Assembly (NCBI GenBank): GCA_029974835.1
Contig: JARKQN010000085.1
Span: 1-55,805, forward strand
Length of the DNA stretch: 55,805 bases
Origin: Bacteroidales bacterium
GTDB lineage: Bacteria; Bacteroidota; Bacteroidia; Bacteroidales; VadinHA17
Direction of reading: 5' to 3'
The notes beneath the pieces are model-generated. The model worked only from the letters and a program-made list of their open reading frames with translations. It made no database searches and was not told the origin of the DNA. Position numbers and translations under genes: made by a program. Shown in pieces: positions 1 to 55,805 of this stretch (position 1 is its first letter; the number at the start of each line of letters is the position of its first letter).

Positions 1-427
1 CATACCTGTCGTCGTCTGTACGGTACAGCCATATCTGGTTTGCGGCCACCGAGTCGCCAAGTTCAGTCCATAAGGGAGGAGTGAACTGCTTCAGGTTATT
101 GAACGATGCAACGGCTTCCTGCGAGGAAGAGTATCCGCCGAATCTGAAGAATGCATTCTTAAAGTTGTTGGTAATAAAATTGATTTTTATCGGGGTATAA
201 TCTGCAGGTCCGAACACAGATGCCACGCTTATGATATCGCGGCTGTTGTTAATATCTGCAACTTTTTTACCGGTAGGCACATGAAACCCTTCAGTATAGT
301 ATGTCGGGGTCGTGGCCACGGGCTTGTTATTAATTGTCATTGTGCCGGAATAAACAGGTCCTGATTCCTTCGTGCAACCTGTAAGGAAAACAATCGCGAA
401 AGCCGGAAGCCAAAGCTTATTCTTCAT
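1..427 (-). CDS. Putative lipoprotein, 3' end missing at the window edge
   Basis: The reading frame starts at the ATG at 427 and runs open to the left edge, giving 142 visible codons. The N-terminus is a lipoprotein signal peptide: a short basic start, a hydrophobic core and the lipobox LTGC, which puts the lipidated Cys at residue 18. The mature part begins TKESGPVYSGTMT and is rich in Thr, Asn and aromatic residues, as expected for a beta-rich exported protein. I do not recognise the family. It lies downstream of pgk on the same strand with about 118 bases between them, including a hairpin, so it is probably transcribed separately. Export and lipidation are well supported; the function is unknown. 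Confidence 0.7.
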   Translation of the reverse strand, partial: MKNKLWLPAFAIVFLTGCTKESGPVYSGTMTINNKPVATTPTYYTEGFHVPTGKKVADINNSRDIISVASVFGPADYTPIKINFITNNFKNAFFRFGGYSSSQEAVASFNNLKQFTPPLWTELGDSVAANQIWLYRTDDDRY

Positions 428-493
428 GATTATAAAACGCAAATCCGCGATTTTTATTGCTGTACTGCGATTCAATAACTCTTTAATAGAAGA

Positions 494-517
494 GTCAGTG
501 CCGGTATGGTCACTGAC
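494..517 (-). terminator. Hairpin downstream of pgk, possible terminator
   Basis: A 7-bp perfect inverted repeat, GTCAGTG at 494-500 and CACTGAC at 511-517, has a 10-base loop. It lies 28 bases past the pgk stop. The following tract on the minus strand is only moderately T-rich, so termination is plausible but not certain. Confidence 0.4.
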
Positions 518-545
518 CCTTCTGAAAGCCGTTTAAATAATATTT

Positions 546-1808
546 CTATTCGCCTCTGATGGCTGTTATTCCCGGAAGTTTCTTTCCTTCCATATATTCG
601 AGCATTGCTCCTCCGCCGGTTGAAACATAGCTGATGCTTCCGGCAAGGTTGTATTTGTTCACGGCTGCAACGGAGTCGCCGCCGCCGACAAGGCTGTAGG
701 CACCTTTTGCCGTTGATGCTGCAATGGCCTTTGCAATGGCAACTGTTCCGGCCGAGAATTTTTCCATCTCGAATACTCCCATCGGACCGTTCCAGAGTAT
801 GGTTTTTGAATTCATAATCACCTCTGAGAACTTTTCTATAGTCTTCTCCCCGATGTCGAGACCGAGCCAGCCTTCGGGCACATTGTCGATGGCGGAAAGG
901 GAAACCTGGGCTTCATTGTCGAATTTGTCAGCGTTAACGCTGTCGACCGGAAGAAGCAGGTTTACTCCTTTTTCCTTAGCCTTATTTATAATGTTGAGAG
1001 CCAGGTCGAGCTTATCCTCTTCACACAACGATTTCCCTATTTTGCCGCCCATGGCCTTGATGAAGGTATATGTCATTCCTCCGCCTATGATGAGGTTGTC
1101 AACTTTATTAAGAAGGTTTTCAATAAGGAGAATCTTATCGGAAACCTTGGCTCCGCCCATGATAGCTGTAAACGGTTTCTGCGGGTTGTGAAGCACTCTG
1201 TCCATTGCGGCGAGCTCGCTGTTGATAAGGAATCCGAACATTTTCTTGCCGGCAGGGAAGTAATCGGCGATGACAGCAGTTGTGCCATGTGCCCTGTGAG
1301 CGGTGCCGAAAGCATCGTTTACATAGACATCGGCGTAAGAGGCGAGTTTCTGCGCAAGCACTTTCTGTTTTGCCTTCAGTTCGGCCTTGGCAGCTTTCTT
1401 TTCCTCGTCGGTGGCTGTTTCGGGGAGTATCGGTTTGCCTTCCTCCTCGGGGTAGAACCTGACATTTTCAAGCAGCAGTATCTCTCCGGGTTTAAGGGCG
1501 GCTGCTGTTTTTGCTGTTTCATCGCCAAGGCAGTCGTCGGCAAACTTCACGCTCATGCCAAGATGTTTTTCGAGAACAGGCAGGACAGGTTTCAGCGAAT
1601 ATTTTTCCTGCCGGCCTTCCGGCCTTCCGAGATGCGACATTAGTATACACGATCCGCCGTCGCCGATAATCTTCCTGATTGTCGGAAGAGCGCCCCTGAT
1701 CCTTGTATCATCTGTTACAACAAATGTCTTCTTGTCGAGCGGAACATTGAAATCGACCCTTACAATCGCTTTCAGTCCCTTGAAATTAAAATTCTCAATC
1801 TGTATCAT
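546..1808 (-). CDS. pgk: Phosphoglycerate kinase
   Basis: This enzyme interconverts 1,3-bisphosphoglycerate + ADP and 3-phosphoglycerate + ATP in glycolysis, in the cytoplasm. The 420-residue protein is full length for the Bacteroidota form. Visible signatures are VRVDFNVPL near residue 17, SHLGRPEG (about residue 59), the HRAHGT segment in the N-domain, the hinge stretch [11 protein letters not shown], and the C-domain nucleotide-binding segments WNGPMGVFE and [12 protein letters not shown] Lys/Glu-rich insertion (about residues 125-150) before the DVYVNDAFG motif fits the slightly long form. The ATG at 1808 is preceded by a roughly 100-base leader with a candidate -7 box at 1905-1912. Identification is certain. 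Confidence 0.98.
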
Positions 1809-1904
1809 ATTATCGTATTTAATGTTAGCCGTTATTCAGCCTTGCAGGCCTGCATGCCGTTCAGACCTTTCCGGTCTTTAAAGCTGTGATTTAAAACCGG
1901 TTTA

Positions 1905-1912
1905 CAAACCTA
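1905..1912 (-). promoter_or_regulatory. Candidate -7 box for pgk
   Basis: Read on the minus strand this is TAGGTTTG, a full match to the Bacteroidota sigma-70 -7 consensus TAnnTTTG. It lies about 97 bases upstream of the pgk start. No well-placed -33 TTTG was found. The leader contains short GC-rich palindromes. Confidence 0.4.
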
Positions 1913-2010
1913 CTTAATTTTTGTCAATTTGTGAAGCTGCAAACCTTAAAAGAAGACATGGAATCTTATTTTTAAAGTTCGTATTAATTTAGAAACAGTC
2001 CAAATAACAG

Positions 2011-2018
2011 TATCTTTG
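2011..2018 (+). promoter_or_regulatory. Candidate -7 box for the DUF5916 gene
   Basis: TATCTTTG matches the Bacteroidota consensus TAnnTTTG and is preceded by TTTA at 1988-1991 with 19 bases between. It lies about 50 bases before the chosen ATG at 2067 and supports the internal start over the longer frame beginning at 2016, which would overlap the -7 box. Confidence 0.55.
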
Positions 2019-2066
2019 CATCAAAATTTTTGTCTGCACGTCTTTATTCCTGAAATCAGACTTGAA

Positions 2067-4715
2067 ATGAAAAGAATTTTGATTGCGTCACTGTTTGTGA
2101 TATTGCTTGCAGGAATCGGCAATGCCCAGGAAGGTGTAACGGATTCAAAGAAAAAATACAAAGCGGAGAAGATACCCGGCGCTCCGGAAATTGACGGAGT
2201 GCTGGATGAGGAGGTTTGGCAGAAGGGCGTATGGCTTGATGATTTTATACAGCACGAACCCTATAACGGCCGTCCTTCGACCCAGAGAACCGAATTCAAG
2301 ATTCTGTTTGATGATAATAACCTTTATGTCGCAATTAAAGCATTCGACAGCGCCCCCGACAGCATAGTAAACAGGCTGACCAGGAGGGATCAGGCCGATG
2401 GCGACCTTGCGGGAGTGATTATTGACAGTTTTCACGACCAGAGAACAGGTTTCCTCTTCGGAGTGAGCTCCGCCGGCGTGAAATATGACATTCTCTTTTC
2501 TAACGACGGGCAGAATGAAGATCCTTCATGGGACCCCAACTGGTGGGTTAAAACATCTGTTAACGGTGAAGGATGGATTGCTGAAATGAAAATACCCTTC
2601 AGCCAGCTTAGGTTCGAAAAAAATTCAGGAGATGTATGGGGGCTACAGGTTGCAAGGGTCATTTACCGTAACAACGAAACCACATTCTGGCAGCATATCC
2701 CGAAAGATGCTCCGGGATTCATTCACCTTATTGGCGAGATGACAGGACTGGAAGAGATTAAGCCCCGTAAAATATTTGATGTTACGCCCTACGGTGTTGC
2801 ACGGGCCGAAACATTCAAAGCTGAACCGGAAAACCCATTCCTTTCAAAAGGCAGAAGATATGGTCTGAATGGCGGTATAGACGCCAAAATAGGGGTAACA
2901 AACAATATGACCATGGACCTTACCATCAATCCCGATTTCGGACAGGTTGAGGCCGACCCTTCGGAAGTAAACCTGACTGCCTATGAAACTTTCTTCAGGG
3001 AAAAACGCCCCTTTTTCATCGAAGGAAACAACATAACAAATTTCGGCCTTGGACTTGGTGACGGTGACGTTGGCAACGACAATCTTTTTTATTCCAGAAG
3101 AATCGGAAGAAGGCCGCAGGGTTATCCCGACCTCGAAGACGGGTGGAATGCTGACGTTCCGACGGCAACAACAATTCTCGGAGCAGCCAAGCTTACGGGT
3201 AAGACGCAGAATGGCCTCTCCCTGGGTTTTGTTGAAGCAGTAACGGCTGAAGAAAAAGCCGAAATTGACACCGTCGGAGGATCACGCATGTTTGAACCGG
3301 TTGAGCCTCTTACAAACTATTTTGTAGGAAGAGTGCAGAAAGACATAAATGAAGGCAACACAATCATCGGAGGAATTTTTACAAGCACCAACAGAAGACT
3401 GGACGAAAACCTTGCCTCCTTTTTACATAAAAATGCCTTTACCGGAGGAATCGACTTTACACAGTATTTTAAAAAGAAGAGCTGGATGTTTAACATTAAC
3501 ACAGCGTTCAGCAATGTTTCCGGTACAAAAGAGGCTCTTGAACTTACACAGCGATCCTCAGCCCGCTATTACCAGCGCCCCGACAACGACTATGTAAAAT
3601 TCGACCCCAACCGCACATCTCTTTTCGGTTCGGGAGGGAGAATGCAGTTAATAAAACTTGACGGACACTGGAACTTCATGGCAGCCACAATCTGGAAAAC
3701 ACCGGGTTTCGAAACTAATGACCTTGGCTTTATACGTGAGGCCGACCAGATACTAACCGTATTGTGGGCCGCATACAACCAGTGGGAACCAAAGGGTATA
3801 TACAGGAGGTACAGACTCAACGGGGATATCTATTTTGTAAATAATTTCGGAGGGGAATGGGTTTCCAAAGGGCTGGAGTACAACGGAAATATAACCTTTA
3901 AGAACTTCTGGATGGCCTGGGGCGGAGGCAATATAAGCACCTCACAGCTCTCTACGGGAATGCTTAGGGGCGGACCGATGATGAAACTTCCCGGCAACGT
4001 GAACGGCAGAATAGGATTCTCAACCGACTCAAGGAAAAAAATAGTGGCGGAAGTGTTCACAAATGTATCCAAAGGGCTTGAAAACAATTCCGCCAACTGG
4101 AATATTGGCACTGAACTGTCCGCAAAACCAACCAATTACCTGCGTTTTTCCTTAGACCCCTCATTTAACAAGTCCAACACGGATCTGCAGTATGTAACCA
4201 AAAAATCTTTCTCAGGAGAGGACAGATACATTTTTGCACATATAGACCGCAAAACGCTTATGGCTTCTTTCAGGGTAAACCTGAATCTTAGTCCCGACCT
4301 TACACTGCAGTACTGGGGCCAGCCGTTTATCGCCACCGGGAAATACAGCGAATTCAAATACATCACAAATCCGATGGCCGATAAATTCACCGACAGATTC
4401 CATATTTATGAAGGCAATGAAATCAGCTTCGATGCAGATAATTATAATATAGATGAAAACAAGGACGGTACCGTCGACTATTCCTTCGGCAAACGCGATT
4501 TCAACGTGCAGGAGTTCCTTTCCAACATGGTTCTCAGGTGGGAATTTAACCCCGGGTCGTCTGTCTACATTGTCTGGAGTCAGTCGAGAAGCTGTTATAA
4601 CGACACAGGGGAAATGGATGTCTTTAACGACCTGGGCGATCTGTTCAACTGTAAAGACAACAAACCCCACAATGTTTTTCTTGTAAAGTTCAGTTACAGG
4701 TTCGGACTGAGATAA
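2067..4715 (+). CDS. DUF5916 outer-membrane protein with CBM9-like domain
   Basis: An exported 882-residue protein. The start at 2067 gives a clean signal peptide (MKRILIASLFVILLAGIGNA, cleavage near AQ). After it comes a CBM9/DOMON-like beta-sandwich (about residues 30-230), with the family hallmark GAPEIDGVLDEEVW followed by a stretch ending LYVAIKAFDS. The remaining roughly 600 residues match the DUF5916 family, with the recognisable segments TINPDFGQVEADPSEVNLT and RPFFIEG, and end in alternating aromatic strands finishing YRFGLR, typical of an outer-membrane beta-barrel. The family's substrate is not established; carbohydrate or peptide interaction at the surface is inference. It has its own promoter candidate and is followed by a ChaN-like gene on the same strand. 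Confidence 0.88.
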   Translation: MKRILIASLFVILLAGIGNAQEGVTDSKKKYKAEKIPGAPEIDGVLDEEVWQKGVWLDDFIQHEPYNGRPSTQRTEFKILFDDNNLYVAIKAFDSAPDSIVNRLTRRDQADGDLAGVIIDSFHDQRTGFLFGVSSAGVKYDILFSNDGQNEDPSWDPNWWVKTSVNGEGWIAEMKIPFSQLRFEKNSGDVWGLQVARVIYRNNETTFWQHIPKDAPGFIHLIGEMTGLEEIKPRKIFDVTPYGVARAETFKAEPENPFLSKGRRYGLNGGIDAKIGVTNNMTMDLTINPDFGQVEADPSEVNLTAYETFFREKRPFFIEGNNITNFGLGLGDGDVGNDNLFYSRRIGRRPQGYPDLEDGWNADVPTATTILGAAKLTGKTQNGLSLGFVEAVTAEEKAEIDTVGGSRMFEPVEPLTNYFVGRVQKDINEGNTIIGGIFTSTNRRLDENLASFLHKNAFTGGIDFTQYFKKKSWMFNINTAFSNVSGTKEALELTQRSSARYYQRPDNDYVKFDPNRTSLFGSGGRMQLIKLDGHWNFMAATIWKTPGFETNDLGFIREADQILTVLWAAYNQWEPKGIYRRYRLNGDIYFVNNFGGEWVSKGLEYNGNITFKNFWMAWGGGNISTSQLSTGMLRGGPMMKLPGNVNGRIGFSTDSRKKIVAEVFTNVSKGLENNSANWNIGTELSAKPTNYLRFSLDPSFNKSNTDLQYVTKKSFSGEDRYIFAHIDRKTLMASFRVNLNLSPDLTLQYWGQPFIATGKYSEFKYITNPMADKFTDRFHIYEGNEISFDADNYNIDENKDGTVDYSFGKRDFNVQEFLSNMVLRWEFNPGSSVYIVWSQSRSCYNDTGEMDVFNDLGDLFNCKDNKPHNVFLVKFSYRFGLR

Positions 4716-4739
4716 CCACGGTAGCATAAATATCATTTT

Positions 4740-4785
4740 GTCATTACCGGGTTTTTGGTTTCCTTTGACCTGACCCGGAAATGAC
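4740..4785 (+). repeat. 13-bp inverted repeat ending 3 bases before the ChaN-like start
   Basis: The left arm at 4740-4752 and the right arm at 4773-4785 are reverse complements at 12 of 13 positions, with a 20-base loop. The right arm stops 3 bases short of the ATG at 4789, so the folded RNA would enclose the ribosome-binding region. No T-tract follows, which argues against a simple terminator for the upstream gene. Confidence 0.6.
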
Positions 4786-4788
4786 ATT

Positions 4789-5664
4789 ATGAAAACATTA
4801 TTTTCCCTATTTCTCCTCGCCTTAACGCCGGCACTCTCTGCCCAGGATAAACCCGCCTACAGGATTTTCAACAGCGAGGGTAAGCCTGTAACTTATGCAG
4901 ATATGATTAAATCTGCCTCAGGCGCAGATGTTGTATTCTTCGGCGAGCTTCACGATGATCCGATTGCTCACTGGCTGGAGCTTGAGGTTTCGAAAAGCCT
5001 TTTTGACCAGAAAAAAGGAAATATTGTGCTTGGAGCGGAAATGTTTGAGACAGACAACCAGCTCCTGCTCGATGAATACCTGAAAGGGGTTTATGACGCT
5101 GCCAGGTTTGAAGCCGAGGCAAAACTGTGGAACAATTATAAAACCGATTACAAGCCGCTGGTGGAATTTGCCAGGGCGAACGGAATTCCTTTCATTGCGA
5201 CCAACGTACCAAGACGCTATGCAAATGTTGTTAACAGGAAAGGATTTGAGGGGCTTGATTCACTTTCGGCTGAAGCAAAAAAATACATCGCACCCCTTCC
5301 TCTGCTTTATGATCCGGAGCTTAAAGGCTACAAGGATATGCTGAAGATGGAAGGGATGGGAGGTCCGATGCAGGCTCATGCCACGGCAAACCTGCCAAAG
5401 GCGCAGGCCCTTAAGGATGCAACAATGGCCCATTTTATTCTAAAGAACAGGGATAACGATAAAATATTTGTACATTTCAACGGTTCATACCATTCAAGTA
5501 ATTTTGAAGGAATTGTCTGGTATCTGCTTAAGGCAAACCCTTCACTTAAAATTTTGACTATTGAAACTGTAAGGCAGAAGGACACATCAGAACCCGGAAA
5601 GGCAAATCTTAAAATTGCATCGTTTATAATAGTTATTCCCGAAACAATGACCCGCACATACTAA
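4789..5664 (+). CDS. ChaN-family (DUF399) putative haem/iron-related protein
   Basis: A 291-residue exported protein with signal peptide MKTLFSLFLLALTPALSA. The mature part carries ChaN/DUF399 hallmarks: VVFFGELHDDPIAH at about residues 48-61 with conserved Glu and His, a central EMFETDNQ segment, and HFNGSYHS near the C-terminus. ChaN of Campylobacter binds haem and is linked to iron uptake; whether this homologue does so is inference. There is no lipobox Cys, so it is probably soluble in the periplasm. It follows the DUF5916 gene by 73 bases and is preceded by a hairpin that could mask its start. Confidence 0.85.
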   Translation: MKTLFSLFLLALTPALSAQDKPAYRIFNSEGKPVTYADMIKSASGADVVFFGELHDDPIAHWLELEVSKSLFDQKKGNIVLGAEMFETDNQLLLDEYLKGVYDAARFEAEAKLWNNYKTDYKPLVEFARANGIPFIATNVPRRYANVVNRKGFEGLDSLSAEAKKYIAPLPLLYDPELKGYKDMLKMEGMGGPMQAHATANLPKAQALKDATMAHFILKNRDNDKIFVHFNGSYHSSNFEGIVWYLLKANPSLKILTIETVRQKDTSEPGKANLKIASFIIVIPETMTRTY

Positions 5665-5673
5665 AACGCCGGG

Positions 5674-6108
5674 TCACTCACTTTTTGTGGTGAATTTCTC
5701 AACGTTCTGCGAGTAAACCTGGGCAGTGTTAATAAGAACATAGGCCTTGAAGAAGTATTGCGTACCGGGCTCGAGACCGGTGAACGGGATTGAGAATATA
5801 CCGGTATCGGGCGGGTGTTTTATGGAGTTTGTGTCGGACGGGTTGAATAACGCCGTTTTTGAAAGCTCAATTCCGTATTCAAGTATCTTCTGGTTGCCCG
5901 TCCAGATAATCCTGCCTTTCAGCAATGCCGAACTGGTTGTAATATCCGCATCCTCCGCCTTCAGCGTGGTTAGTTTTGGCATAAGCACATAATCATCATC
6001 GCATGCAAAAGGAAGGATGAGCAGTGTCAGGAACAACAGCGGGATTATTAATCTGCGGATTAACGGTACAGATCGGTATTTCATGCTTTTGCCTGTTTGC
6101 GGATTCAT
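5674..6108 (-). CDS. Fibronectin-type-III-like lipoprotein
   Basis: A small 144-residue lipoprotein, or 136 residues if it starts at the ATG at 6084, which gives a more compact signal peptide. The signal ends in LPFAC, placing the lipid-attachment Cys at residue 36 (28 from the alternative start), followed by Asp residues (DDDYV), which favour surface or inner-membrane retention. The mature part looks like one Fn3-type beta-sandwich: LKAEDADITTSSALLKGRI, then IEYGIELSKT-like strands and LEPGTQYFFKAYV, the typical G-strand of Bacteroidota Fn3 domains. No catalytic motif is visible. It converges on the ChaN-like gene with 9 bases between the stops. The function is unknown; binding or adhesion is a guess. 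Confidence 0.75.
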   Translation of the reverse strand: MNPQTGKSMKYRSVPLIRRLIIPLLFLTLLILPFACDDDYVLMPKLTTLKAEDADITTSSALLKGRIIWTGNQKILEYGIELSKTALFNPSDTNSIKHPPDTGIFSIPFTGLEPGTQYFFKAYVLINTAQVYSQNVEKFTTKSE

Positions 6109-6170
6109 GGTGACTGGTTTAAACCTGCAAAATAAACAATAAAATCCGTTGTTTCAACAGGGGTTTAAGT

Positions 6171-6206
6171 CTTGCAGGTCGTGCAAGTCATGCAGGTCGT
6201 ACAGGC
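6171..6206. repeat. Four imperfect 9-bp tandem repeats
   Basis: The units CTTGCAGGT, CGTGCAAGT, CATGCAGGT and CGTACAGGC run head to tail in the gap between the Fn3 lipoprotein and tonB. They are non-coding on both strands. Confidence 0.6.
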
Positions 6207-6240
6207 CTTAAAAAAGATCATTGAGGCCTAAAGTGTAAAT

Positions 6241-6290
6241 CTCCCTCGCCCCCTCGCCCTCTCGCCCCCTCGCCCCCTCGCTCCCTCGCC
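6241..6290. repeat. 8-bp tandem repeat (CGCCCCCT), about six units
   Basis: Units of consensus CGCCCCCT run from 6247 to 6286 with variants CGCCCTCT and CGCTCCCT, plus partial copies at both ends. The tract is pure pyrimidine apart from the G of each unit, and lies about 100 bases upstream of the tonB start. The intergenic region 6109-6391 contains this array, the 9-bp array and otherwise AT-rich sequence. Confidence 0.85.
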
Positions 6291-6391
6291 TTTGGCACCA
6301 TATTTGCCCGTTTTAATTAAGAGGCGCCTCTTTAATGAGACAGTAAAGATTGACCTGTAAAACATTTATTAACCGTTAAAAACTGTTTCAT

Positions 6392-7165
6392 ATGAAGAGG
6401 AAAAATGAAAAGGTTCCCGGGTTAGACGAGATAGTCTTCGAGAACCGCAACAAAGAGTACGGAGCATACGATATCCGTAAGCATTACCTGCCGTCGCTTT
6501 CTTACTCGCTGTTAGGCGGAACAGCGTTTTTTATCCTGCTTGTCCTGCTTTTCTCCTTCTCTTCAAGGGGAGATGTAAAAGCAGTGGACAGTAAGGAAAT
6601 AGTTATAGTAATTGAAACTGATTCGACAATCAGGGCGCTGGAGAAAATCATTCCTCCTGATCCCGAACTTCCAAAACCCGAAACCAGATCGTTCAGGTAT
6701 CTGCCCCCTGAGGTTGTTGACACTCTGCTGGAAACAGACATCACACTTGCACCCGTCGGTCTTCTCGACTCTGTAATCAACAAACCTGTTGATGAAGTTA
6801 TAGAACCTGTGGAAGAACCGGATCCTGTTGTGACAGTTGAACCCGAACCCGTTGTGTGGGTGGAAGAGATGCCTGAATTTCCGGGAGGAGAAGCAGCCCT
6901 TTTAAGGTTCATAAATGAAAACGTAAAATACCCCGAAGAGGCAGTGGAGAACAACCTGGAGGGAAGAGTGGTAGTAAGGTTTGTAGTTTCTGCCGATGGC
7001 ACTGTTAAGAGGGCAGAGCTACTGAAAGGTGTACATCCGGTTCTGGACAGCGAGGCCCTGAGAGTTGTATCTCTGATGCCGAAATGGAGACCCGGGAAAC
7101 AAAATGGCACTTCTGTTCCGGTATGGTTCTCGGTTCCTGTGAAATTTGAACTGAAGAGGTACTGA
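6392..7165 (+). CDS. tonB: Energy transducer TonB
   Basis: This inner-membrane protein passes proton-motive force from ExbBD to TonB-dependent outer-membrane transporters such as the SusC homologue in this window. The 257-residue protein has the Bacteroidota N-terminus (FENRNKEYGAYDIRKHY, residues 16-32), one membrane helix at about 36-57, and a long periplasmic spacer rich in Pro, Glu and Val with repeats such as EPVEEPDP (about 105-155). The C-terminal TonB domain (about 160-257) begins EMPEFPGGEAALLRFI and ends in PVWFSVPVKFEL. No exbB or exbD is adjacent, so it is a stand-alone tonB. Two tandem-repeat arrays lie upstream. Confidence 0.95.
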   Translation: MKRKNEKVPGLDEIVFENRNKEYGAYDIRKHYLPSLSYSLLGGTAFFILLVLLFSFSSRGDVKAVDSKEIVIVIETDSTIRALEKIIPPDPELPKPETRSFRYLPPEVVDTLLETDITLAPVGLLDSVINKPVDEVIEPVEEPDPVVTVEPEPVVWVEEMPEFPGGEAALLRFINENVKYPEEAVENNLEGRVVVRFVVSADGTVKRAELLKGVHPVLDSEALRVVSLMPKWRPGKQNGTSVPVWFSVPVKFELKRY

Positions 7166-7211
7166 ATAAATTCCTTCCGGCCGGGAAGGGAGAGATAAAG
7201 CCTTCATTTTA

Positions 7212-7219
7212 TATATTTG
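7212..7219 (+). promoter_or_regulatory. Candidate -7 box for the HExxH gene
   Basis: TATATTTG is a full match to TAnnTTTG, 26 bases upstream of the ATG at 7246. No convincing -33 element was seen. Confidence 0.4.
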
Positions 7220-7245
7220 CCTGGCAGAAATTACCGGAAGGGTTT

Positions 7246-7713
7246 ATGCTTAGGCGTGTCAGACGGCTTGCAGATAAAATAATCAGGGATTCTTTCCCCC
7301 TGCTTCAGGGCACAAGGATCTGTTTCATTGTTGCACCTTTCAGATTTTATGCGCTTTCCCTGTGGATACCGCATATTATCAGGCTTGTGATTATCAGCAC
7401 AAGGGTGAGACAGATGACCGATTTTGTGATTACGGGGATTATTGCCCACGAATTATGCCACCAGGAAAGATATCTGACAATGGGCACGACACGCTACCTC
7501 AGATTTGCGGTCGGTTACCTCTTTTCAGACAAGGCAAGAACCGAAGAGGAGAGGGCCACCGACTTTCTTACCATTGAAAAAGGCTATGCACGCGAACTTC
7601 ATGAGCTTACCCTGATCTCCCGCGCCGATGCACACCATAAAACAATCATCGGCAATTACCTTACCCCTGAGGAAATCATCGGACATGCACTTAAATCAGG
7701 GAAATGGAATTAA
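7246..7713 (+). CDS. Small putative metallopeptidase-like protein with HExxH motif
   Basis: A 155-residue protein I cannot place in a named family. Residues 68-72 read HELCH, a perfect HExxH zinc-metallopeptidase motif preceded by a hydrophobic stretch (FVITGIIA), as in the active-site helix of gluzincins. Thirty residues on, EERATDFL resembles the ExxxD glutamate-ligand segment of that group. The N-terminus is basic and amphipathic with no cleavable signal; hydrophobic runs at about 24-52 could associate with membrane. It lies between tonB and plsC, on the same strand, with its own candidate promoter. Zinc binding and proteolysis are inference from motifs; the protein could equally be a degenerate or regulatory member. 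Confidence 0.65.
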   Translation: MLRRVRRLADKIIRDSFPLLQGTRICFIVAPFRFYALSLWIPHIIRLVIISTRVRQMTDFVITGIIAHELCHQERYLTMGTTRYLRFAVGYLFSDKARTEEERATDFLTIEKGYARELHELTLISRADAHHKTIIGNYLTPEEIIGHALKSGKWN

Positions 7714-7845
7714 AAACCCAAAGCCGTCGGGAACCAATTACTGCGGCAAGGTATTGTATCAAAACAAATAATATTTACATTTAAGCCGGGCATTAAAACC
7801 TGTTCAGCTACGGACCTGACCAGCTACATACCATCCAGGCAAAGA

Positions 7846-8601
7846 GTGCACAGGGTACTTTCAGTACCTGCATTCGGAATCCTCTACCTTTTTACCGCAT
7901 TAATGGTTTTGGCGGGATTGCCTTTTCTTTACATGAGAATAAAACCGGTAGTGAGATCCATGATGCGTTTCTGGGCCAGAGGTATATTTTTTCTCCTTGG
8001 AAAGAAAATTGAAGTAAAGGGAAGGGAGAACATCCGAAACACAAACCGTTATATCCTTATTGCCAACCACTCCAGCCTTTTTGATATTGTTGCCATCGTG
8101 TCGGTTATTCCGGATATTGCATGGTTTGGTCATGAGCGTCTTATGAAAATACCCGTATTCAGGCAGGTGCTTGTCCTGACGGATTACATTCCGATGAGAA
8201 AAACGACAGTCAGGAACACTAAAGAAATGCTCAATGAGCTTCTGTCCCGTTCCCGAAACCGAAACATCGCCATTTTCCCCGAGGGTACTCGCACAACCAA
8301 TGGAAAAATCAATGATTTCTACAGGGGGTTTATCATACTTCTCCGCACAACCAGCATTAACATCGTGCCTGTTACCTTAAACGGTTTTTTCAGGTTTAAA
8401 CCTAAAATCAGGTCATATATCGATTTCAGTGCACACCTTCAAATGGTAATCCATCGTCCCATTGAGAGTGACGAACTTGTAAACCTTACTGATAGTGAAA
8501 TAGCATCAAAAGTCAGGCAAATTATTGAATCTGCCCTGGTTGAAGACCATTCGATTCCACTTGAAGAGATTAAAATGAACCCCCAAATAATTGAAAAATG
8601 A
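7846..8601 (+). CDS. plsC: 1-acyl-sn-glycerol-3-phosphate acyltransferase (PlsC family)
   Basis: Transfers an acyl chain to lysophosphatidic acid to make phosphatidic acid at the inner membrane. An N-terminal membrane segment spans about residues 5-30. Acyltransferase motif I is NHSSLFD (74-80, catalytic His75 and Asp80), and motif III is FPEGTRT (144-150). The GTG at 7846 is the best visible start; the frame stays open upstream to 7714 without an ATG, so the true start could be a little earlier. The stop overlaps the start of the lipid kinase gene by 4 bases, which indicates co-translation of two phospholipid-related enzymes. Confidence 0.88.
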   Translation: MHRVLSVPAFGILYLFTALMVLAGLPFLYMRIKPVVRSMMRFWARGIFFLLGKKIEVKGRENIRNTNRYILIANHSSLFDIVAIVSVIPDIAWFGHERLMKIPVFRQVLVLTDYIPMRKTTVRNTKEMLNELLSRSRNRNIAIFPEGTRTTNGKINDFYRGFIILLRTTSINIVPVTLNGFFRFKPKIRSYIDFSAHLQMVIHRPIESDELVNLTDSEIASKVRQIIESALVEDHSIPLEEIKMNPQIIEK

Positions 8602-9518
8602 GTAAGGATCCATGGGTTTTTATTGTGAACCCCGTGGCAGGTAAAGGGTATGCTGCCGAAACAGCGCAGGTAATAAAAGCTGAAGCTGCTTCAAGACAAA
8701 AAGAGGTTGTAATTGACTTTACCAGAAGCAAGGGCCATGCATCGGAGTTATCGGAGAAGTATTACAATGAAGGATATAAGTTCATTATAGGAGTGGGGGG
8801 CGACGGAACCTTTAACGAAGTAGCAACGCCCCTGGCAGGTAAGGGGGACGTTGTTACAGGCCTGGTGGCGGCAGGTACAGGAAATGATTTTATCCAGATA
8901 CTTGGTTTCCCCGACCGGTTCGGCACCAAAGAGTGGGATGCTCTTTTTAAGGCAGATACCAGGGCCATGGACGCCGGCTCCTGCAACGGCAGGTTCTTCT
9001 TCAACGGCATGGGACTCGGCTTCGATGCCCAGGTGGCGGCAGAAAACTATACACCCGAAGGCGAAGTTAAACCCGGAGGGAAAAACAAATACATCTGGCA
9101 TATTTTAAAAACCATCCTTTTTTACAGGGAGAAGAGGATGATCGTAATCAATAACGGCGAGCGCAGTGAAACGGATTGTTTCATAAACACCGTATCGAAC
9201 GGACGAAGATATGCCGGGGGATTCTTCCTTACACCTCAGGCTGTCGCAAACGACGGACTACTGGATGTGTGCAGCGTAAGAAAGATAGGGCTTTTCAGGA
9301 GACTGAGAATACTTGCAATGGTTCCGAAGGGAAGTCATATCTCCCACAAAAGTGTGAACTATTACAAGACCTCTCACCTTGAGCTTGAGTTTCCGATGAG
9401 GGTGCCCTATCACCTCGACGGAGAGCTCTATTTCTCCGACAGGTTTGAGATAAAGGTAATTCCCGGGGCCCTGAATGTGATATATAACCCCGGCGGCGGG
9501 CACTTTTTTAACGATTAA
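8598..9518 (+). CDS. Diacylglycerol kinase-family lipid kinase (YegS/DagK-like)
   Basis: A 306-residue member of the DAGKc-domain lipid kinases, which phosphorylate diacylglycerol or related lipids with ATP. The N-terminal catalytic domain begins FIVNPVAGKG, with the nucleotide-binding signature VGGDGTFNEV at 66-75 and AAGTGNDF further on. The C-terminal beta-sandwich includes NGMGLGFDAQVA and DGELY near the end. The ATG overlaps the plsC stop (ATGA), so the two are one operon: PlsC makes phosphatidate and the kinase could recycle diacylglycerol to it. The exact substrate is not readable from the sequence. Confidence 0.9.
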   Translation: MSKDPWVFIVNPVAGKGYAAETAQVIKAEAASRQKEVVIDFTRSKGHASELSEKYYNEGYKFIIGVGGDGTFNEVATPLAGKGDVVTGLVAAGTGNDFIQILGFPDRFGTKEWDALFKADTRAMDAGSCNGRFFFNGMGLGFDAQVAAENYTPEGEVKPGGKNKYIWHILKTILFYREKRMIVINNGERSETDCFINTVSNGRRYAGGFFLTPQAVANDGLLDVCSVRKIGLFRRLRILAMVPKGSHISHKSVNYYKTSHLELEFPMRVPYHLDGELYFSDRFEIKVIPGALNVIYNPGGGHFFND

Positions 9519-9597
9519 TCATTTTTCCCCTTCGTGATTATAAGTCCGGTCTGCACCTGAATTTTCCATAAGTGGAAGATTTCTGAATTGTAAAAAG

Positions 9598-9605
9598 TAT
9601 ATTTG
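9598..9605 (+). promoter_or_regulatory. Candidate -7 box for the DUF1080 gene
   Basis: TATATTTG matches TAnnTTTG and lies 26 bases upstream of the ATG at 9632. No clear -33 element is present. Confidence 0.4.
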
Positions 9606-9631
9606 TATGTTACTAACCAATCTATAATAGT

Positions 9632-10372
9632 ATGAAAACAAAAATAGCTGCTTATTTATTGCCTCTTTTCGCCGGGCTGCTTATTACCGGACAGGCCTGC
9701 ACACAGCCGGTTAATAAGCTTACCGGGAAAGAAAAGAAAGAAGGCTGGGTGCTTCTTTTTAACGGAAAAGACTTTACCGGATGGCGACAGTACAACGGTA
9801 CAGCCATGCCGGCCAACTGGAAGATTGAGGACAACGCCATGAAGGTGTTTACCGGTGAGGGCCGTAAACCCGGACAGGGTGCCGGAGGAGATATTATTTA
9901 CGCAGCAAAGGAATTCAGCAATTTTGAACTTTCGATCGACTGGAAGACTGAAAAAGCGGGAAACTCAGGAATCTTCTATAACGTAAGGGAGGTTAAGGGG
10001 CAACCCATCTATGCCTCATCTCCCGAAGTTCAGATTCTTGATAATATTGATGCTACCGATAACAAAATTGACAGTCATCTGGCAGGGTCTCTTTATGACA
10101 TGATAGCGGCAGACCCCAAGACGGTAAAACCCGCAGGGCAGTGGAATACAATTGTGATAAGGGTGAAGGACGGAAAGGTGACCCATACCCAGAACGGGGT
10201 AAAAGTTGTGGAATATGAACTATGGACCCCGAAATGGGATGAGATGGTGCAGAACAGCAAATTCAAAACCTTTCAGGGTTTTATTGAGGGGATACCGAAA
10301 AAAGGATACATTGGTCTGCAGGACCACGGCTATGCCATCTGGTTCAGGAATATCAAGATAAGGGAGCTGTAA
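9632..10372 (+). CDS. DUF1080 (3-keto-disaccharide hydrolase-like) lipoprotein
   Basis: A 246-residue exported lipoprotein: signal ends ITGQAC with Cys23. The mature region is a single concanavalin-like beta-sandwich of the DUF1080 family, with the hallmark GWVLLFNGKDFTGWRQYNG, the central segment FELSIDWKTEKAGNSGIFYNV, EVQILDN, and the C-terminal GYIGLQDHGYAIWFRNIKI. Family members act on, or bind, oxidised disaccharides and other glycans; the particular substrate here is unknown. It converges on a GH43-like gene with 67 bases between stops, which fits a small glycan-processing neighbourhood. Confidence 0.92.
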   Translation: MKTKIAAYLLPLFAGLLITGQACTQPVNKLTGKEKKEGWVLLFNGKDFTGWRQYNGTAMPANWKIEDNAMKVFTGEGRKPGQGAGGDIIYAAKEFSNFELSIDWKTEKAGNSGIFYNVREVKGQPIYASSPEVQILDNIDATDNKIDSHLAGSLYDMIAADPKTVKPAGQWNTIVIRVKDGKVTHTQNGVKVVEYELWTPKWDEMVQNSKFKTFQGFIEGIPKKGYIGLQDHGYAIWFRNIKIREL

Positions 10373-10439
10373 GAACTTTCTGCAACCCGTCAGAGTTTTA
10401 GGTAGATATCCTGGTTTTCAAATTCCGGGCAGGGGGGTG

Positions 10440-11552
10440 TTACTTTTTGCCTGCCGGCACGGTGCTAATCTTCCAGTAATCCTCCAATGCTTTAAGCTCC
10501 TTGCTGGTAAGGTGGATCACTGCGCCATGCTTGGGGCGCTCGAAATTGGTCCCTTTCATCACTCCTTCGTTGAAGTGTCCGAGGTTAGTGTAATTTACAA
10601 AGTCGGAGGTTTCGCTGAAGCCCATATTGTTTGGCCTTGCACCGTAGACGTCATACATCAGCACCCACCTGTCGGTTCCAAGCCGCCTGAAAAGGTTCGG
10701 CGCTTCGGTTGAAACTTTTTCGGGATCAATACGGTTGGATGTTACTGTATAACCCTGGTTGATTTTGTCGGAAACTCCATGGAAAATCTTTGCATCGGAC
10801 ACAATATACAAATGATATTTGTCGCCCACTTTAGTAATGTCGCCATCAATTCCTCCGCCATCATATAATCGTTCAGGCTTTGTTTCCAGCCTTGTAAACT
10901 CATCGTTGGCATAGGAATAGTAAATATGGCTGTCTCCGTTTTTTATTCTGATGGTGAAATATACCATCATTTTGCCCTTCTTCTCATCATATATTGTTTC
11001 GGGCGCCCATGAACTTCCTATATCTCCCAGTTCGGGAAAGGCTTTATCAACCCTGAAATCGGAGTGGGTCCAGTGGATGAGATCGTACGATTTCATCATT
11101 ACTATTGCCCGGTTGTTTCCCCAGCCGTACTCCTCAAGAGGCCTTTCCCACTGTGTGCTGCGGTGACCTGCACGCTGGCCGAAAATATGCAGGTCGGTCA
11201 TGGCAAGGTAAAACCCGCCGTCGGGACCGCGTGCAATATGGGGATCCCGGACGCCCTTCTGCCCGGCGAGCTTTGTCCCGTCGAAAATAAAATCTCCACC
11301 GTTAAGGTCGGTAAATGTGTACCCGTCGCGGCTGATGGCCATATATGCCGACTGTGTCTGATCCTTGAAATAAACCATCAGGTAACCTGCCAGCTCTTTC
11401 TCCTTCGGCATCCTGGCTTTTTTGGGCTTCTGGAGTTCCGGAACTATTATTATGCCTGGTTTGACAGCCGCTTCATTACCTGTCTGGGGAAAAAGTGTTG
11501 TCGTGCAGAAAAGGGCTAACGCCGTAATCGATGTTGTAACGTATAAATTCAT
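10440..11552 (-). CDS. Family-43-like glycoside hydrolase, exported
   Basis: A 370-residue protein with an N-terminal signal sequence (cleavage near FPQ) and a five-bladed-propeller pattern of the GH43 clan. Candidate catalytic residues are Asp103 in VRDPHIARG (general base), the acidic residue of SSWAPETIYD (pKa modulator, here Glu where Asp is more usual), and Glu in STEAPNLFRR (general acid). GH43 enzymes release arabinose, xylose or galactose from plant-type glycans. The change in the second motif and the lack of a specificity-defining neighbour leave the substrate open. Transcribed towards the DUF1080 gene. Confidence 0.82.
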   Translation of the reverse strand: MNLYVTTSITALALFCTTTLFPQTGNEAAVKPGIIIVPELQKPKKARMPKEKELAGYLMVYFKDQTQSAYMAISRDGYTFTDLNGGDFIFDGTKLAGQKGVRDPHIARGPDGGFYLAMTDLHIFGQRAGHRSTQWERPLEEYGWGNNRAIVMMKSYDLIHWTHSDFRVDKAFPELGDIGSSWAPETIYDEKKGKMMVYFTIRIKNGDSHIYYSYANDEFTRLETKPERLYDGGGIDGDITKVGDKYHLYIVSDAKIFHGVSDKINQGYTVTSNRIDPEKVSTEAPNLFRRLGTDRWVLMYDVYGARPNNMGFSETSDFVNYTNLGHFNEGVMKGTNFERPKHGAVIHLTSKELKALEDYWKISTVPAGKK

Positions 11553-11728
11553 AATTCTGTATAGGTTTAATTATCAGGATTAATCTGATTTCATTAAGAG
11601 GTAAATATATTGAATAATCGGTAAATGAAGAATAAAAGGAAATTACGGGGAAAGTGTGCCGGACTCTCAATCGTTCCTGGTTCAGCAAGCTGACTTCGGG
11701 CTGATAACCCGTGGGGTGATCTGGTTTT

Positions 11729-11838
11729 GGGTGACCTTTCAGCAAAATCTTTTGTGCCTTCGGGAGAGTTTCGGAGGATTGCTCCTCCCGACAAGTCGGG
11801 ACTCGCGATCCGGTCTGGGGTGACCTTTCAGCAAAATC
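11729..11838. repeat. Two copies of a 21-bp repeat resembling the tRNA-Cys 3' flank
   Basis: An identical 21-mer, GGGTGACC then TTTCAGCAAAATC, sits at 11729-11749 and 11818-11838. Its second half reappears inverted at 11940-11955, where it is the real 3' end and tail of tRNA-Cys, differing by a two-base gap. Confidence 0.85.
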
Positions 11839-11870
11839 CCTGCTCCGCTTTGCGGAGGCGGGATTTTTTT
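11835..11870 (+). terminator. Strong hairpin with T-tract, plus orientation
   Basis: An AAAATCCC arm pairs with GGGATTTT around an inner CTCCGC/GCGGAG stem, followed by seven T on the plus strand. No plus-strand gene precedes it. It looks like an inverted copy of the tRNA-Cys terminator rather than a terminator with its own client. Confidence 0.55.
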
Positions 11871-11907
11871 ATTCATCCCTCAGTCCAGCAAGCTGACTTC
11901 GGGCTGA

Positions 11908-11945
11908 TAAAAAAATCCCTCTGCACTTTGTGCAGCAGGGATTTT
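11908..11945 (-). terminator. Rho-independent terminator of tRNA-Cys
   Basis: Read on the minus strand directly after the tRNA: an AAAATCCCT arm, inner CTGCAC/GTGCAG pairing, an AGGGATT arm, then a run of seven T. Position and orientation fit termination of tRNA-Cys. Confidence 0.8.
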
Positions 11946-11949
11946 GCTG

Positions 11950-12020
11950 AGGTCGGTGGCGGATTCGAACCGCCGTTCCCGGTTTTGCAGACCGATTCCT
12001 AGCCACTCGGACAACCGACC
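11950..12020 (-). tRNA. tRNA-Cys (anticodon GCA)
   Basis: The 71-base gene reads on the minus strand with acceptor stem GGTCGGT/ACCGACC, D-arm containing GAGTGGCTAGG, an anticodon stem-loop with CTGCAAA (anticodon GCA), and T-arm GGCGGTTCGAATCCGCC. The discriminator base is U73, the expected identity element for cysteine tRNA. The 3' CCA is not encoded (TCA follows). A -7 box lies just upstream and a hairpin terminator directly downstream. Confidence 0.96.
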
Positions 12021-12034
12021 ATACAACGAGACTG

Positions 12035-12042
12035 CAAAATTA
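12035..12042 (-). promoter_or_regulatory. Candidate -7 box for tRNA-Cys
   Basis: TAATTTTG on the minus strand is a full match to TAnnTTTG and lies 15 bases upstream of the tRNA 5' end. Confidence 0.5.
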
Positions 12043-12113
12043 ATAAAAATCCACAAATTCCCCTTTTTACTTCCTCCTTTTATCTTTTTGCTTTTTTCTT
12101 TTGTCTTTTATCT

Positions 12114-12140
12114 CACGAAAAAAGGCGGGCAACCGCCTTT
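12114..12140 (-). terminator. Rho-independent terminator of the S46 peptidase gene
   Basis: AAAGGCGG at 12121-12128 and CCGCCTTT at 12133-12140 form an 8-bp stem with a GCAA tetraloop, followed on the minus strand by a run of T. It sits 8 bases past the peptidase stop. Upstream at about 12060-12113 is a polypyrimidine tract with no other signal. Confidence 0.85.
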
Positions 12141-12147
12141 TTATTTT

Positions 12148-14304
12148 TTACATCACTACTGTCATCTCGTCAACCAGGTGTCTGGCCCCTGCATAGATAT
12201 CCATCACCCACAATACATATCTTATGTCGACAACAATGGTTCTCTGAAGATCGGGCTCAAAGGCCACATCTCCGCTCATCGCCTCCCAGTTGCCGTCAAA
12301 TGCCAGACCTATAAGTTCTCCGCTGCCATTGAGAACAGGACTGCCGGAGTTGCCCCCGGTGATATCGTTGTTGGTGGTGAAACAAACAGGCAGATAGCCT
12401 TTCGGGGAAGCATACCTGCCATACTCCTTCCTGTCGTACAGGTCAATAAGCCTCTGCGGAACATCAAACTCATAATCTCCCGGTTTGTATTTCTCCATAA
12501 CACCTTTCAGTGTCGTATAATATTTATAGGTTACTCCGTCACGGGGATCATAATCCAGCACCTGCCCGTAAGTGAGCCTCATGGTTGAGTTGGCATCCGG
12601 ATACCGGGTTTTATCGGGCGCCATCTCCATAAGCGCTGCCATCCAGAGCCTCCTTCCCTTTGTGAGATCGGGATCGTACTGCCTCAGGTTTGCGCCAACC
12701 TCGGAACTGATTTTTGAGATTGAATTAGAGGTTATATACACCGGGTCGCTTTCAAGAACCTTGAGGTTAGGCTTGTCGAGAAAAGCCAGAAGCCTGGCCT
12801 GGTCGGAGAAGATCGACCTGTCAAACATATCGTCAACAAACTTATCGACATCGCCTTTAAATTTCTTATCAACGATGTTTGCGTAAAAATCGGGATGAAA
12901 TTTAGCCGGCACGTCGGCCCTGTAAAGTTTCATCATGGCTTTTACTGCCTTCTTATCGGTGGGTGCGCTGTAATCTTTATAGAAAGATTCGGAAATGTTT
13001 TTCCTGATATTGTCTGACAGATCGGCGAGTCTCTTCTGATCTGCCGTTTTCATGGCGCCAATAAGGGCCGATGCAACCTGGCTGAGCTGGAGTATCTCGC
13101 ATCCCTGCGAGAAACATTCGCTGATATATTGCTGTGCATTTGCATATTCTGCCCTTTTCCCGGTGGCATTCTTTATAAGGGAGAGAGCTTCACCGTATTT
13201 CTCCTTCCGTGCCGGGTCAGCATTGACCCACCTGTTAAACTGATTTTCAATTTCTTCTTTCTCTGCCTTTACGTTAAGCTTTTCCAGTCCGGCCTTCTGT
13301 CCTATGGAATATTTCCAGTAGTTTGAAGAGTTGCTGTACTTGGAAGCATACTGGATATTGATTTTCGGATCGGCCTGCATGTCAGCCATAAGAATATCCT
13401 GCCTGATGCCCCTTATCTTAATCCTGTTAGGATGAGTTATCTTAAGGAGTTCATCAACCTCCCATGAAGTGTAGTAGCGCATCGTTCTGCCGGGGTAACC
13501 CAGTATCATGGCAAAATCGCCCTTGTTGAGATCTTTTATCGAGACAGGCAGGTAATGCCTTGGTTTGAGAGGTACGTTATCCTTTGAATAGGGAGCAGGT
13601 TTGCCGTCAGGGCCTGTGTATACCCTGAACACGCTGAAATCGCCTGTGTGGCGAGGCCATTCCCAGTTGTCGGTGTCGAAACCGAATTTTCCTATTGAGG
13701 AGGGGGGTGCACCGACAAACCTCACATCGTTGTATCTCTCGTAAACAAACAGGTAAAACTGGTTCCCGTTGTAAAATGTGGATACTGTTGCGGAATACCA
13801 TGTTCCTTCGGTGGCCTTTCTCTGTATGGCCATCCGGGCTTCGTTGATGGCAGTGTTCCTGTCGTTCTCACTCATCCCGTCCTTAACTGCCGCCAGAACC
13901 TGTGATGTCACATCCTCAACGCGAATAAGAAAAGTTACCGAAAGGCCCGGATTAGGGAGTTCCTCTTCCTTTGTCTTTGCCCAGAAGCCGTCTTTCAGGT
14001 AATCGTGTTCTACCGAGCTGTGGCTCTGAATCTGTCCGTATCCGCAGTGATGGTTGGTAAGAAGGAGGCCCTGCGGGGAGACGATTTCACCCGTGCAGCC
14101 ACCGCCGAAAATCACAATGGCATCCTTTAGACTCGCCCTGTTGATACTGTAAATATCCTCGGCTGAGAGTTTCAGCCCCATTTCAGTCATTTTGCCCACA
14201 TTGAGTTTTTCGATCAGTGGCAGCAGCCACATCCCTTCATCGGCCAGCAGTCTTGAAGAAAGACCTGTTATAACGATGAACAGAAGTACAAAAATTCGTT
14301 TCAT
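12148..14304 (-). CDS. S46-family dipeptidyl-peptidase, DPP7-like
   Basis: A periplasmic serine exopeptidase that removes dipeptides from oligopeptides, part of Bacteroidota peptide scavenging. The ATG at 14304 starts a proper signal peptide; the longer frame to 14376 would add 24 implausible residues and overlap rnhB. The 718-residue length fits S46. Catalytic triad: His86 in TNHHCG, Asp in the DNWEWPRHTGDF segment, Ser653 in GGNSGSP. Eighteen residues past the Ser, position 671 in FDGNWEA is Gly; in DPP11, which prefers acidic P1 residues, this position is Arg, so the Gly points to a DPP7-type preference for hydrophobic P1. It has its own promoter and terminator. Confidence 0.93.
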   Translation of the reverse strand: MKRIFVLLFIVITGLSSRLLADEGMWLLPLIEKLNVGKMTEMGLKLSAEDIYSINRASLKDAIVIFGGGCTGEIVSPQGLLLTNHHCGYGQIQSHSSVEHDYLKDGFWAKTKEEELPNPGLSVTFLIRVEDVTSQVLAAVKDGMSENDRNTAINEARMAIQRKATEGTWYSATVSTFYNGNQFYLFVYERYNDVRFVGAPPSSIGKFGFDTDNWEWPRHTGDFSVFRVYTGPDGKPAPYSKDNVPLKPRHYLPVSIKDLNKGDFAMILGYPGRTMRYYTSWEVDELLKITHPNRIKIRGIRQDILMADMQADPKINIQYASKYSNSSNYWKYSIGQKAGLEKLNVKAEKEEIENQFNRWVNADPARKEKYGEALSLIKNATGKRAEYANAQQYISECFSQGCEILQLSQVASALIGAMKTADQKRLADLSDNIRKNISESFYKDYSAPTDKKAVKAMMKLYRADVPAKFHPDFYANIVDKKFKGDVDKFVDDMFDRSIFSDQARLLAFLDKPNLKVLESDPVYITSNSISKISSEVGANLRQYDPDLTKGRRLWMAALMEMAPDKTRYPDANSTMRLTYGQVLDYDPRDGVTYKYYTTLKGVMEKYKPGDYEFDVPQRLIDLYDRKEYGRYASPKGYLPVCFTTNNDITGGNSGSPVLNGSGELIGLAFDGNWEAMSGDVAFEPDLQRTIVVDIRYVLWVMDIYAGARHLVDEMTVVM

Positions 14305-14332
14305 GATTAAGATTTTAGATTTTTGATTTGCC

Positions 14333-14340
14333 CAAAGATA
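14333..14340 (-). promoter_or_regulatory. Candidate -7 box for the S46 peptidase gene
   Basis: TATCTTTG on the minus strand, 29 bases upstream of the ATG at 14304, identical to the boxes found before rpsP and prfB. It supports a transcription unit separate from rnhB. Confidence 0.55.
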
Positions 14341-14365
14341 ATTTTTTATACCGTAAAAGAACCGG

Positions 14366-14965
14366 TTAGAAGTCAATTATCATCTGAGCCTCAAGAAGGT
14401 TGAAAGTACGGCGGTGGTAGGGTGTGGGACCGTGCTCGCGTATTGCCTGCCTGTGCAGTGATGTTGCATAACCCTTGTTGGTCGCCCATCCGTAGGCGGG
14501 ATACTCCTCGTGTATCTTTGCCATGTATTCATCGCGGAAAGTCTTGGCAAGTATTGATGCTGCGGCAATAGACATATACTGTGCATCTCCCTCAATTATT
14601 GTTTTATGCGGAATATCGTCGTATTTCCAGAAACTGTTTCCGTCAACAATAATAAACTCAGGCCTTACCTCCAGATTGTCGAGCGCTATGTGCATCGCCT
14701 TTATGGTAGCCCTCAGGATGTTCATTGCATCGATTTCGTTGTTGTCGACAAAAGCCACATGCCAGGCCACCGCGGCTTCCATTATTTCATACCGGAGGGT
14801 CTCCCTTAATCCTGGTGTCAGTTTTTTTGAATCGTTGATAAGTTCGTTCTGATATCGTTTAGGCAGTATAACTGCTGCAGCCACAACAGGCCCTGCCAGG
14901 GCTCCCCTTCCCGCCTCGTCGCAGCCGGCCTCGGTAAGGTTGCGGTATAAATATGGCTTCAGCAT
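14366..14965 (-). CDS. rnhB: Ribonuclease HII
   Basis: Cleaves RNA in RNA-DNA hybrids, including single ribonucleotides misincorporated in DNA. The 199-residue protein has the N-terminal catalytic motif AGCDEAGRGALAGP (Asp16, Glu17), the third Asp in the YPIDA-like stretch FIIVDGN, and the C-terminal ATNKGYATSLHRQAI segment of the substrate-binding region. It lies 14 bases downstream of the glycosyltransferase gene on the same strand and is probably co-transcribed with it. Confidence 0.97.
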   Translation of the reverse strand: MLKPYLYRNLTEAGCDEAGRGALAGPVVAAAVILPKRYQNELINDSKKLTPGLRETLRYEIMEAAVAWHVAFVDNNEIDAMNILRATIKAMHIALDNLEVRPEFIIVDGNSFWKYDDIPHKTIIEGDAQYMSIAAASILAKTFRDEYMAKIHEEYPAYGWATNKGYATSLHRQAIREHGPTPYHRRTFNLLEAQMIIDF

Positions 14966-14979
14966 ATGAAAACACTAAG

Positions 14980-16104
14980 TTATTTAACTGCCATCTGCAG
15001 GGATTTCATGATGCACCCTGCAGTGTTTTCCCATGTAAATTTAGCAGATTGTTCAATACCGTGTTCAACCAGTGATGCCCTTAATGAATTGTCAGTCACA
15101 ATTTTTTTCATTGCAGAACAAATCTCTTCAGTGTTACCCGGGTTGGCATAAATGGCTGCCTCACCGCCCACCTCCGGCAGGGACGTGACAGACGAGAGTA
15201 TGGCGGGTGTGCCGCACCTCATTGCCTCTGCTGCCGGTATGCCGAAGCCCTCAAACCACGGCACGAAAACAAGTGCTTCAGCTGAAGAATAGTACGGTGC
15301 AAGAGAGGCGTGGGGAATCGGCCCGGTAAGTATTATGTCATCTCTCAAAGGAGAAAACCTTATCATTCTGTCGGTTTCACTGTTAAGGTAAAGCCTGCCG
15401 CCTGCAAGAACAAGCTTGTGGGGAAAGGAAGTCTCCCTGCGGAAGAGATGCCACGCCCTGAGAAGACCCGGAATATTTTTCCGCGGAGAGAAATTCCCGA
15501 CAAAAAGGAAATAGGGCACTCCGCCGGTAAGGTTAAGTCTGAACCCGTTCTTTTCCGGTTCGGGAATAGGGGAGAAATAATCCGATACACCGTTCCAGGC
15601 AACATCGATTTTTGAGGCGTCAACATTCAGATATTCTGAGATGTCGCTCCGGCAGTAACCGGAAACGGTGATTATCCTTGCAGCCCTGCGGGCAAATTTT
15701 CTGCAGTAATACCTGTGATAAACCCCTCTGATGAACGGCAGGTCACCGGGCCGGTGGTAAAAACTGATGTCGTGAATAACCGGCACCTGGGGGACATCAG
15801 TTGACAGGGAAACGAATCCCTCGGGCGAGAAAAACAAATCAGCCCCGGTCTGCCTGAGTATGCCGGGCAGCTTCCTTTCGTGCCAGTACCACCAGTTAAA
15901 AGGATTATCTCCCGCCGTCGGAATTACAATATTTTCGGCATTGGGTCCAAAAATAAGAGAATCGGGCAGCGGTCTGCCTGAGATCAGGAAGAAATTATCA
16001 TTCGGATTATTCAGTATAAGCCTTTTAACTGATTCGTAAGTAAACCTGGAAACGCCGTCAGCCGGCGATTCCTTAAGGTGAAGGGCGCTAATGGCTATTT
16101 TCAT
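14980..16104 (-). CDS. GT4-family glycosyltransferase (group 1)
   Basis: A 374-residue GT-B-fold glycosyltransferase. The N-terminal acceptor domain starts MKIAISALHLKESPADGVSRF. The C-terminal donor domain holds FLFVGNFSPRKNIPGLLRAW and the EX7E motif EGFGIPAAEAMRCGTP, which binds the nucleotide sugar, followed by LPEVGGEAAIYANP. It resembles enzymes that add mannose or similar sugars to polysaccharide or lipid acceptors, but sugar and acceptor cannot be read from the sequence. There is no surrounding polysaccharide cluster; rnhB follows. Confidence 0.88.
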   Translation of the reverse strand: MKIAISALHLKESPADGVSRFTYESVKRLILNNPNDNFFLISGRPLPDSLIFGPNAENIVIPTAGDNPFNWWYWHERKLPGILRQTGADLFFSPEGFVSLSTDVPQVPVIHDISFYHRPGDLPFIRGVYHRYYCRKFARRAARIITVSGYCRSDISEYLNVDASKIDVAWNGVSDYFSPIPEPEKNGFRLNLTGGVPYFLFVGNFSPRKNIPGLLRAWHLFRRETSFPHKLVLAGGRLYLNSETDRMIRFSPLRDDIILTGPIPHASLAPYYSSAEALVFVPWFEGFGIPAAEAMRCGTPAILSSVTSLPEVGGEAAIYANPGNTEEICSAMKKIVTDNSLRASLVEHGIEQSAKFTWENTAGCIMKSLQMAVK

Positions 16105-16194
16105 TTACGTGTAAATCGGTGAATTAAAGAAAGTAAATTTCCGGAACATTGAAATTCCATACGGTTTTTCACTGCAGCCCGCTGCTCAGGCGTT

Positions 16195-16295
16195 TTAAGG
16201 TTAACAGTCACCCGGGCCCCTCCCCAATTGGGAAATATAAATCACATAAAAAGTTAAAGTCCCCCCCATTTGGGGAGATTCAGGGGGCAAATAAG
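16195..16295. repeat. Dispersed palindromic C-tract/G-tract element
   Basis: Within the 294-base gap 16105-16398, a pair of C-run/G-run palindromes occurs: CTCCCCAATTGGGA near 16218, then CCCCCCATTTGGGGA and CAGGGGGC at 16260-16288. The second has the look of the short C-run/G-run intergenic elements scattered through many Bacteroidota genomes. No gene is supportable here; the rest is AT-rich promoter region of the next gene. Confidence 0.5.
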
Positions 16296-16347
16296 CGAGA
16301 GAAATGCATGCATGAAAATCGTTTATTAACAAAATTTTTTTAGCCTG

Positions 16348-16379
16348 TTGATAAATTGTTAAAAAATATTTTATTTTTG
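16348..16379 (+). promoter_or_regulatory. Candidate promoter for the T9SS-cargo/collagen-like operon
   Basis: TTG at 16348-16350 is followed after 21 bases by TATTTTTG at 16372-16379, a full TAnnTTTG match, 19 bases before the ATG at 16399. Spacing fits the Bacteroidota -33/-7 arrangement. Confidence 0.55.
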
Positions 16380-16398
16380 ACCTCTTCTTGGGTAACTG

Positions 16399-16899
16399 AT
16401 GATTGGAAAGGGGATAATACCGGGGTTACTCCTGGCTTTTGTTACTGTAACTGCTGCCGGACAAAACCTGTCTCACCAGGTAATGCTGCCCGGCGCTTCG
16501 GTTGTTGTGAATGCTGGCATTCATTATTCGCAGACAATCGGCGAAACTGCAGTTGAGACTATCGGCGCATCTGACAACATTCTCACACAGGGATTCCAGC
16601 AGCCCAGAATAAAAGTAACCATCGGAGAAGCGCCCCGGGGAAATGGTGTAAAAGCTTACCCCAACCCGGCCGACAGCTATGTAAATATTGAATTGTTCGG
16701 AGAGAACGCCCGCAAATTCAACCTGAATATCATCAATATAAACGGGCAGATGGTATTTTCGGATGTTCTGGATTTCAGCGGGTCGCACTGGTATGTACGG
16801 GAGATACCGCTCAGGGGCATGGCAAAAGGATTTTATTTTATAAGGGTAACAAGTACGGACGGCCTTATTAACAGGACCTTCAAGATTGAAAAAATGTAA
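16399..16899 (+). CDS. Small T9SS type A sorting-domain protein
   Basis: A 166-residue exported protein with signal MIGKGIIPGLLLAFVTVTAAG. The C-terminal 80 residues form a type A T9SS sorting domain: the signature VKAYPNPADSYVNIEL, the middle FNLNIININGQMVFSD strand pair, and the closing GFYFIRVTSTDGLINRTFKIEKM. Such domains direct secretion through the PorV/PorU machinery and are removed when the cargo is anchored at the surface. Only about 55 residues lie between signal and sorting domain (QVMLPGASVVVNAGIHYSQT region), so the cargo is tiny. It is 11 bases upstream of the collagen-like gene, suggesting one operon. Confidence 0.9.
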   Translation: MIGKGIIPGLLLAFVTVTAAGQNLSHQVMLPGASVVVNAGIHYSQTIGETAVETIGASDNILTQGFQQPRIKVTIGEAPRGNGVKAYPNPADSYVNIELFGENARKFNLNIININGQMVFSDVLDFSGSHWYVREIPLRGMAKGFYFIRVTSTDGLINRTFKIEKM

Positions 16900-16910
16900 A
16901 TGACAGAAAG

Positions 16911-18350
16911 ATGAAGACTATTCAGAAAATTCCCTTTAAAGTGCTTCTGCTGATGCTGGTCTGCGCAGGCAGGCTTGGTGCCCAGCAGGCGCCTGCCGGA
17001 CTGCATTACCAGGCGGTGGCGCGCGACAGTTACGGAAAAGAACTGTACGACAGGGAAATAGATGTAAGGTTTTCAATTTATTCGGGGAACCCCCTCGGGA
17101 CTCTCGAGTACCAGGAGCTGCATTCCAAAGTCAAGACCTCCAGATATGGGGTATTTTCACTCGTGATAGGCAATGGGATATGTACCGGCGGCAATGTTTC
17201 CTCTCTTTCCGGGGTGAGATGGGAAACCATGAATCATTATCTGAAGGTCGAGGTTAAATTTGACAACACCTTTATGGATATGGGCACAATACAGTTCCTT
17301 TCCGTGCCCTATGCCCTATTCGCCGCAAAGTCGCTCGAGCCGGGTCCGCAGGGACCCAGGGGAGACCCCGGGCCTCAGGGACCAAAGGGTGATCCCGGAC
17401 CCAAAGGTGACCAGGGCGATCCTGCCACCGACGACCAGGTGCTCTCGTTCGACGGTTCAAACCTTTCCATCTCCGGGGGCAATACCGTTAACCTTTCCAC
17501 CCTCGTTGTGCCTCATCAGCTGACGCTGGTAGGCGATACTCTCTCAATTACCGGCGGCAACAAGGTGGTGCTGCCAAACCAGATACAGGATATTATTCTG
17601 GATGCATCAAACATTCTGCGTATAACAAAAAACAGCAGCGCCACGCCCGTTGACCTTTCGAAGTTCCTCGACAACACCGACAGGCAGTCTCTCTCCTATA
17701 ACTCTTCAAACATGAAATTGTCAATCTCAGGCGCTGCAGGAGAGGTTGACCTCTCGGGTCTGAAAAACGATGCTGACCCTGATCCGGCAAATGAAATACA
17801 GGACCTCGTGCTGAACAACCACGAACTCACAATCACCGGGAAAACCAATCCCGCCCGCATAAACCTTGCTCCCTACCTCGATAACACAGATAACCAGCAG
17901 CTTTCATATAATCCTTCAACCAACACCCTTTCACTTACAAACGGCGGCAGCGTTACCCTTGGTTCTCTGGTAGCCTTCAGGGCAAGAAAAATGTTGTCAA
18001 CCGCAACTTCAATAGCAACAGATGTAACTTTCATTCCCTCAACAACTGACTATAACGACGGCAGCGCTTTTAATAGTCTTACTGGAGAGTTTGTTGCCCC
18101 TGCAACGGGGTTATATACTTTCAGTGCATCCTATTATGCCGATGGTACAGGAGGTTCAAGGAAACTGTCAGTATTCCTGAACTCCTCACTTTATGAGGAT
18201 CTGGCGGTGGAAATTGCAGCCGGAACTCAGGTAACCGCACGTTCGGTTACCATGAAATTAACACAGGGAGATGTTGTTAAACTTGTAATTAATACCGGGA
18301 TGTCGACACAGACCGGTACAGGCACTTTTTCGGGCTTCAGGGTTTATTAG
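16911..18350 (+). CDS. Collagen-like repeat protein with C-terminal C1q/TNF-like domain
   Basis: A 479-residue exported protein (signal ends near LGAQQ). Residues about 25-140 form a beta-domain common in Bacteroidota surface proteins (GLHYQAVARDSYGKEL onwards). Residues 145-171 contain nine uninterrupted Gly-X-Y triplets, rich in GPQ, GPK and GDP. A middle region has four imperfect repeats pairing LSYNSSNMKLSISG-like and DNTDxQ-like segments. The C-terminus from about residue 350 is a C1q/TNF-like jelly-roll: FRARK at the start, FVAPATGLYTFSASYYADG, and a terminal GFRVY. A triple-helical stalk carrying a trimeric head is the expected architecture. There is no T9SS domain of its own. The function, perhaps adhesion, is inference. 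Confidence 0.85.
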   Translation: MKTIQKIPFKVLLLMLVCAGRLGAQQAPAGLHYQAVARDSYGKELYDREIDVRFSIYSGNPLGTLEYQELHSKVKTSRYGVFSLVIGNGICTGGNVSSLSGVRWETMNHYLKVEVKFDNTFMDMGTIQFLSVPYALFAAKSLEPGPQGPRGDPGPQGPKGDPGPKGDQGDPATDDQVLSFDGSNLSISGGNTVNLSTLVVPHQLTLVGDTLSITGGNKVVLPNQIQDIILDASNILRITKNSSATPVDLSKFLDNTDRQSLSYNSSNMKLSISGAAGEVDLSGLKNDADPDPANEIQDLVLNNHELTITGKTNPARINLAPYLDNTDNQQLSYNPSTNTLSLTNGGSVTLGSLVAFRARKMLSTATSIATDVTFIPSTTDYNDGSAFNSLTGEFVAPATGLYTFSASYYADGTGGSRKLSVFLNSSLYEDLAVEIAAGTQVTARSVTMKLTQGDVVKLVINTGMSTQTGTGTFSGFRVY

Positions 18351-18489
18351 CCTCCTATACCCTTATACCGGTTACCGGTATTACAGATGCCTGTTTCATC
18401 TGTCTGCATTTCGTCTGTTCAGTGTTTCAGGGTTGTATAAGGGCTTCAATGTCATTGTAAAAACAGGTGCCGTATTCAACAAAAAAAAT

Positions 18490-18497
18490 TATCTTTG
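18490..18497 (+). promoter_or_regulatory. Candidate -7 box for prfB
   Basis: TATCTTTG, a full TAnnTTTG match, 64 bases upstream of the prfB ATG at 18562. No matching -33 element at standard spacing. Confidence 0.5.
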
Positions 18498-18561
18498 CCA
18501 CGCTTTCTGAACTCGAATAACTGAGCCGGAGAGACATGAATCTTATTTTGAGAAGAGATAT

Positions 18562-19657
18562 ATGATTACATCTGAACAGTTGAAAGGGCTTTTTGAACGC
18601 CGCGACGCGTTGAGGAGGTATCTTTGACATAGACGGCAAAAGAAAAGAAATTGAAAACCTGGAAGCCGTAACAAGGGAGAACGGCTTCTGGAACGATCCC
18701 AAAAAAGCCGAGACAATCCTTAAAAAGATAGCCGGATTAAAATCGTGGGTGACTGAATATGATAAAATTTCATCCGCCCTCGACGACCTTACAGTATTGT
18801 ATGACTTCTTCCGAGAAGGTGAGGCCCCGGAGACCGAAGTGGACAATCAGTATGAAACATGTGTTTCCCTTGTCGAAAACCTTGAGCTGAAAAATATGCT
18901 CAGGAACGAGGAGGACCAGATGGGGGCTATCCTGAAAATAAATGCAGGAGCCGGCGGAACGGAGAGCAACGACTGGGCTGCCATGCTGCTGCGGATGTAC
19001 CTGCGGTGGGCCGAAAAAAACGGATATAAAATCAAACAGCACGATTTTCAGCCAGGCGATGAGGTGGGCATTAAATCGGTCACTGTTGAAATAGACGGCG
19101 AAAGAGCCTACGGGTACCTTAAAAGCGAAAACGGAGTCCACCGCCTGGTGAGAATTTCACCTTTCAATGCACAGGGCAAACGCCAGACTACCTTTGCATC
19201 GGTATTCGTTACCCCCCTTGTCGACGATGAGATAGAAATAGAAATTAATCCCGCCGATATAACATGGGAAACCTACAGGTCGAGCGGTGCCGGAGGGCAG
19301 AATGTCAATAAGGTGGAAACTGCCGTGAGGCTAAGGCACCATCCAACCGGTATAGTCATTGAAAACCAGGAATCGCGTTCCCAGCTCGCCAACAAAGAGA
19401 ATGCACTCCGTATACTTAAATCCCAGCTGTACGAATTGGAACTGCGCAAAAGACAGGAAGAACAGGCAAAGCTCGAAGGTCAGAAGAAAAAGATTGAATG
19501 GGGCTCCCAGATAAGATCGTACGTGATTCATCCGTATAAACTGGTGAAAGACCTGCGTACGGGTTATGAAACCGGAAACGTTCAGGCTGTTCTCGATGGA
19601 GAGATAGACGGATTTATCAAGTCTTACCTTATGGAATTCGCCGGAAAAGAAAATTAA
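18562..19657 (+). CDS. prfB: Peptide chain release factor 2, with programmed +1 frameshift
   Basis: RF2 recognises UGA and UAA stop codons and triggers peptide release. The gene is split between two frames: a 21-codon first frame (18562-18624) ends at TGA 18625-18627, and the body continues one base forward from 18626. The junction CTT TGA C, preceded three bases earlier by the Shine-Dalgarno-like AGGAGG (18613-18618), is the classic autoregulatory site: when RF2 is scarce the ribosome slips and makes more RF2. The fused product is 364 residues, the usual RF2 length. The body shows the codon-reading SPF tripeptide in [11 protein letters not shown] and the catalytic GGQ in [13 protein letters not shown]. 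It is the substrate of PrmC, also in this window. Confidence 0.97.
18613..18628 (+). promoter_or_regulatory. prfB programmed +1 frameshift site
   Basis: AGGAGG, TAT, then CTT TGA C: an internal Shine-Dalgarno-like hexamer spaced three bases from the slippery CTT, followed by an in-frame UGA with C in the +4 position, the weak stop context. This matches the E. coli RF2 site in all its functional parts. Confidence 0.95.
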
Positions 19658-19705
19658 TTGTAAATGCCGCCACTGCTTTGTGGAAATTAAACCGATAAAA
19701 ACCTG

Positions 19706-21574
19706 ATGGCCGAAACCAGAAAACTGTTTGAAGATTTTCCTCCTGTCACCAGGCAGGAATGGATGGACAAAATAATTGCAGACCTCAAAGGCGCTGATTT
19801 TAATAAAAAACTTGTATGGAGGCCTGCCGAAGGATTTGAAGTTTGGCCCTTTTATATGAAAGAAGACCTTGACGGGGTCCCTTTAAACGATGTCGCACCC
19901 GGTGAATACCCTTGGGTGAGGGGCGGCCGCAGATCGGGAAATGACTGGCTGGTGCGACAGGAAATTATGGTTAATGACTACACCGGGGCAAACAGAAAGG
20001 CAAAATGGCTGACCGAAAGAGGTGTGAACTCCTTCGGCTTCGTCCTGTGCAATCCTCAGTCTGTCAGCCATGATAATATAGCAACGCTTATCAACGGCAT
20101 TGACCCTGAAAGGGTGGAAATAAATTTCGTCCCCGAAGGCAGAGCGATAGAATTGGCTGAAAGCCTCATCAGAATTTCTGCAGAAAGGGGAATGCATCCT
20201 TCGGCATTTAACGGCGCCATCGAAACAGACCCGCTCGGCAGGCTGATGATTAACGGCAGGCTCTGCATTCCCCTGAACGAAGGGCTCGATTATCTTGCTT
20301 CCCTGTTCAGGGCCGCCTCACCCCTCGGAAAATTAAGACTCGTAAAAGTTAACGCCTCGCTCTTCTCCGATGCAGGCAGCGACACTGTTCAGGAGCTTGC
20401 CTTCGGACTCTCGATGGGAAATGAATACGTCGCGGCTCTTGCTTCCAGGGGCATAAGCATTGATACAGCGTTTTCGCGCATAAAATTTGGTTTCGGTACA
20501 GGGTCAAACTACTTCTTCGAAATTGCAAAACTGAGAGCCGCCCGGATGTTATGGTCGGTCATTGCCGGAAAGTGGGAAACACAGGACAAGGACTCTGCCA
20601 GGATGTGTATTCATTCGAGGACCACAAGGTGGAACAAAACACTCTTCGACCCCTGGGTAAATATGCTGAGAACGCAAACCGAGGCAATGTCGGCTGTTTT
20701 AGGCGGCGCTGATTCCCTTACCGTGGAACCGTTTGACACAGTGTTCAGGGAGCCTCAGGAATTCTCCGAAAGAATCGCCAGGAATCAGCAGCTTCTCTTA
20801 AAGGAGGAAGCCTATTTCTCGAAGGTCGCCGACCCCGGGGGCGGCTCATACTATATCGGGCAGCTTACAGGAAAACTGGCAGAAAGCGCATGGAAGCTTT
20901 TCGTGGAAACCGAAAACAGGGGAGGTTTTCTGTCCGCTCTTAAAGATGGTTTTATCCAGCAGAAAATCAAAGAGACAGCATCGGCAAGACGGAAAAACAT
21001 TGCAGCCAGCAGGGAAGTGTTAACAGGCACAACCCGGTATCCCTTGCCTGAGGAAGGCATACCTGACGGTTTTTCAGCCGCCAGGGCATTTCCGGAACAC
21101 CCCGTGCAGGCTGATACAGAAGTGGAACCTCTCATAACCGCCAGAGGAGCAGAGGAAATTGAAAAACTGAGAATAGCCGCTCTCAATTCGGAAAGGAAGC
21201 CGGTTATCTTCCTTCTTCCTGCCGGCAATCCGGTAATGGCTATGGCCCGTTCGCAGTTTTCCTCAAATTTCTTTGCCTGCGGCGGATACAATATAACCGT
21301 TAACCCTCTGTTTGAAACCGTAGGTGAAGGCGTTAAAAAGGCAGTCGCCGCAAAGGCTTCGGTTATTGTGCTCTGCAGTTCAGACGATGATTATCCCAGC
21401 CTTGCAACGGAACTTGTCCAGGCAGCACCGTCCGGAACCATACTGGTTATCGCAGGCAACCCGCCCTCAGCAGAGGAGCTTAAAAAACTTGGAATAAAAT
21501 ATTTTATAAGCATCCGCTCCGATCTCGCGGAAACAATAAGGATGTTTCATAAACTAACCGGTGTTACTGATTGA
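19706..21574 (+). CDS. mutA: Methylmalonyl-CoA mutase, small subunit
   Basis: The non-catalytic beta subunit of the heterodimeric B12-dependent mutase that interconverts succinyl-CoA and methylmalonyl-CoA. The 622-residue protein has the mutase TIM-barrel pattern ([50 protein letters not shown]) and a degenerate C-terminal cobalamin-type domain (about residues 480-620) with no DxHxxG motif, as expected for the small subunit. It is followed after 4 bases by the catalytic subunit, with which it must be co-translated. Confidence 0.95.
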
Positions 21575-21578
21575 AATT

Positions 21579-23729
21579 ATGAAAAGACCCCATTTCAGCA
21601 TAAATGATCCTGATAAATTCACAAAGGAATTTAAATCGCAGCCTTCAGGAGGAAGCGATTCTTTTCCCTCATGGATGACGCCCGAACAAATAGAGGTTAA
21701 GGGCGCTTACGGACCGGAAGACATCAAAGATGCCGAACATCTGGGTTACGCTGCAGGCATCCCCCCGTTTCTCAGAGGCCCATATTCAGGCATGTACACC
21801 ATGGTTCCATGGACTATCAGGCAGTATGCAGGTTTCTCAACGGCCGAAGATTCCAACGCCTTTTACAGGAGAAACCTTGCTGCAGGACAGAAAGGACTTT
21901 CGGTTGCCTTCGACCTGGCAACCCACCGCGGGTATGACTCCGACCACGAAAGAGTGATAGGAGATGTGGGCAAGGCGGGAGTTGCAGTCGATTCGGTACT
22001 TGACATGAAGATCCTTTTCGACCAGATACCCCTCAACGCTATTTCCGTTTCCATGACCATGAACGGCGCTGTGCTGCCGGTAATGGCATTTTACATCGTA
22101 ACGGCGCTTGAACAGGGTGCTAAACCCGAAGAACTTTCCGGAACCATTCAGAATGACATCCTTAAGGAGTTCATGGTGCGGAATACTTATATCTATCCGC
22201 CTGAGTTCTCCATGAGAATAATTGCGGATATCTTCAGGTATACCGCCGAAAAGATGCCGAAATTCAATTCAATCAGCATTTCGGGATATCACATGCAGGA
22301 AGCCGGTGCCACCTGCGACCTGGAACTGGCTTACACCCTGGCCGACGGACTTGAATACCTGAGGACAGGAATCAGGGCAGGCCTTGATATTGACGATTTT
22401 GCACCGAGGCTCTCATTTTTCTGGGCTATAGGTATGAACCATTTTATGGAAATAGCAAAGATGAGGGCAGCCAGGATGCTCTGGGCAAAAATCGTAAAAG
22501 GGTTTAATCCGAAAAATCCGAAATCGATGGCACTGAGGACCCATTGCCAGACATCGGGATGGAGCCTTACAGAGCAGGACCCTTTCAATAATGTGGGCCG
22601 GACCTGCATTGAAGCCATGGCAGCAGCCCTCGGCCATACCCAGAGTCTCCATACAAACGCACTCGACGAGGCGCTGGCCCTTCCGACAGATTTCACCGCG
22701 AGGATCGCGAGAAATACGCAGATTTACCTCCAGGAAGAAACCGGTATATGCAGACATATCGACCCGTGGGCCGGTTCATGGTATGTTGAATCTCTTACCA
22801 GGCAGATAGCCGAAAGGGCATGGGACCATATTATGGAAATAGAAAGCCTCGGAGGCATGGCAAAGGCTATCGAATCAGGAGTCCCCAAAATGAGAATAGA
22901 GGAGGCCGCTGCAAGAGCTCAGGCAAGAATAGATTCAGGTTTGCAGACAATTGTTGGTACCAATAAATACAGGCTTGAGAAGGAGGAACCTCTCAAGACA
23001 CTCGAAGTCGATAATACTGCCGTAAGGGAGGCCCAGATAAAAAGGCTTGCCCTGCTGCGGTCGCAAAGAGACGGGAAAGCATGCCAGGAAGCGCTCGACA
23101 GGCTTACTGAATGTGCCAGGACAGGAAACGGAAATCTCCTCGAACTGGCTGTCGCGGCTGCCTCTGCCCGTGCTTCACTCGGTGAAATTTCATACGCTAT
23201 TGAAAAAGTTACAGGGAGGTACAAAGCAGTGATACGTTCAGTTTCCGGCGTATATTCGTCGGAGTATAAAAAAGACGAGGATTTCGAGGCCGCCAGAATG
23301 CTGGTCTCAAAGTTTTCCGAAATGGAGGGCCGTCAGCCAAGAATAATGATTGCCAAAATGGGGCAGGACGGACACGACCGCGGAGCAAAAGTGGTAGCCA
23401 CAGGTTATGCCGACCTGGGGTTCGACGTCGATATCGGACCACTTTTCCAGACCCCCGCCGAAACAGCCAGGCAGGCAGTGGAAAACGACGTCCACGTGCT
23501 CGGCATTTCAAGCCTGGCTGCCGGACACAAAACTCTTGTGCCCGAAGTGATCAGGGAACTTGCAAAGTACGGACGCGAAGATATAATGGTGGTTGCAGGC
23601 GGGGTGATCCCTCCGGGCGATTACCAGTTCCTTTATGACGCCGGTGTAGCGGCAATCTTCGGCCCGGGAACCTCAGTTGCAAAGGCGGCAAGACAAATAC
23701 TCGAAATATTGCTGAAAAAGGCCGGTTAA
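21579..23729 (+). CDS. mutB: Methylmalonyl-CoA mutase, large (catalytic) subunit
   Basis: The B12-dependent alpha subunit; in anaerobic Bacteroidota it works in the succinate-to-propionate direction or in propionate assimilation. The ATG at 21579 is chosen over the in-frame 21561, which overlaps the upstream stop; the product is 716 residues. The barrel contains [20 protein letters not shown] and [12 protein letters not shown]. The C-terminal cobalamin-binding domain has DGHDRG with axial ligand His599, then [13 protein letters not shown] and GGVIPPGDY. No epimerase or meaB chaperone is adjacent, so those must lie elsewhere. Confidence 0.97.
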
Positions 23730-23816
23730 AAAAAGGAATTTTCAGTCTGAAAATACCTGAGCAAGCTGAAGTTCTCATAAATATTCATTTATTTTGAGAA
23801 ACAAAACCTGCCGGTT

Positions 23817-24353
23817 ATGATAAGAAAATACACGTTAATTCTTAGTCTGCTGTTGCTTTACAGCGCGTGTGCCAGGCCGCAGGTGCCGGCAGCTACCGAA
23901 AAAAAGGACAAAGTCAGTTTTTCCGCACTGGAAACCTGGATTCTTGGTTATTTCAGACCCGACAGGTTTACCCGGTCGCCGCATTCCGAATGGTACTACG
24001 AGGGCTTCGATAATTACAGATACAACGAAGAGACGGTCTCACGCCTTCTTAACACCGACATGAAAGATCTTACCGTCAAAATTGTGATGGGTTCATGGTG
24101 CCCCGACAGCCGCAGGGAGGTTCCCCGATTTATGCGTATTATGACAGCAATAAACTTTCCCGTCGAAAAAATCGAATTTCTCGGGGTCGACAATAAAAAA
24201 TTCTCGCCGGTGACAGGCTATGAGGAGCTGGGTATTGAAAGAGTGCCCACATTTATTTTTTATATCAAAAATGTGGAGGCCGGACGCATCATTGAGAATC
24301 CTTCCACGTCTTTGGAACAGGATATGCTTAATATCCTCGAAAGAAAAAAATGA
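23817..24353 (+). CDS. Thioredoxin-fold lipoprotein with a single-Cys CPDS site
   Basis: A 178-residue lipoprotein (signal ends YSAC, Cys18). The body has the thioredoxin fold: LTVKIVMGSWCPDSRREVP, with W94-C95-P96-D97-S98 in place of WCxxC, and the cis-proline loop in ERVPTFIFY. The missing second Cys means it cannot do a standard dithiol exchange; it could act as a monothiol isomerase or mixed-disulfide intermediate, or merely bind a partner. It is downstream of mutB with 87 bases between, and just ahead of the DUF4190 gene. Fold assignment is firm; activity is not. Confidence 0.8.
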   Translation: MIRKYTLILSLLLLYSACARPQVPAATEKKDKVSFSALETWILGYFRPDRFTRSPHSEWYYEGFDNYRYNEETVSRLLNTDMKDLTVKIVMGSWCPDSRREVPRFMRIMTAINFPVEKIEFLGVDNKKFSPVTGYEELGIERVPTFIFYIKNVEAGRIIENPSTSLEQDMLNILERKK

Positions 24354-24365
24354 AAACGGAATATT

Positions 24366-24848
24366 ATGGAAGAAGTTAAAAACAATTCAGGCCAGGCTCT
24401 TGGAATAGCCGCTCTTATTACGGGGATAATATCTTTTATCCTGGCATCAATTCCCTGTGTGGGTATTATTGCCATAGTCCCGGCAATAATGGCAGTTATC
24501 ATGGCCGCTATAGGTCTGTCGCAGGCAACACGCGACAGCTCGCCCCGCGGTCTTAACATCGCAGGCCTTATAATAGGAATATTGGCTTTTCTGTTATCAT
24601 TTTCACAGGTTTTCGTGGGAGGAAAGCTGATAAAGCATGCCGATAAGTTTCCTGTGGAGGTAAGGGACGCCATCAAAGACATAAAACGGGATGTTCTGAA
24701 AGACCTCGAAGACGCAAATGTCAACATTAGGGTTGAAAGCGACGGGGATGTGGTTGAGATAAGAGCCTCAAAACAGGGAAGCGATGAGAAGGTAAAACAA
24801 CTCGAGGACCTTGAAAAGGAAAAAGCCGATACCCTGCCGGCTAAATGA
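24366..24848 (+). CDS. DUF4190-like small membrane protein
   Basis: A 160-residue inner-membrane protein. Residues about 10-80 form two to three hydrophobic helices with the DUF4190 pattern: GQALGIAALITGIISFILA, then a second block beginning SPRGLNIAGLIIGILAFLL. The C-terminal 70 residues are charged and probably cytoplasmic, with alternating DIKRDVLKDLEDANVNIRV and a Lys/Glu-rich tail. DUF4190 has no known activity. The stop overlaps the next start by 4 bases, so it is co-translated with the DUF2752 gene. Confidence 0.8.
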   Translation: MEEVKNNSGQALGIAALITGIISFILASIPCVGIIAIVPAIMAVIMAAIGLSQATRDSSPRGLNIAGLIIGILAFLLSFSQVFVGGKLIKHADKFPVEVRDAIKDIKRDVLKDLEDANVNIRVESDGDVVEIRASKQGSDEKVKQLEDLEKEKADTLPAK

Positions 24849-25267
24849 ACCTTGCGGATAAAATAAGGGTATCGCTCAGGGAACCGTATATCTTTATAAA
24901 CACGGTTTTTGCCGGGGTGATACTCATGGTTTTCCTCTACTCTATAATTTTTTCTCCCGAAAAAAACAGCTACCCTTTAGTCTGCATACATGAAAAGCTT
25001 ACCGGAGAGCCCTGCGTTTCGTGCGGACTCTCGCACAGCTTCTCGCTTATTTTAAGAGGCAGGGTGGCCGAAGCACAGCGATGGAATATATACGGACTGA
25101 GGGTTTTCCTCTTCTTTGCAGCCCAGCTGGTTATGAGAATATATTTCTCAGTGCTTTATGCAGGTCTTCTTCCGGGCATCCGCAGAAATCTTATTCTTTA
25201 CGATATTAGCGGGTCACTGATTATCTTTCTGCTTTCCTTCAGCCAGTTTCTTAGATGGATTGTCTGA
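24845..25267 (+). CDS. DUF2752 membrane protein
   Basis: A 140-residue protein with about three membrane helices. It has the DUF2752 core: CIHEKLTGEPCVSCGLSHSF, in which the CxxCG-x-S segment is the family's defining feature and lies between the first two helices. The family function is not known; the conserved Cys residues suggest metal or redox roles. The ATG overlaps the stop of the DUF4190 gene, a pairing seen commonly in Bacteroidota. It converges on recX with no gap. Confidence 0.85.
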   Translation: MNLADKIRVSLREPYIFINTVFAGVILMVFLYSIIFSPEKNSYPLVCIHEKLTGEPCVSCGLSHSFSLILRGRVAEAQRWNIYGLRVFLFFAAQLVMRIYFSVLYAGLLPGIRRNLILYDISGSLIIFLLSFSQFLRWIV

Positions 25268-25747
25268 TCAGTCGCTGTTATCATTTATTAGTTCATTCAC
25301 AGCTTCATAAACAAGGTCGGTTTCAAATCCTTTTGATACTGCAAACCTGATCAGTTTTCCGCGCAATTCGTAGTTATTCACCGCCCTAACCTGTTTCTTC
25401 TGAGAGGCAATCAGTTTTTTAAGGGTTTCGGCGTACAGATTTTCCTCCAGCGCATCGAGACCCTTTCTGATAACGTCTTCCCCGAGCCCTTTCATCCTTA
25501 ACATGGCAGATATTTTGATTCTTCCCCATTTATTCTGTCTGAATTTATCGCGGGCAAAAGCAACCGCATATCTCTCTTCGTCAATGAATTTTTCGCGCAC
25601 CAGTTGTTCGATTATTTTAATTCTCTCTCCGGCATCAAGCCCCCACTGAATTAGTTTTGCTTCAATATCTGCCCTGCATTTCTCGCTGCCGGCGCAGATA
25701 GCCATAGCCCTCTGCAGGAATTTCTCAGTTTCCTTACTGTTTGTCAT
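25268..25747 (-). CDS. recX: Regulatory protein RecX
   Basis: RecX binds RecA filaments and modulates recombination and SOS induction. The 159-residue protein shows the three-helix tandem repeat layout of the family, with CRADIEAKLIQWG, FIDEERYAVAFARDKFRQNKWG and a third, more divergent repeat near the C-terminus. The start overlaps the end of prmC by 14 bases, so the two genes form an operon. No recA is nearby. Confidence 0.88.
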   Translation of the reverse strand: MTNSKETEKFLQRAMAICAGSEKCRADIEAKLIQWGLDAGERIKIIEQLVREKFIDEERYAVAFARDKFRQNKWGRIKISAMLRMKGLGEDVIRKGLDALEENLYAETLKKLIASQKKQVRAVNNYELRGKLIRFAVSKGFETDLVYEAVNELINDNSD

Positions 25748-26606
25748 GGTATGTACATGTTACTATTCTGTCCCTCCCGTTCAGGTCTTTGATTATCCTG
25801 ATATTGCTGAACCCTTCGCCGGTAAGCAGGTTTTTTATTGCATCACCCATCATTTCATGGATCTCAAAGTAGATTTTAGCTCCGGGGAGCATAAGTTCAC
25901 CGCCCTGTCTTACGATAGCCCGGTAAAACATCAGCGGATCATCATCAGGGACAAACAGGGCCCCGGCAGGTTCATACTTTGTTACATTGATATGCATGTT
26001 CTTTCTTTCGTTTTCCGGCACATAAGGTGGGTTGCTGATTATAATACCGTATTTTGCGGGCGGTTTCCATCCGGGGTTGAGTATGTCGGCCCTGTAAAAG
26101 AACACCAGCGCTTTGTTCAGAACGGCATTTTCCCGGGCAGTTTTAAGAATCGTTTCAGAGAAATCAAGTGCATGCACAGTACAAGCCGGGATGTTTAAAG
26201 CAACCGGTATTGCAATAGTCCCCGGCCCGGTGCCGATATCAAGCACCATTCCCCCGAATGCACGGTTTTCTTTAATTACAAGGTCGGTAAGCTCTTCGGT
26301 CTCGCGGCGTGGGATAAGAGTGTAACGGTTAACTTTCAGCCTGCATCCGTAGAACTCCGTTTCCCCAAGGATATACTGAACAGGCTTCCCTGCAGACAAC
26401 TCGTCACAAATCTTTAAAATTTTGCGGCCTTTTGCCGGAGGAACAGCAAGTGAAGGATTCATTAACTCCTGCAACCTGTCGGTGTTAAGTATTGTCCTGA
26501 TAATGAGGCTCGCGATAGCATCCGTTTCATTTACGGGGTAGAGATGACGGAGCCTTTCGCGGAAAAGCTTCCTTACGTCCGTTAATGTGGAAAGATTGTA
26601 ATTCAC
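25734..26606 (-). CDS. prmC: Release factor glutamine methyltransferase PrmC
   Basis: Methylates the Gln of the GGQ motif in RF1 and RF2, using S-adenosylmethionine; its substrate RF2 is encoded 6 kb away. The 290-residue protein has an N-terminal helical domain, the SAM-binding segment MVLDIGTGPGTIAIPVAL and the catalytic substrate-binding NPPYV motif (ISNPPYVPENER). The start is GTG at 26606. A -7 box at 26611-26618 would place the transcription start at or within a few bases of that GTG, so the mRNA may be leaderless. RecX follows in the same operon. Confidence 0.94.
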   Translation of the reverse strand: MNYNLSTLTDVRKLFRERLRHLYPVNETDAIASLIIRTILNTDRLQELMNPSLAVPPAKGRKILKICDELSAGKPVQYILGETEFYGCRLKVNRYTLIPRRETEELTDLVIKENRAFGGMVLDIGTGPGTIAIPVALNIPACTVHALDFSETILKTARENAVLNKALVFFYRADILNPGWKPPAKYGIIISNPPYVPENERKNMHINVTKYEPAGALFVPDDDPLMFYRAIVRQGGELMLPGAKIYFEIHEMMGDAIKNLLTGEGFSNIRIIKDLNGRDRIVTCTYHDKQ

Positions 26607-26627
26607 ATTCCAAATTTACTAATTTCG
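26596..26627 (+). promoter_or_regulatory. Candidate promoter for ribD
   Basis: TTG at 26596-26598 is followed after 21 bases by TAATTTCG at 26620-26627, one mismatch from TAnnTTTG. The ribD ATG is 5 bases past the box, implying a leaderless or near-leaderless transcript. It overlaps the divergent prmC promoter. Confidence 0.45.
26611..26618 (-). promoter_or_regulatory. Candidate -7 box for prmC-recX
   Basis: TAAATTTG on the minus strand is a full TAnnTTTG match, 4 bases upstream of the prmC GTG at 26606. It overlaps the ribD promoter region back to back. Confidence 0.45.
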
Positions 26628-26632
26628 CACTG

Positions 26633-27685
26633 ATGCGGGAAGAAGAGTACGGGATATACATGAGGCGCTGCCTCGACCTTGCAGTAAAAGCTGAAGGGTT
26701 GACCTATCCTAACCCCATGGTGGGGGCCGTTGTGGTTTACAACAACACGATCATCGGGGAGGGTTACCACCTTGCCGCCGGAACTCCGCACGCTGAAGTG
26801 AATGCAATAAATTCGGTGAAGGACAAGAACCTTCTCAAAGAATGTACCCTTTTTGTTTCGCTGGAGCCATGTTCGCATTTCGGCAGAACGCCCCCCTGCA
26901 CCGATCTTATCATCTCATCGGGAATTCCTGTTGTCGTTATCGGGACAAGGGATACGAGTGAAAAGGTTGACGGGAAAGGAATAGAGAAACTGAAAAGAGC
27001 CGGGGTAAAGGTCGTATGCGGGGTGATGGAAAGCGAATGCAGAAGGGTGAACAGGCGATTCTTTACTTTTCATGAGAAAAAACGACCCTATATTACTCTG
27101 AAATGGGCACAGAGCGCCGATGGTTTCATTGATATCGTTCGCCCTGCCAACTCAACCCCGGAACCTTACTGGATTACGGGGAAGGCCGAAAGAGTGCTGG
27201 TGCATAAATGGAGATCGGAGGAAGAAGCCATACTTGCCGGCGGGGAAACAATACGACGCGACCGGCCCAGGCTCAATGTCAGGTACTGGAGCGGCCGTGA
27301 CCCGATGAAGGTAATCCTGAGCCGGTCCGGAAACATCGGCGATTTTCCGGAAGAAAACGAAACAAAAAGCCTTATTTTTACGTTAAATAATAAAATGTGC
27401 CCCCGTGAAAACTGTGAATACATAGTTCTCAGTGAAGGGGATATGCCGGTACAGAAAATATGCGGGGTTCTTTATAATTATGGAGTCAGCTCACTCTTTG
27501 TCGAAGGCGGAGCAGCGGTCCACAATATGTTTATTGAGGCCGGGCTGTGGGATGAGGCAAGAATATTTACCGGAAACCGGGTATTCGGCAGCGGAAAAGA
27601 AGCTCCCCGCATTGAGGGACAGACAGTTGATGAATTTAATTTTGAAGAGGTTGTATTAAAGCTGGTTTTTAATAACCATCGTTAA
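26633..27685 (+). CDS. ribD: Bifunctional riboflavin deaminase/reductase RibD
   Basis: Carries out the second and third steps of riboflavin synthesis: deamination of the pyrimidine ring, then NADPH-dependent reduction of the ribosyl side chain. The 350-residue protein, from the ATG at 26633, has the cytidine-deaminase-like domain first (HAEVNAI zinc ligand and PCSHFGRTPPC), then the reductase domain from about residue 145 with ITLKWAQSADGFI, the RDRPRLNVR loop and SLFVEGGAAVHN. It is divergent from prmC. No other rib genes are nearby. Confidence 0.95.
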   Translation: MREEEYGIYMRRCLDLAVKAEGLTYPNPMVGAVVVYNNTIIGEGYHLAAGTPHAEVNAINSVKDKNLLKECTLFVSLEPCSHFGRTPPCTDLIISSGIPVVVIGTRDTSEKVDGKGIEKLKRAGVKVVCGVMESECRRVNRRFFTFHEKKRPYITLKWAQSADGFIDIVRPANSTPEPYWITGKAERVLVHKWRSEEEAILAGGETIRRDRPRLNVRYWSGRDPMKVILSRSGNIGDFPEENETKSLIFTLNNKMCPRENCEYIVLSEGDMPVQKICGVLYNYGVSSLFVEGGAAVHNMFIEAGLWDEARIFTGNRVFGSGKEAPRIEGQTVDEFNFEEVVLKLVFNNHR

Positions 27686-27689
27686 CCTT

Positions 27690-27721
27690 TTTGCAGGTTA
27701 ACTTTAAAAAGACTAATTTTG
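27690..27721 (+). promoter_or_regulatory. Promoter upstream of the caspase/SpoIIE locus
   Basis: TTTG at 27690-27693, a 20-base spacer, then TAATTTTG at 27714-27721. Both boxes and the spacing match the Bacteroidota sigma-70 pattern TTTG-N19-21-TAnnTTTG, one of the best examples in the window. The ATG of the protease gene is 37 bases downstream. Confidence 0.7.
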
Positions 27722-27758
27722 AGATTGTTTATTTGAAAAATAATAAGACGACAAAGAT

Positions 27759-30107
27759 ATGAAGAGCAGATTGTTTATCCTTTCGGTTTTATTGTCACTG
27801 TTTACGTTTTCAGTGGTCTCGGGTCAGAGCGGTAAAAAGTTTGTCAAAGCCGGGAACGAGTTTCTGTCCAGCAAAAAATATGATGATGCTGTTGTTCAGT
27901 TTACAAACGCAATAACTGCCGAACCGACAAATGCCTCATACTACTATATGAGAGGCAACGCCTACGAACTTGCCGGCAAACTGAATGAAGCCAGGGCAGA
28001 TCTGGAGAAGGCGCTTGTTTTCAAGGCCAAGGATGTTCCTTCCCTGATAAGTCTCGGCCGCGTTTGCAACAAGATGGGAAGTTACGAAGATGCACTCAAC
28101 TGCCTTAACAGGGCAAAAGCCATCGAAAAGCTCAACAAGGAACTCTACCCCGAAAAGGTGATTTCTCTTCTCGGCCTCGGACTTTACGACCAGGCCCTCA
28201 GGGCTTCCGATACCGCACTTATTATAAAAGAGACGGCGCAGAATTTCTATTACAGGGGCAAGGTATATGTGAAGCTTAACAATTATCCCCTTGCACAGAA
28301 GGAGTTCGAAAAGGCAATTGCAAAAGATAAAAATTTTGCCGACGCCAGGCTTGAGCTGGCAGATCTCTTCATCAGAAACAACAAACAGAAAGAGGCTCTC
28401 GAGCAGATCAACAATGTTCTCACCGCCGATCCGCGGAATGCCTATGCATATATTGTCAGGAGTAAAATTTATAAGACAAATCTCGATTACCCGAATGCAA
28501 TAAACGATGTCTCAAAAACTATCCTTATTGACCCTGAGAATGCAGAGTATTACATGATAAGAGGCACATATTACCAGGAATTCAACCAGCACCTTAATGC
28601 CATTGCCGATTTCTCAAGATACATCACCCTGAAACCCGACGACCCCGACGGATATTTCGCCAGGGCAAAATCGTACCAGGAAATGATGAACTATGAGAAG
28701 GCAATCGAAGATTATAACAAAATAACGGTTCTTTCAGAATTTGACGCCAGGGCAAGAAAGATGCTGAAGGAAGCACAGGACAGGCTGTACGAACTCAACC
28801 GTGAAAATGCAGCCCCTGAAATCAATATTGCATCACCCTCGGTAAGTGCTGACGGCAAAATGGAAATAAGAGGGAATGCTGCCAGCATTACAATCTCGGG
28901 TAATATAAAGGAAAAAAGCAGAATTGAGGAGATGACTATCAACGGTAATAAGGTCCTCGTGGGTGAGAAGAAAAATGACGTAAGCGAATTTATTGCCACT
29001 GTCGACATACGCGACGTTGACAAGATCACTATCTCCGCAAAGGATGAATACAACAACCAGAAGACACTCGAATTCAACCTGGTGAGAACCGAGATCAACC
29101 CGCCCAGGATATCAATTGTGGCTCCGTATTCATCCGACGACGGGCAGATTTACCTTGACAATAACTCACCGCGTCTTGCCATTGAGGGTAAAATTACGGA
29201 TGAAAGCAGGATAAAATCAATTTTTATTGAAGGTGTTACGGCCGGCTATGCCGTCAATGAACTCAACCCGGCTTTTACAGCCACCATCGATATAATGAAC
29301 AAAAACAAAATTACAGTAGTGGCCGAGGATATTTACGGAAATGTGCAGGAAACCGAATTCAGGCTGAACAGGGAAGGAGCAACGCTCTCCGCTTCGAACC
29401 CGATGGGAAAAACATGGGTGGTCTTCATCGAGAACTCAAAATACACCTCTTTTGCTCCGCTCGACGGACCGGTAAAGGATATCAACCTTATGATAAGGGC
29501 TCTCTCAAATTACCAGATCCACCAGTTTGTTCACAAAAAAGACCTTACTAAGGCGGAAATGGAAAAATTCTTCTCCATCGAACTGAGAGACCTGATTAAA
29601 AGCAACCAGGTTAAATCGCTTCTTATCTGGTATGCCGGACATGGCAAGTTCATCAATGATGTCGGTTACTGGATTCCGGTTGACGCAAAGAGGGATGATG
29701 AATTCACTTATTTCAACCTTAACACCCTCAGGGCATCGATGGAAACGTACATCAACTACCTTACACATACCCTGGTGGTTACAGATGCCTGCGAATCGGG
29801 GCCAAGCTTTTACCAGGCGATGCGCTCTGAAATCAAACAGAGGAGCTGCGACGATTATACAGCCACCCAGATGAAATCGGCACAGGTTTTTTCATCGGCA
29901 GGCTATGAACTGGCAGTCGACGACTCACAGTTCACAAGGACATTCGCAAACACTCTTGCCAACAACCCGAAGTCATGTATCCCGATTGAAGAAGTGGTGG
30001 TGAACGTAACCAAGGCCGTGTCGGGTAACAACCAGCAAAAACCCAAATTCGGGAAAATCACCGGCCTCCGCGATGAGGATGGTACATTCTTCTTCATAGC
30101 CAAATAA
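27759..30107 (+). CDS. TPR-repeat caspase-like (C14) protease, exported
   Basis: A 782-residue protein. The signal peptide ends near SVVSGQ. About eight TPR units follow (residues 28-340), e.g. AEYYMIRGTYYQEFNQHLNA. Two related Ig-like beta-domains (about 355-540) repeat the themes APEINIASPSVSADGK and PPRISIVAPYSSDDGQ. The C-terminal 240 residues are a caspase-like p20 fold: TWVVFIENSKY, catalytic His628 in WYAGHGK, and Cys678 in VTDACESG. Both catalytic residues are intact, with the DxCxSG context typical of metacaspase-like proteases. Export would place the protease in the periplasm or on the outer membrane. It is 6 bases upstream of a propeller-SpoIIE phosphatase gene, so the two are one transcription unit. 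The substrate is unknown. Confidence 0.92.
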   Translation: MKSRLFILSVLLSLFTFSVVSGQSGKKFVKAGNEFLSSKKYDDAVVQFTNAITAEPTNASYYYMRGNAYELAGKLNEARADLEKALVFKAKDVPSLISLGRVCNKMGSYEDALNCLNRAKAIEKLNKELYPEKVISLLGLGLYDQALRASDTALIIKETAQNFYYRGKVYVKLNNYPLAQKEFEKAIAKDKNFADARLELADLFIRNNKQKEALEQINNVLTADPRNAYAYIVRSKIYKTNLDYPNAINDVSKTILIDPENAEYYMIRGTYYQEFNQHLNAIADFSRYITLKPDDPDGYFARAKSYQEMMNYEKAIEDYNKITVLSEFDARARKMLKEAQDRLYELNRENAAPEINIASPSVSADGKMEIRGNAASITISGNIKEKSRIEEMTINGNKVLVGEKKNDVSEFIATVDIRDVDKITISAKDEYNNQKTLEFNLVRTEINPPRISIVAPYSSDDGQIYLDNNSPRLAIEGKITDESRIKSIFIEGVTAGYAVNELNPAFTATIDIMNKNKITVVAEDIYGNVQETEFRLNREGATLSASNPMGKTWVVFIENSKYTSFAPLDGPVKDINLMIRALSNYQIHQFVHKKDLTKAEMEKFFSIELRDLIKSNQVKSLLIWYAGHGKFINDVGYWIPVDAKRDDEFTYFNLNTLRASMETYINYLTHTLVVTDACESGPSFYQAMRSEIKQRSCDDYTATQMKSAQVFSSAGYELAVDDSQFTRTFANTLANNPKSCIPIEEVVVNVTKAVSGNNQQKPKFGKITGLRDEDGTFFFIAK

Positions 30108-30113
30108 TTGTAA

Positions 30114-33100
30114 ATGAAAATAATCTCTATTCCTTTCGCTGAAAGGATCACCAGAAAAATACTGGTGCTCCTTTTTTTGTCATTATTCTGCCTGGCAGCA
30201 AGGACACAGACTCTCTTCTTTGAGAAATTCGGAGTGGAGGAGGGACTGGGGTCATCAAAAGTTTATACCGTAATACAGGACAGACACGACTTTGTCTGGC
30301 TTGGAACCGAGAGCGGAGCGGCAAGATTTGACGGTAACAGATTCGTGAATTTCGGAAGCCTCAACGGCCTCTCAGCAGGAGGGGTGAAAAGCCTTTTTGA
30401 AGACACAACCGGCCGTATATGGTTCGGACATCTGAACGGTGGTATCAGCTGGTACGACGGAATAAAATTCTCGAGAGCCCGTATCGACACCCTCACAATA
30501 ACCGGCGATATCACAGGGATAAGCCAACTCGGCAATGATTTCTGGATTACGACATCCTCAAACGGAGCATTCCGTACCCAACTGCCCCCGCAGGGAGCCA
30601 CAGTACTTAAGGGCAGGCATTATACAGGGCAGGAGGGTCTCAGCGACCAGATTTTCAGTCTTTATATCGACAGAAATAATAATCTCTTCTGCATTACGGA
30701 TGCTTTTATTAAAAAGTATAACCCGGAAAAGGATATCTTCGAAACATATTCGCCTCCCGGCCTCACAACATATTTCAATGTTGTGTCCATGTTCCAGGAC
30801 ACCAAAGGTAACTACTGGTACGGCCTTCATAACGGAGGTCTCTATATGCAGGATGCCGTTGCCGGGGAAATGAAAATATATGACATCCTTAACGGCCTTT
30901 CAAGAATGTTTGTTTCATGCTTTGCCGAAGACTACAAAGGAAACGTCTGGATAGGAACATTCGGAGGCGGCGTTACCTTATACAGTGAGGGAAAACTTAA
31001 AATCTACAACAGAAGCAACGGCCTTAATTCACTCAATATCCTTAATATTTTTGAAGACAGGGAGAAGAATATCCTTATTTCGGATTATTACAACGGACTT
31101 AGTATTTTCAAGGGAGATCACTTCGTAACATATAATACCGAAGATATACTTCCCGACAGGAATGTATGGGCAATATCGCGCGACAATGCCGGGAGATACT
31201 GGTTCGGAACCAATAACGGCATTTCGGTTTACGATCCGGCGGCGAAACAGGGCAGCCGGGTGAAAATTTACAACGAGGCAACGAGGCTTATCGGCAACAC
31301 CGTCAGATTCATCATCCCTGGAGGTGACGGTACCATGTGGGTCGGAACCAAAGGATTCGGGGTTTACAGGTATGAAATGAAAACAGAAAAATTCAATGCC
31401 GACCCCGAAATTAATGCTATGCTCCCTGTCGACAGGGTGGTGACAGCCCTCTCTGCCGATCAAAGAAAAAGGATATGGATAGGAACCAACGATGGCCTGG
31501 CAGTATGGGATCCTGCCGCCAGGGAGGGCTCCGTTTACACACAGGGCAAAGGACTGGCCGGAAATATGATAAAATCGGTACTGTGCGACAGCAAGGGTAC
31601 TGTCTGGGCCGGTTCGGAAATGAGAAGCGGGCTATCAAAACTTACCCCCGGTTCAGACAATTTCACAATAGTAAACATAGGGGAAGGTGTAGTTCCCCAG
31701 TCGCTGGAAGAATCTCCCGACGGAACAATCTGGATAGGTACAGTAAGCGGACTGCTGGCTCTTAAGAATGATTCGGTCATGTTTACACTTACTGAAAATG
31801 ACGGATTGCTGTCGGGAAATATCAAGTCCCTTTTATCCGACAGGGGCAGGTATCTCTATATAGGTACAAACCTGGGACTTAACAGGTACGATACGGAAAC
31901 AGGAGTAATATCCTCATTTACCAAATACAGTGGTTTCACGGGCATTGAAGCTCTCCAGAATGCAGCCTTCAGGGAATCTGACGGCAAACTCTGGTTCGGT
32001 ACCGCCAACGGGGCTACCATGCTCGACCCTGCAAAATTACCGCCGGTGGCCGAATCCCCAAAGGTCTATATTACCGGTATGGAAGTTAATAACCAGCCGA
32101 GGGAAATGAAAGCCGGGATGAAACTGAGCTACCGGGAAAAATCAATTAACTTTCAATACTACAGCATCAGCCTTACAGATCCGAAGTCGGTAAGATACAA
32201 GGTGATGCTTAAAGGAGCCGATTCCGACTGGCGGCCGGTTACGGACCAGACGGTGGCATTCTGGTCGGGGCTTTCTCCCGGCCATTATACACTGATGGTC
32301 AAAGCCGTTAACAGCTCAGGCGTATGGAGCGAAAAGGCAGTGGAGTTTCCGTTTGTCATTAAACCGCCCTTTTACCTATCCCCATGGTTCATAATCACCA
32401 TGACCCTGCTTATAATCACAGGTGTAATTGTTTATATAAAGGTAAGAGAACGAAACCTTATCAGGGAAAAAAGAATTCTTGAGGCAAAGGTTGCCGAACG
32501 TACTGCCGAACTGGTGCAGAAGAACATTATCATTGAGGAGAAGAACCGCGATATTACAGCCAGTATCCGTTATGCCGAACGCATCCAGAGGGCAATGCTT
32601 CCAAGAGATGACACTTTTGAGGAAACATTCGTCCTGTTCCTGCCGAAGGATATCGTGAGCGGCGACTTCTACTGGATGTACGACAACGGGGATGTTAAAC
32701 TGCTGGCTGCAGTCGACTGTACCGGCCATGGAGTGCCCGGAGCATTCATGTCAATCATCGGACATAACTCACTCAACAAAGTGGTGAGGGAATATGGGCT
32801 CATAAGGCCGTCGGCAATACTCGACCAGCTTAATATCGAGGTTATCAGGTCAATTATCCAGAGCCAGGAGAAGGGAATACAGGACGGTATGGACCTTTCC
32901 CTCATCGCTTTCAACCGTCAGAAATTCACACTCGAATTTGCAGGTGCCTATAACCCGCTTTACCTTGTCAGAAACGGCGAAGTGATCGTGCATAAGGCCG
33001 ACAGGTTCCCGATAGGTATGGCAACTCTTGAACAGAAGAAGAGTTTCTCCAACGTGGAGGTGCCCATCCGGCCGGGCGACATGATTTACATGTGCTCCGA

Positions 33101-33296
33101 CGGGTATGCCGACCAGTTTGGCTCCCCCGAAGGGAAAAAATACAAGGTGGGTAATATAAAGAAAATCATCTCGGAGATTTACAACCTGCCGGTAAACGAG
33201 CAGAAACAGATTCTTGAAAAGGAGATAATGGACTGGAAGGGCGATCTGCCCCAGGTTGATGATATCCTGTTTATCGGGATGAGATTATTGCCTTAA
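30114..33296 (+). CDS. Periplasmic beta-propeller sensor with SpoIIE (PP2C) phosphatase
   Basis: A 1060-residue single-pass membrane signalling protein. An N-terminal signal anchor is followed by about fourteen propeller repeats (WIGTFGGGV-, WFGTNNGIS-like; residues 35-640), then a Y_Y_Y domain (about 675-755) of the kind found in hybrid two-component regulators. A membrane helix spans about 758-780, then a coiled-coil linker (ILEAKVAERTAELVQ) and a cytoplasmic SpoIIE/PP2C domain (about 830-1060). Metal-binding Asp residues are present in DIVSGDFYW, DCTGHGVPGAF (Asp868), CSDGYADQ and QVDDILF, so it is predicted active. It should dephosphorylate a protein in response to a periplasmic signal; no anti-sigma partner is adjacent. 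It overlaps the convergent LOG gene by 4 bases. Confidence 0.93.
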   Translation: MKIISIPFAERITRKILVLLFLSLFCLAARTQTLFFEKFGVEEGLGSSKVYTVIQDRHDFVWLGTESGAARFDGNRFVNFGSLNGLSAGGVKSLFEDTTGRIWFGHLNGGISWYDGIKFSRARIDTLTITGDITGISQLGNDFWITTSSNGAFRTQLPPQGATVLKGRHYTGQEGLSDQIFSLYIDRNNNLFCITDAFIKKYNPEKDIFETYSPPGLTTYFNVVSMFQDTKGNYWYGLHNGGLYMQDAVAGEMKIYDILNGLSRMFVSCFAEDYKGNVWIGTFGGGVTLYSEGKLKIYNRSNGLNSLNILNIFEDREKNILISDYYNGLSIFKGDHFVTYNTEDILPDRNVWAISRDNAGRYWFGTNNGISVYDPAAKQGSRVKIYNEATRLIGNTVRFIIPGGDGTMWVGTKGFGVYRYEMKTEKFNADPEINAMLPVDRVVTALSADQRKRIWIGTNDGLAVWDPAAREGSVYTQGKGLAGNMIKSVLCDSKGTVWAGSEMRSGLSKLTPGSDNFTIVNIGEGVVPQSLEESPDGTIWIGTVSGLLALKNDSVMFTLTENDGLLSGNIKSLLSDRGRYLYIGTNLGLNRYDTETGVISSFTKYSGFTGIEALQNAAFRESDGKLWFGTANGATMLDPAKLPPVAESPKVYITGMEVNNQPREMKAGMKLSYREKSINFQYYSISLTDPKSVRYKVMLKGADSDWRPVTDQTVAFWSGLSPGHYTLMVKAVNSSGVWSEKAVEFPFVIKPPFYLSPWFIITMTLLIITGVIVYIKVRERNLIREKRILEAKVAERTAELVQKNIIIEEKNRDITASIRYAERIQRAMLPRDDTFEETFVLFLPKDIVSGDFYWMYDNGDVKLLAAVDCTGHGVPGAFMSIIGHNSLNKVVREYGLIRPSAILDQLNIEVIRSIIQSQEKGIQDGMDLSLIAFNRQKFTLEFAGAYNPLYLVRNGEVIVHKADRFPIGMATLEQKKSFSNVEVPIRPGDMIYMCSDGYADQFGSPEGKKYKVGNIKKIISEIYNLPVNEQKQILEKEIMDWKGDLPQVDDILFIGMRLLP

Positions 33297-33871
33297 TAGA
33301 TTTTGGCATATTTTCTGGGATCGTCAAGCCAGCCTTTGTAATCTTTTATGGCAGTAATGACCTCGCCGGGAGTATTTACAACGCTCCAGATGCTGCCATG
33401 TTCCCTTCGCAGGAAGCTGCCCTTGATCATATCTTCAAGGAAAAGCAGCAGGTTGGAATAGAAGCCCAGTGTGTTAAGTATCACTACGGGCCCTTTGAAA
33501 AAGCCGAGCTGCTTAAGGGTGATGGCCTCCGTCAGTTCTTCAAGTGTCCCTACACCTCCGGGCAGAGCCACAATGGCATCAGCATCCCCTATCATCTTCT
33601 TTTTCCTTTCACCCATATCGGAAGTGATGATCATTTCGGTTATTCCCTGATGGCCCCAACCTTCTTCGTACATAAACCCGGGAATCACACCTGTAACTTT
33701 TCCCTTCGCACTGATTACGGCATCAGCCAGCACACCCATCAGCCCTATTCCGCCGCCGCCGTATATTACATCCATATTCTCTGATGCAAGAAGGTGCCCC
33801 AGGCGGGAGGCAGCCTCAACGTACACGGGATCTATTCTGCTGCTCGATGCAGCGAAGACACAAACAGTCAT
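33293..33871 (-). CDS. LOG-family (TIGR00730) Rossmann-fold protein
   Basis: A 192-residue protein of the Lonely-Guy family, which cleaves the N-glycosidic bond of nucleoside 5'-monophosphates (in plants, cytokinin nucleotides). Hallmarks are YGGGGIGLMGVLADAV, the phosphate-binding LPGGVGTLEEL, and the EAITLKQLGFFKGPVVILN segment. In bacteria it is often a housekeeping nucleotide phosphoribohydrolase; cytokinin synthesis here is not implied. It is 44 bases downstream of trxA on the same strand. Its stop overlaps the convergent SpoIIE-protein stop. Confidence 0.92.
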   Translation of the reverse strand: MTVCVFAASSSRIDPVYVEAASRLGHLLASENMDVIYGGGGIGLMGVLADAVISAKGKVTGVIPGFMYEEGWGHQGITEMIITSDMGERKKKMIGDADAIVALPGGVGTLEELTEAITLKQLGFFKGPVVILNTLGFYSNLLLFLEDMIKGSFLRREHGSIWSVVNTPGEVITAIKDYKGWLDDPRKYAKIY

Positions 33872-33915
33872 CCGGTCGGGCTGGGATTTAATTAATATAA
33901 GGTAAATTGCCGCTG

Positions 33916-34233
33916 TTATAGCAGAGCGGTCAGCTTGTTGATGAAAACGCTCTTCGGAACCGCACCCACCTGCTTGTCGGCAACATTGCCGTTTTTAACG
34001 AACAGGACGGTGGGAATATTCCTGACATTGTATTTTTCAGGAGTCTGGGTATTGTTGTCAACATTGCATTTGACAACAAGTACCTTCCCTTCGTATTCCT
34101 TTGATATTTCTTCCATTATCGGGGCTATCATCCTGCATGGTCCGCACCATTCTGCCCAGAAATCCACCAGGACAAGCTTGTCGGACTTCAGAACCACTTC
34201 ATCAAAATTTGCATCATTAACTTCCAGTGCCAT
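33916..34233 (-). CDS. trxA: Thioredoxin
   Basis: A 105-residue cytoplasmic thioredoxin that reduces protein disulfides with electrons from thioredoxin reductase. The active site is WAEWCGPCRM (Cys30, Cys33), with the expected cis-Pro in RNIPTVLFV and the conserved Asp in VDFWAEW. It lies between dnaE and the LOG gene in the same orientation. Its -7 box sits just inside the dnaE-trxA gap. Confidence 0.97.
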   Translation of the reverse strand: MALEVNDANFDEVVLKSDKLVLVDFWAEWCGPCRMIAPIMEEISKEYEGKVLVVKCNVDNNTQTPEKYNVRNIPTVLFVKNGNVADKQVGAVPKSVFINKLTALL

Positions 34234-34268
34234 AGTATTTTAGAATTTATATGAACATTTTATATCTG

Positions 34269-34276
34269 CAAAAATA
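34269..34276 (-). promoter_or_regulatory. Candidate -7 box for trxA
   Basis: TATTTTTG on the minus strand, a full TAnnTTTG match, 35 bases upstream of the trxA ATG and directly after the dnaE stop. Confidence 0.4.
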
Positions 34277-34277
34277 G

Positions 34278-37200
34278 TCAATTTACTTTATAGTCCAGGG
34301 CCGGATGATCTTCCAGGAATGTTGTAAGGTCATTATTAAGGCGCACCCTGATGCTTCTTGAGAAAAGGGGTAAAGATATTTTGCTTTCGGGGTCGTAAAC
34401 AAGAAATCTGAGCTCTGTTTCCCCGGGATTGTTTTTGATGTATTGTTTAATCTGGTTTATAAGTTCCTGGTTAATATCGGCCGCCCGGACTTTTATGGTA
34501 ACGTTTTTTATCAGCTCGTCCCTGACGCTTGAAAGGAGGTTTATCGATTTTATCTTGAATTCAAGTTCATTTTCGTTGTTTCTTCTTTTCTGCACCCTGC
34601 CCTTTACAAGAAGGAAGAAGCCGTTTACAAGGTACTTCCCGAATTCCACTGAATCCTTATCAAAAACGGCAAACCTGTATGAGTCGGTGTAATCCTGCAG
34701 TGTGAAAGTATTGAACGGCTTGCCGTTTTTTCCTATTCCGTTCCGGGTATCTGTAACCATTCCGGCAACAGTTACCTCGCGGTCAAGAAAATTTGCCAGC
34801 TCTTTCAGTTCCGAGAGGGTGGTGCTGGTGAACGTTTCAATCTCGAGGCGGAAGTCATCCAGCGGGTGTGATGAGAGGTAGATGCCGATCACCTCTTTCT
34901 CCCTGTTGAGTTTTTCAAGTTTTGGCCATTCGGGTGCTTCGGGCGGGTCGGGGTATTTCATGCTGAAGCCGTTATCCTCCCCGAAAAGGGTATTCCTGCT
35001 GGAGGTGCGCACCGTTTTCACATTGTTTCCGTAGCGGATAAGTGCTTCAATAAAGGTAGCGCCTTTCTGGTCGGTCGCAAAGTATTGTTCTCTCCTGATG
35101 CCGGAAAAACAATCTAAAGCTCCTGCCAGTGCCATGGCTTCAAGGTTCTTTTTGTTCAGGGCATTTAGGTTGACACGGCTCACAAGGTCGTAAATGTCCG
35201 TAAACGGGCCGTTCTGTTCCCTCTCCTCAATAAGTTGTAAAACAGCATTTTCTCCAACGCCTTTTATTGCCCCCAGACCGAACCTGATATTACCTGCCTT
35301 GTTAACCGTAAATTTCACTTCGCTTTCGTTCACGTCGGGACCGAGTACCTCAATGCCCATTCTCCTCGTTTCGTCCATGAACTGCGTAATCTTTTTTATG
35401 TCGCTTATGTTTCGGCTTAAGACGGCAGCCATATATTCGGCCGGGTAATGCGCCTTCAGGTAGCCTGTCTGGAAGGCTACAAGAGCATAGCAGGTGGAAT
35501 GTGATTTGTTGAATGCGTACTGTGCGAAATGCTCCCAGTCGCTCCAGATTTTGTTTATGACTGCTTCGCTGTATCCCTTCTTAAGGCATCCTTCAAGGAA
35601 GCGGGTCTGCATTTCATCCATCAGCGACTTCTTCTTCTTGCCCATTGCCTTGCGGAGGGAGTCGGCTTCTCCCTTTGTGAAACCGGCCAGCTCCTGGGAT
35701 AAGAGCATAACCTGTTCCTGGTAAACGGTAATTCCGTATGTGTCGGCAAGATATTTTTCCATCTCAGGAAGGAGGTACTCGATTTTTTCCTTCCCGTGTT
35801 TTCGCCTGATATACTGTGGTATATACTCCATTGGCCCCGGTCGGAAGAGGGCGTTCATTGCAATCAGATCCTCAAATCGGTTGGGCTTCAGCTCTTTGAG
35901 GTATTTCTTCATTCCGGCCGATTCGAACTGGAAAATCCCTGTGGTGTCGCCGTTGCTGAAGAGCTCGAAGGTTTTCTGATCGTCAAGGGGAAGGTTATCG
36001 ATGTCAATCGTGATACCGTGTCTTTTTTTTATGTTGGCGATGGCATCCTTTATTATTGACAATGTCTTCAGTCCCAGAAAGTCCATCTTAAGCAAACCGA
36101 TGGATTCAACATGATTGCCTTCGTACTGAGTAACAAAAAGGTCGGTGTCTTTTGCGGTGCTCAGGGGGATATAGTTATCGAGCGATTCCTTGCTTATTAT
36201 CACGCCGCAGGCATGTACTCCCGTTTGCCTCACCGATCCTTCAAGAGCTTCTGCGAAAGCGAGTGTCTGCACTACAAGGGGGTTTGGTGAGTCTTTCTCC
36301 TTTGCGAGTTCCGGGACTTCGGTATAAGCTTCGCTGAGTGTGACTCCGGGTTTTTCCGGTATCATTTTCGCCAGCCTGTCGGCTTCAGGGAGAGGCAGTT
36401 TCTGAACCCGGGCCACATCGCGTATTGCCATTTTTGCACCCATCGTTCCGAAGGTGATAATATGGGCCACTTTGTCGTGACCGTATTTTTCCACCACGTA
36501 ATGCAGTACGGCATCACGGCCGTCCTCGTCAAAGTCGATGTCGATGTCGGGCATTGATATCCTGTCGGGGTTGAGGAACCTTTCGAAGAGCAGTCCGTAT
36601 TTTATCGGATCGATATCGGTGATCCTTAAACAGTAAGCGACGGCAGACCCGGCGGCGGAGCCTCTCCCCGGGCCCACTGAAACTCCCATATCGCGGGCAG
36701 CCCTGAGAAAATCCTGCACAATAAGGAAGTACGACGGGAACCCCATTCTTGATATTGTATCAAGCTCAAAATCAATCCTTTCACGCTGTTCCTGTGTAAG
36801 ATTACCCCATCTCTCCCCGGCCCCTTTATATGTAAGGTATCTCAGGTATTCGTCCTCCGACTTGTATTCCGCAGGGATTTTAAATTCGGGCATTATCGGG
36901 TCATGGTCGAGCTTGTATTTCTCAATGCCCGCCACAAGGGTTGAAACATTATCAATAGCTTCCGGGATATCACTGAAAATCGTTCGCATTTCCTCCTCGC
37001 TCTTGAGATATTCCTGTTTTGTGTATCTCAGCCGGGTGGGATCATCCAGGTCTTTAGCGGTGTTTATGCAGATAAGCCTGTCGTGGGCATCGGCATCTTC
37101 GCGGTTGACAAAATGAACATCATTTGTGGCGATTATTTTAACGCCTGTCTTTTCAGAAAGCTTTCTGAAGGCTTCTATCACTTTTTGCTGCAGTGGAAAA

Positions 37201-37763
37201 GTTGTCTGGTCAGCTTCAGGGTCGGAGGTTTCATGCCTTTGAATCTCAAGGTAAAAATCATCCCCGAAAATATCCGTGTAGCTTTTCAGGGCCTCCTCTG
37301 CAGCTTCTGAGTTGCCATTTAGAATTTCGGTTTGTATTTCCCCGGCTATGCATGCCGAGCTGGCAATCAGGCCTTCCCTGTATTTCATCAGATGGGCTTT
37401 GTCGACCCTCGGCTTGTAATAAAAGCCTTTTGTCCATGCCAGAGAGACCAGTTTAACCAGGTTATGATAGCCCCTGAGATTTTTTGCAAGGAGGATCAGA
37501 TGGTCTCCGCTGCGGTCCTCTTTTCCTGTCTTATCCTCCATTGTTCCCCTTGCAACGTAAATTTCACAGCCTATAATGGGTTTGATGCCTTTTTTCGAGG
37601 CATGACTGTGAAACTCCTTGGCTCCAAACATGTTGCCATGATCGGTTATTGCAAGGGCCTCCATGCCGAACGACTTTGCCTTTTCGATGAGTCCGTTGAT
37701 TGAGGCGGCACCGTCGAGAATGGAATACTGTGTATGTACGTGTAAATGAGTGAAAGGAGGCAT
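34278..37763 (-). CDS. dnaE: DNA polymerase III alpha subunit
   Basis: The replicative polymerase catalytic subunit. The ATG at 37763 (MPPFTHLHVHTQ) is chosen; the TTG at 37784 is unlikely. The 1161-residue protein has the PHP domain (HLHVHTQYSILDGA and ITDHGNMFG), the palm with catalytic Asp406 and Asp408 in SMPDIDIDFDEDGRD, the thumb/fingers FGTMGAKMAIRDVARV and YQEQVMLLSQELAGF, a helix-hairpin-helix region, and a C-terminal OB fold around REVTVAGMVTDTRNG. It is divergent from the susC homologue and heads the dnaE-trxA-LOG run. A weak -7-like TATTTTTA lies at 37791-37798. Confidence 0.97.
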   Translation of the reverse strand: MPPFTHLHVHTQYSILDGAASINGLIEKAKSFGMEALAITDHGNMFGAKEFHSHASKKGIKPIIGCEIYVARGTMEDKTGKEDRSGDHLILLAKNLRGYHNLVKLVSLAWTKGFYYKPRVDKAHLMKYREGLIASSACIAGEIQTEILNGNSEAAEEALKSYTDIFGDDFYLEIQRHETSDPEADQTTFPLQQKVIEAFRKLSEKTGVKIIATNDVHFVNREDADAHDRLICINTAKDLDDPTRLRYTKQEYLKSEEEMRTIFSDIPEAIDNVSTLVAGIEKYKLDHDPIMPEFKIPAEYKSEDEYLRYLTYKGAGERWGNLTQEQRERIDFELDTISRMGFPSYFLIVQDFLRAARDMGVSVGPGRGSAAGSAVAYCLRITDIDPIKYGLLFERFLNPDRISMPDIDIDFDEDGRDAVLHYVVEKYGHDKVAHIITFGTMGAKMAIRDVARVQKLPLPEADRLAKMIPEKPGVTLSEAYTEVPELAKEKDSPNPLVVQTLAFAEALEGSVRQTGVHACGVIISKESLDNYIPLSTAKDTDLFVTQYEGNHVESIGLLKMDFLGLKTLSIIKDAIANIKKRHGITIDIDNLPLDDQKTFELFSNGDTTGIFQFESAGMKKYLKELKPNRFEDLIAMNALFRPGPMEYIPQYIRRKHGKEKIEYLLPEMEKYLADTYGITVYQEQVMLLSQELAGFTKGEADSLRKAMGKKKKSLMDEMQTRFLEGCLKKGYSEAVINKIWSDWEHFAQYAFNKSHSTCYALVAFQTGYLKAHYPAEYMAAVLSRNISDIKKITQFMDETRRMGIEVLGPDVNESEVKFTVNKAGNIRFGLGAIKGVGENAVLQLIEEREQNGPFTDIYDLVSRVNLNALNKKNLEAMALAGALDCFSGIRREQYFATDQKGATFIEALIRYGNNVKTVRTSSRNTLFGEDNGFSMKYPDPPEAPEWPKLEKLNREKEVIGIYLSSHPLDDFRLEIETFTSTTLSELKELANFLDREVTVAGMVTDTRNGIGKNGKPFNTFTLQDYTDSYRFAVFDKDSVEFGKYLVNGFFLLVKGRVQKRRNNENELEFKIKSINLLSSVRDELIKNVTIKVRAADINQELINQIKQYIKNNPGETELRFLVYDPESKISLPLFSRSIRVRLNNDLTTFLEDHPALDYKVN

Positions 37764-37829
37764 GAGGATTTTTTTTCGTATCAAACCATGTAAAAATAGC
37801 CAAAAAAAAGAGAAATTTATCAGGATTCC

Positions 37830-37859
37830 TTTGATCAGTTTATTAAATTATTACATTTA
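37830..37859 (+). promoter_or_regulatory. Candidate promoter for the SusCD operon
   Basis: TTTG at 37830-37833, an 18-base spacer, then TACATTTA at 37852-37859, one base off TAnnTTTG. It lies about 70 bases upstream of the susC-like ATG. Confidence 0.4.
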
Positions 37860-37927
37860 CGACCTGCTAATTTTTTATGCTCAAAGAGCTTGATCTGTTA
37901 AAAATTTTTTAATCCAAATCAAATTCT

Positions 37928-40900
37928 ATGAGAAGAATTCTAATTGCGTTTTTTGTTTTTTGCAGTATGCTCCTTACGGCAGCAGCCCAGCAGAAAACAA
38001 TTACCGGTGTCGTAACCGGCGCTGACGACAATCAGCCGGTTATAGGAGCTACTGTTCAGGTCAGGGGTACAGCAACAGGTACCGCCACCGATATGAACGG
38101 GAAATACCAGATCAGTGCACGGGAAGGAGATGTTCTCGAATTCCGGTACGTAGGTATGAAGACCCTTGAAGTTGTTGTCGGAACTTCAAATGTCATTAAT
38201 GTGACACTTCAGACGGAAGAACTCGGCCTGGATGAAATCATTGTAGTTGGTTACGGAACACAGATAAAATCGAAAGTGACCAGCAGTATTGCCAAGGTTG
38301 AAGGCGAAAAGCTGATGAATGTACCCGTGCCTACGGTTGAACTTGCGCTACAGGGTAAAAGTGCAGGTGTATTTATCGAAGCTGTTAACGGTAAATCAAC
38401 CGGGGCCACCAGAATGAGGATCAGGGGCAGTTCATCAATTACTGCCACCAACCAGCCCTTATTTGTTGTCGACGGGATTCCCATAACCACCGAGGCTTCA
38501 AACCTGTCCGGAGCATCTGTCAACCCGCTTACCTCAATAAACTTCAACGATGTTGAATCGGTAGAGATTCTTAAAGATGCAGCATCGGCCGCAATTTACG
38601 GCTCAAGAGGTGCAAACGGCGTAGTGATCATAACCACCAAAAAAGGTTACAGCGGCGATACAAAAATTAATTTCACCATGCAGACAGGATTTAACGATCC
38701 TTCCCACCGCAGGGAGTTTATGAATGCAGAGGAATACATATCATATTTCAGGGATGCCGCCAAAAGAGGTGATGCTTATGAAGACCTTATTTACGGCGAT
38801 CCTCCCGGAACCAACACCTACTGGCAGGGACATGTTGAAAACAGACTTAAGAGATACTCAGGATGGGCCAAGATACTTGAAGACCCCAACAATCCCAGCT
38901 CAAAATATCTGGGTTCGAAGGTCGACACCGACTGGCAGGATCTTGCCTTCCAGAGAGGACGTATTTATTCGGCTGATCTCTCGGCACAGGGTGGAAATGA
39001 CAAACTGAAATTCTTTGCCAGCGGTTCATACAACAGCCAGGGCGGTATCCTGGTTTCCAACGGAATTGAAAAATTCTCAACCCGTCTGAATGTTGACAAC
39101 AAGGCCAGCAAAAATGTAGATCTGGGCTTCTCTCTTGCCCTTAACAGAACGGCTATCGACCAGGTATCGGCCGACAATGCCTTCTCCACACCCATGCAGC
39201 TTGTTGCATTATCGCCCATAACCCCTCCCCGCGATCTGAACGGTGAACTCTACAATACCCCCGTTACAACTTACTATAACGGACTTCTGGATGTTGAGTA
39301 CGCTTCAAGAAATATTATTGAATACAGATCACTCGTCAACACATACCTTGTTATAGGCCTCTTTAACGGTATGAAATGGAGGAATGAACTTGGTTTTGAT
39401 CTCTATAACCTTAAGGAGAATGCCCGTTACGGAGAAAAGACCGAATCGGGAACGGGCGTGGGCGGTTACGGTTTTGCAAACTATGGACAAAACCAGAACA
39501 TCAGCGGTAAATCATATCTGGACTATCTTAACAGCTTTGGTGATTTCAGCGTAAGCGGTGTTCTCGGTACCGAATTTCAGTATACAACCGTCGAGACTCT
39601 TTATGCAGAAGGCCAGCAGTTCCCGCTCGACGCCCTGAAGACCCTGGCAAGCGCCGGTCTGATAACGGGAGCATCTTCCACACTTACACAGTACAGCTTC
39701 CTGTCATATTTCTCAAGAGTGAATTTTGATTACAAAACCAAATACCTGGTTACCCTGGCGGGCCGCGTGGATGCCTCTTCACGGTTCGGAAAGAATAACA
39801 GGTACGGTTTCTTCCCTGCCGCTTCACTGGGTTGGGTAATCTCTAAGGAAAGTTTTCTTGCAGGCAACCCGCTCCTCAGCTTCCTGAAACTGCGTGCAAG
39901 CTACGGACTTACCGGTAATGCCGGTATCTCAAACTTCGGACACCTCGGACTTTACAGCGTAGGTAATTATAACAGCCTGTCGGGTCTTCTTCCAAGCCAG
40001 ATACCTAATCCTGATCTCGGATGGGAAACAACAAGGCAGGTTGATGCAGGTATTGATTTCGGTTTCTTCAGAAACAGGATCTCCGGTGAGATAGACGTGT
40101 ACCACAAGAAAACCAACGACCTGCTTCTCCAGGTTCCGGTACCCGCCACCTCGGGTTATCAGACACAGATGCAGAACATCGGATCGGTTGAAAACAAAGG
40201 ATTTGAGTTTGTGCTTAACACAAATAACCTCACAGGAAACCTTACCTGGAATACAAACATTAACTTCTCAATAAACAAGAACAAGGTGCTTAACCTTGGA
40301 GGCCAGGATATTATCGACAACGGCAGCACCAGGTATATGAACGTTGTAAAGGTGGGTCAGCCCATCGGTGTATTCTACGGGGCAGAATATGCGGGTGTTG
40401 ACAAGGACAACGGCGATGCATTGTGGTATGTTAACGAACAGGACGCCAACGGCAATATCGTTAACCCGGAAGAAACAACTAACGTATTCGAAGATGCCAA
40501 CTTTGTAATTCTCGGCAACCCGACTCCCGACTATACCGGAGCTATAACTAACACTCTGAGTTACAAGGGTGTTGAACTCTCCTTTACCTTCCAGGGCGTT
40601 GCCGGAAACAAAATTCACCTGATCGGCGACCAGTGGATGGGAGCAAACGGCGTATGGTACGACAACCAGCTGAAATCGCAGCTCAGAAGCTGGAAACAGC
40701 CCGGCGACATCACTGATGTGCCCGAAGCAAGACTTGCATGGGATAACGGCGATCAGAGCCGCAACAGCAGGTACCTCTCCCCGGGTTCATACCTTAAGCT
40801 CAGGAACGTTGTGCTCAGTTACGAATTCCCTTCAAATCTTGTGAATAAGGTTAAACTGAACAGGCTCAGGATATACTTCCAGGCACAGAACCTTCTCACA

Positions 40901-41032
40901 TTTACAAAATATGAGGGATGGGACCCTGAAGTGTCGACCGACTTCCTTGTCAACAACATTTACTCCGGGTGCGACTTTTACTCGGCTCCCCAGCCAAGAT
41001 CAATCGTATTCGGCATTAACATAGGTTTATAA
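37928..41032 (+). CDS. SusC/RagA-family TonB-linked outer-membrane transporter
   Basis: A 1034-residue TonB-dependent outer-membrane pore that imports oligomers bound by its SusD partner. Order of domains: signal peptide MRRILIAFFVFCSMLLTAAA, a carboxypeptidase-regulatory-like beta-sandwich (about 24-100, TITGVVTGADDNQPVIGATV), the SusC signature LDEIIVVGYGTQIKSKVTSS, the plug (about 115-235, with LFVVDGIPI and GSRGANGVVIITTKKG) and the beta-barrel, ending in an aromatic strand (SIVFGINIGL). It is 19 bases ahead of the susD-like gene. No glycosidase or regulator accompanies it, so the substrate cannot be inferred; peptides and glycans are both possible. Confidence 0.95.
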   Translation: MRRILIAFFVFCSMLLTAAAQQKTITGVVTGADDNQPVIGATVQVRGTATGTATDMNGKYQISAREGDVLEFRYVGMKTLEVVVGTSNVINVTLQTEELGLDEIIVVGYGTQIKSKVTSSIAKVEGEKLMNVPVPTVELALQGKSAGVFIEAVNGKSTGATRMRIRGSSSITATNQPLFVVDGIPITTEASNLSGASVNPLTSINFNDVESVEILKDAASAAIYGSRGANGVVIITTKKGYSGDTKINFTMQTGFNDPSHRREFMNAEEYISYFRDAAKRGDAYEDLIYGDPPGTNTYWQGHVENRLKRYSGWAKILEDPNNPSSKYLGSKVDTDWQDLAFQRGRIYSADLSAQGGNDKLKFFASGSYNSQGGILVSNGIEKFSTRLNVDNKASKNVDLGFSLALNRTAIDQVSADNAFSTPMQLVALSPITPPRDLNGELYNTPVTTYYNGLLDVEYASRNIIEYRSLVNTYLVIGLFNGMKWRNELGFDLYNLKENARYGEKTESGTGVGGYGFANYGQNQNISGKSYLDYLNSFGDFSVSGVLGTEFQYTTVETLYAEGQQFPLDALKTLASAGLITGASSTLTQYSFLSYFSRVNFDYKTKYLVTLAGRVDASSRFGKNNRYGFFPAASLGWVISKESFLAGNPLLSFLKLRASYGLTGNAGISNFGHLGLYSVGNYNSLSGLLPSQIPNPDLGWETTRQVDAGIDFGFFRNRISGEIDVYHKKTNDLLLQVPVPATSGYQTQMQNIGSVENKGFEFVLNTNNLTGNLTWNTNINFSINKNKVLNLGGQDIIDNGSTRYMNVVKVGQPIGVFYGAEYAGVDKDNGDALWYVNEQDANGNIVNPEETTNVFEDANFVILGNPTPDYTGAITNTLSYKGVELSFTFQGVAGNKIHLIGDQWMGANGVWYDNQLKSQLRSWKQPGDITDVPEARLAWDNGDQSRNSRYLSPGSYLKLRNVVLSYEFPSNLVNKVKLNRLRIYFQAQNLLTFTKYEGWDPEVSTDFLVNNIYSGCDFYSAPQPRSIVFGINIGL

Positions 41033-41051
41033 CATTTTAAAAGGAAAGTCT

Positions 41052-42398
41052 ATGAAAAGATATATTTCCCTTACAGCAATAGTCGCATTCCTGGTTTTTA
41101 CGGCCTGCGATAAATTACTTGATCTTGAACCCTCACAGAGCATTAGCGAAGATATCGCCCTTACCTCGGATGCAAATGTCAAGAGCGTGCTTATCGGAGC
41201 TTATGCACTGTTCGACGACCCGGGTATATACGGCGGCAACATACTGAGAAACGCCGAACTGCTCGGCGGCAACGGTGAAATACAGTGGGTGGGAACCTAT
41301 ATTGACCCCCGCCAGATATTCAACAAAACGATGCTTGCCACTAACTCGGAACCTTATGCCCAGTGGAGAGACAGTTACGAGGTAATTAACACATGCAACA
41401 ATATCCTGAGCGCTCTCGGGGTTGTGAAGGAAGCCGATCGCGACAGGGTGGAAGGTGAAGCCCTTTTCCTCAGGGCTCTGATGTATTTCGACCTGGTAAG
41501 GTTCTTTGCACAACCCTTCGATCCGTCAGCAACCAACAACCAGCTTGGAGTGCCCATTGTTCTTACCCCCACAAGAGGTATAAACGAAAGCAGCAATGTA
41601 GGAAGAAATACCGTGGATGAAGTGTATGCACAGGTAATCACAGACCTGACAACTGCCGCAGGAAAACTTCCTGAGTCCAACGGCGTTTATGCTTCAAAGG
41701 GAGCGGTAAATGCTCTTCTGGCAAGAGTCTACCTGCAGAAGGGCGATTACGACAACGCACGTAAAGCCGCTGATGCCGTCATCGCTTCGGGAAAATACCA
41801 GATACTCCCCAACTATGCGGATGTGTTTAACCAGGATAATAACACCAATGAGGATATATTTGCAACACAGATCACCCCTCAGGACAGGTTCAGCTCGATG
41901 ACGGAATTCTTTTCAATCCCGGAGTACGGAGGCAGAGACGGGGACATTGACATTCTCGACGGGCATCTTGACCTCTATCCGGCAGGAGATAAACGCAAAG
42001 ATCTCTTCTTCATGGGTAACGGAGCAATGCGTACAGGAAAATGGAATAACCAGTACGGCTGCATAAACCTCTTCCGCCTTGCGGAAATGTACCTCATCAG
42101 GGCAGAAGGTAACATCAGGCTGGGAACTCCCTATGTCGGCGATTCACCTCTTAACGACTACAATGTTATTCATACCAGGGCAGGACTGGTTGCTGCAGGT
42201 TCGGTGACTCTTGATGATATCATTCTCGAAAGAAGGCTCGAGCTGGCTTTTGAAGGTCATCGTATCCACGACATTAAGAGGCTGAAACAGAGTGTTGCCA
42301 CATGGGCATGGAATGACCCGAAACTGGTCTTCCCGATACCCGCCAGGGAACTCGAGGCAAATCCCACTCTTAAAACACAACAGAACCCGGGTTATTAA
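41052..42398 (+). CDS. SusD/RagB-family nutrient-binding lipoprotein
   Basis: A 448-residue outer-membrane surface lipoprotein (signal ends VFTAC, Cys19) that caps the SusC pore and captures substrate. The N-terminal SusD domain shows the TPR-like helices (EALFLRALMYFDLVRFFAQPF) and the long GVPIVLTP loop. The C-terminal SusD/RagB region contains LNDYNVIHTRAGL and ends VFPIPARELEANPTLKTQQNPGY, the canonical family end. It is shorter than many SusDs, closer to RagB-like peptide-binding members, but this is not decisive. It forms an operon with the upstream SusC homologue; a terminator follows. Confidence 0.94.
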   Translation: MKRYISLTAIVAFLVFTACDKLLDLEPSQSISEDIALTSDANVKSVLIGAYALFDDPGIYGGNILRNAELLGGNGEIQWVGTYIDPRQIFNKTMLATNSEPYAQWRDSYEVINTCNNILSALGVVKEADRDRVEGEALFLRALMYFDLVRFFAQPFDPSATNNQLGVPIVLTPTRGINESSNVGRNTVDEVYAQVITDLTTAAGKLPESNGVYASKGAVNALLARVYLQKGDYDNARKAADAVIASGKYQILPNYADVFNQDNNTNEDIFATQITPQDRFSSMTEFFSIPEYGGRDGDIDILDGHLDLYPAGDKRKDLFFMGNGAMRTGKWNNQYGCINLFRLAEMYLIRAEGNIRLGTPYVGDSPLNDYNVIHTRAGLVAAGSVTLDDIILERRLELAFEGHRIHDIKRLKQSVATWAWNDPKLVFPIPARELEANPTLKTQQNPGY

Positions 42399-42420
42399 AA
42401 TATTGCCATAAGAATCAAAA

Positions 42421-42458
42421 AAGGGCGTCATAATAAAAGGAGACGCCCTTTATTTTTA
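42421..42458 (+). terminator. Rho-independent terminator after the SusCD pair
   Basis: AAGGGCGTC at 42421-42429 pairs perfectly with GACGCCCTT at 42442-42450 (9 bp, 12-base loop), followed by TATTTTTAAT. It sits 22 bases past the susD stop and its 3' end overlaps the rpsP promoter zone. Confidence 0.88.
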
Positions 42459-42470
42459 ATATAAATGTTA

Positions 42471-42478
42471 TATCTTTG
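42471..42478 (+). promoter_or_regulatory. Candidate -7 box for rpsP-rimM
   Basis: TATCTTTG, a full TAnnTTTG match, with TTTA at 42449-42452 18 bases upstream. It lies 44 bases before the rpsP ATG. Confidence 0.6.
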
Positions 42479-42522
42479 CACCCACAATTTTTTAAAGTAG
42501 GTTTTAAACAAAGCGTAAATTA

Positions 42523-43086
42523 ATGGCAGTTAGAATCAGATTAGCCAGAAAAGGCCGCAGAAAGCTGGCCTATTACCACATTGTGGTAGCAGATAGCAGG
42601 TCGCCACGGGATGGCAGATTTATTGAAAAGATCGGTACCTATAACCCTCGTACCGATCCGGCAACTATTGAAATTGATTTCAACAAGGCGCTGGATTGGC
42701 TGCAGAAAGGCGCACAACCTACTGAAACATGTAGAGCTATCTTGTCCTATAAGGGTATTCTTCTTAAGAAACACCTTCTTGAAGGTGTTAAGAAAGGTGC
42801 TTTTGATGAAGCTGAAGCCGAAAGACGCTTCAGCGAGTGGATGAAACAGCAGGAAGCTAAAATCGAGGCTAAAAAACTTAAGATTGAAAAATCTGCCGAT
42901 GACGGTGTAATGAAACGTATCGAGGCAGAAAGAAAGATCAACGAAAAGAGAGCCGCCGAGATTGCAAAGAAAAGAGCAGAGGCTGCCGCTAAGGCTGAAA
43001 AGGAAGAACAGCCGGAGGCTGTTGAAGAACAAAAAACAGCCGAAGCAGAAACCTCTGAATCAGCTCCCGAAGCTCCTGCCGAATAG
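42523..43086 (+). CDS. rpsP: 30S ribosomal protein S16
   Basis: A structural protein of the small ribosomal subunit. The N-terminal 80-90 residues are canonical: MAVRIRLARKGRRKLAYYHI, SPRDGRFIEKIGTYNPRTDP, and ALDWLQKGAQPT. The protein is 187 residues, about twice the E. coli length (82). The extra 100 residues are a charged, helical Lys/Glu/Ala tail ending EEQKTAEAETSESAPEAPAE, a lineage-typical extension. rimM, encoding the S16-linked 30S maturation factor, follows after 56 bases, the usual order. Confidence 0.97.
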   Translation: MAVRIRLARKGRRKLAYYHIVVADSRSPRDGRFIEKIGTYNPRTDPATIEIDFNKALDWLQKGAQPTETCRAILSYKGILLKKHLLEGVKKGAFDEAEAERRFSEWMKQQEAKIEAKKLKIEKSADDGVMKRIEAERKINEKRAAEIAKKRAEAAAKAEKEEQPEAVEEQKTAEAETSESAPEAPAE

Positions 43087-43142
43087 CCCCCGGAATTTCA
43101 TTGCGGGCTGCCTCCTGCAGGTTGCCTCATCTTCATCCGGTA

Positions 43143-43661
43143 ATGGAAGAAAACACTATAACCGGAAGAATCGTTAAAATTCTGCCGGCAGGTTCAAAAG
43201 CTGTCATAGCAACCGACAAGCCTGTAACAGGAGAACTTATTTCATCAGTTAAGGTTTACCTTATCGAAATTGAAGGTAAATATGTTCCGTTTTTTCCCGA
43301 ATCTGCCGAAGCAAAAGGCGACAATACCATACTGGTAAGGTTTGAGGACTATACTGATCCGTTAAGACTCCGGACTCTGTCAGGGTGCAGGGTGATTATC
43401 CCCTCAGAAGAAAAGCACGATAAACAGCCTTTCAGCATTTTTGACCTTGCAGGTTATAAACTCACTGACACCGGAAAAAATCTTTCGGGACTTATAACAA
43501 AGGTAACCGACAATAACGGAAACATTCTTCTTGAGGTTTCCACGGGGAAGGGAAAAACGATCCTTATATCTTATCATAAAGACTTTGTTGCGGAGATAAA
43601 TCCGGGAAACCGTGAAATAAAAATGCATCTGCCTGAAGGGATCACAGACCTTAATAACTGA
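43143..43661 (+). CDS. rimM: Ribosome maturation factor RimM
   Basis: Helps fold the 3' major domain of 16S rRNA and binds S19 during 30S assembly. Starting at the ATG at 43143 (MEENTITGRIVKILPAG) gives 172 residues, the usual RimM size; the longer frame from 43101 adds a non-conserved start. The N-terminal RimM domain begins ITGRIVKIL, and the C-terminal PRC-barrel-like domain has LAGYKLTDTGKNLSGLI and ISYHKDFVAEINPGNREIKMHLPEGI. It is downstream of rpsP. Similarity is modest, as is normal for this family in Bacteroidota. Confidence 0.9.
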   Translation: MEENTITGRIVKILPAGSKAVIATDKPVTGELISSVKVYLIEIEGKYVPFFPESAEAKGDNTILVRFEDYTDPLRLRTLSGCRVIIPSEEKHDKQPFSIFDLAGYKLTDTGKNLSGLITKVTDNNGNILLEVSTGKGKTILISYHKDFVAEINPGNREIKMHLPEGITDLNN

Positions 43662-43828
43662 AAGTCTTTCGTTTATACTCTTTATTGCGTTTTGCCGGCA
43701 TTCCTTCTCACTTATAATATCTTTCCCCATGGCGCCCGGTTAATCTGACCGGCCCCCGAAAAATATGCCTGTTTTGCTGTTTCTTCGTAAAACCCCGTCC
43801 AAAAAAGCGAATAGTTGGCGGATATCCT

Positions 43829-43836
43829 TATTTTTG
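43829..43836 (+). promoter_or_regulatory. Candidate -7 box for the S9 peptidase gene
   Basis: TATTTTTG, a full TAnnTTTG match, 29 bases before the ATG at 43866. The upstream TTG at 43815 is too close to serve as a -33 element. Confidence 0.4.
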
Positions 43837-43865
43837 GAAAATATTAACAGGAAAACACTTTAATC

Positions 43866-46280
43866 ATGATCAGAAGAATTCTTCTTTCACTCCAGGTTAT
43901 GCTGCTTTTAAGCATGACTGCAGGGAGCCAGGAAGCCATTAAATACATGCTTCCCCCTGATGAGATTGTCAGGATTGTTGATGCTCCGGTGACTCCTTCT
44001 GTGCTTGTCAGCCCTGATAAACAGACCATTCTCATAGCCGAAAGGCAGGGCCTGCCCACAATCAGGGATCTGGCCGGTGAAGAATTCAGGCTCGCAGGCC
44101 TGAGGATAGACCCTTCGGTAAACGGCCCCAGCCGCAGCACATATTTTACCTCATTCAGGATTATAAAAACTGACGGCTCGGAAGAGAGGACGGTAAAAGG
44201 ATTACCCGACAACCCGAGACTTGGTTTGCCGGTCTGGTCGGACGATGGCCGGAAACTGGCCTTTACAAACTCAACAGCCGGCACAACCGAACTCTGGGTA
44301 TGTGACATTACTACCATGACCTCAAAAAAAATCGCGGAAAACCTGAACGGTGTGTTCGGATATATAACTGAATGGCTTCCGGGCGGGAATGGTATCATTT
44401 TTTCAGTAACCGACCCGGCAAGAGGAGCAATGCCTGTAAAAAGCAACGTCCCTGAAGGCCCCGTGGTGCAGGAGAACCTCGGCAGTAAGGCCCAGGCGGC
44501 TACTTACCAGGATCTGCTGAAAGACCCCTATGATGAGGCACTATTCGAATACCTTGCAGCCTCGTTACTGATGATCTGGGACGGTAATGCCATAAAACCC
44601 GTCGGAGAAAAAGGCATGATAACCGATGTCTCTCTTTCGCCCGACGGAAAATATATGCTGGTTTCGCGTATAAAAAGACCCTTTTCCTACCTGGTGCCTT
44701 ATTCATCCTTCCCCACCGTAACCGAGATAAAAGAGATAAGCGGGAAGCATGTGAAAACATTGCTCGAACGTCCGCTTATTGAGAACAGACCCAGGGGCTA
44801 TGATGCCGTTCTTCCGGGTCCGAGAGGTTATTACTGGAGAGCCGATGAACCTGCAACCATATACTGGGCCGAGGCTCTCGACGGCGGTGATTATTCAAGG
44901 GAGATGGAATATCACGACCAGGTTTTTCTGCTCCGTGCACCTTTCTCGGGAGAACCTGTAAGGTTCCTTTCAACCCGCATGAGATTCGGGGGTATTACCT
45001 GGGGCAACAGTAAGCTGGCTGTTTTGAACGAAGGGCTTTCAAAGACCAGGGTCAGGGTCACCAGCCTGTTCGACCCCTCCGATCCTGAAAAAACCGTTAA
45101 AAAGATTTTCGAATACAACACCGACGACAGGTACAATGCCCCCGGCTCCTTTGTTACTGAAAGGAACGTCATGGGAAGGAACGTCCTTCTCACCGGTGAC
45201 CGCGGCAGATCGCTCTATCTGACCGGTGCCGGCGCTTCACCCGAAGGGGAAAGACCCTTCATCGACAGGTACGATATGGCAACCGGGAAAACTGCGAGAA
45301 TCTTCAGATCGGAAGCTCCATATTATGAAACTGTCACAACTGTGATCGACATAAACAGGGGAATCATTCTTACAAACCGCCAGTCGGTAAAAGAGGTTCC
45401 AAATTATTTCATCAGGAACCTTAAAAACGGAAAACTGACACAGGTTACAGATTTTAAGAATCCATATCCCCAGCTTGCCGGTGTTTACAAGGAGCTTGTA
45501 AAATATAAAAGGAATGATGGGGTGGATCTCTCATTTACGCTGTACCTGCCGGCGGGCTATGACAGGCAGAAGGACGGGCCTCTCCCGACACTTCTATGGG
45601 CCTATCCGCGTGAATTCAACGACGCTGCTGCAGCCGGCCAGGTGAGCGGTTCTCCCTATACCTTCACAAGGATAAGTGCATCCTCGGCCCTTGTTTACGT
45701 AACACAGGGCTATGCTGTACTTATGGATGCATCCTTCCCGATTGTCGGTGTTGAAGGAAAGGAGCCAAACGACACCTTTATCGAGCAGCTTGTTGCCAAT
45801 GCCGAAGCGGCAATTAACAAGGCTGTTGAGATGGGCGTTACCGACAGAAACAGGGTGGCGGTGAGCGGTCACTCCTACGGTGCATTCATGACCGCTAACC
45901 TGCTGGCTCATACAAGGCTCTTCGCTGCAGGGATTGCCGAGAGCGGGGCCTATAACCGCACCCTCACGCCTTTTGGCTTTCAGAACGAAAGGAGAAGCTA
46001 CTGGGAGGCTCCTGAGGTTTATAATAAAATGTCACCCTTCATGCATGCCGATAAAGTGAAGGACCCCTTGATGCTGATCCACGGAATGGCCGATAATAAC
46101 AGCGGTACATTCCCCATCCAGAGCGAAAGGTTCTACAACGCCCTCAAAGGTTTCGGTGCAGTAACGCGCCTTGTCATGCTGCCTTATGAAAGTCATGGCT
46201 ACGCCGCAAGGGAATCAATACTTCATAAACACTGGGAGGTACTGACATGGATGGACAAATACGTAAAGAATAAAAAGTAA
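43866..46280 (+). CDS. S9-family prolyl-oligopeptidase-like serine peptidase, exported
   Basis: An 804-residue exported peptidase (signal ends near TAGSQ) with an N-terminal beta-propeller (about 40-560) and a C-terminal alpha/beta-hydrolase domain. Catalytic triad by position: Ser670 in VSGHSYGAFM, Asp743 in HGMADNNSG, His777 in YESHGYAA. The sequence around the propeller (YYWRADEPATIYWAEALDGGD) and the GHSYGAFMTANLLAHT run resemble the glutamyl-endopeptidase-like branch (S9D) of this family, so it may cut after Glu or Pro; the specificity is not decided by sequence. It is monocistronic, with its own -7 box. Confidence 0.93.
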   Translation: MIRRILLSLQVMLLLSMTAGSQEAIKYMLPPDEIVRIVDAPVTPSVLVSPDKQTILIAERQGLPTIRDLAGEEFRLAGLRIDPSVNGPSRSTYFTSFRIIKTDGSEERTVKGLPDNPRLGLPVWSDDGRKLAFTNSTAGTTELWVCDITTMTSKKIAENLNGVFGYITEWLPGGNGIIFSVTDPARGAMPVKSNVPEGPVVQENLGSKAQAATYQDLLKDPYDEALFEYLAASLLMIWDGNAIKPVGEKGMITDVSLSPDGKYMLVSRIKRPFSYLVPYSSFPTVTEIKEISGKHVKTLLERPLIENRPRGYDAVLPGPRGYYWRADEPATIYWAEALDGGDYSREMEYHDQVFLLRAPFSGEPVRFLSTRMRFGGITWGNSKLAVLNEGLSKTRVRVTSLFDPSDPEKTVKKIFEYNTDDRYNAPGSFVTERNVMGRNVLLTGDRGRSLYLTGAGASPEGERPFIDRYDMATGKTARIFRSEAPYYETVTTVIDINRGIILTNRQSVKEVPNYFIRNLKNGKLTQVTDFKNPYPQLAGVYKELVKYKRNDGVDLSFTLYLPAGYDRQKDGPLPTLLWAYPREFNDAAAAGQVSGSPYTFTRISASSALVYVTQGYAVLMDASFPIVGVEGKEPNDTFIEQLVANAEAAINKAVEMGVTDRNRVAVSGHSYGAFMTANLLAHTRLFAAGIAESGAYNRTLTPFGFQNERRSYWEAPEVYNKMSPFMHADKVKDPLMLIHGMADNNSGTFPIQSERFYNALKGFGAVTRLVMLPYESHGYAARESILHKHWEVLTWMDKYVKNKK

Positions 46281-46326
46281 TCGTTTAAAAGTATTCCGGC
46301 CTTTTCAGTTAAATTCCTTTAAAAGA

Positions 46327-46356
46327 TTTGCGGAAAAGAAAATCTGATTAGTTTTG
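46327..46356 (+). promoter_or_regulatory. Promoter upstream of hppA
   Basis: TTTG at 46327-46330, an 18-base spacer, and TAGTTTTG at 46349-46356. Both boxes match the Bacteroidota pattern. The leader to the ATG at 46422 is about 60 bases, AT-rich, without a strong Shine-Dalgarno. Confidence 0.65.
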
Positions 46357-46421
46357 CAGGAATTTTAATAAATGGAATTTGCATTAACCTATAATTATAA
46401 AATAAACTAAAGTTAAAAATT

Positions 46422-48713
46422 ATGTTAACAGCATTATTCTGGATTGTACCTGTTTCTGCTCTCCTGGCGTTGCTTTTTGCCTGGATCTTTTACAAAAGTA
46501 TGATCGTAAAGGAAGAAGGAACAGACAGGATGAAGGAGATAGCCCTTTATGTCAGGGAAGGCGCGATGGCTTACCTTAAGCGCCAGTATACGGTAGTTGC
46601 CAAAGTGTTTCTGATCCTTGTGGTTCTTCTCACCATCCTTGCCTATATGGGTGTTCAGAACCCGTTTGTGCCGGTGGCATTTCTTACCGGCGGATTTTTC
46701 TCGGGCCTTTGCGGATATCTCGGTATGCGCACTGCCACGTTTGCCTCGGCTCGCACCGCGTGGGCTGCCTCTACATCCCTCAACAAGGGACTTCAGGTGG
46801 CTCTCCGTAGCGGCGCCGTGATGGGACTGGTGGTTGTGGGATTCGGTCTGCTCGACATTGCCCTCTGGTTCCTGCTGCTCAACTATGCCATCTTTACTCC
46901 CGAACATATGGAAGCAGGGTTGAAATTCCTGGGTCTTACATTTGTGGCCCCTGGTACCAACGATCATCAGAAATTGATCGAGATCACCGCGACAATGCTT
47001 ACTTTCGGCATGGGTGCTTCAACACAGGCTCTATTTGCACGCGTGGGCGGCGGTATCTTCACAAAGGCTGCAGACGTGGGAGCTGACCTGGTTGGTAAAG
47101 TTGAGGCCGGCATACCTGAGGACGATCCCCGCAACCCCGCTACAATAGCCGATAACGTTGGTGACAATGTAGGCGATGTTGCAGGTATGGGAGCCGACCT
47201 TTATGAGTCGTATGCAGGTTCAATCCTGGCAACTGCTGCTCTCGGGGCCGCTCTGCCCGGACTGGCAGCCGGAGAACAGGTGAAGGCAATTATTGCACCA
47301 ATGATTATCTCAGCCATAGGTATTATTCTTTCAATAATCGGAGTTTATATGGTCCGTTCAAAAGAGAGCGCCACCCAGAAAAACCTTCTGAGGGCTCTCC
47401 TGCTTGGTACAGGCGGAAGCTCCTCTCTCATACTCGTTGCCCTGGCCGTTATGGCGGCTGCAGGAATGATAACCTGGGGTGTGTTCGGCGCCGTTGTGGC
47501 AGGTCTGATTGCAGGGGTTATCATTGGCCAGTCGACTGAATATTTTACATCAGATGAATATAAACCAACCCGCGGCATATCAAACATGGCAAAGCAGGGC
47601 CCTGCCACTGTCATTATCGAGGGTATGGCCGTTGGTATGTTCTCAACATGGCTGCCTGTTGTGACAATTGTGATAGGTATCATTGCAGCTTTCGGTTTTG
47701 CGGGCGGATTTACCGAATTCGCACAGGGAGTTTACGGTATCGGTTTTGCAGCTGTCGGTATGCTCTCAACCCTTGGGATTACCCTTGCAACCGACGCTTT
47801 CGGTCCCATAGCCGACAATGCCGGCGGTAACGCAGAGATGTCGCACCTGCCGGAGGAAGTAAGACAGAGAACAGATGCCCTTGACGCCCTTGGCAACACA
47901 ACAGCCGCAACCGGTAAAGGATTTGCCATAGGTTCGGCTGCCCTTACCGCCATGGCTCTTCTGGCAGCCTACCTCGAAGAGGTAAAACTCTGGCTGGGAA
48001 AACTCGCCGATAAGGCCCCGGAAGGATTCAAACAGGTTGGAGATGTGCTTTTCTATAAAAGCCATGCGCCTGCCGTGGTTCAGGAAGGACAGAGGGCCGT
48101 TGATGTGGCTCATGCCCAGGTTGCCGACTTTGTTGCTGCTTACAATCTGTCACTTTTTAACCCGATACTGCTCGGTGGTATCTTTATCGGCGCCATGATG
48201 GCATTCGTTTTCTGCGCAATGTCGATGAAGGCCGTGGGACGTGCCGCCGGGAGAATGGTGGAGGAAGTGAGAAGACAGTTCCGCGAAATACCGGGCATCA
48301 TGGAAGGCACCGGGAAACCCGAATATGCAAAATGCGTTGAAATTTCAACACGCGGAGCCCAGAGAGAGATGATGGTGCCTGCACTGATGGCAATCATTGT
48401 GCCGGTGGTTATCGGTGTGGTTTTCGGTGTGCCCGGAGTCGTCGGTCTGCTGGCCGGCGGACTAACCGCAGGGTTCACCCTCGCCAGCATGCTTAACAAC
48501 GCCGGCGGCGCATGGGACAACGCCAAAAAATACATCGAAAAAGGAAACCTTGGCGGCAAAAAGAGCGACCCGCACAAAGCTGCCGTTGTTGGTGATACGG
48601 TCGGCGACCCGTTTAAAGATACATCAGGCCCTTCTCTTAATATCCTTATAAAACTGATGTCGATGGTCTCCGTTGTGATGACCGGCCTTACAGTGGCATT
48701 TAAGTTATTATAA
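46422..48713 (+). CDS. hppA: Membrane-bound ion-pumping pyrophosphatase, K+-dependent type
   Basis: Hydrolyses pyrophosphate and pumps Na+ and/or H+ out of the cytoplasm. The 763-residue protein has about 16 membrane helices and the family active-site segments DVGADLVGKVEAGIPEDDPR, ATIADNVGDNVGDVAGMGADL and DNAGGNAEMSHLP, plus the C-terminal VVGDTVGDPFKDTSGPSLN. The determinant segment reads GNTTAATGKG with Ala495 and Gly498, where K+-independent enzymes have Lys and Thr; this marks a K+-dependent enzyme. In Bacteroidota such enzymes commonly pump Na+, some also H+; which ion applies here is inference. It has its own promoter and terminator. Confidence 0.97.
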   Translation: MLTALFWIVPVSALLALLFAWIFYKSMIVKEEGTDRMKEIALYVREGAMAYLKRQYTVVAKVFLILVVLLTILAYMGVQNPFVPVAFLTGGFFSGLCGYLGMRTATFASARTAWAASTSLNKGLQVALRSGAVMGLVVVGFGLLDIALWFLLLNYAIFTPEHMEAGLKFLGLTFVAPGTNDHQKLIEITATMLTFGMGASTQALFARVGGGIFTKAADVGADLVGKVEAGIPEDDPRNPATIADNVGDNVGDVAGMGADLYESYAGSILATAALGAALPGLAAGEQVKAIIAPMIISAIGIILSIIGVYMVRSKESATQKNLLRALLLGTGGSSSLILVALAVMAAAGMITWGVFGAVVAGLIAGVIIGQSTEYFTSDEYKPTRGISNMAKQGPATVIIEGMAVGMFSTWLPVVTIVIGIIAAFGFAGGFTEFAQGVYGIGFAAVGMLSTLGITLATDAFGPIADNAGGNAEMSHLPEEVRQRTDALDALGNTTAATGKGFAIGSAALTAMALLAAYLEEVKLWLGKLADKAPEGFKQVGDVLFYKSHAPAVVQEGQRAVDVAHAQVADFVAAYNLSLFNPILLGGIFIGAMMAFVFCAMSMKAVGRAAGRMVEEVRRQFREIPGIMEGTGKPEYAKCVEISTRGAQREMMVPALMAIIVPVVIGVVFGVPGVVGLLAGGLTAGFTLASMLNNAGGAWDNAKKYIEKGNLGGKKSDPHKAAVVGDTVGDPFKDTSGPSLNILIKLMSMVSVVMTGLTVAFKLL

Positions 48714-48734
48714 GCATTGAAAAAATAATATGAG

Positions 48735-48770
48735 CGCCGGAAATTCATTTTTCCGGCGTTCTTTTTATAT
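48735..48770 (+). terminator. Rho-independent terminator after hppA
   Basis: CGCCGGAAA at 48735-48743 pairs with TTTCCGGCG at 48750-48758 around a six-base loop, followed by TTCTTTTTAT. Stem, loop and T-tract are all textbook; it lies 22 bases past the hppA stop. Confidence 0.92.
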
Positions 48771-48799
48771 TTGAATTATACTTTTGGCTGGCCCTTCAA

Positions 48800-48860
48800 A
48801 GCCTCTCCCCGGGTACCCGCGGCTTCGGCCGGGGCAGAACTCAATGCCGGGAGAGGGATT
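48800..48860. repeat. GC-rich palindromic element before the dehydratase gene
   Basis: CCTCTCCCCGG and CCGGGAGAGG (about 48802-48856) are near-perfect inverted arms enclosing a second small hairpin built on GCGGCTTCGGCCGGGG. It is non-coding and resembles the other dispersed GC-rich palindromes in the window. Confidence 0.5.
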
Positions 48861-48888
48861 GAGGTTTCGGAGCATATATAATTACGAC

Positions 48889-49845
48889 ATGAAAGTACCT
48901 GGTTTATATGACATCAGGGAAGCGCATAAACGCATAAAACCCTTTATTCATATCACACCCGTGATGAGCTCACGGCAGATCAGCAACATATTCGGATGTG
49001 AATTGTTTTTCAAATGCGAAAATTTTCAGAAGGTCGGAGCATTCAAATTCAGAGGGGCAACCAACGCCGTTCAGCTTTTAACACCTGATGAAAAAAGAAG
49101 GGGTGTAGTAACGCACTCCTCCGGAAATCATGCAGCTGCACTGGCTCTTGCCGCCTCTGACGCCGGCGTGAAGGCAATGGTCGTAATGCCTTCAAATGCA
49201 CCGGAGGTAAAGAAAAATGCCGTGAGGGGATACGGGGCGGAAATAACCTTCTGCGAACCCACACAGGCGGCCCGCGAATCGACAACGCGCGATATTATCG
49301 CCCGCACAGGAGCACTGCTTATCCACCCTTACGACAACTTCAACGTTATTTGCGGACAGGGAACTGCAGCCCTTGAACTCCTTGAGGAGGTGCCATCACT
49401 CGACTGCATTATGGCACCGGTGGGAGGAGGCGGCCTGCTGAGCGGAACATTAACAGCAGCCAGGGCCGTTAATCCAAAGATAAAAGTATTCGGCGCCGAG
49501 CCTCTCAATGCCAACGACGCATTTCTCTCGTTTACCTCCGGCGTAATTCATCCTGCAAAACCACCCTCAACAATCGCCGACGGCCTTCTTACTTCTCTAA
49601 GTGAGCTTACGTTCACAATCATCAGAAAGAATGCTGATGATATCCTTACCGTCACGGAAGAATCCATCATTGAATGCATGAAGCTTATATGGGAAAGGAT
49701 GAAAATAATCATTGAACCCTCATCGGCGGTTGCCCTTGCAGCTGTCAGAGAGCATAATGAACTCTTCAGGGGCCTTAAGACGGGGATAATATTATCGGGA
49801 GGAAATGTCGAGCTTTCGAAACTGCCGTTCACAAGGGCTTCCTGA
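48889..49845 (+). CDS. PLP-dependent threonine/serine dehydratase or serine racemase
   Basis: A fold-type II PLP enzyme acting on L-Thr/L-Ser. The ATG at 48889 starts the conserved MKVPGLYDIREAHKRI; the longer frame from 48784 runs through a non-coding palindrome and is rejected. The 318-residue length means a catalytic domain without the C-terminal ACT-like regulatory domain of biosynthetic IlvA. PLP is bound by Lys53 in GAFKFRGA; SSGNHAAALA and the phosphate loop VGGGGLLSG are present. Sequence alone does not separate catabolic threonine dehydratase from serine racemase. It overlaps the convergent EEP gene by 17 bases at the stops. Confidence 0.88.
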   Translation: MKVPGLYDIREAHKRIKPFIHITPVMSSRQISNIFGCELFFKCENFQKVGAFKFRGATNAVQLLTPDEKRRGVVTHSSGNHAAALALAASDAGVKAMVVMPSNAPEVKKNAVRGYGAEITFCEPTQAARESTTRDIIARTGALLIHPYDNFNVICGQGTAALELLEEVPSLDCIMAPVGGGGLLSGTLTAARAVNPKIKVFGAEPLNANDAFLSFTSGVIHPAKPPSTIADGLLTSLSELTFTIIRKNADDILTVTEESIIECMKLIWERMKIIIEPSSAVALAAVREHNELFRGLKTGIILSGGNVELSKLPFTRAS

Positions 49846-50911
49846 ACACTGCTGTCACGGGATAGTGATCGGAGTATCTGACCCTCGTTATTTCGAATCG
49901 AGTGCTTTTAAGAGAATTATCGTGCAGAATGTAATCTATCCTGTTGGGAGGATAGTTGCCCCTGTAGGTGAAACCGGCTCCGTAACCCGACTCTACAAAG
50001 GCATCATTCAATCCTTTCCGGATTTTATGGTAGGTGTATGACACGGGAGTGTCGTTGAAATCGCCGGCCACAATCACGGGATACGGCGAACGGTCGATGT
50101 AATCCTTTACAAGCTGTGCCTGCAGCGCTCTTGCCCTGAAACCCTGCCGGAGGCTCTTTGAAACAGACATTATCTGGTTCAGGGTCTGTACGCTTTCCTG
50201 CCCCAGCAGCTCCTCAAAAAACGACGTTTCCGTTTTCTTAAGCCTGAACGACTGAAGGTGATTGTTAATTATCCTGAAAGTATCCTTTCCTATAATCACG
50301 TCGGTATATATCGAAAGGCTTGATGATCCAGGGTGCTGAATTTCCCCGCGGTTTACAATCCTGTATCTCGAAAAAGTGGCAATGCCGTAATGCCTGTTAT
50401 TACCGCTGCCGAGAAGCCTGGTATGGGAATAGTAACCCTTTCCCAGCCTTTTTCTGATTTCTGCTTCCTTTCTGTCTGCATCGCCGTTAAGGAATAAGTC
50501 CTGCAGGCACACTATATCGGGCTGCCTGGACCTGACAAGTGAAATTATGTTTGTTTCGGTATTGCCTGCCGTTTTGTTTTCGAAATAATTGAAAAGCCTG
50601 ACGTTGTAGCTCATAACGGTGATGGAGCCTTCAGGAACGGACCGTGGTTTAAAAATACGGATGTAATTCGTGAAGTGATTAAATCCGGCCAGAATAACAG
50701 CTACCGATATCAGAGCCTCCCACCTGAGCCTGACAGCCCATATAACGGATATCATAATATTAATCAGAAGAAGGTATGGGTAGGCAAGTCCGAAGAAGGC
50801 AGGCAGGGTAAAATCGCCGGGGTTGATATGAACAGCCATGTATGCCATGATAAGGGCTGCCGCAAAAAGAACATTAATTGCTAAAAAAAGCCGGTGGATA
50901 AATTTCTTCAA
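49829..50911 (-). CDS. Membrane-anchored endonuclease/exonuclease/phosphatase (EEP) family protein
   Basis: A 360-residue protein. Residues 1-90 hold three hydrophobic helices (FLAINVLFAAALIMAYMAV, then a Pro-rich loop and two more), and the remainder is an EEP phosphoesterase domain. Catalytic features: MSYNVRLFNY (Asn), CLQDLFL (acidic metal-binding segment), GDFNDTPVSY and the terminal YSDHYPVTAVF with the active-site Asp-His. The start is TTG at 50911, since no ATG or GTG is available between it and the upstream in-frame stop. The substrate could be a lipid phosphoester, sphingomyelin-like compound or nucleic acid. It follows the rhomboid genes on the same strand. Confidence 0.87.
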   Translation of the reverse strand: MKKFIHRLFLAINVLFAAALIMAYMAVHINPGDFTLPAFFGLAYPYLLLINIMISVIWAVRLRWEALISVAVILAGFNHFTNYIRIFKPRSVPEGSITVMSYNVRLFNYFENKTAGNTETNIISLVRSRQPDIVCLQDLFLNGDADRKEAEIRKRLGKGYYSHTRLLGSGNNRHYGIATFSRYRIVNRGEIQHPGSSSLSIYTDVIIGKDTFRIINNHLQSFRLKKTETSFFEELLGQESVQTLNQIMSVSKSLRQGFRARALQAQLVKDYIDRSPYPVIVAGDFNDTPVSYTYHKIRKGLNDAFVESGYGAGFTYRGNYPPNRIDYILHDNSLKSTRFEITRVRYSDHYPVTAVFRKPL

Positions 50912-50939
50912 GAGCTGAATCTGTAAGAAATGATTATTT

Positions 50940-50947
50940 CAAAATTA
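50940..50947 (-). promoter_or_regulatory. Candidate -7 box for the EEP gene
   Basis: TAATTTTG on the minus strand, a full TAnnTTTG match, overlapping the stop of the upstream rhomboid gene and 28 bases before the TTG start. Confidence 0.35.
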
Positions 50948-51841
50948 GTTTTTTTTCTGACTCTCCCTGAAAAGAAAATCTTTCTCTTCACGGGTAAGAC
51001 TGTCGTAACCTCCTTTTGAAATCTTGTCAAGAATTTCATTTATTCTGGCCTGGTGCTCAGCCTTCATCCTGTTGTATTCGCGGTCGTCGCGCGTATTTTT
51101 CTTATAGGTTACCCTGAGTCTTTTCCCTGGACGGAAAAGAGTTACTGCAGAGTCGAGAAAATTGTTCAGCCATTTCCCGATATCCCTGCCCTGCCGGTAC
51201 GAAACAATGTACAGGTACCCGAATAATGCTCCCCCGATGTGGGCAAGTTTTCCCCCTGAATTTACCGAGAAGTCAGCCATTGAGGTAAGAAGAAAAATTA
51301 CCAGGGCAATGTATTTTATTTTAATCTGGCCGAACAGAAAGAGCAGAACGGTATAGTCGGGAACATAGACTGCTATAGCCACTACAACCGCCATAACCGA
51401 TGCGCTTGCGCCGAGAAGCGGAATTGACGTACCGGCAAATTCCCTGAAAGCCGGAAAGGTATTGTATGAGATAACATAAGTCAGTGCCCCAGTAATTCCT
51501 CCAAGGATATATACGGCAGTCAGCTTCTTCTGGTCGAAATATTCAAGAAAAATCTTTCCGAACCAGTAAAGCCAGAGGAGGTTTACCGCAATGTGCAGTA
51601 TGTCCTTATGTGTGAACATGTATGTTACCAGGGTCCACGGCCTTGCCAGGAGAACACTGAATGAGGATGGCACTGACAGCAGCCTGATGGTTGTTTCGGG
51701 TACAGCCGGGTTGACCAGCAGAAATCCTATTATTCCTGCAATCGTGACTGTAAGGAATACTGCTATATTTATTATAATAAGGCGCCTGAGAATGGTGCCT
51801 CTTGTAAAAAGCGCTTTTATGTCGCTCCGGAAATCCATCAA
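50945..51841 (-). CDS. Rhomboid-family intramembrane serine protease (first)
   Basis: A 298-residue protein with about six membrane helices, cutting substrates inside the membrane. Features: the L1-loop LLARPWTLVTYMFTHKDILH, the catalytic Ser in LLGASASVMAV (GxSx), and the catalytic His in KLAHIGGALFGYLY. The C-terminal 70 residues are soluble and charged (RVTYKKNTRDDREYNRMKAE and a helical tail ending EDFLFRESQKKN), an arrangement common in Bacteroidota rhomboids. The start overlaps the stop of the second rhomboid by 4 bases. Its substrates are unknown. Confidence 0.93.
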   Translation of the reverse strand: MMDFRSDIKALFTRGTILRRLIIINIAVFLTVTIAGIIGFLLVNPAVPETTIRLLSVPSSFSVLLARPWTLVTYMFTHKDILHIAVNLLWLYWFGKIFLEYFDQKKLTAVYILGGITGALTYVISYNTFPAFREFAGTSIPLLGASASVMAVVVAIAVYVPDYTVLLFLFGQIKIKYIALVIFLLTSMADFSVNSGGKLAHIGGALFGYLYIVSYRQGRDIGKWLNNFLDSAVTLFRPGKRLRVTYKKNTRDDREYNRMKAEHQARINEILDKISKGGYDSLTREEKDFLFRESQKKN

Positions 51842-52581
51842 TAAAAGGTTTTTGTTGTTTTCCGCCAGATTCTGATCAGGATATAACCGAAGATCATTCC
51901 CCCCAGGTGTGCTGCATGTGCAATGGAACTGCCGGGCTGGGTAATGGCAAGATAGAGCTCCAGTCCGCCGTAAATCATCACAAAGTATTTGGCTCTCATC
52001 GGTATGGGAGGGAAGAGCAGCATCAGCTGGGTGTTGGGGAAAAGCACCCCGAAAGCAAGGAGCACTCCGAATACGGCTCCCGAGGCCCCCACGGTGGGTG
52101 TATAAAGTACTGACTGCAGCTCCCGCATGGCCGGGTTGGTGTAAGCTTTCATCTGAAGAGAGAATGCGTAACCGTTATCGAGCACCTCCTGGAGCTGGTC
52201 GGGTGTTACCAGGGCAAGAACCTTATAATACTGAAACGCCATCACGGCCATGTGCGTTGCCATGGCACCAAAACCTGTCACAAAGTAATAAATCAGAAAC
52301 CTGCGTGGACCCCAGACCTGTTCAAGCACCTGCCCGAACATGTAAAGGGCAAACATATTGAAAAACAGATGCCAGATACCGCCATGCATAAACATGTGCG
52401 TGACAATCTGATAAGGCTTGAAGTTCTCAGAGGCAGGAAAATAGACACCGAGCACCCTGTTAAGATCAATATCAAAAACGCTGATGGCAGCATAGCTGGC
52501 AAGAAGCATCAGGATGTTAAGGTAGATGATGTTCTTAACCACCGGGGGCATGCCGAAGAAACCTCTGGAATATCCGTTCAT
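51838..52581 (-). CDS. Rhomboid-family intramembrane serine protease (second)
   Basis: A 247-residue rhomboid with six predicted helices. The L1 region reads FKPYQIVTHMFMHGGIWHLFFNMFA, an unusually clear match to the consensus. The catalytic Ser is in TVGASGAVFGVLLAFG and the His in AHAAHLGGMIFGYIL. Compared with its neighbour it lacks the soluble C-terminal tail. The two genes overlap by 4 bases and must be co-translated. They are diverged in sequence, so this is an old duplication or separately recruited paralogues. It follows mutL by 67 bases. Confidence 0.95.
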   Translation of the reverse strand: MNGYSRGFFGMPPVVKNIIYLNILMLLASYAAISVFDIDLNRVLGVYFPASENFKPYQIVTHMFMHGGIWHLFFNMFALYMFGQVLEQVWGPRRFLIYYFVTGFGAMATHMAVMAFQYYKVLALVTPDQLQEVLDNGYAFSLQMKAYTNPAMRELQSVLYTPTVGASGAVFGVLLAFGVLFPNTQLMLLFPPIPMRAKYFVMIYGGLELYLAITQPGSSIAHAAHLGGMIFGYILIRIWRKTTKTFY

Positions 52582-52605
52582 TTATTTTGGCGTCAGATTT
52601 GCCGG

Positions 52606-52613
52606 CAAAATTA
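52606..52613 (-). promoter_or_regulatory. Candidate -7 box for the rhomboid operon
   Basis: TAATTTTG on the minus strand, a full TAnnTTTG match, 25 bases upstream of the second rhomboid's ATG and within the mutL-rhomboid gap. It suggests the rhomboids can be transcribed separately from mutL. Confidence 0.4.
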
Positions 52614-52648
52614 ATCAATCATTTAAAACGGGAACGGGAAAATGATTG

Positions 52649-54454
52649 TTATTTGAATCTTTTGTCTATTTCATCCATGGTTATGATGCTGACAACGGGC
52701 CTGCCCGCAGGGGAGTAATTTGGGGATTTGCATGCAAAGAGCCTGTCGATCAGCTGCTCCATCTCTTCCGTTAAAAGGATCCTTCCGTATGGTATTGCAG
52801 CCCCTGCAGCCATGGCTGCTGCAACCCTTTCCTTAATTTCGCCGTGTACATCGGAGAGCTGGCTTTTATATGATTCAATCATCGATATGAAGAAATCGCC
52901 TGCATGAGCGTTTATTACTGAAGCGGGGTAACTTTTGACAAGTATCCTGTAGCTTCCAAGGTCTTCAAATTCAAATCCGGAAGCTGTCAGCGACTCGGCA
53001 ATTTCCTTAAAAAGGTAATAATCGGAGGCTTCGAGAACAACCTCCTCGTTAAAGACCGTCCTCTGGCCTCCCGTAAAGCCGGTTTCAAGACTCTTCAGGT
53101 ATTCCTCGAAGAGTATCCTCTCATGAGCCCTTCTCTGATCGATAACCATAAGACCTGACCTGACAGGGCAGACTATGTATCTTCCCTTAACCTGAAACAG
53201 TCGCCTTCCCGGTGTTGCTGCATCCTCCTTTTTATCTTGTCCCTGTGCTTCGGGTTCGGGTGAATCCTGATACAGTTTTTCCCAGTTGGTAAGCTTTTCC
53301 TTCTCGAATCTTTCAATAAGTTCTCTTCTGGGTGCCCGGGTTTCATCTTTAAAGGGGTTGAATGAGGGATCGGTCTTAATCTGCGGAGGAGCCGGGATAA
53401 GACCGTCAGGTTTTACCGGAATGTCAAAATACGAATCGCTTCCGAAATCGAGAGCGGGTATGATATTGAACCTGCCCAGCGATTCCCTTACCGACGCGTT
53501 CAGTATCTGCCAGATAGCCCTTTCATCCTCAAACTTAACTTCCGTCTTGGTTGGGTGAATGTTCACGTCAATTTTCGAAGGGTCAACGTTAAGGTAAATA
53601 AAGTAGGACGGAATGACATCGGGAGGGAGGATCTTCTGGAACCCCTCGAGCACGGCCTTATGAAGGTAGGGATGCCTGATAAATCTGTCATTGGCAAAGA
53701 AGAACTGCTCTCCCGCGCTTTTTTTTGCGGCTTCGGGTTTGCAGATGTATCCTGAAATGTTTACGATGGTGGTTGAGGTTTCCACATTCAGGAGATCCTG
53801 GCTCATGTTTTTCCCGAAAATTGCCGTTATTCTCTGTTTCAGGTTGCCCTGAGGAAGGGAATGGATTTCCGAATCATTGTGGTGAAGCGAGAATTTTATT
53901 GCGGGATGTGCAAGAGCGATTTTCTGGAACTCGTTAATTATATGCCTGAGCTCGGTGTTGTCCGACTTAAGGAATTTCCTTCGTGCAGGCACGTTGAAGA
54001 ACAGGCTTTTAACTGCAAAATTTGACCCCGTGCGGCATGTGCACACCTCCTGTTTTTCCACTTTTGATCCGCTGATAACCACAAGGGTTCCCGTCTCATC
54101 CTCTTTACGGCGTGTACGGAGTTCAACCATTGCCACGGCGGCTATTGAAGCAAGGGCTTCACCCCTGAAGCCTTTTGTTGTGATGGAAAAGAGATCCCCG
54201 GCGCTCTTTATTTTTGATGTGGAATGCCTTTCAAAGGCGAGCCGCGCGTCGGTCTCCGACATGCCCGTCCCGTCATCAATCACCTGGATAAGGGTTCGCC
54301 CGGCATCCTTGATAATTACCTGTATTTCACCGGCACCCGCGTCAACTGAATTCTCCATCAGTTCCTTGACTACGGATGCCGGCCGCTGGATGACTTCACC
54401 TGCAGCTATCTGGTTGGCAACGGAGTCGGGAAGAAGCCTTATTACGTCGGGCAT
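52649..54454 (-). CDS. mutL: DNA mismatch repair protein MutL
   Basis: An ATPase that couples MutS to strand incision in mismatch repair. The 601-residue protein has the GHKL ATPase domain with MPDVIRLLPDSVANQIAAGEV at the start, ENSVDAGA, the DDGTGMSETD loop and FRGEALASIAAV, then a variable Pro/Asp-rich linker (about 340-400) and the C-terminal dimerisation domain. In the latter, the position of the endonuclease motif DQHA(X)2E(X)4E reads DQRRAHERILFEE (from Asp439), and the usual CPHGRP near the C-terminus is SPAGRP (581-586). Both changes argue against a standard metal-dependent nickase. A -7 box lies directly upstream. Confidence 0.96.
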   Translation of the reverse strand: MPDVIRLLPDSVANQIAAGEVIQRPASVVKELMENSVDAGAGEIQVIIKDAGRTLIQVIDDGTGMSETDARLAFERHSTSKIKSAGDLFSITTKGFRGEALASIAAVAMVELRTRRKEDETGTLVVISGSKVEKQEVCTCRTGSNFAVKSLFFNVPARRKFLKSDNTELRHIINEFQKIALAHPAIKFSLHHNDSEIHSLPQGNLKQRITAIFGKNMSQDLLNVETSTTIVNISGYICKPEAAKKSAGEQFFFANDRFIRHPYLHKAVLEGFQKILPPDVIPSYFIYLNVDPSKIDVNIHPTKTEVKFEDERAIWQILNASVRESLGRFNIIPALDFGSDSYFDIPVKPDGLIPAPPQIKTDPSFNPFKDETRAPRRELIERFEKEKLTNWEKLYQDSPEPEAQGQDKKEDAATPGRRLFQVKGRYIVCPVRSGLMVIDQRRAHERILFEEYLKSLETGFTGGQRTVFNEEVVLEASDYYLFKEIAESLTASGFEFEDLGSYRILVKSYPASVINAHAGDFFISMIESYKSQLSDVHGEIKERVAAAMAAGAAIPYGRILLTEEMEQLIDRLFACKSPNYSPAGRPVVSIITMDEIDKRFK

Positions 54455-54471
54455 GAACAGAAATTAATATG

Positions 54472-54479
54472 CAAATATA
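54472..54479 (-). promoter_or_regulatory. Candidate -7 box for mutL
   Basis: TATATTTG on the minus strand, a full TAnnTTTG match, 18 bases upstream of the mutL ATG. Confidence 0.5.
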
Positions 54480-54546
54480 ATTGTCTTGTCATGAAACAGG
54501 TTGATAAAAAATAAAGATTACCCGATTTTTCAGGCCGGTATACACT

Positions 54547-54606
54547 CTCCCCCTTTCCAAGGGGGAGTAGTCCCGACGCGAGTCGGGACGAGGGGGTTTT
54601 TCTTCT
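54547..54606. repeat. Double palindromic element between mutL and the EEP lipoprotein gene
   Basis: CTCCCCCTT (54547-54555) pairs with AAGGGGGAG (54559-54567); immediately after, TCCCGAC (54571-54577) pairs with GTCGGGA (54582-54588) around a GCGA loop, ending GAGGGGG and a T-run. It lies between two divergent starts, so a terminator role makes little sense. The TCCCGAC/GTCGGGA half also occurs at 11787-11800. Confidence 0.65.
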
Positions 54607-54627
54607 TACTGTAATATTTACATTTAT

Positions 54628-54635
54628 TACCTTTG
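54628..54635 (+). promoter_or_regulatory. Candidate -7 box for the EEP lipoprotein gene
   Basis: TACCTTTG, a full TAnnTTTG match, 14 bases upstream of the ATG at 54650. Confidence 0.45.
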
Positions 54636-54649
54636 GGAAAAGCATCGTC

Positions 54650-55507
54650 ATGAAAAGGTTGTTTATAATTGTATTATTAACACTTATCCCTGTTTTGCCA
54701 TCGTGCAGCGGAGATGACACGATAAAAGTTATAACATTCAACATCAGGTATGACAATCCGCGCGACAGCATAAATGCATGGCCGAACAGGAAAGATTTAC
54801 TGATAAAATTTCTTCAGGAGGAAAAACCCGACCTGTTCGGACTGCAGGAGGCATTGTGGCACCAGTATGCAGCCATCGATTCGGCCATGATAGGATATTC
54901 ATCGGCGGGAGCGGGTCGCGACGACGGGCAGAAAAAAGGAGAAATGAATCCTTTGTTTGTAAACAACGAAAGGTTTGAAATTGTACTCGGCAACACTTTC
55001 TGGCTCAGTGAAACGCCCGGTGTTCCCGGAACAAAAGGGTGGGGGGCATCGCTCCCAAGGATAGTCACCTGGGTGGAGTTGAAGGAAAAAGACACGGGAA
55101 GAAAACTCTTTTATTTCAACACACATTTTGCCCACGACTCCGATTCGGCAAGAGTTATGAGTGCGGGAATACTGCTGAACGAGGTAAAAAAGATCGCGGG
55201 GAACAGCAGGTTTGTGATAACCGGCGACTTCAATATGACACCCGACAGCCGTGCATATTCGATACTTACCGGACCGGGCCCTGAGGCGCCCCTGATTGCG
55301 GATTCTTACAAAATTTCAGAAACACCTCCTGAAGGTCCTGTCGGAACCTTCAACGGATGGAGTGACAATCCGCGCAGTAACCGTATCGATTATATCTTTG
55401 TACGGAGCGGGATGAAGGTAAAAAGCATTTCAACTATTGTCAGGAAACAGGGAGAGATTTTCATTTCCGATCACTGGCCGGTGGCGGGGGAGATATATCT
55501 AAAGTAA
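54650..55507 (+). CDS. Exported EEP-family phosphoesterase lipoprotein
   Basis: A 285-residue lipoprotein (signal ends VLPSC, Cys19) consisting of one EEP phosphoesterase domain. Catalytic and metal-binding elements are all visible: VITFNIRYDNP (Asn), LFGLQEALWHQ (Glu), FNTHFAHDSDSARV (His, Asp), ITGDFNMTP (Asp, Asn), RIDYIFV and the terminal ISDHWPV with catalytic Asp-His. Relatives at the Bacteroidota surface hydrolyse lipid head groups, nucleotides or other phosphodiesters; which applies here cannot be read. It is unrelated in location and length to the minus-strand EEP gene at 49829. Confidence 0.9.
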   Translation: MKRLFIIVLLTLIPVLPSCSGDDTIKVITFNIRYDNPRDSINAWPNRKDLLIKFLQEEKPDLFGLQEALWHQYAAIDSAMIGYSSAGAGRDDGQKKGEMNPLFVNNERFEIVLGNTFWLSETPGVPGTKGWGASLPRIVTWVELKEKDTGRKLFYFNTHFAHDSDSARVMSAGILLNEVKKIAGNSRFVITGDFNMTPDSRAYSILTGPGPEAPLIADSYKISETPPEGPVGTFNGWSDNPRSNRIDYIFVRSGMKVKSISTIVRKQGEIFISDHWPVAGEIYLK

Positions 55508-55805
55508 GGTCATGCCGAAGCCCCGCTTCACGGGGTAAATTCGGCGGAGACACGGGCCGAAGTGTCTGAAGGTTCGTGGGATCTGTCAGGCAAAAAGAAA
55601 GAGATTTGTAAGGCACTGGGTTTTCCGGCCTGAGAATGAGCAAGAAACAAAGGAAGAAAGAGAGAAAATGCAATTATGTACCTGATTATTCCGGATAATT
55701 TTTTTTATTCCGAATAATTCCTTATTATCCCAGCAATCTCCTTTGAGGCTCATGTTTCTTTCTATAAGTTTATAAGAAGAGAGAAGATTTTTAAATTCAT
55801 TGCAT
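55508..55805. other. Right-edge intergenic region (298 bases), no supportable gene
   Basis: Contains a nested palindrome just after the EEP stop (GCCGAA at 55514-55519 with TTCGGC at 55540-55545, inner CCCCG/CGGGG), and an AT-rich imperfect inverted repeat at about 55683-55724 built on ATTATTCCGG and CCGAATAAT. No reading frame with recognisable content is present. The next gene lies beyond the window. Confidence 0.6.

Follow-up and report, generated by a model that had tools for sequence, protein, structure and literature searches.

Pairing of a caspase-domain protein with a propeller-sensor phosphatase in Bacteroidia suggests an envelope signalling module

Genes for a caspase-domain protein and for a membrane sensor with a PP2C (SpoIIE) phosphatase domain, hereafter CASP and PHOS, are kept side by side on one strand in many Bacteroidia, and on balance we favour the view that the two proteins form one Bacteroidia envelope signalling module, with CASP acting as the extracytoplasmic input to a sensor whose output is exchangeable. 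The pair was recognised in a 55,805-nucleotide stretch of Bacteroidales DNA (the window), and the original prediction had read it as a genuine pairing, to be doubted if homologues of the two genes were seldom neighbours. When this was checked, a PHOS relative followed the CASP relative in 100 of the 111 distinct loci with a caspase of the same family (family I). The pairing interpretation is supported, since the co-occurrence of both families in a sample of 295 genomes and the survival of the pair in other orders, where the flanking genes differ, mark it as non-accidental. The naming of SiaB/SiaC as the likely target and the swap of the output to a cyclase are additions to that prediction. Among the matches listed in the open-licence literature we found no description of the CASP-PHOS pairing.

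The two open reading frames were confirmed in the window, on the same strand with 6 bases between them, as had been described: CASP (27759..30107, + strand; 782 aa) is followed by PHOS (30114..33296, + strand; 1060 aa). CASP carries an N-terminal signal-like sequence, from which export is predicted, followed by a TPR solenoid (residues 25-346; 27831..28796, +) recognised by Pfam and as helices in an AlphaFold model of mean pLDDT 84.5, in which confidence is low at residues 630-649. The VIA-align list for this model was filled with TPR structures, and thus did not extend to the caspase domain. Next come two beta-sandwich domains (residues ~354-444 and ~450-537; 28818..29369, +), for which the predicted Ig-like label is based on the AlphaFold strands and on a weak Big_3_3 match below the Pfam cut-off. 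The protein ends in a caspase domain (residues 552-782; 29412..30104, +), visible in the AlphaFold model and matched by Peptidase_C14 (PF00656) over residues 553-763 with a whole-protein E value of 6e-16, and both residues of the predicted dyad, His628 (29640..29642, +) and Cys678 (29790..29792, +), are present. Across the 111 distinct family I sequences, which combine the order and named sets, the Cys is found in all 111 and the His in 108; in one locus (L069) the caspase is paired with a PHOS relative although its dyad His is a Leu. CASP can therefore be placed in family C14 by its caspase domain and conserved His-Cys dyad, with proteolysis itself being only predicted. No solved-structure relative of the caspase domain was found by sequence at E values up to 0.1. 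As side observations, the absence of the dyad His in L159 looks like a frame error, and a DACESG stretch is present in the caspases of L330 and L340.

Like orthocaspases and metacaspases, CASP has a caspase p20 fold with a His-Cys dyad, and TPRs have been reported with pseudo-orthocaspases of one type (PMC6426788). Unlike them, it is apparently exported, contains Ig-like domains and has a dedicated sensor gene, a role that does not appear in the available text of that source (PMC6426788). A place in anti-phage defence was rejected: the PADLOC matches to CASP were weak (a PrimPol model at 2e-4, lying in the TPR region, and a caspase model at 5e-4) and PADLOC gave none for PHOS. EACC1-caspase conflict systems resemble the pair studied here in having two genes, with a membrane protein alongside the caspase component (PMC7159879); in CASP-PHOS, however, the neighbour is a sensor phosphatase, and CASP matches the EACC1-associated caspase model at 34.9 bits, well short of its cut-off of 140.

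The domains predicted for PHOS were likewise recovered by Pfam. A double propeller (30219..32063, +; Reg_prop, 5e-41), presumed periplasmic, is followed by a Y_Y_Y domain (32175..32363, +; PF07495, 8e-13), by a helix with the start of a coiled coil (residues 757-793; 32382..32492, +), modelled by AlphaFold and assigned to the membrane from the sequence, and by the PP2C domain (32625..33284, +), matched by SpoIIE over residues 864-1057 (7e-17). By sequence the propeller half is related to two sensors of hybrid two-component systems, 3v9f and 4a2l, and in this it resembles the Bacteroides hybrid systems with their double propeller and Y_Y_Y domain. It differs from them in its output, which is PP2C or, in one family, a cyclase, and in its fixed caspase partner; Pfam listed SpoIIE and no histidine kinase or receiver domain in PHOS, which does not classify as a hybrid two-component sensor.

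The metal-binding Asp residues of the PP2C domain had been predicted to be intact, and D851, D868, D996, D1049 and D1050 proved invariant in 30 of 30 relatives and, together with G871 and G997, in all 80 distinct paired relatives, a count that took in full-length partners only. A close comparison is with SiaA, whose PP2C structure is 6K4E and whose active-site residues are D457, D474, G477, D600, G601 and D653 (PMC7647112). This structure matches PHOS residues 784-1057 (E 1.2e-37), and from motifs and spacing we read the Asp and Gly residues of PHOS as corresponding one-to-one to the SiaA active site. The NCBIfam SiaA equivalog matches PHOS at 3.9e-56 with 190.9 bits, below its cut-off of 700, so that PHOS is predicted to have the same kind of phosphatase domain as SiaA without being SiaA itself.

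The sites upstream of CASP favour, but do not prove, expression of both genes from one promoter. The gap between the genes is 20 bases or fewer in 80 of 109 paired loci (duplicates included), three of which overlap by 4. Upstream of CASP, at 27690..27721 (+), lies an exact match to TTTG-N20-TANNTTTG, as had been stated; the claim that this promoter is near-perfect carries little weight alone, because the pattern occurs three times in the window where 1.3 matches are expected, and at least three were reached in 17 of 100 shuffles. A relaxed pattern, TTG...TANNTTTG, precedes CASP in 42 of 93 distinct paired loci, as against 4 of 93 where the final 205 caspase-gene bases ahead of PHOS were taken instead, a control that is coding and of different base composition. 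When the upstream stretches were put through 50 single-base shuffles, the mean was 1.7 and the maximum 6.

The pairing was next set against several controls. In the 295-genome sample all 31 genomes with a family I phosphatase fall among the 34 with a family I caspase, leaving three (G125, G228 and G284) with the caspase only; membership was set by hand from score gaps and, for the partial phosphatase genes of G099 and G279, partly by adjacency. Both genes are present but unlinked in G037 and G035, and eight of the 11 family I loci that lack the pairing lie away from contig ends and outside tandems. One of the sets of CASP relatives comprised the best 80 of 245 and leans to close kin. Among more distant caspases (80 of 84 listed places plus L079 and L080, which were picked as their adjacency was already visible) 8 of 82 loci are paired, and a caspase tree, built without named loci or sequences below 100 bits or 170 aa, places all eight in one other clade of 16 members, with no pairing among the 65 remaining non-family-I caspases on the tree. 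This second caspase clade pairs with a second clade of propeller-phosphatases. In the reverse direction, none of 41 selected propeller-phosphatase genes has a caspase within three genes; the selection drew on 40 of 107 listed places, with four caspase-adjacent ones left out and 35 others outside the sample, and three of the 41 are family I PHOS genes, either unlinked or lying at the edge of a contig. Chance adjacency was rejected on the distant-caspase, reverse and tree controls. A phylum-wide co-localisation by family models was dropped; a first look with PF00656 missed the window's own caspase.

A non-random arrangement could also be inherited synteny without functional coupling, and the order recX-prmC-ribD-CASP-PHOS-LOG is indeed common to many close relatives; 71 of 77 paired named loci have one or more genes of the synteny block close by. 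Moreover, the caspase and sensor trees agree partly (r 0.82, with 48 of 89 splits in common), as they would from vertical descent alone. The pair nevertheless outlasts its surroundings. Of 20 loci from other orders, taken from the top of the match list and from family f170, 13 keep the pair among different flanks, 2 have a cyclase sensor and 5 are unpaired, and none of the six synteny-block genes of the window lies within 4 genes in any of the 15 that carry the pair or the cyclase; within the order the same holds for 10 of 28 paired loci. Some of these contigs are short. The 13 loci are not all independent, since flanks judged by gene sizes are common to L328 and L331 and to L334 and L335. Given also the second pair of clades and the short caspase-only versions that adjoin PHOS in L073 and L075, we find inherited synteny without functional coupling very improbable. 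Three unpaired caspases (L340, L343 and L344) have upstream neighbours that, judged by eye, resemble housekeeping genes. A recurring gene-size pattern was seen upstream in the sister clade of PHOS; in L259, the one such locus fully checked by Pfam, a PorP/SprF gene lies three genes upstream, and L245 has a gene that by eye is PorP-like.

In one family a class III nucleotide cyclase takes the place of the sensor's PP2C domain and the caspase relative is still adjacent, with caspase and propeller-cyclase matches neighbouring each other in 10 of the 10 genomes that have a CASP match. Retention of the pairing with a swapped output is a further point against synteny alone, and as the pairing persists when the output is exchanged, the extracytoplasmic half probably provides the coupling surface. 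Both cyclase-adjacent caspase copies that were read (2 of the 10 genomes) are without the dyad Cys. Since these two proteins, and the caspase of L069 with its Leu, remain paired, proteolysis cannot be essential everywhere, and in the earlier description of a module joining a phosphatase signal to a regulated protease, 'regulated protease' may be too strong.

These Cys-less caspases also bear on the direction of the signal. CASP could be a protease effector rather than an input, such that PHOS senses and sets envelope functions through SiaC or an anti-anti-sigma factor and the co-expressed CASP processes or clears envelope proteins. The nearly complete retention of the dyad would fit this, as would promoter-like sites that lie upstream of CASP rather than before PHOS, and RsbW-like kinase and STAS proteins in the window genome make another phospho-switch possible. 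We nonetheless consider an effector role unlikely, since the two Cys-less proteins stay with their cyclase sensors and a free effector would presumably need no fixed partner sensor across orders.

The likely target of PHOS, judging from gene neighbourhoods and motifs, is the SiaB/SiaC system. In three loci (L057, L070 and L072) the operon runs CASP-PHOS-SiaB-SiaC, and each of these genomes has a single detected match for SiaB and a single one for SiaC, both in that operon. Of the 37 paired loci with room, only 4 have SiaB/SiaC within 5 genes; in L333, one of the four, they lie on the other strand and lack the NTSS motif. The window genome has six SiaC and three SiaB matches, none beside PHOS, and in its best SiaC Thr68 stands within an NTSS motif; in Pseudomonas aeruginosa T68 of SiaC is the site acted on by SiaA and SiaB (PMC7647112). 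SiaC occurs too in 28 of 32 genomes that have only other caspases, and its co-occurrence was accordingly rejected as specific evidence. The likeness to the SiaABCD threonine phosphorylation pathway of P. aeruginosa lies in the SiaA-like PP2C domain in a membrane sensor, in the SiaB-family kinase and SiaC-family protein of the three operons and in the Thr68 motif. In contrast to that pathway, the sensor of CASP-PHOS is of the propeller/Y_Y_Y type and the first gene encodes a caspase-domain protein; no SiaD was seen adjoining the pair, and SiaB/SiaC are not beside PHOS in the window.

Propeller proteins and peptidases also meet in secretion. PorU, a sortase of another peptidase family, has a caspase-like fold. 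The double-propeller protein PorZ shows a ligand-dependent interaction with PorU (PMC8545088), a precedent for the binding of a partner peptidase by a propeller protein. By analogy, CASP-PHOS could serve secretion or surface assembly, the propeller binding a glycan, the caspase-fold protein processing cargo and the phosphatase domain reporting. The PorZ model of NCBIfam does match the PHOS propeller (7e-22; 77.6 bits, below the cut-off of 260), and the sister-clade PorP/SprF gene points the same way. However, the propeller similarity is generic, PHOS has a predicted membrane helix and a phosphatase domain where PorZ, located at the cell surface, has neither, and, at E values up to 0.001, Pfam listed no type IX C-terminal domain for CASP; a role in secretion therefore seems to us quite improbable.

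If CASP is the input, the module could work as follows. CASP would reside in the periplasm, where its TPR/Ig-like part would recognise a signal or a partner, and its caspase domain would act, by binding or cleavage, on the propeller/Y_Y_Y part of PHOS or on one of its regulators. The signal would pass through the membrane helix and coiled coil of PHOS to the PP2C domain, which would dephosphorylate SiaC against SiaB and so free SiaC for an effector. A wider proposal, which we offer tentatively as a possibility, is that caspase-fold proteins serve Bacteroidia as dedicated co-receptors outside the cytoplasm, being active proteases in the majority of lineages and Cys-less binding subunits in at least one, and control modular transmembrane propeller sensors whose exchangeable cytoplasmic output is mostly the SiaB/SiaC phospho-switch and, in one family, a class III cyclase.

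To our knowledge, the function of most bacterial caspase homologues is still open. The pairing of a caspase-fold protein with one kind of sensor in many Bacteroidia suggests extracytoplasmic caspase-like control of a cytoplasmic signalling switch, which, if true, would be a signalling role for caspases outside the cytoplasm and without a tie to cell death. The fixed sensor, the candidate target SiaC and the natural experiments of output swap and Cys loss together give one branch of caspases a specific, testable function, and the pairing suggests how a large class of propeller-SpoIIE sensors of Bacteroidota may be wired.

CASP, encoding an exported TPR/Ig-like/caspase-domain protein of 782 aa (27759-30107), and PHOS, encoding a propeller-sensor phosphatase of 1060 aa (30114-33296), lie on the same strand with a gap of 6 bases, as the original prediction had it, and the dyad it named, His628 and Cys678, is present in CASP. 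Pfam recognises TPRs and Peptidase_C14 in CASP, and Reg_prop, Y_Y_Y and SpoIIE in PHOS. In the AlphaFold model of CASP (28-sequence alignment, mean pLDDT 84.5) a TPR solenoid (25-346) is followed by two beta-sandwich domains and then by the caspase domain, with residues 630-649 modelled at low confidence. The PHOS model (30-sequence alignment, mean pLDDT 85.3) shows the strands of the propeller, then a long helix at residues 757-793 and finally a PP2C domain; CASP and the propeller would lie in the periplasm. The window is one entire contig of a 2.9-Mb genome in 127 contigs, 92% complete.

When the Ig-caspase part was searched against 295 genomes of the order, 30 full-length matches were obtained beyond the window (43-86% identity), clearly set off from other caspases, which stand at about 30% identity, and the majority of the best matches to PHOS, used as a separate query, adjoin these Ig-caspase matches. 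Combining the matches of the order sample with the best 80 among the 245 relatives found in the species collection gave 111 distinct family I caspases, and conservation across related genomes, by which the original prediction had proposed to judge the pair, was borne out: a PHOS relative lies within two same-strand genes in 100 of these 111 distinct loci. Both the pairing and the residues are conserved. Eight of the 11 unpaired loci are genuinely so, and the other three lie at a contig end or come first in a tandem; two genomes (G037 and G035) encode both relatives unlinked. In the named set 76 of the 77 loci with room are paired, and since 71 of 77 paired named loci still have nearby one or more of six genes from the window's synteny block, these are not independent. 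Tandem caspase genes occur in L102, L103, L104, L156 and L107, preceding PHOS in the first four; the tandem in L107 runs to the contig edge, its upstream copy being a short caspase-only protein (258 aa).

Pairing was also found outside this synteny. In the class sample (E 1e-18 threshold) 51 of 295 genomes matched, a count that takes in the genome of the window and some genomes whose caspases are more distant. Twenty loci were fetched outside the order, 13 with a propeller-phosphatase directly downstream, two with a propeller-cyclase and five unpaired. The six synteny genes are all absent within four genes of the pair in the 15 paired loci, and likewise in 10 of the 28 paired loci from within the order, some of these 10 on short contigs. 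Some of the 15 share flanks with one another. In L073 and L075 a short caspase-only version (261-263 aa) adjoins PHOS. Caspase and sensor trees of 92 distinct pairs correlate (r 0.82, against at most 0.24 in 500 permutations) and have 48 of 89 splits in common, a partial agreement that would also be expected from vertical descent alone.

Other caspase loci of the order have a propeller-phosphatase within two genes in 8 of 82 cases, two of which (L079 and L080) were included for an adjacency seen beforehand. All eight paired non-family-I caspases group on the tree in one clade of 16, separate from family I, and none of the remaining 65 non-family-I sequences is paired; the phosphatases of the eight form their own clade of eight, separate from PHOS-I, the clade of PHOS itself. 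Since the two caspase clades match two phosphatase clades, the association either arose twice or is ancient and has frequently been lost. In the reverse control, a selection from listed places (four known paired genes excluded, 35 others outside the set), none of 41 propeller-phosphatase genes had a caspase within three genes. The PHOS sister clade, of 19 genes on the phosphatase tree, includes L259 (1617-5043) and L245 (8246-10226); in L259 a PorP/SprF gene, a PKD/PD40 gene and a gene for a ~330-aa secreted protein lacking a Pfam match precede the phosphatase, and similar gene sizes recur at further loci of this clade.

The PP2C domain of PHOS matches structure 6k4e, that of SiaA PP2C (PMC7647112), and the NCBIfam SiaA model matches PHOS far under its cut-off. 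In three genomes of two families (G159, G049 and G134) the operon runs CASP-PHOS-SiaB-SiaC, with SiaB above the NCBIfam family cut-off and SiaC under the NCBIfam equivalog cut-off and above Pfam's; each genome has one SiaB match and one SiaC match. In L333 (G728) CASP and PHOS are followed by a second PP2C protein (646 aa), with SiaC and SiaB genes nearby and convergent on the other strand. Overall, SiaB or SiaC lies within five genes in 4 of 37 paired loci with room. SiaC is present in 33 of 34 caspase-I genomes versus 89 of 261 others, and also in 28 of 32 genomes having only other caspases, so this co-occurrence gives weak support. The sole caspase-I genome without SiaC, G284 (L076), also lacks PHOS-I and has Gln in place of His628, and no SiaB or SiaC match was detected in it; the pathway may have decayed jointly there.

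The window's genome carries SiaB-SiaC on contig 88, with Thr68 of SiaC in an NTSS motif; in P. aeruginosa SiaC T68 is reported to be balanced by SiaA and SiaB, and SiaC to have a fold like that of anti-sigma factor antagonists (PMC7647112). On that contig (L291, 1-13000) genes for an RlmL-like methyltransferase, an S41 protease and GMP synthase precede SiaB-SiaC, and a STAS-domain gene lies ~6 kb upstream of the pair. A SiaC protein is the proposed target of PHOS; with STAS proteins and an RsbW-like kinase also encoded in the genome, the phosphatase may instead serve a sigma-factor partner switch.

In family f170 the output is swapped: the gene after the caspase relative encodes a propeller-Y_Y_Y protein whose C-terminal domain is a class III cyclase (Pfam Guanylate_cyc at 3e-56 and 2e-55). 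Matches to the two genes are adjacent in all 10 f170 genomes with a caspase match, with -3 to 254 bases between the matches. The two loci read (L345 and L346) keep the caspase His, have Ala in place of Cys, and encode proteins that stop shortly past the Cys position, without the last part of the domain; in the other eight genomes the caspase match stops in the same region.

Among the matches listed from the open-licence literature, a collection covering a minority of subscription papers and no bioRxiv preprints, no title or abstract start described a caspase-propeller-sensor pairing. A known precedent is PorZ-PorU, in which the double-propeller protein PorZ is reported to bind its peptidase partner PorU in a ligand-dependent manner (PMC8545088). 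By the mechanism proposed here CASP would contact PHOS directly, and the signal would pass from CASP to PHOS. The pairing outlasts loss of the phosphatase and, at least in the two f170 loci read, of the catalytic Cys, which suggests that the surface shared by the pair lies in the extracytoplasmic half.
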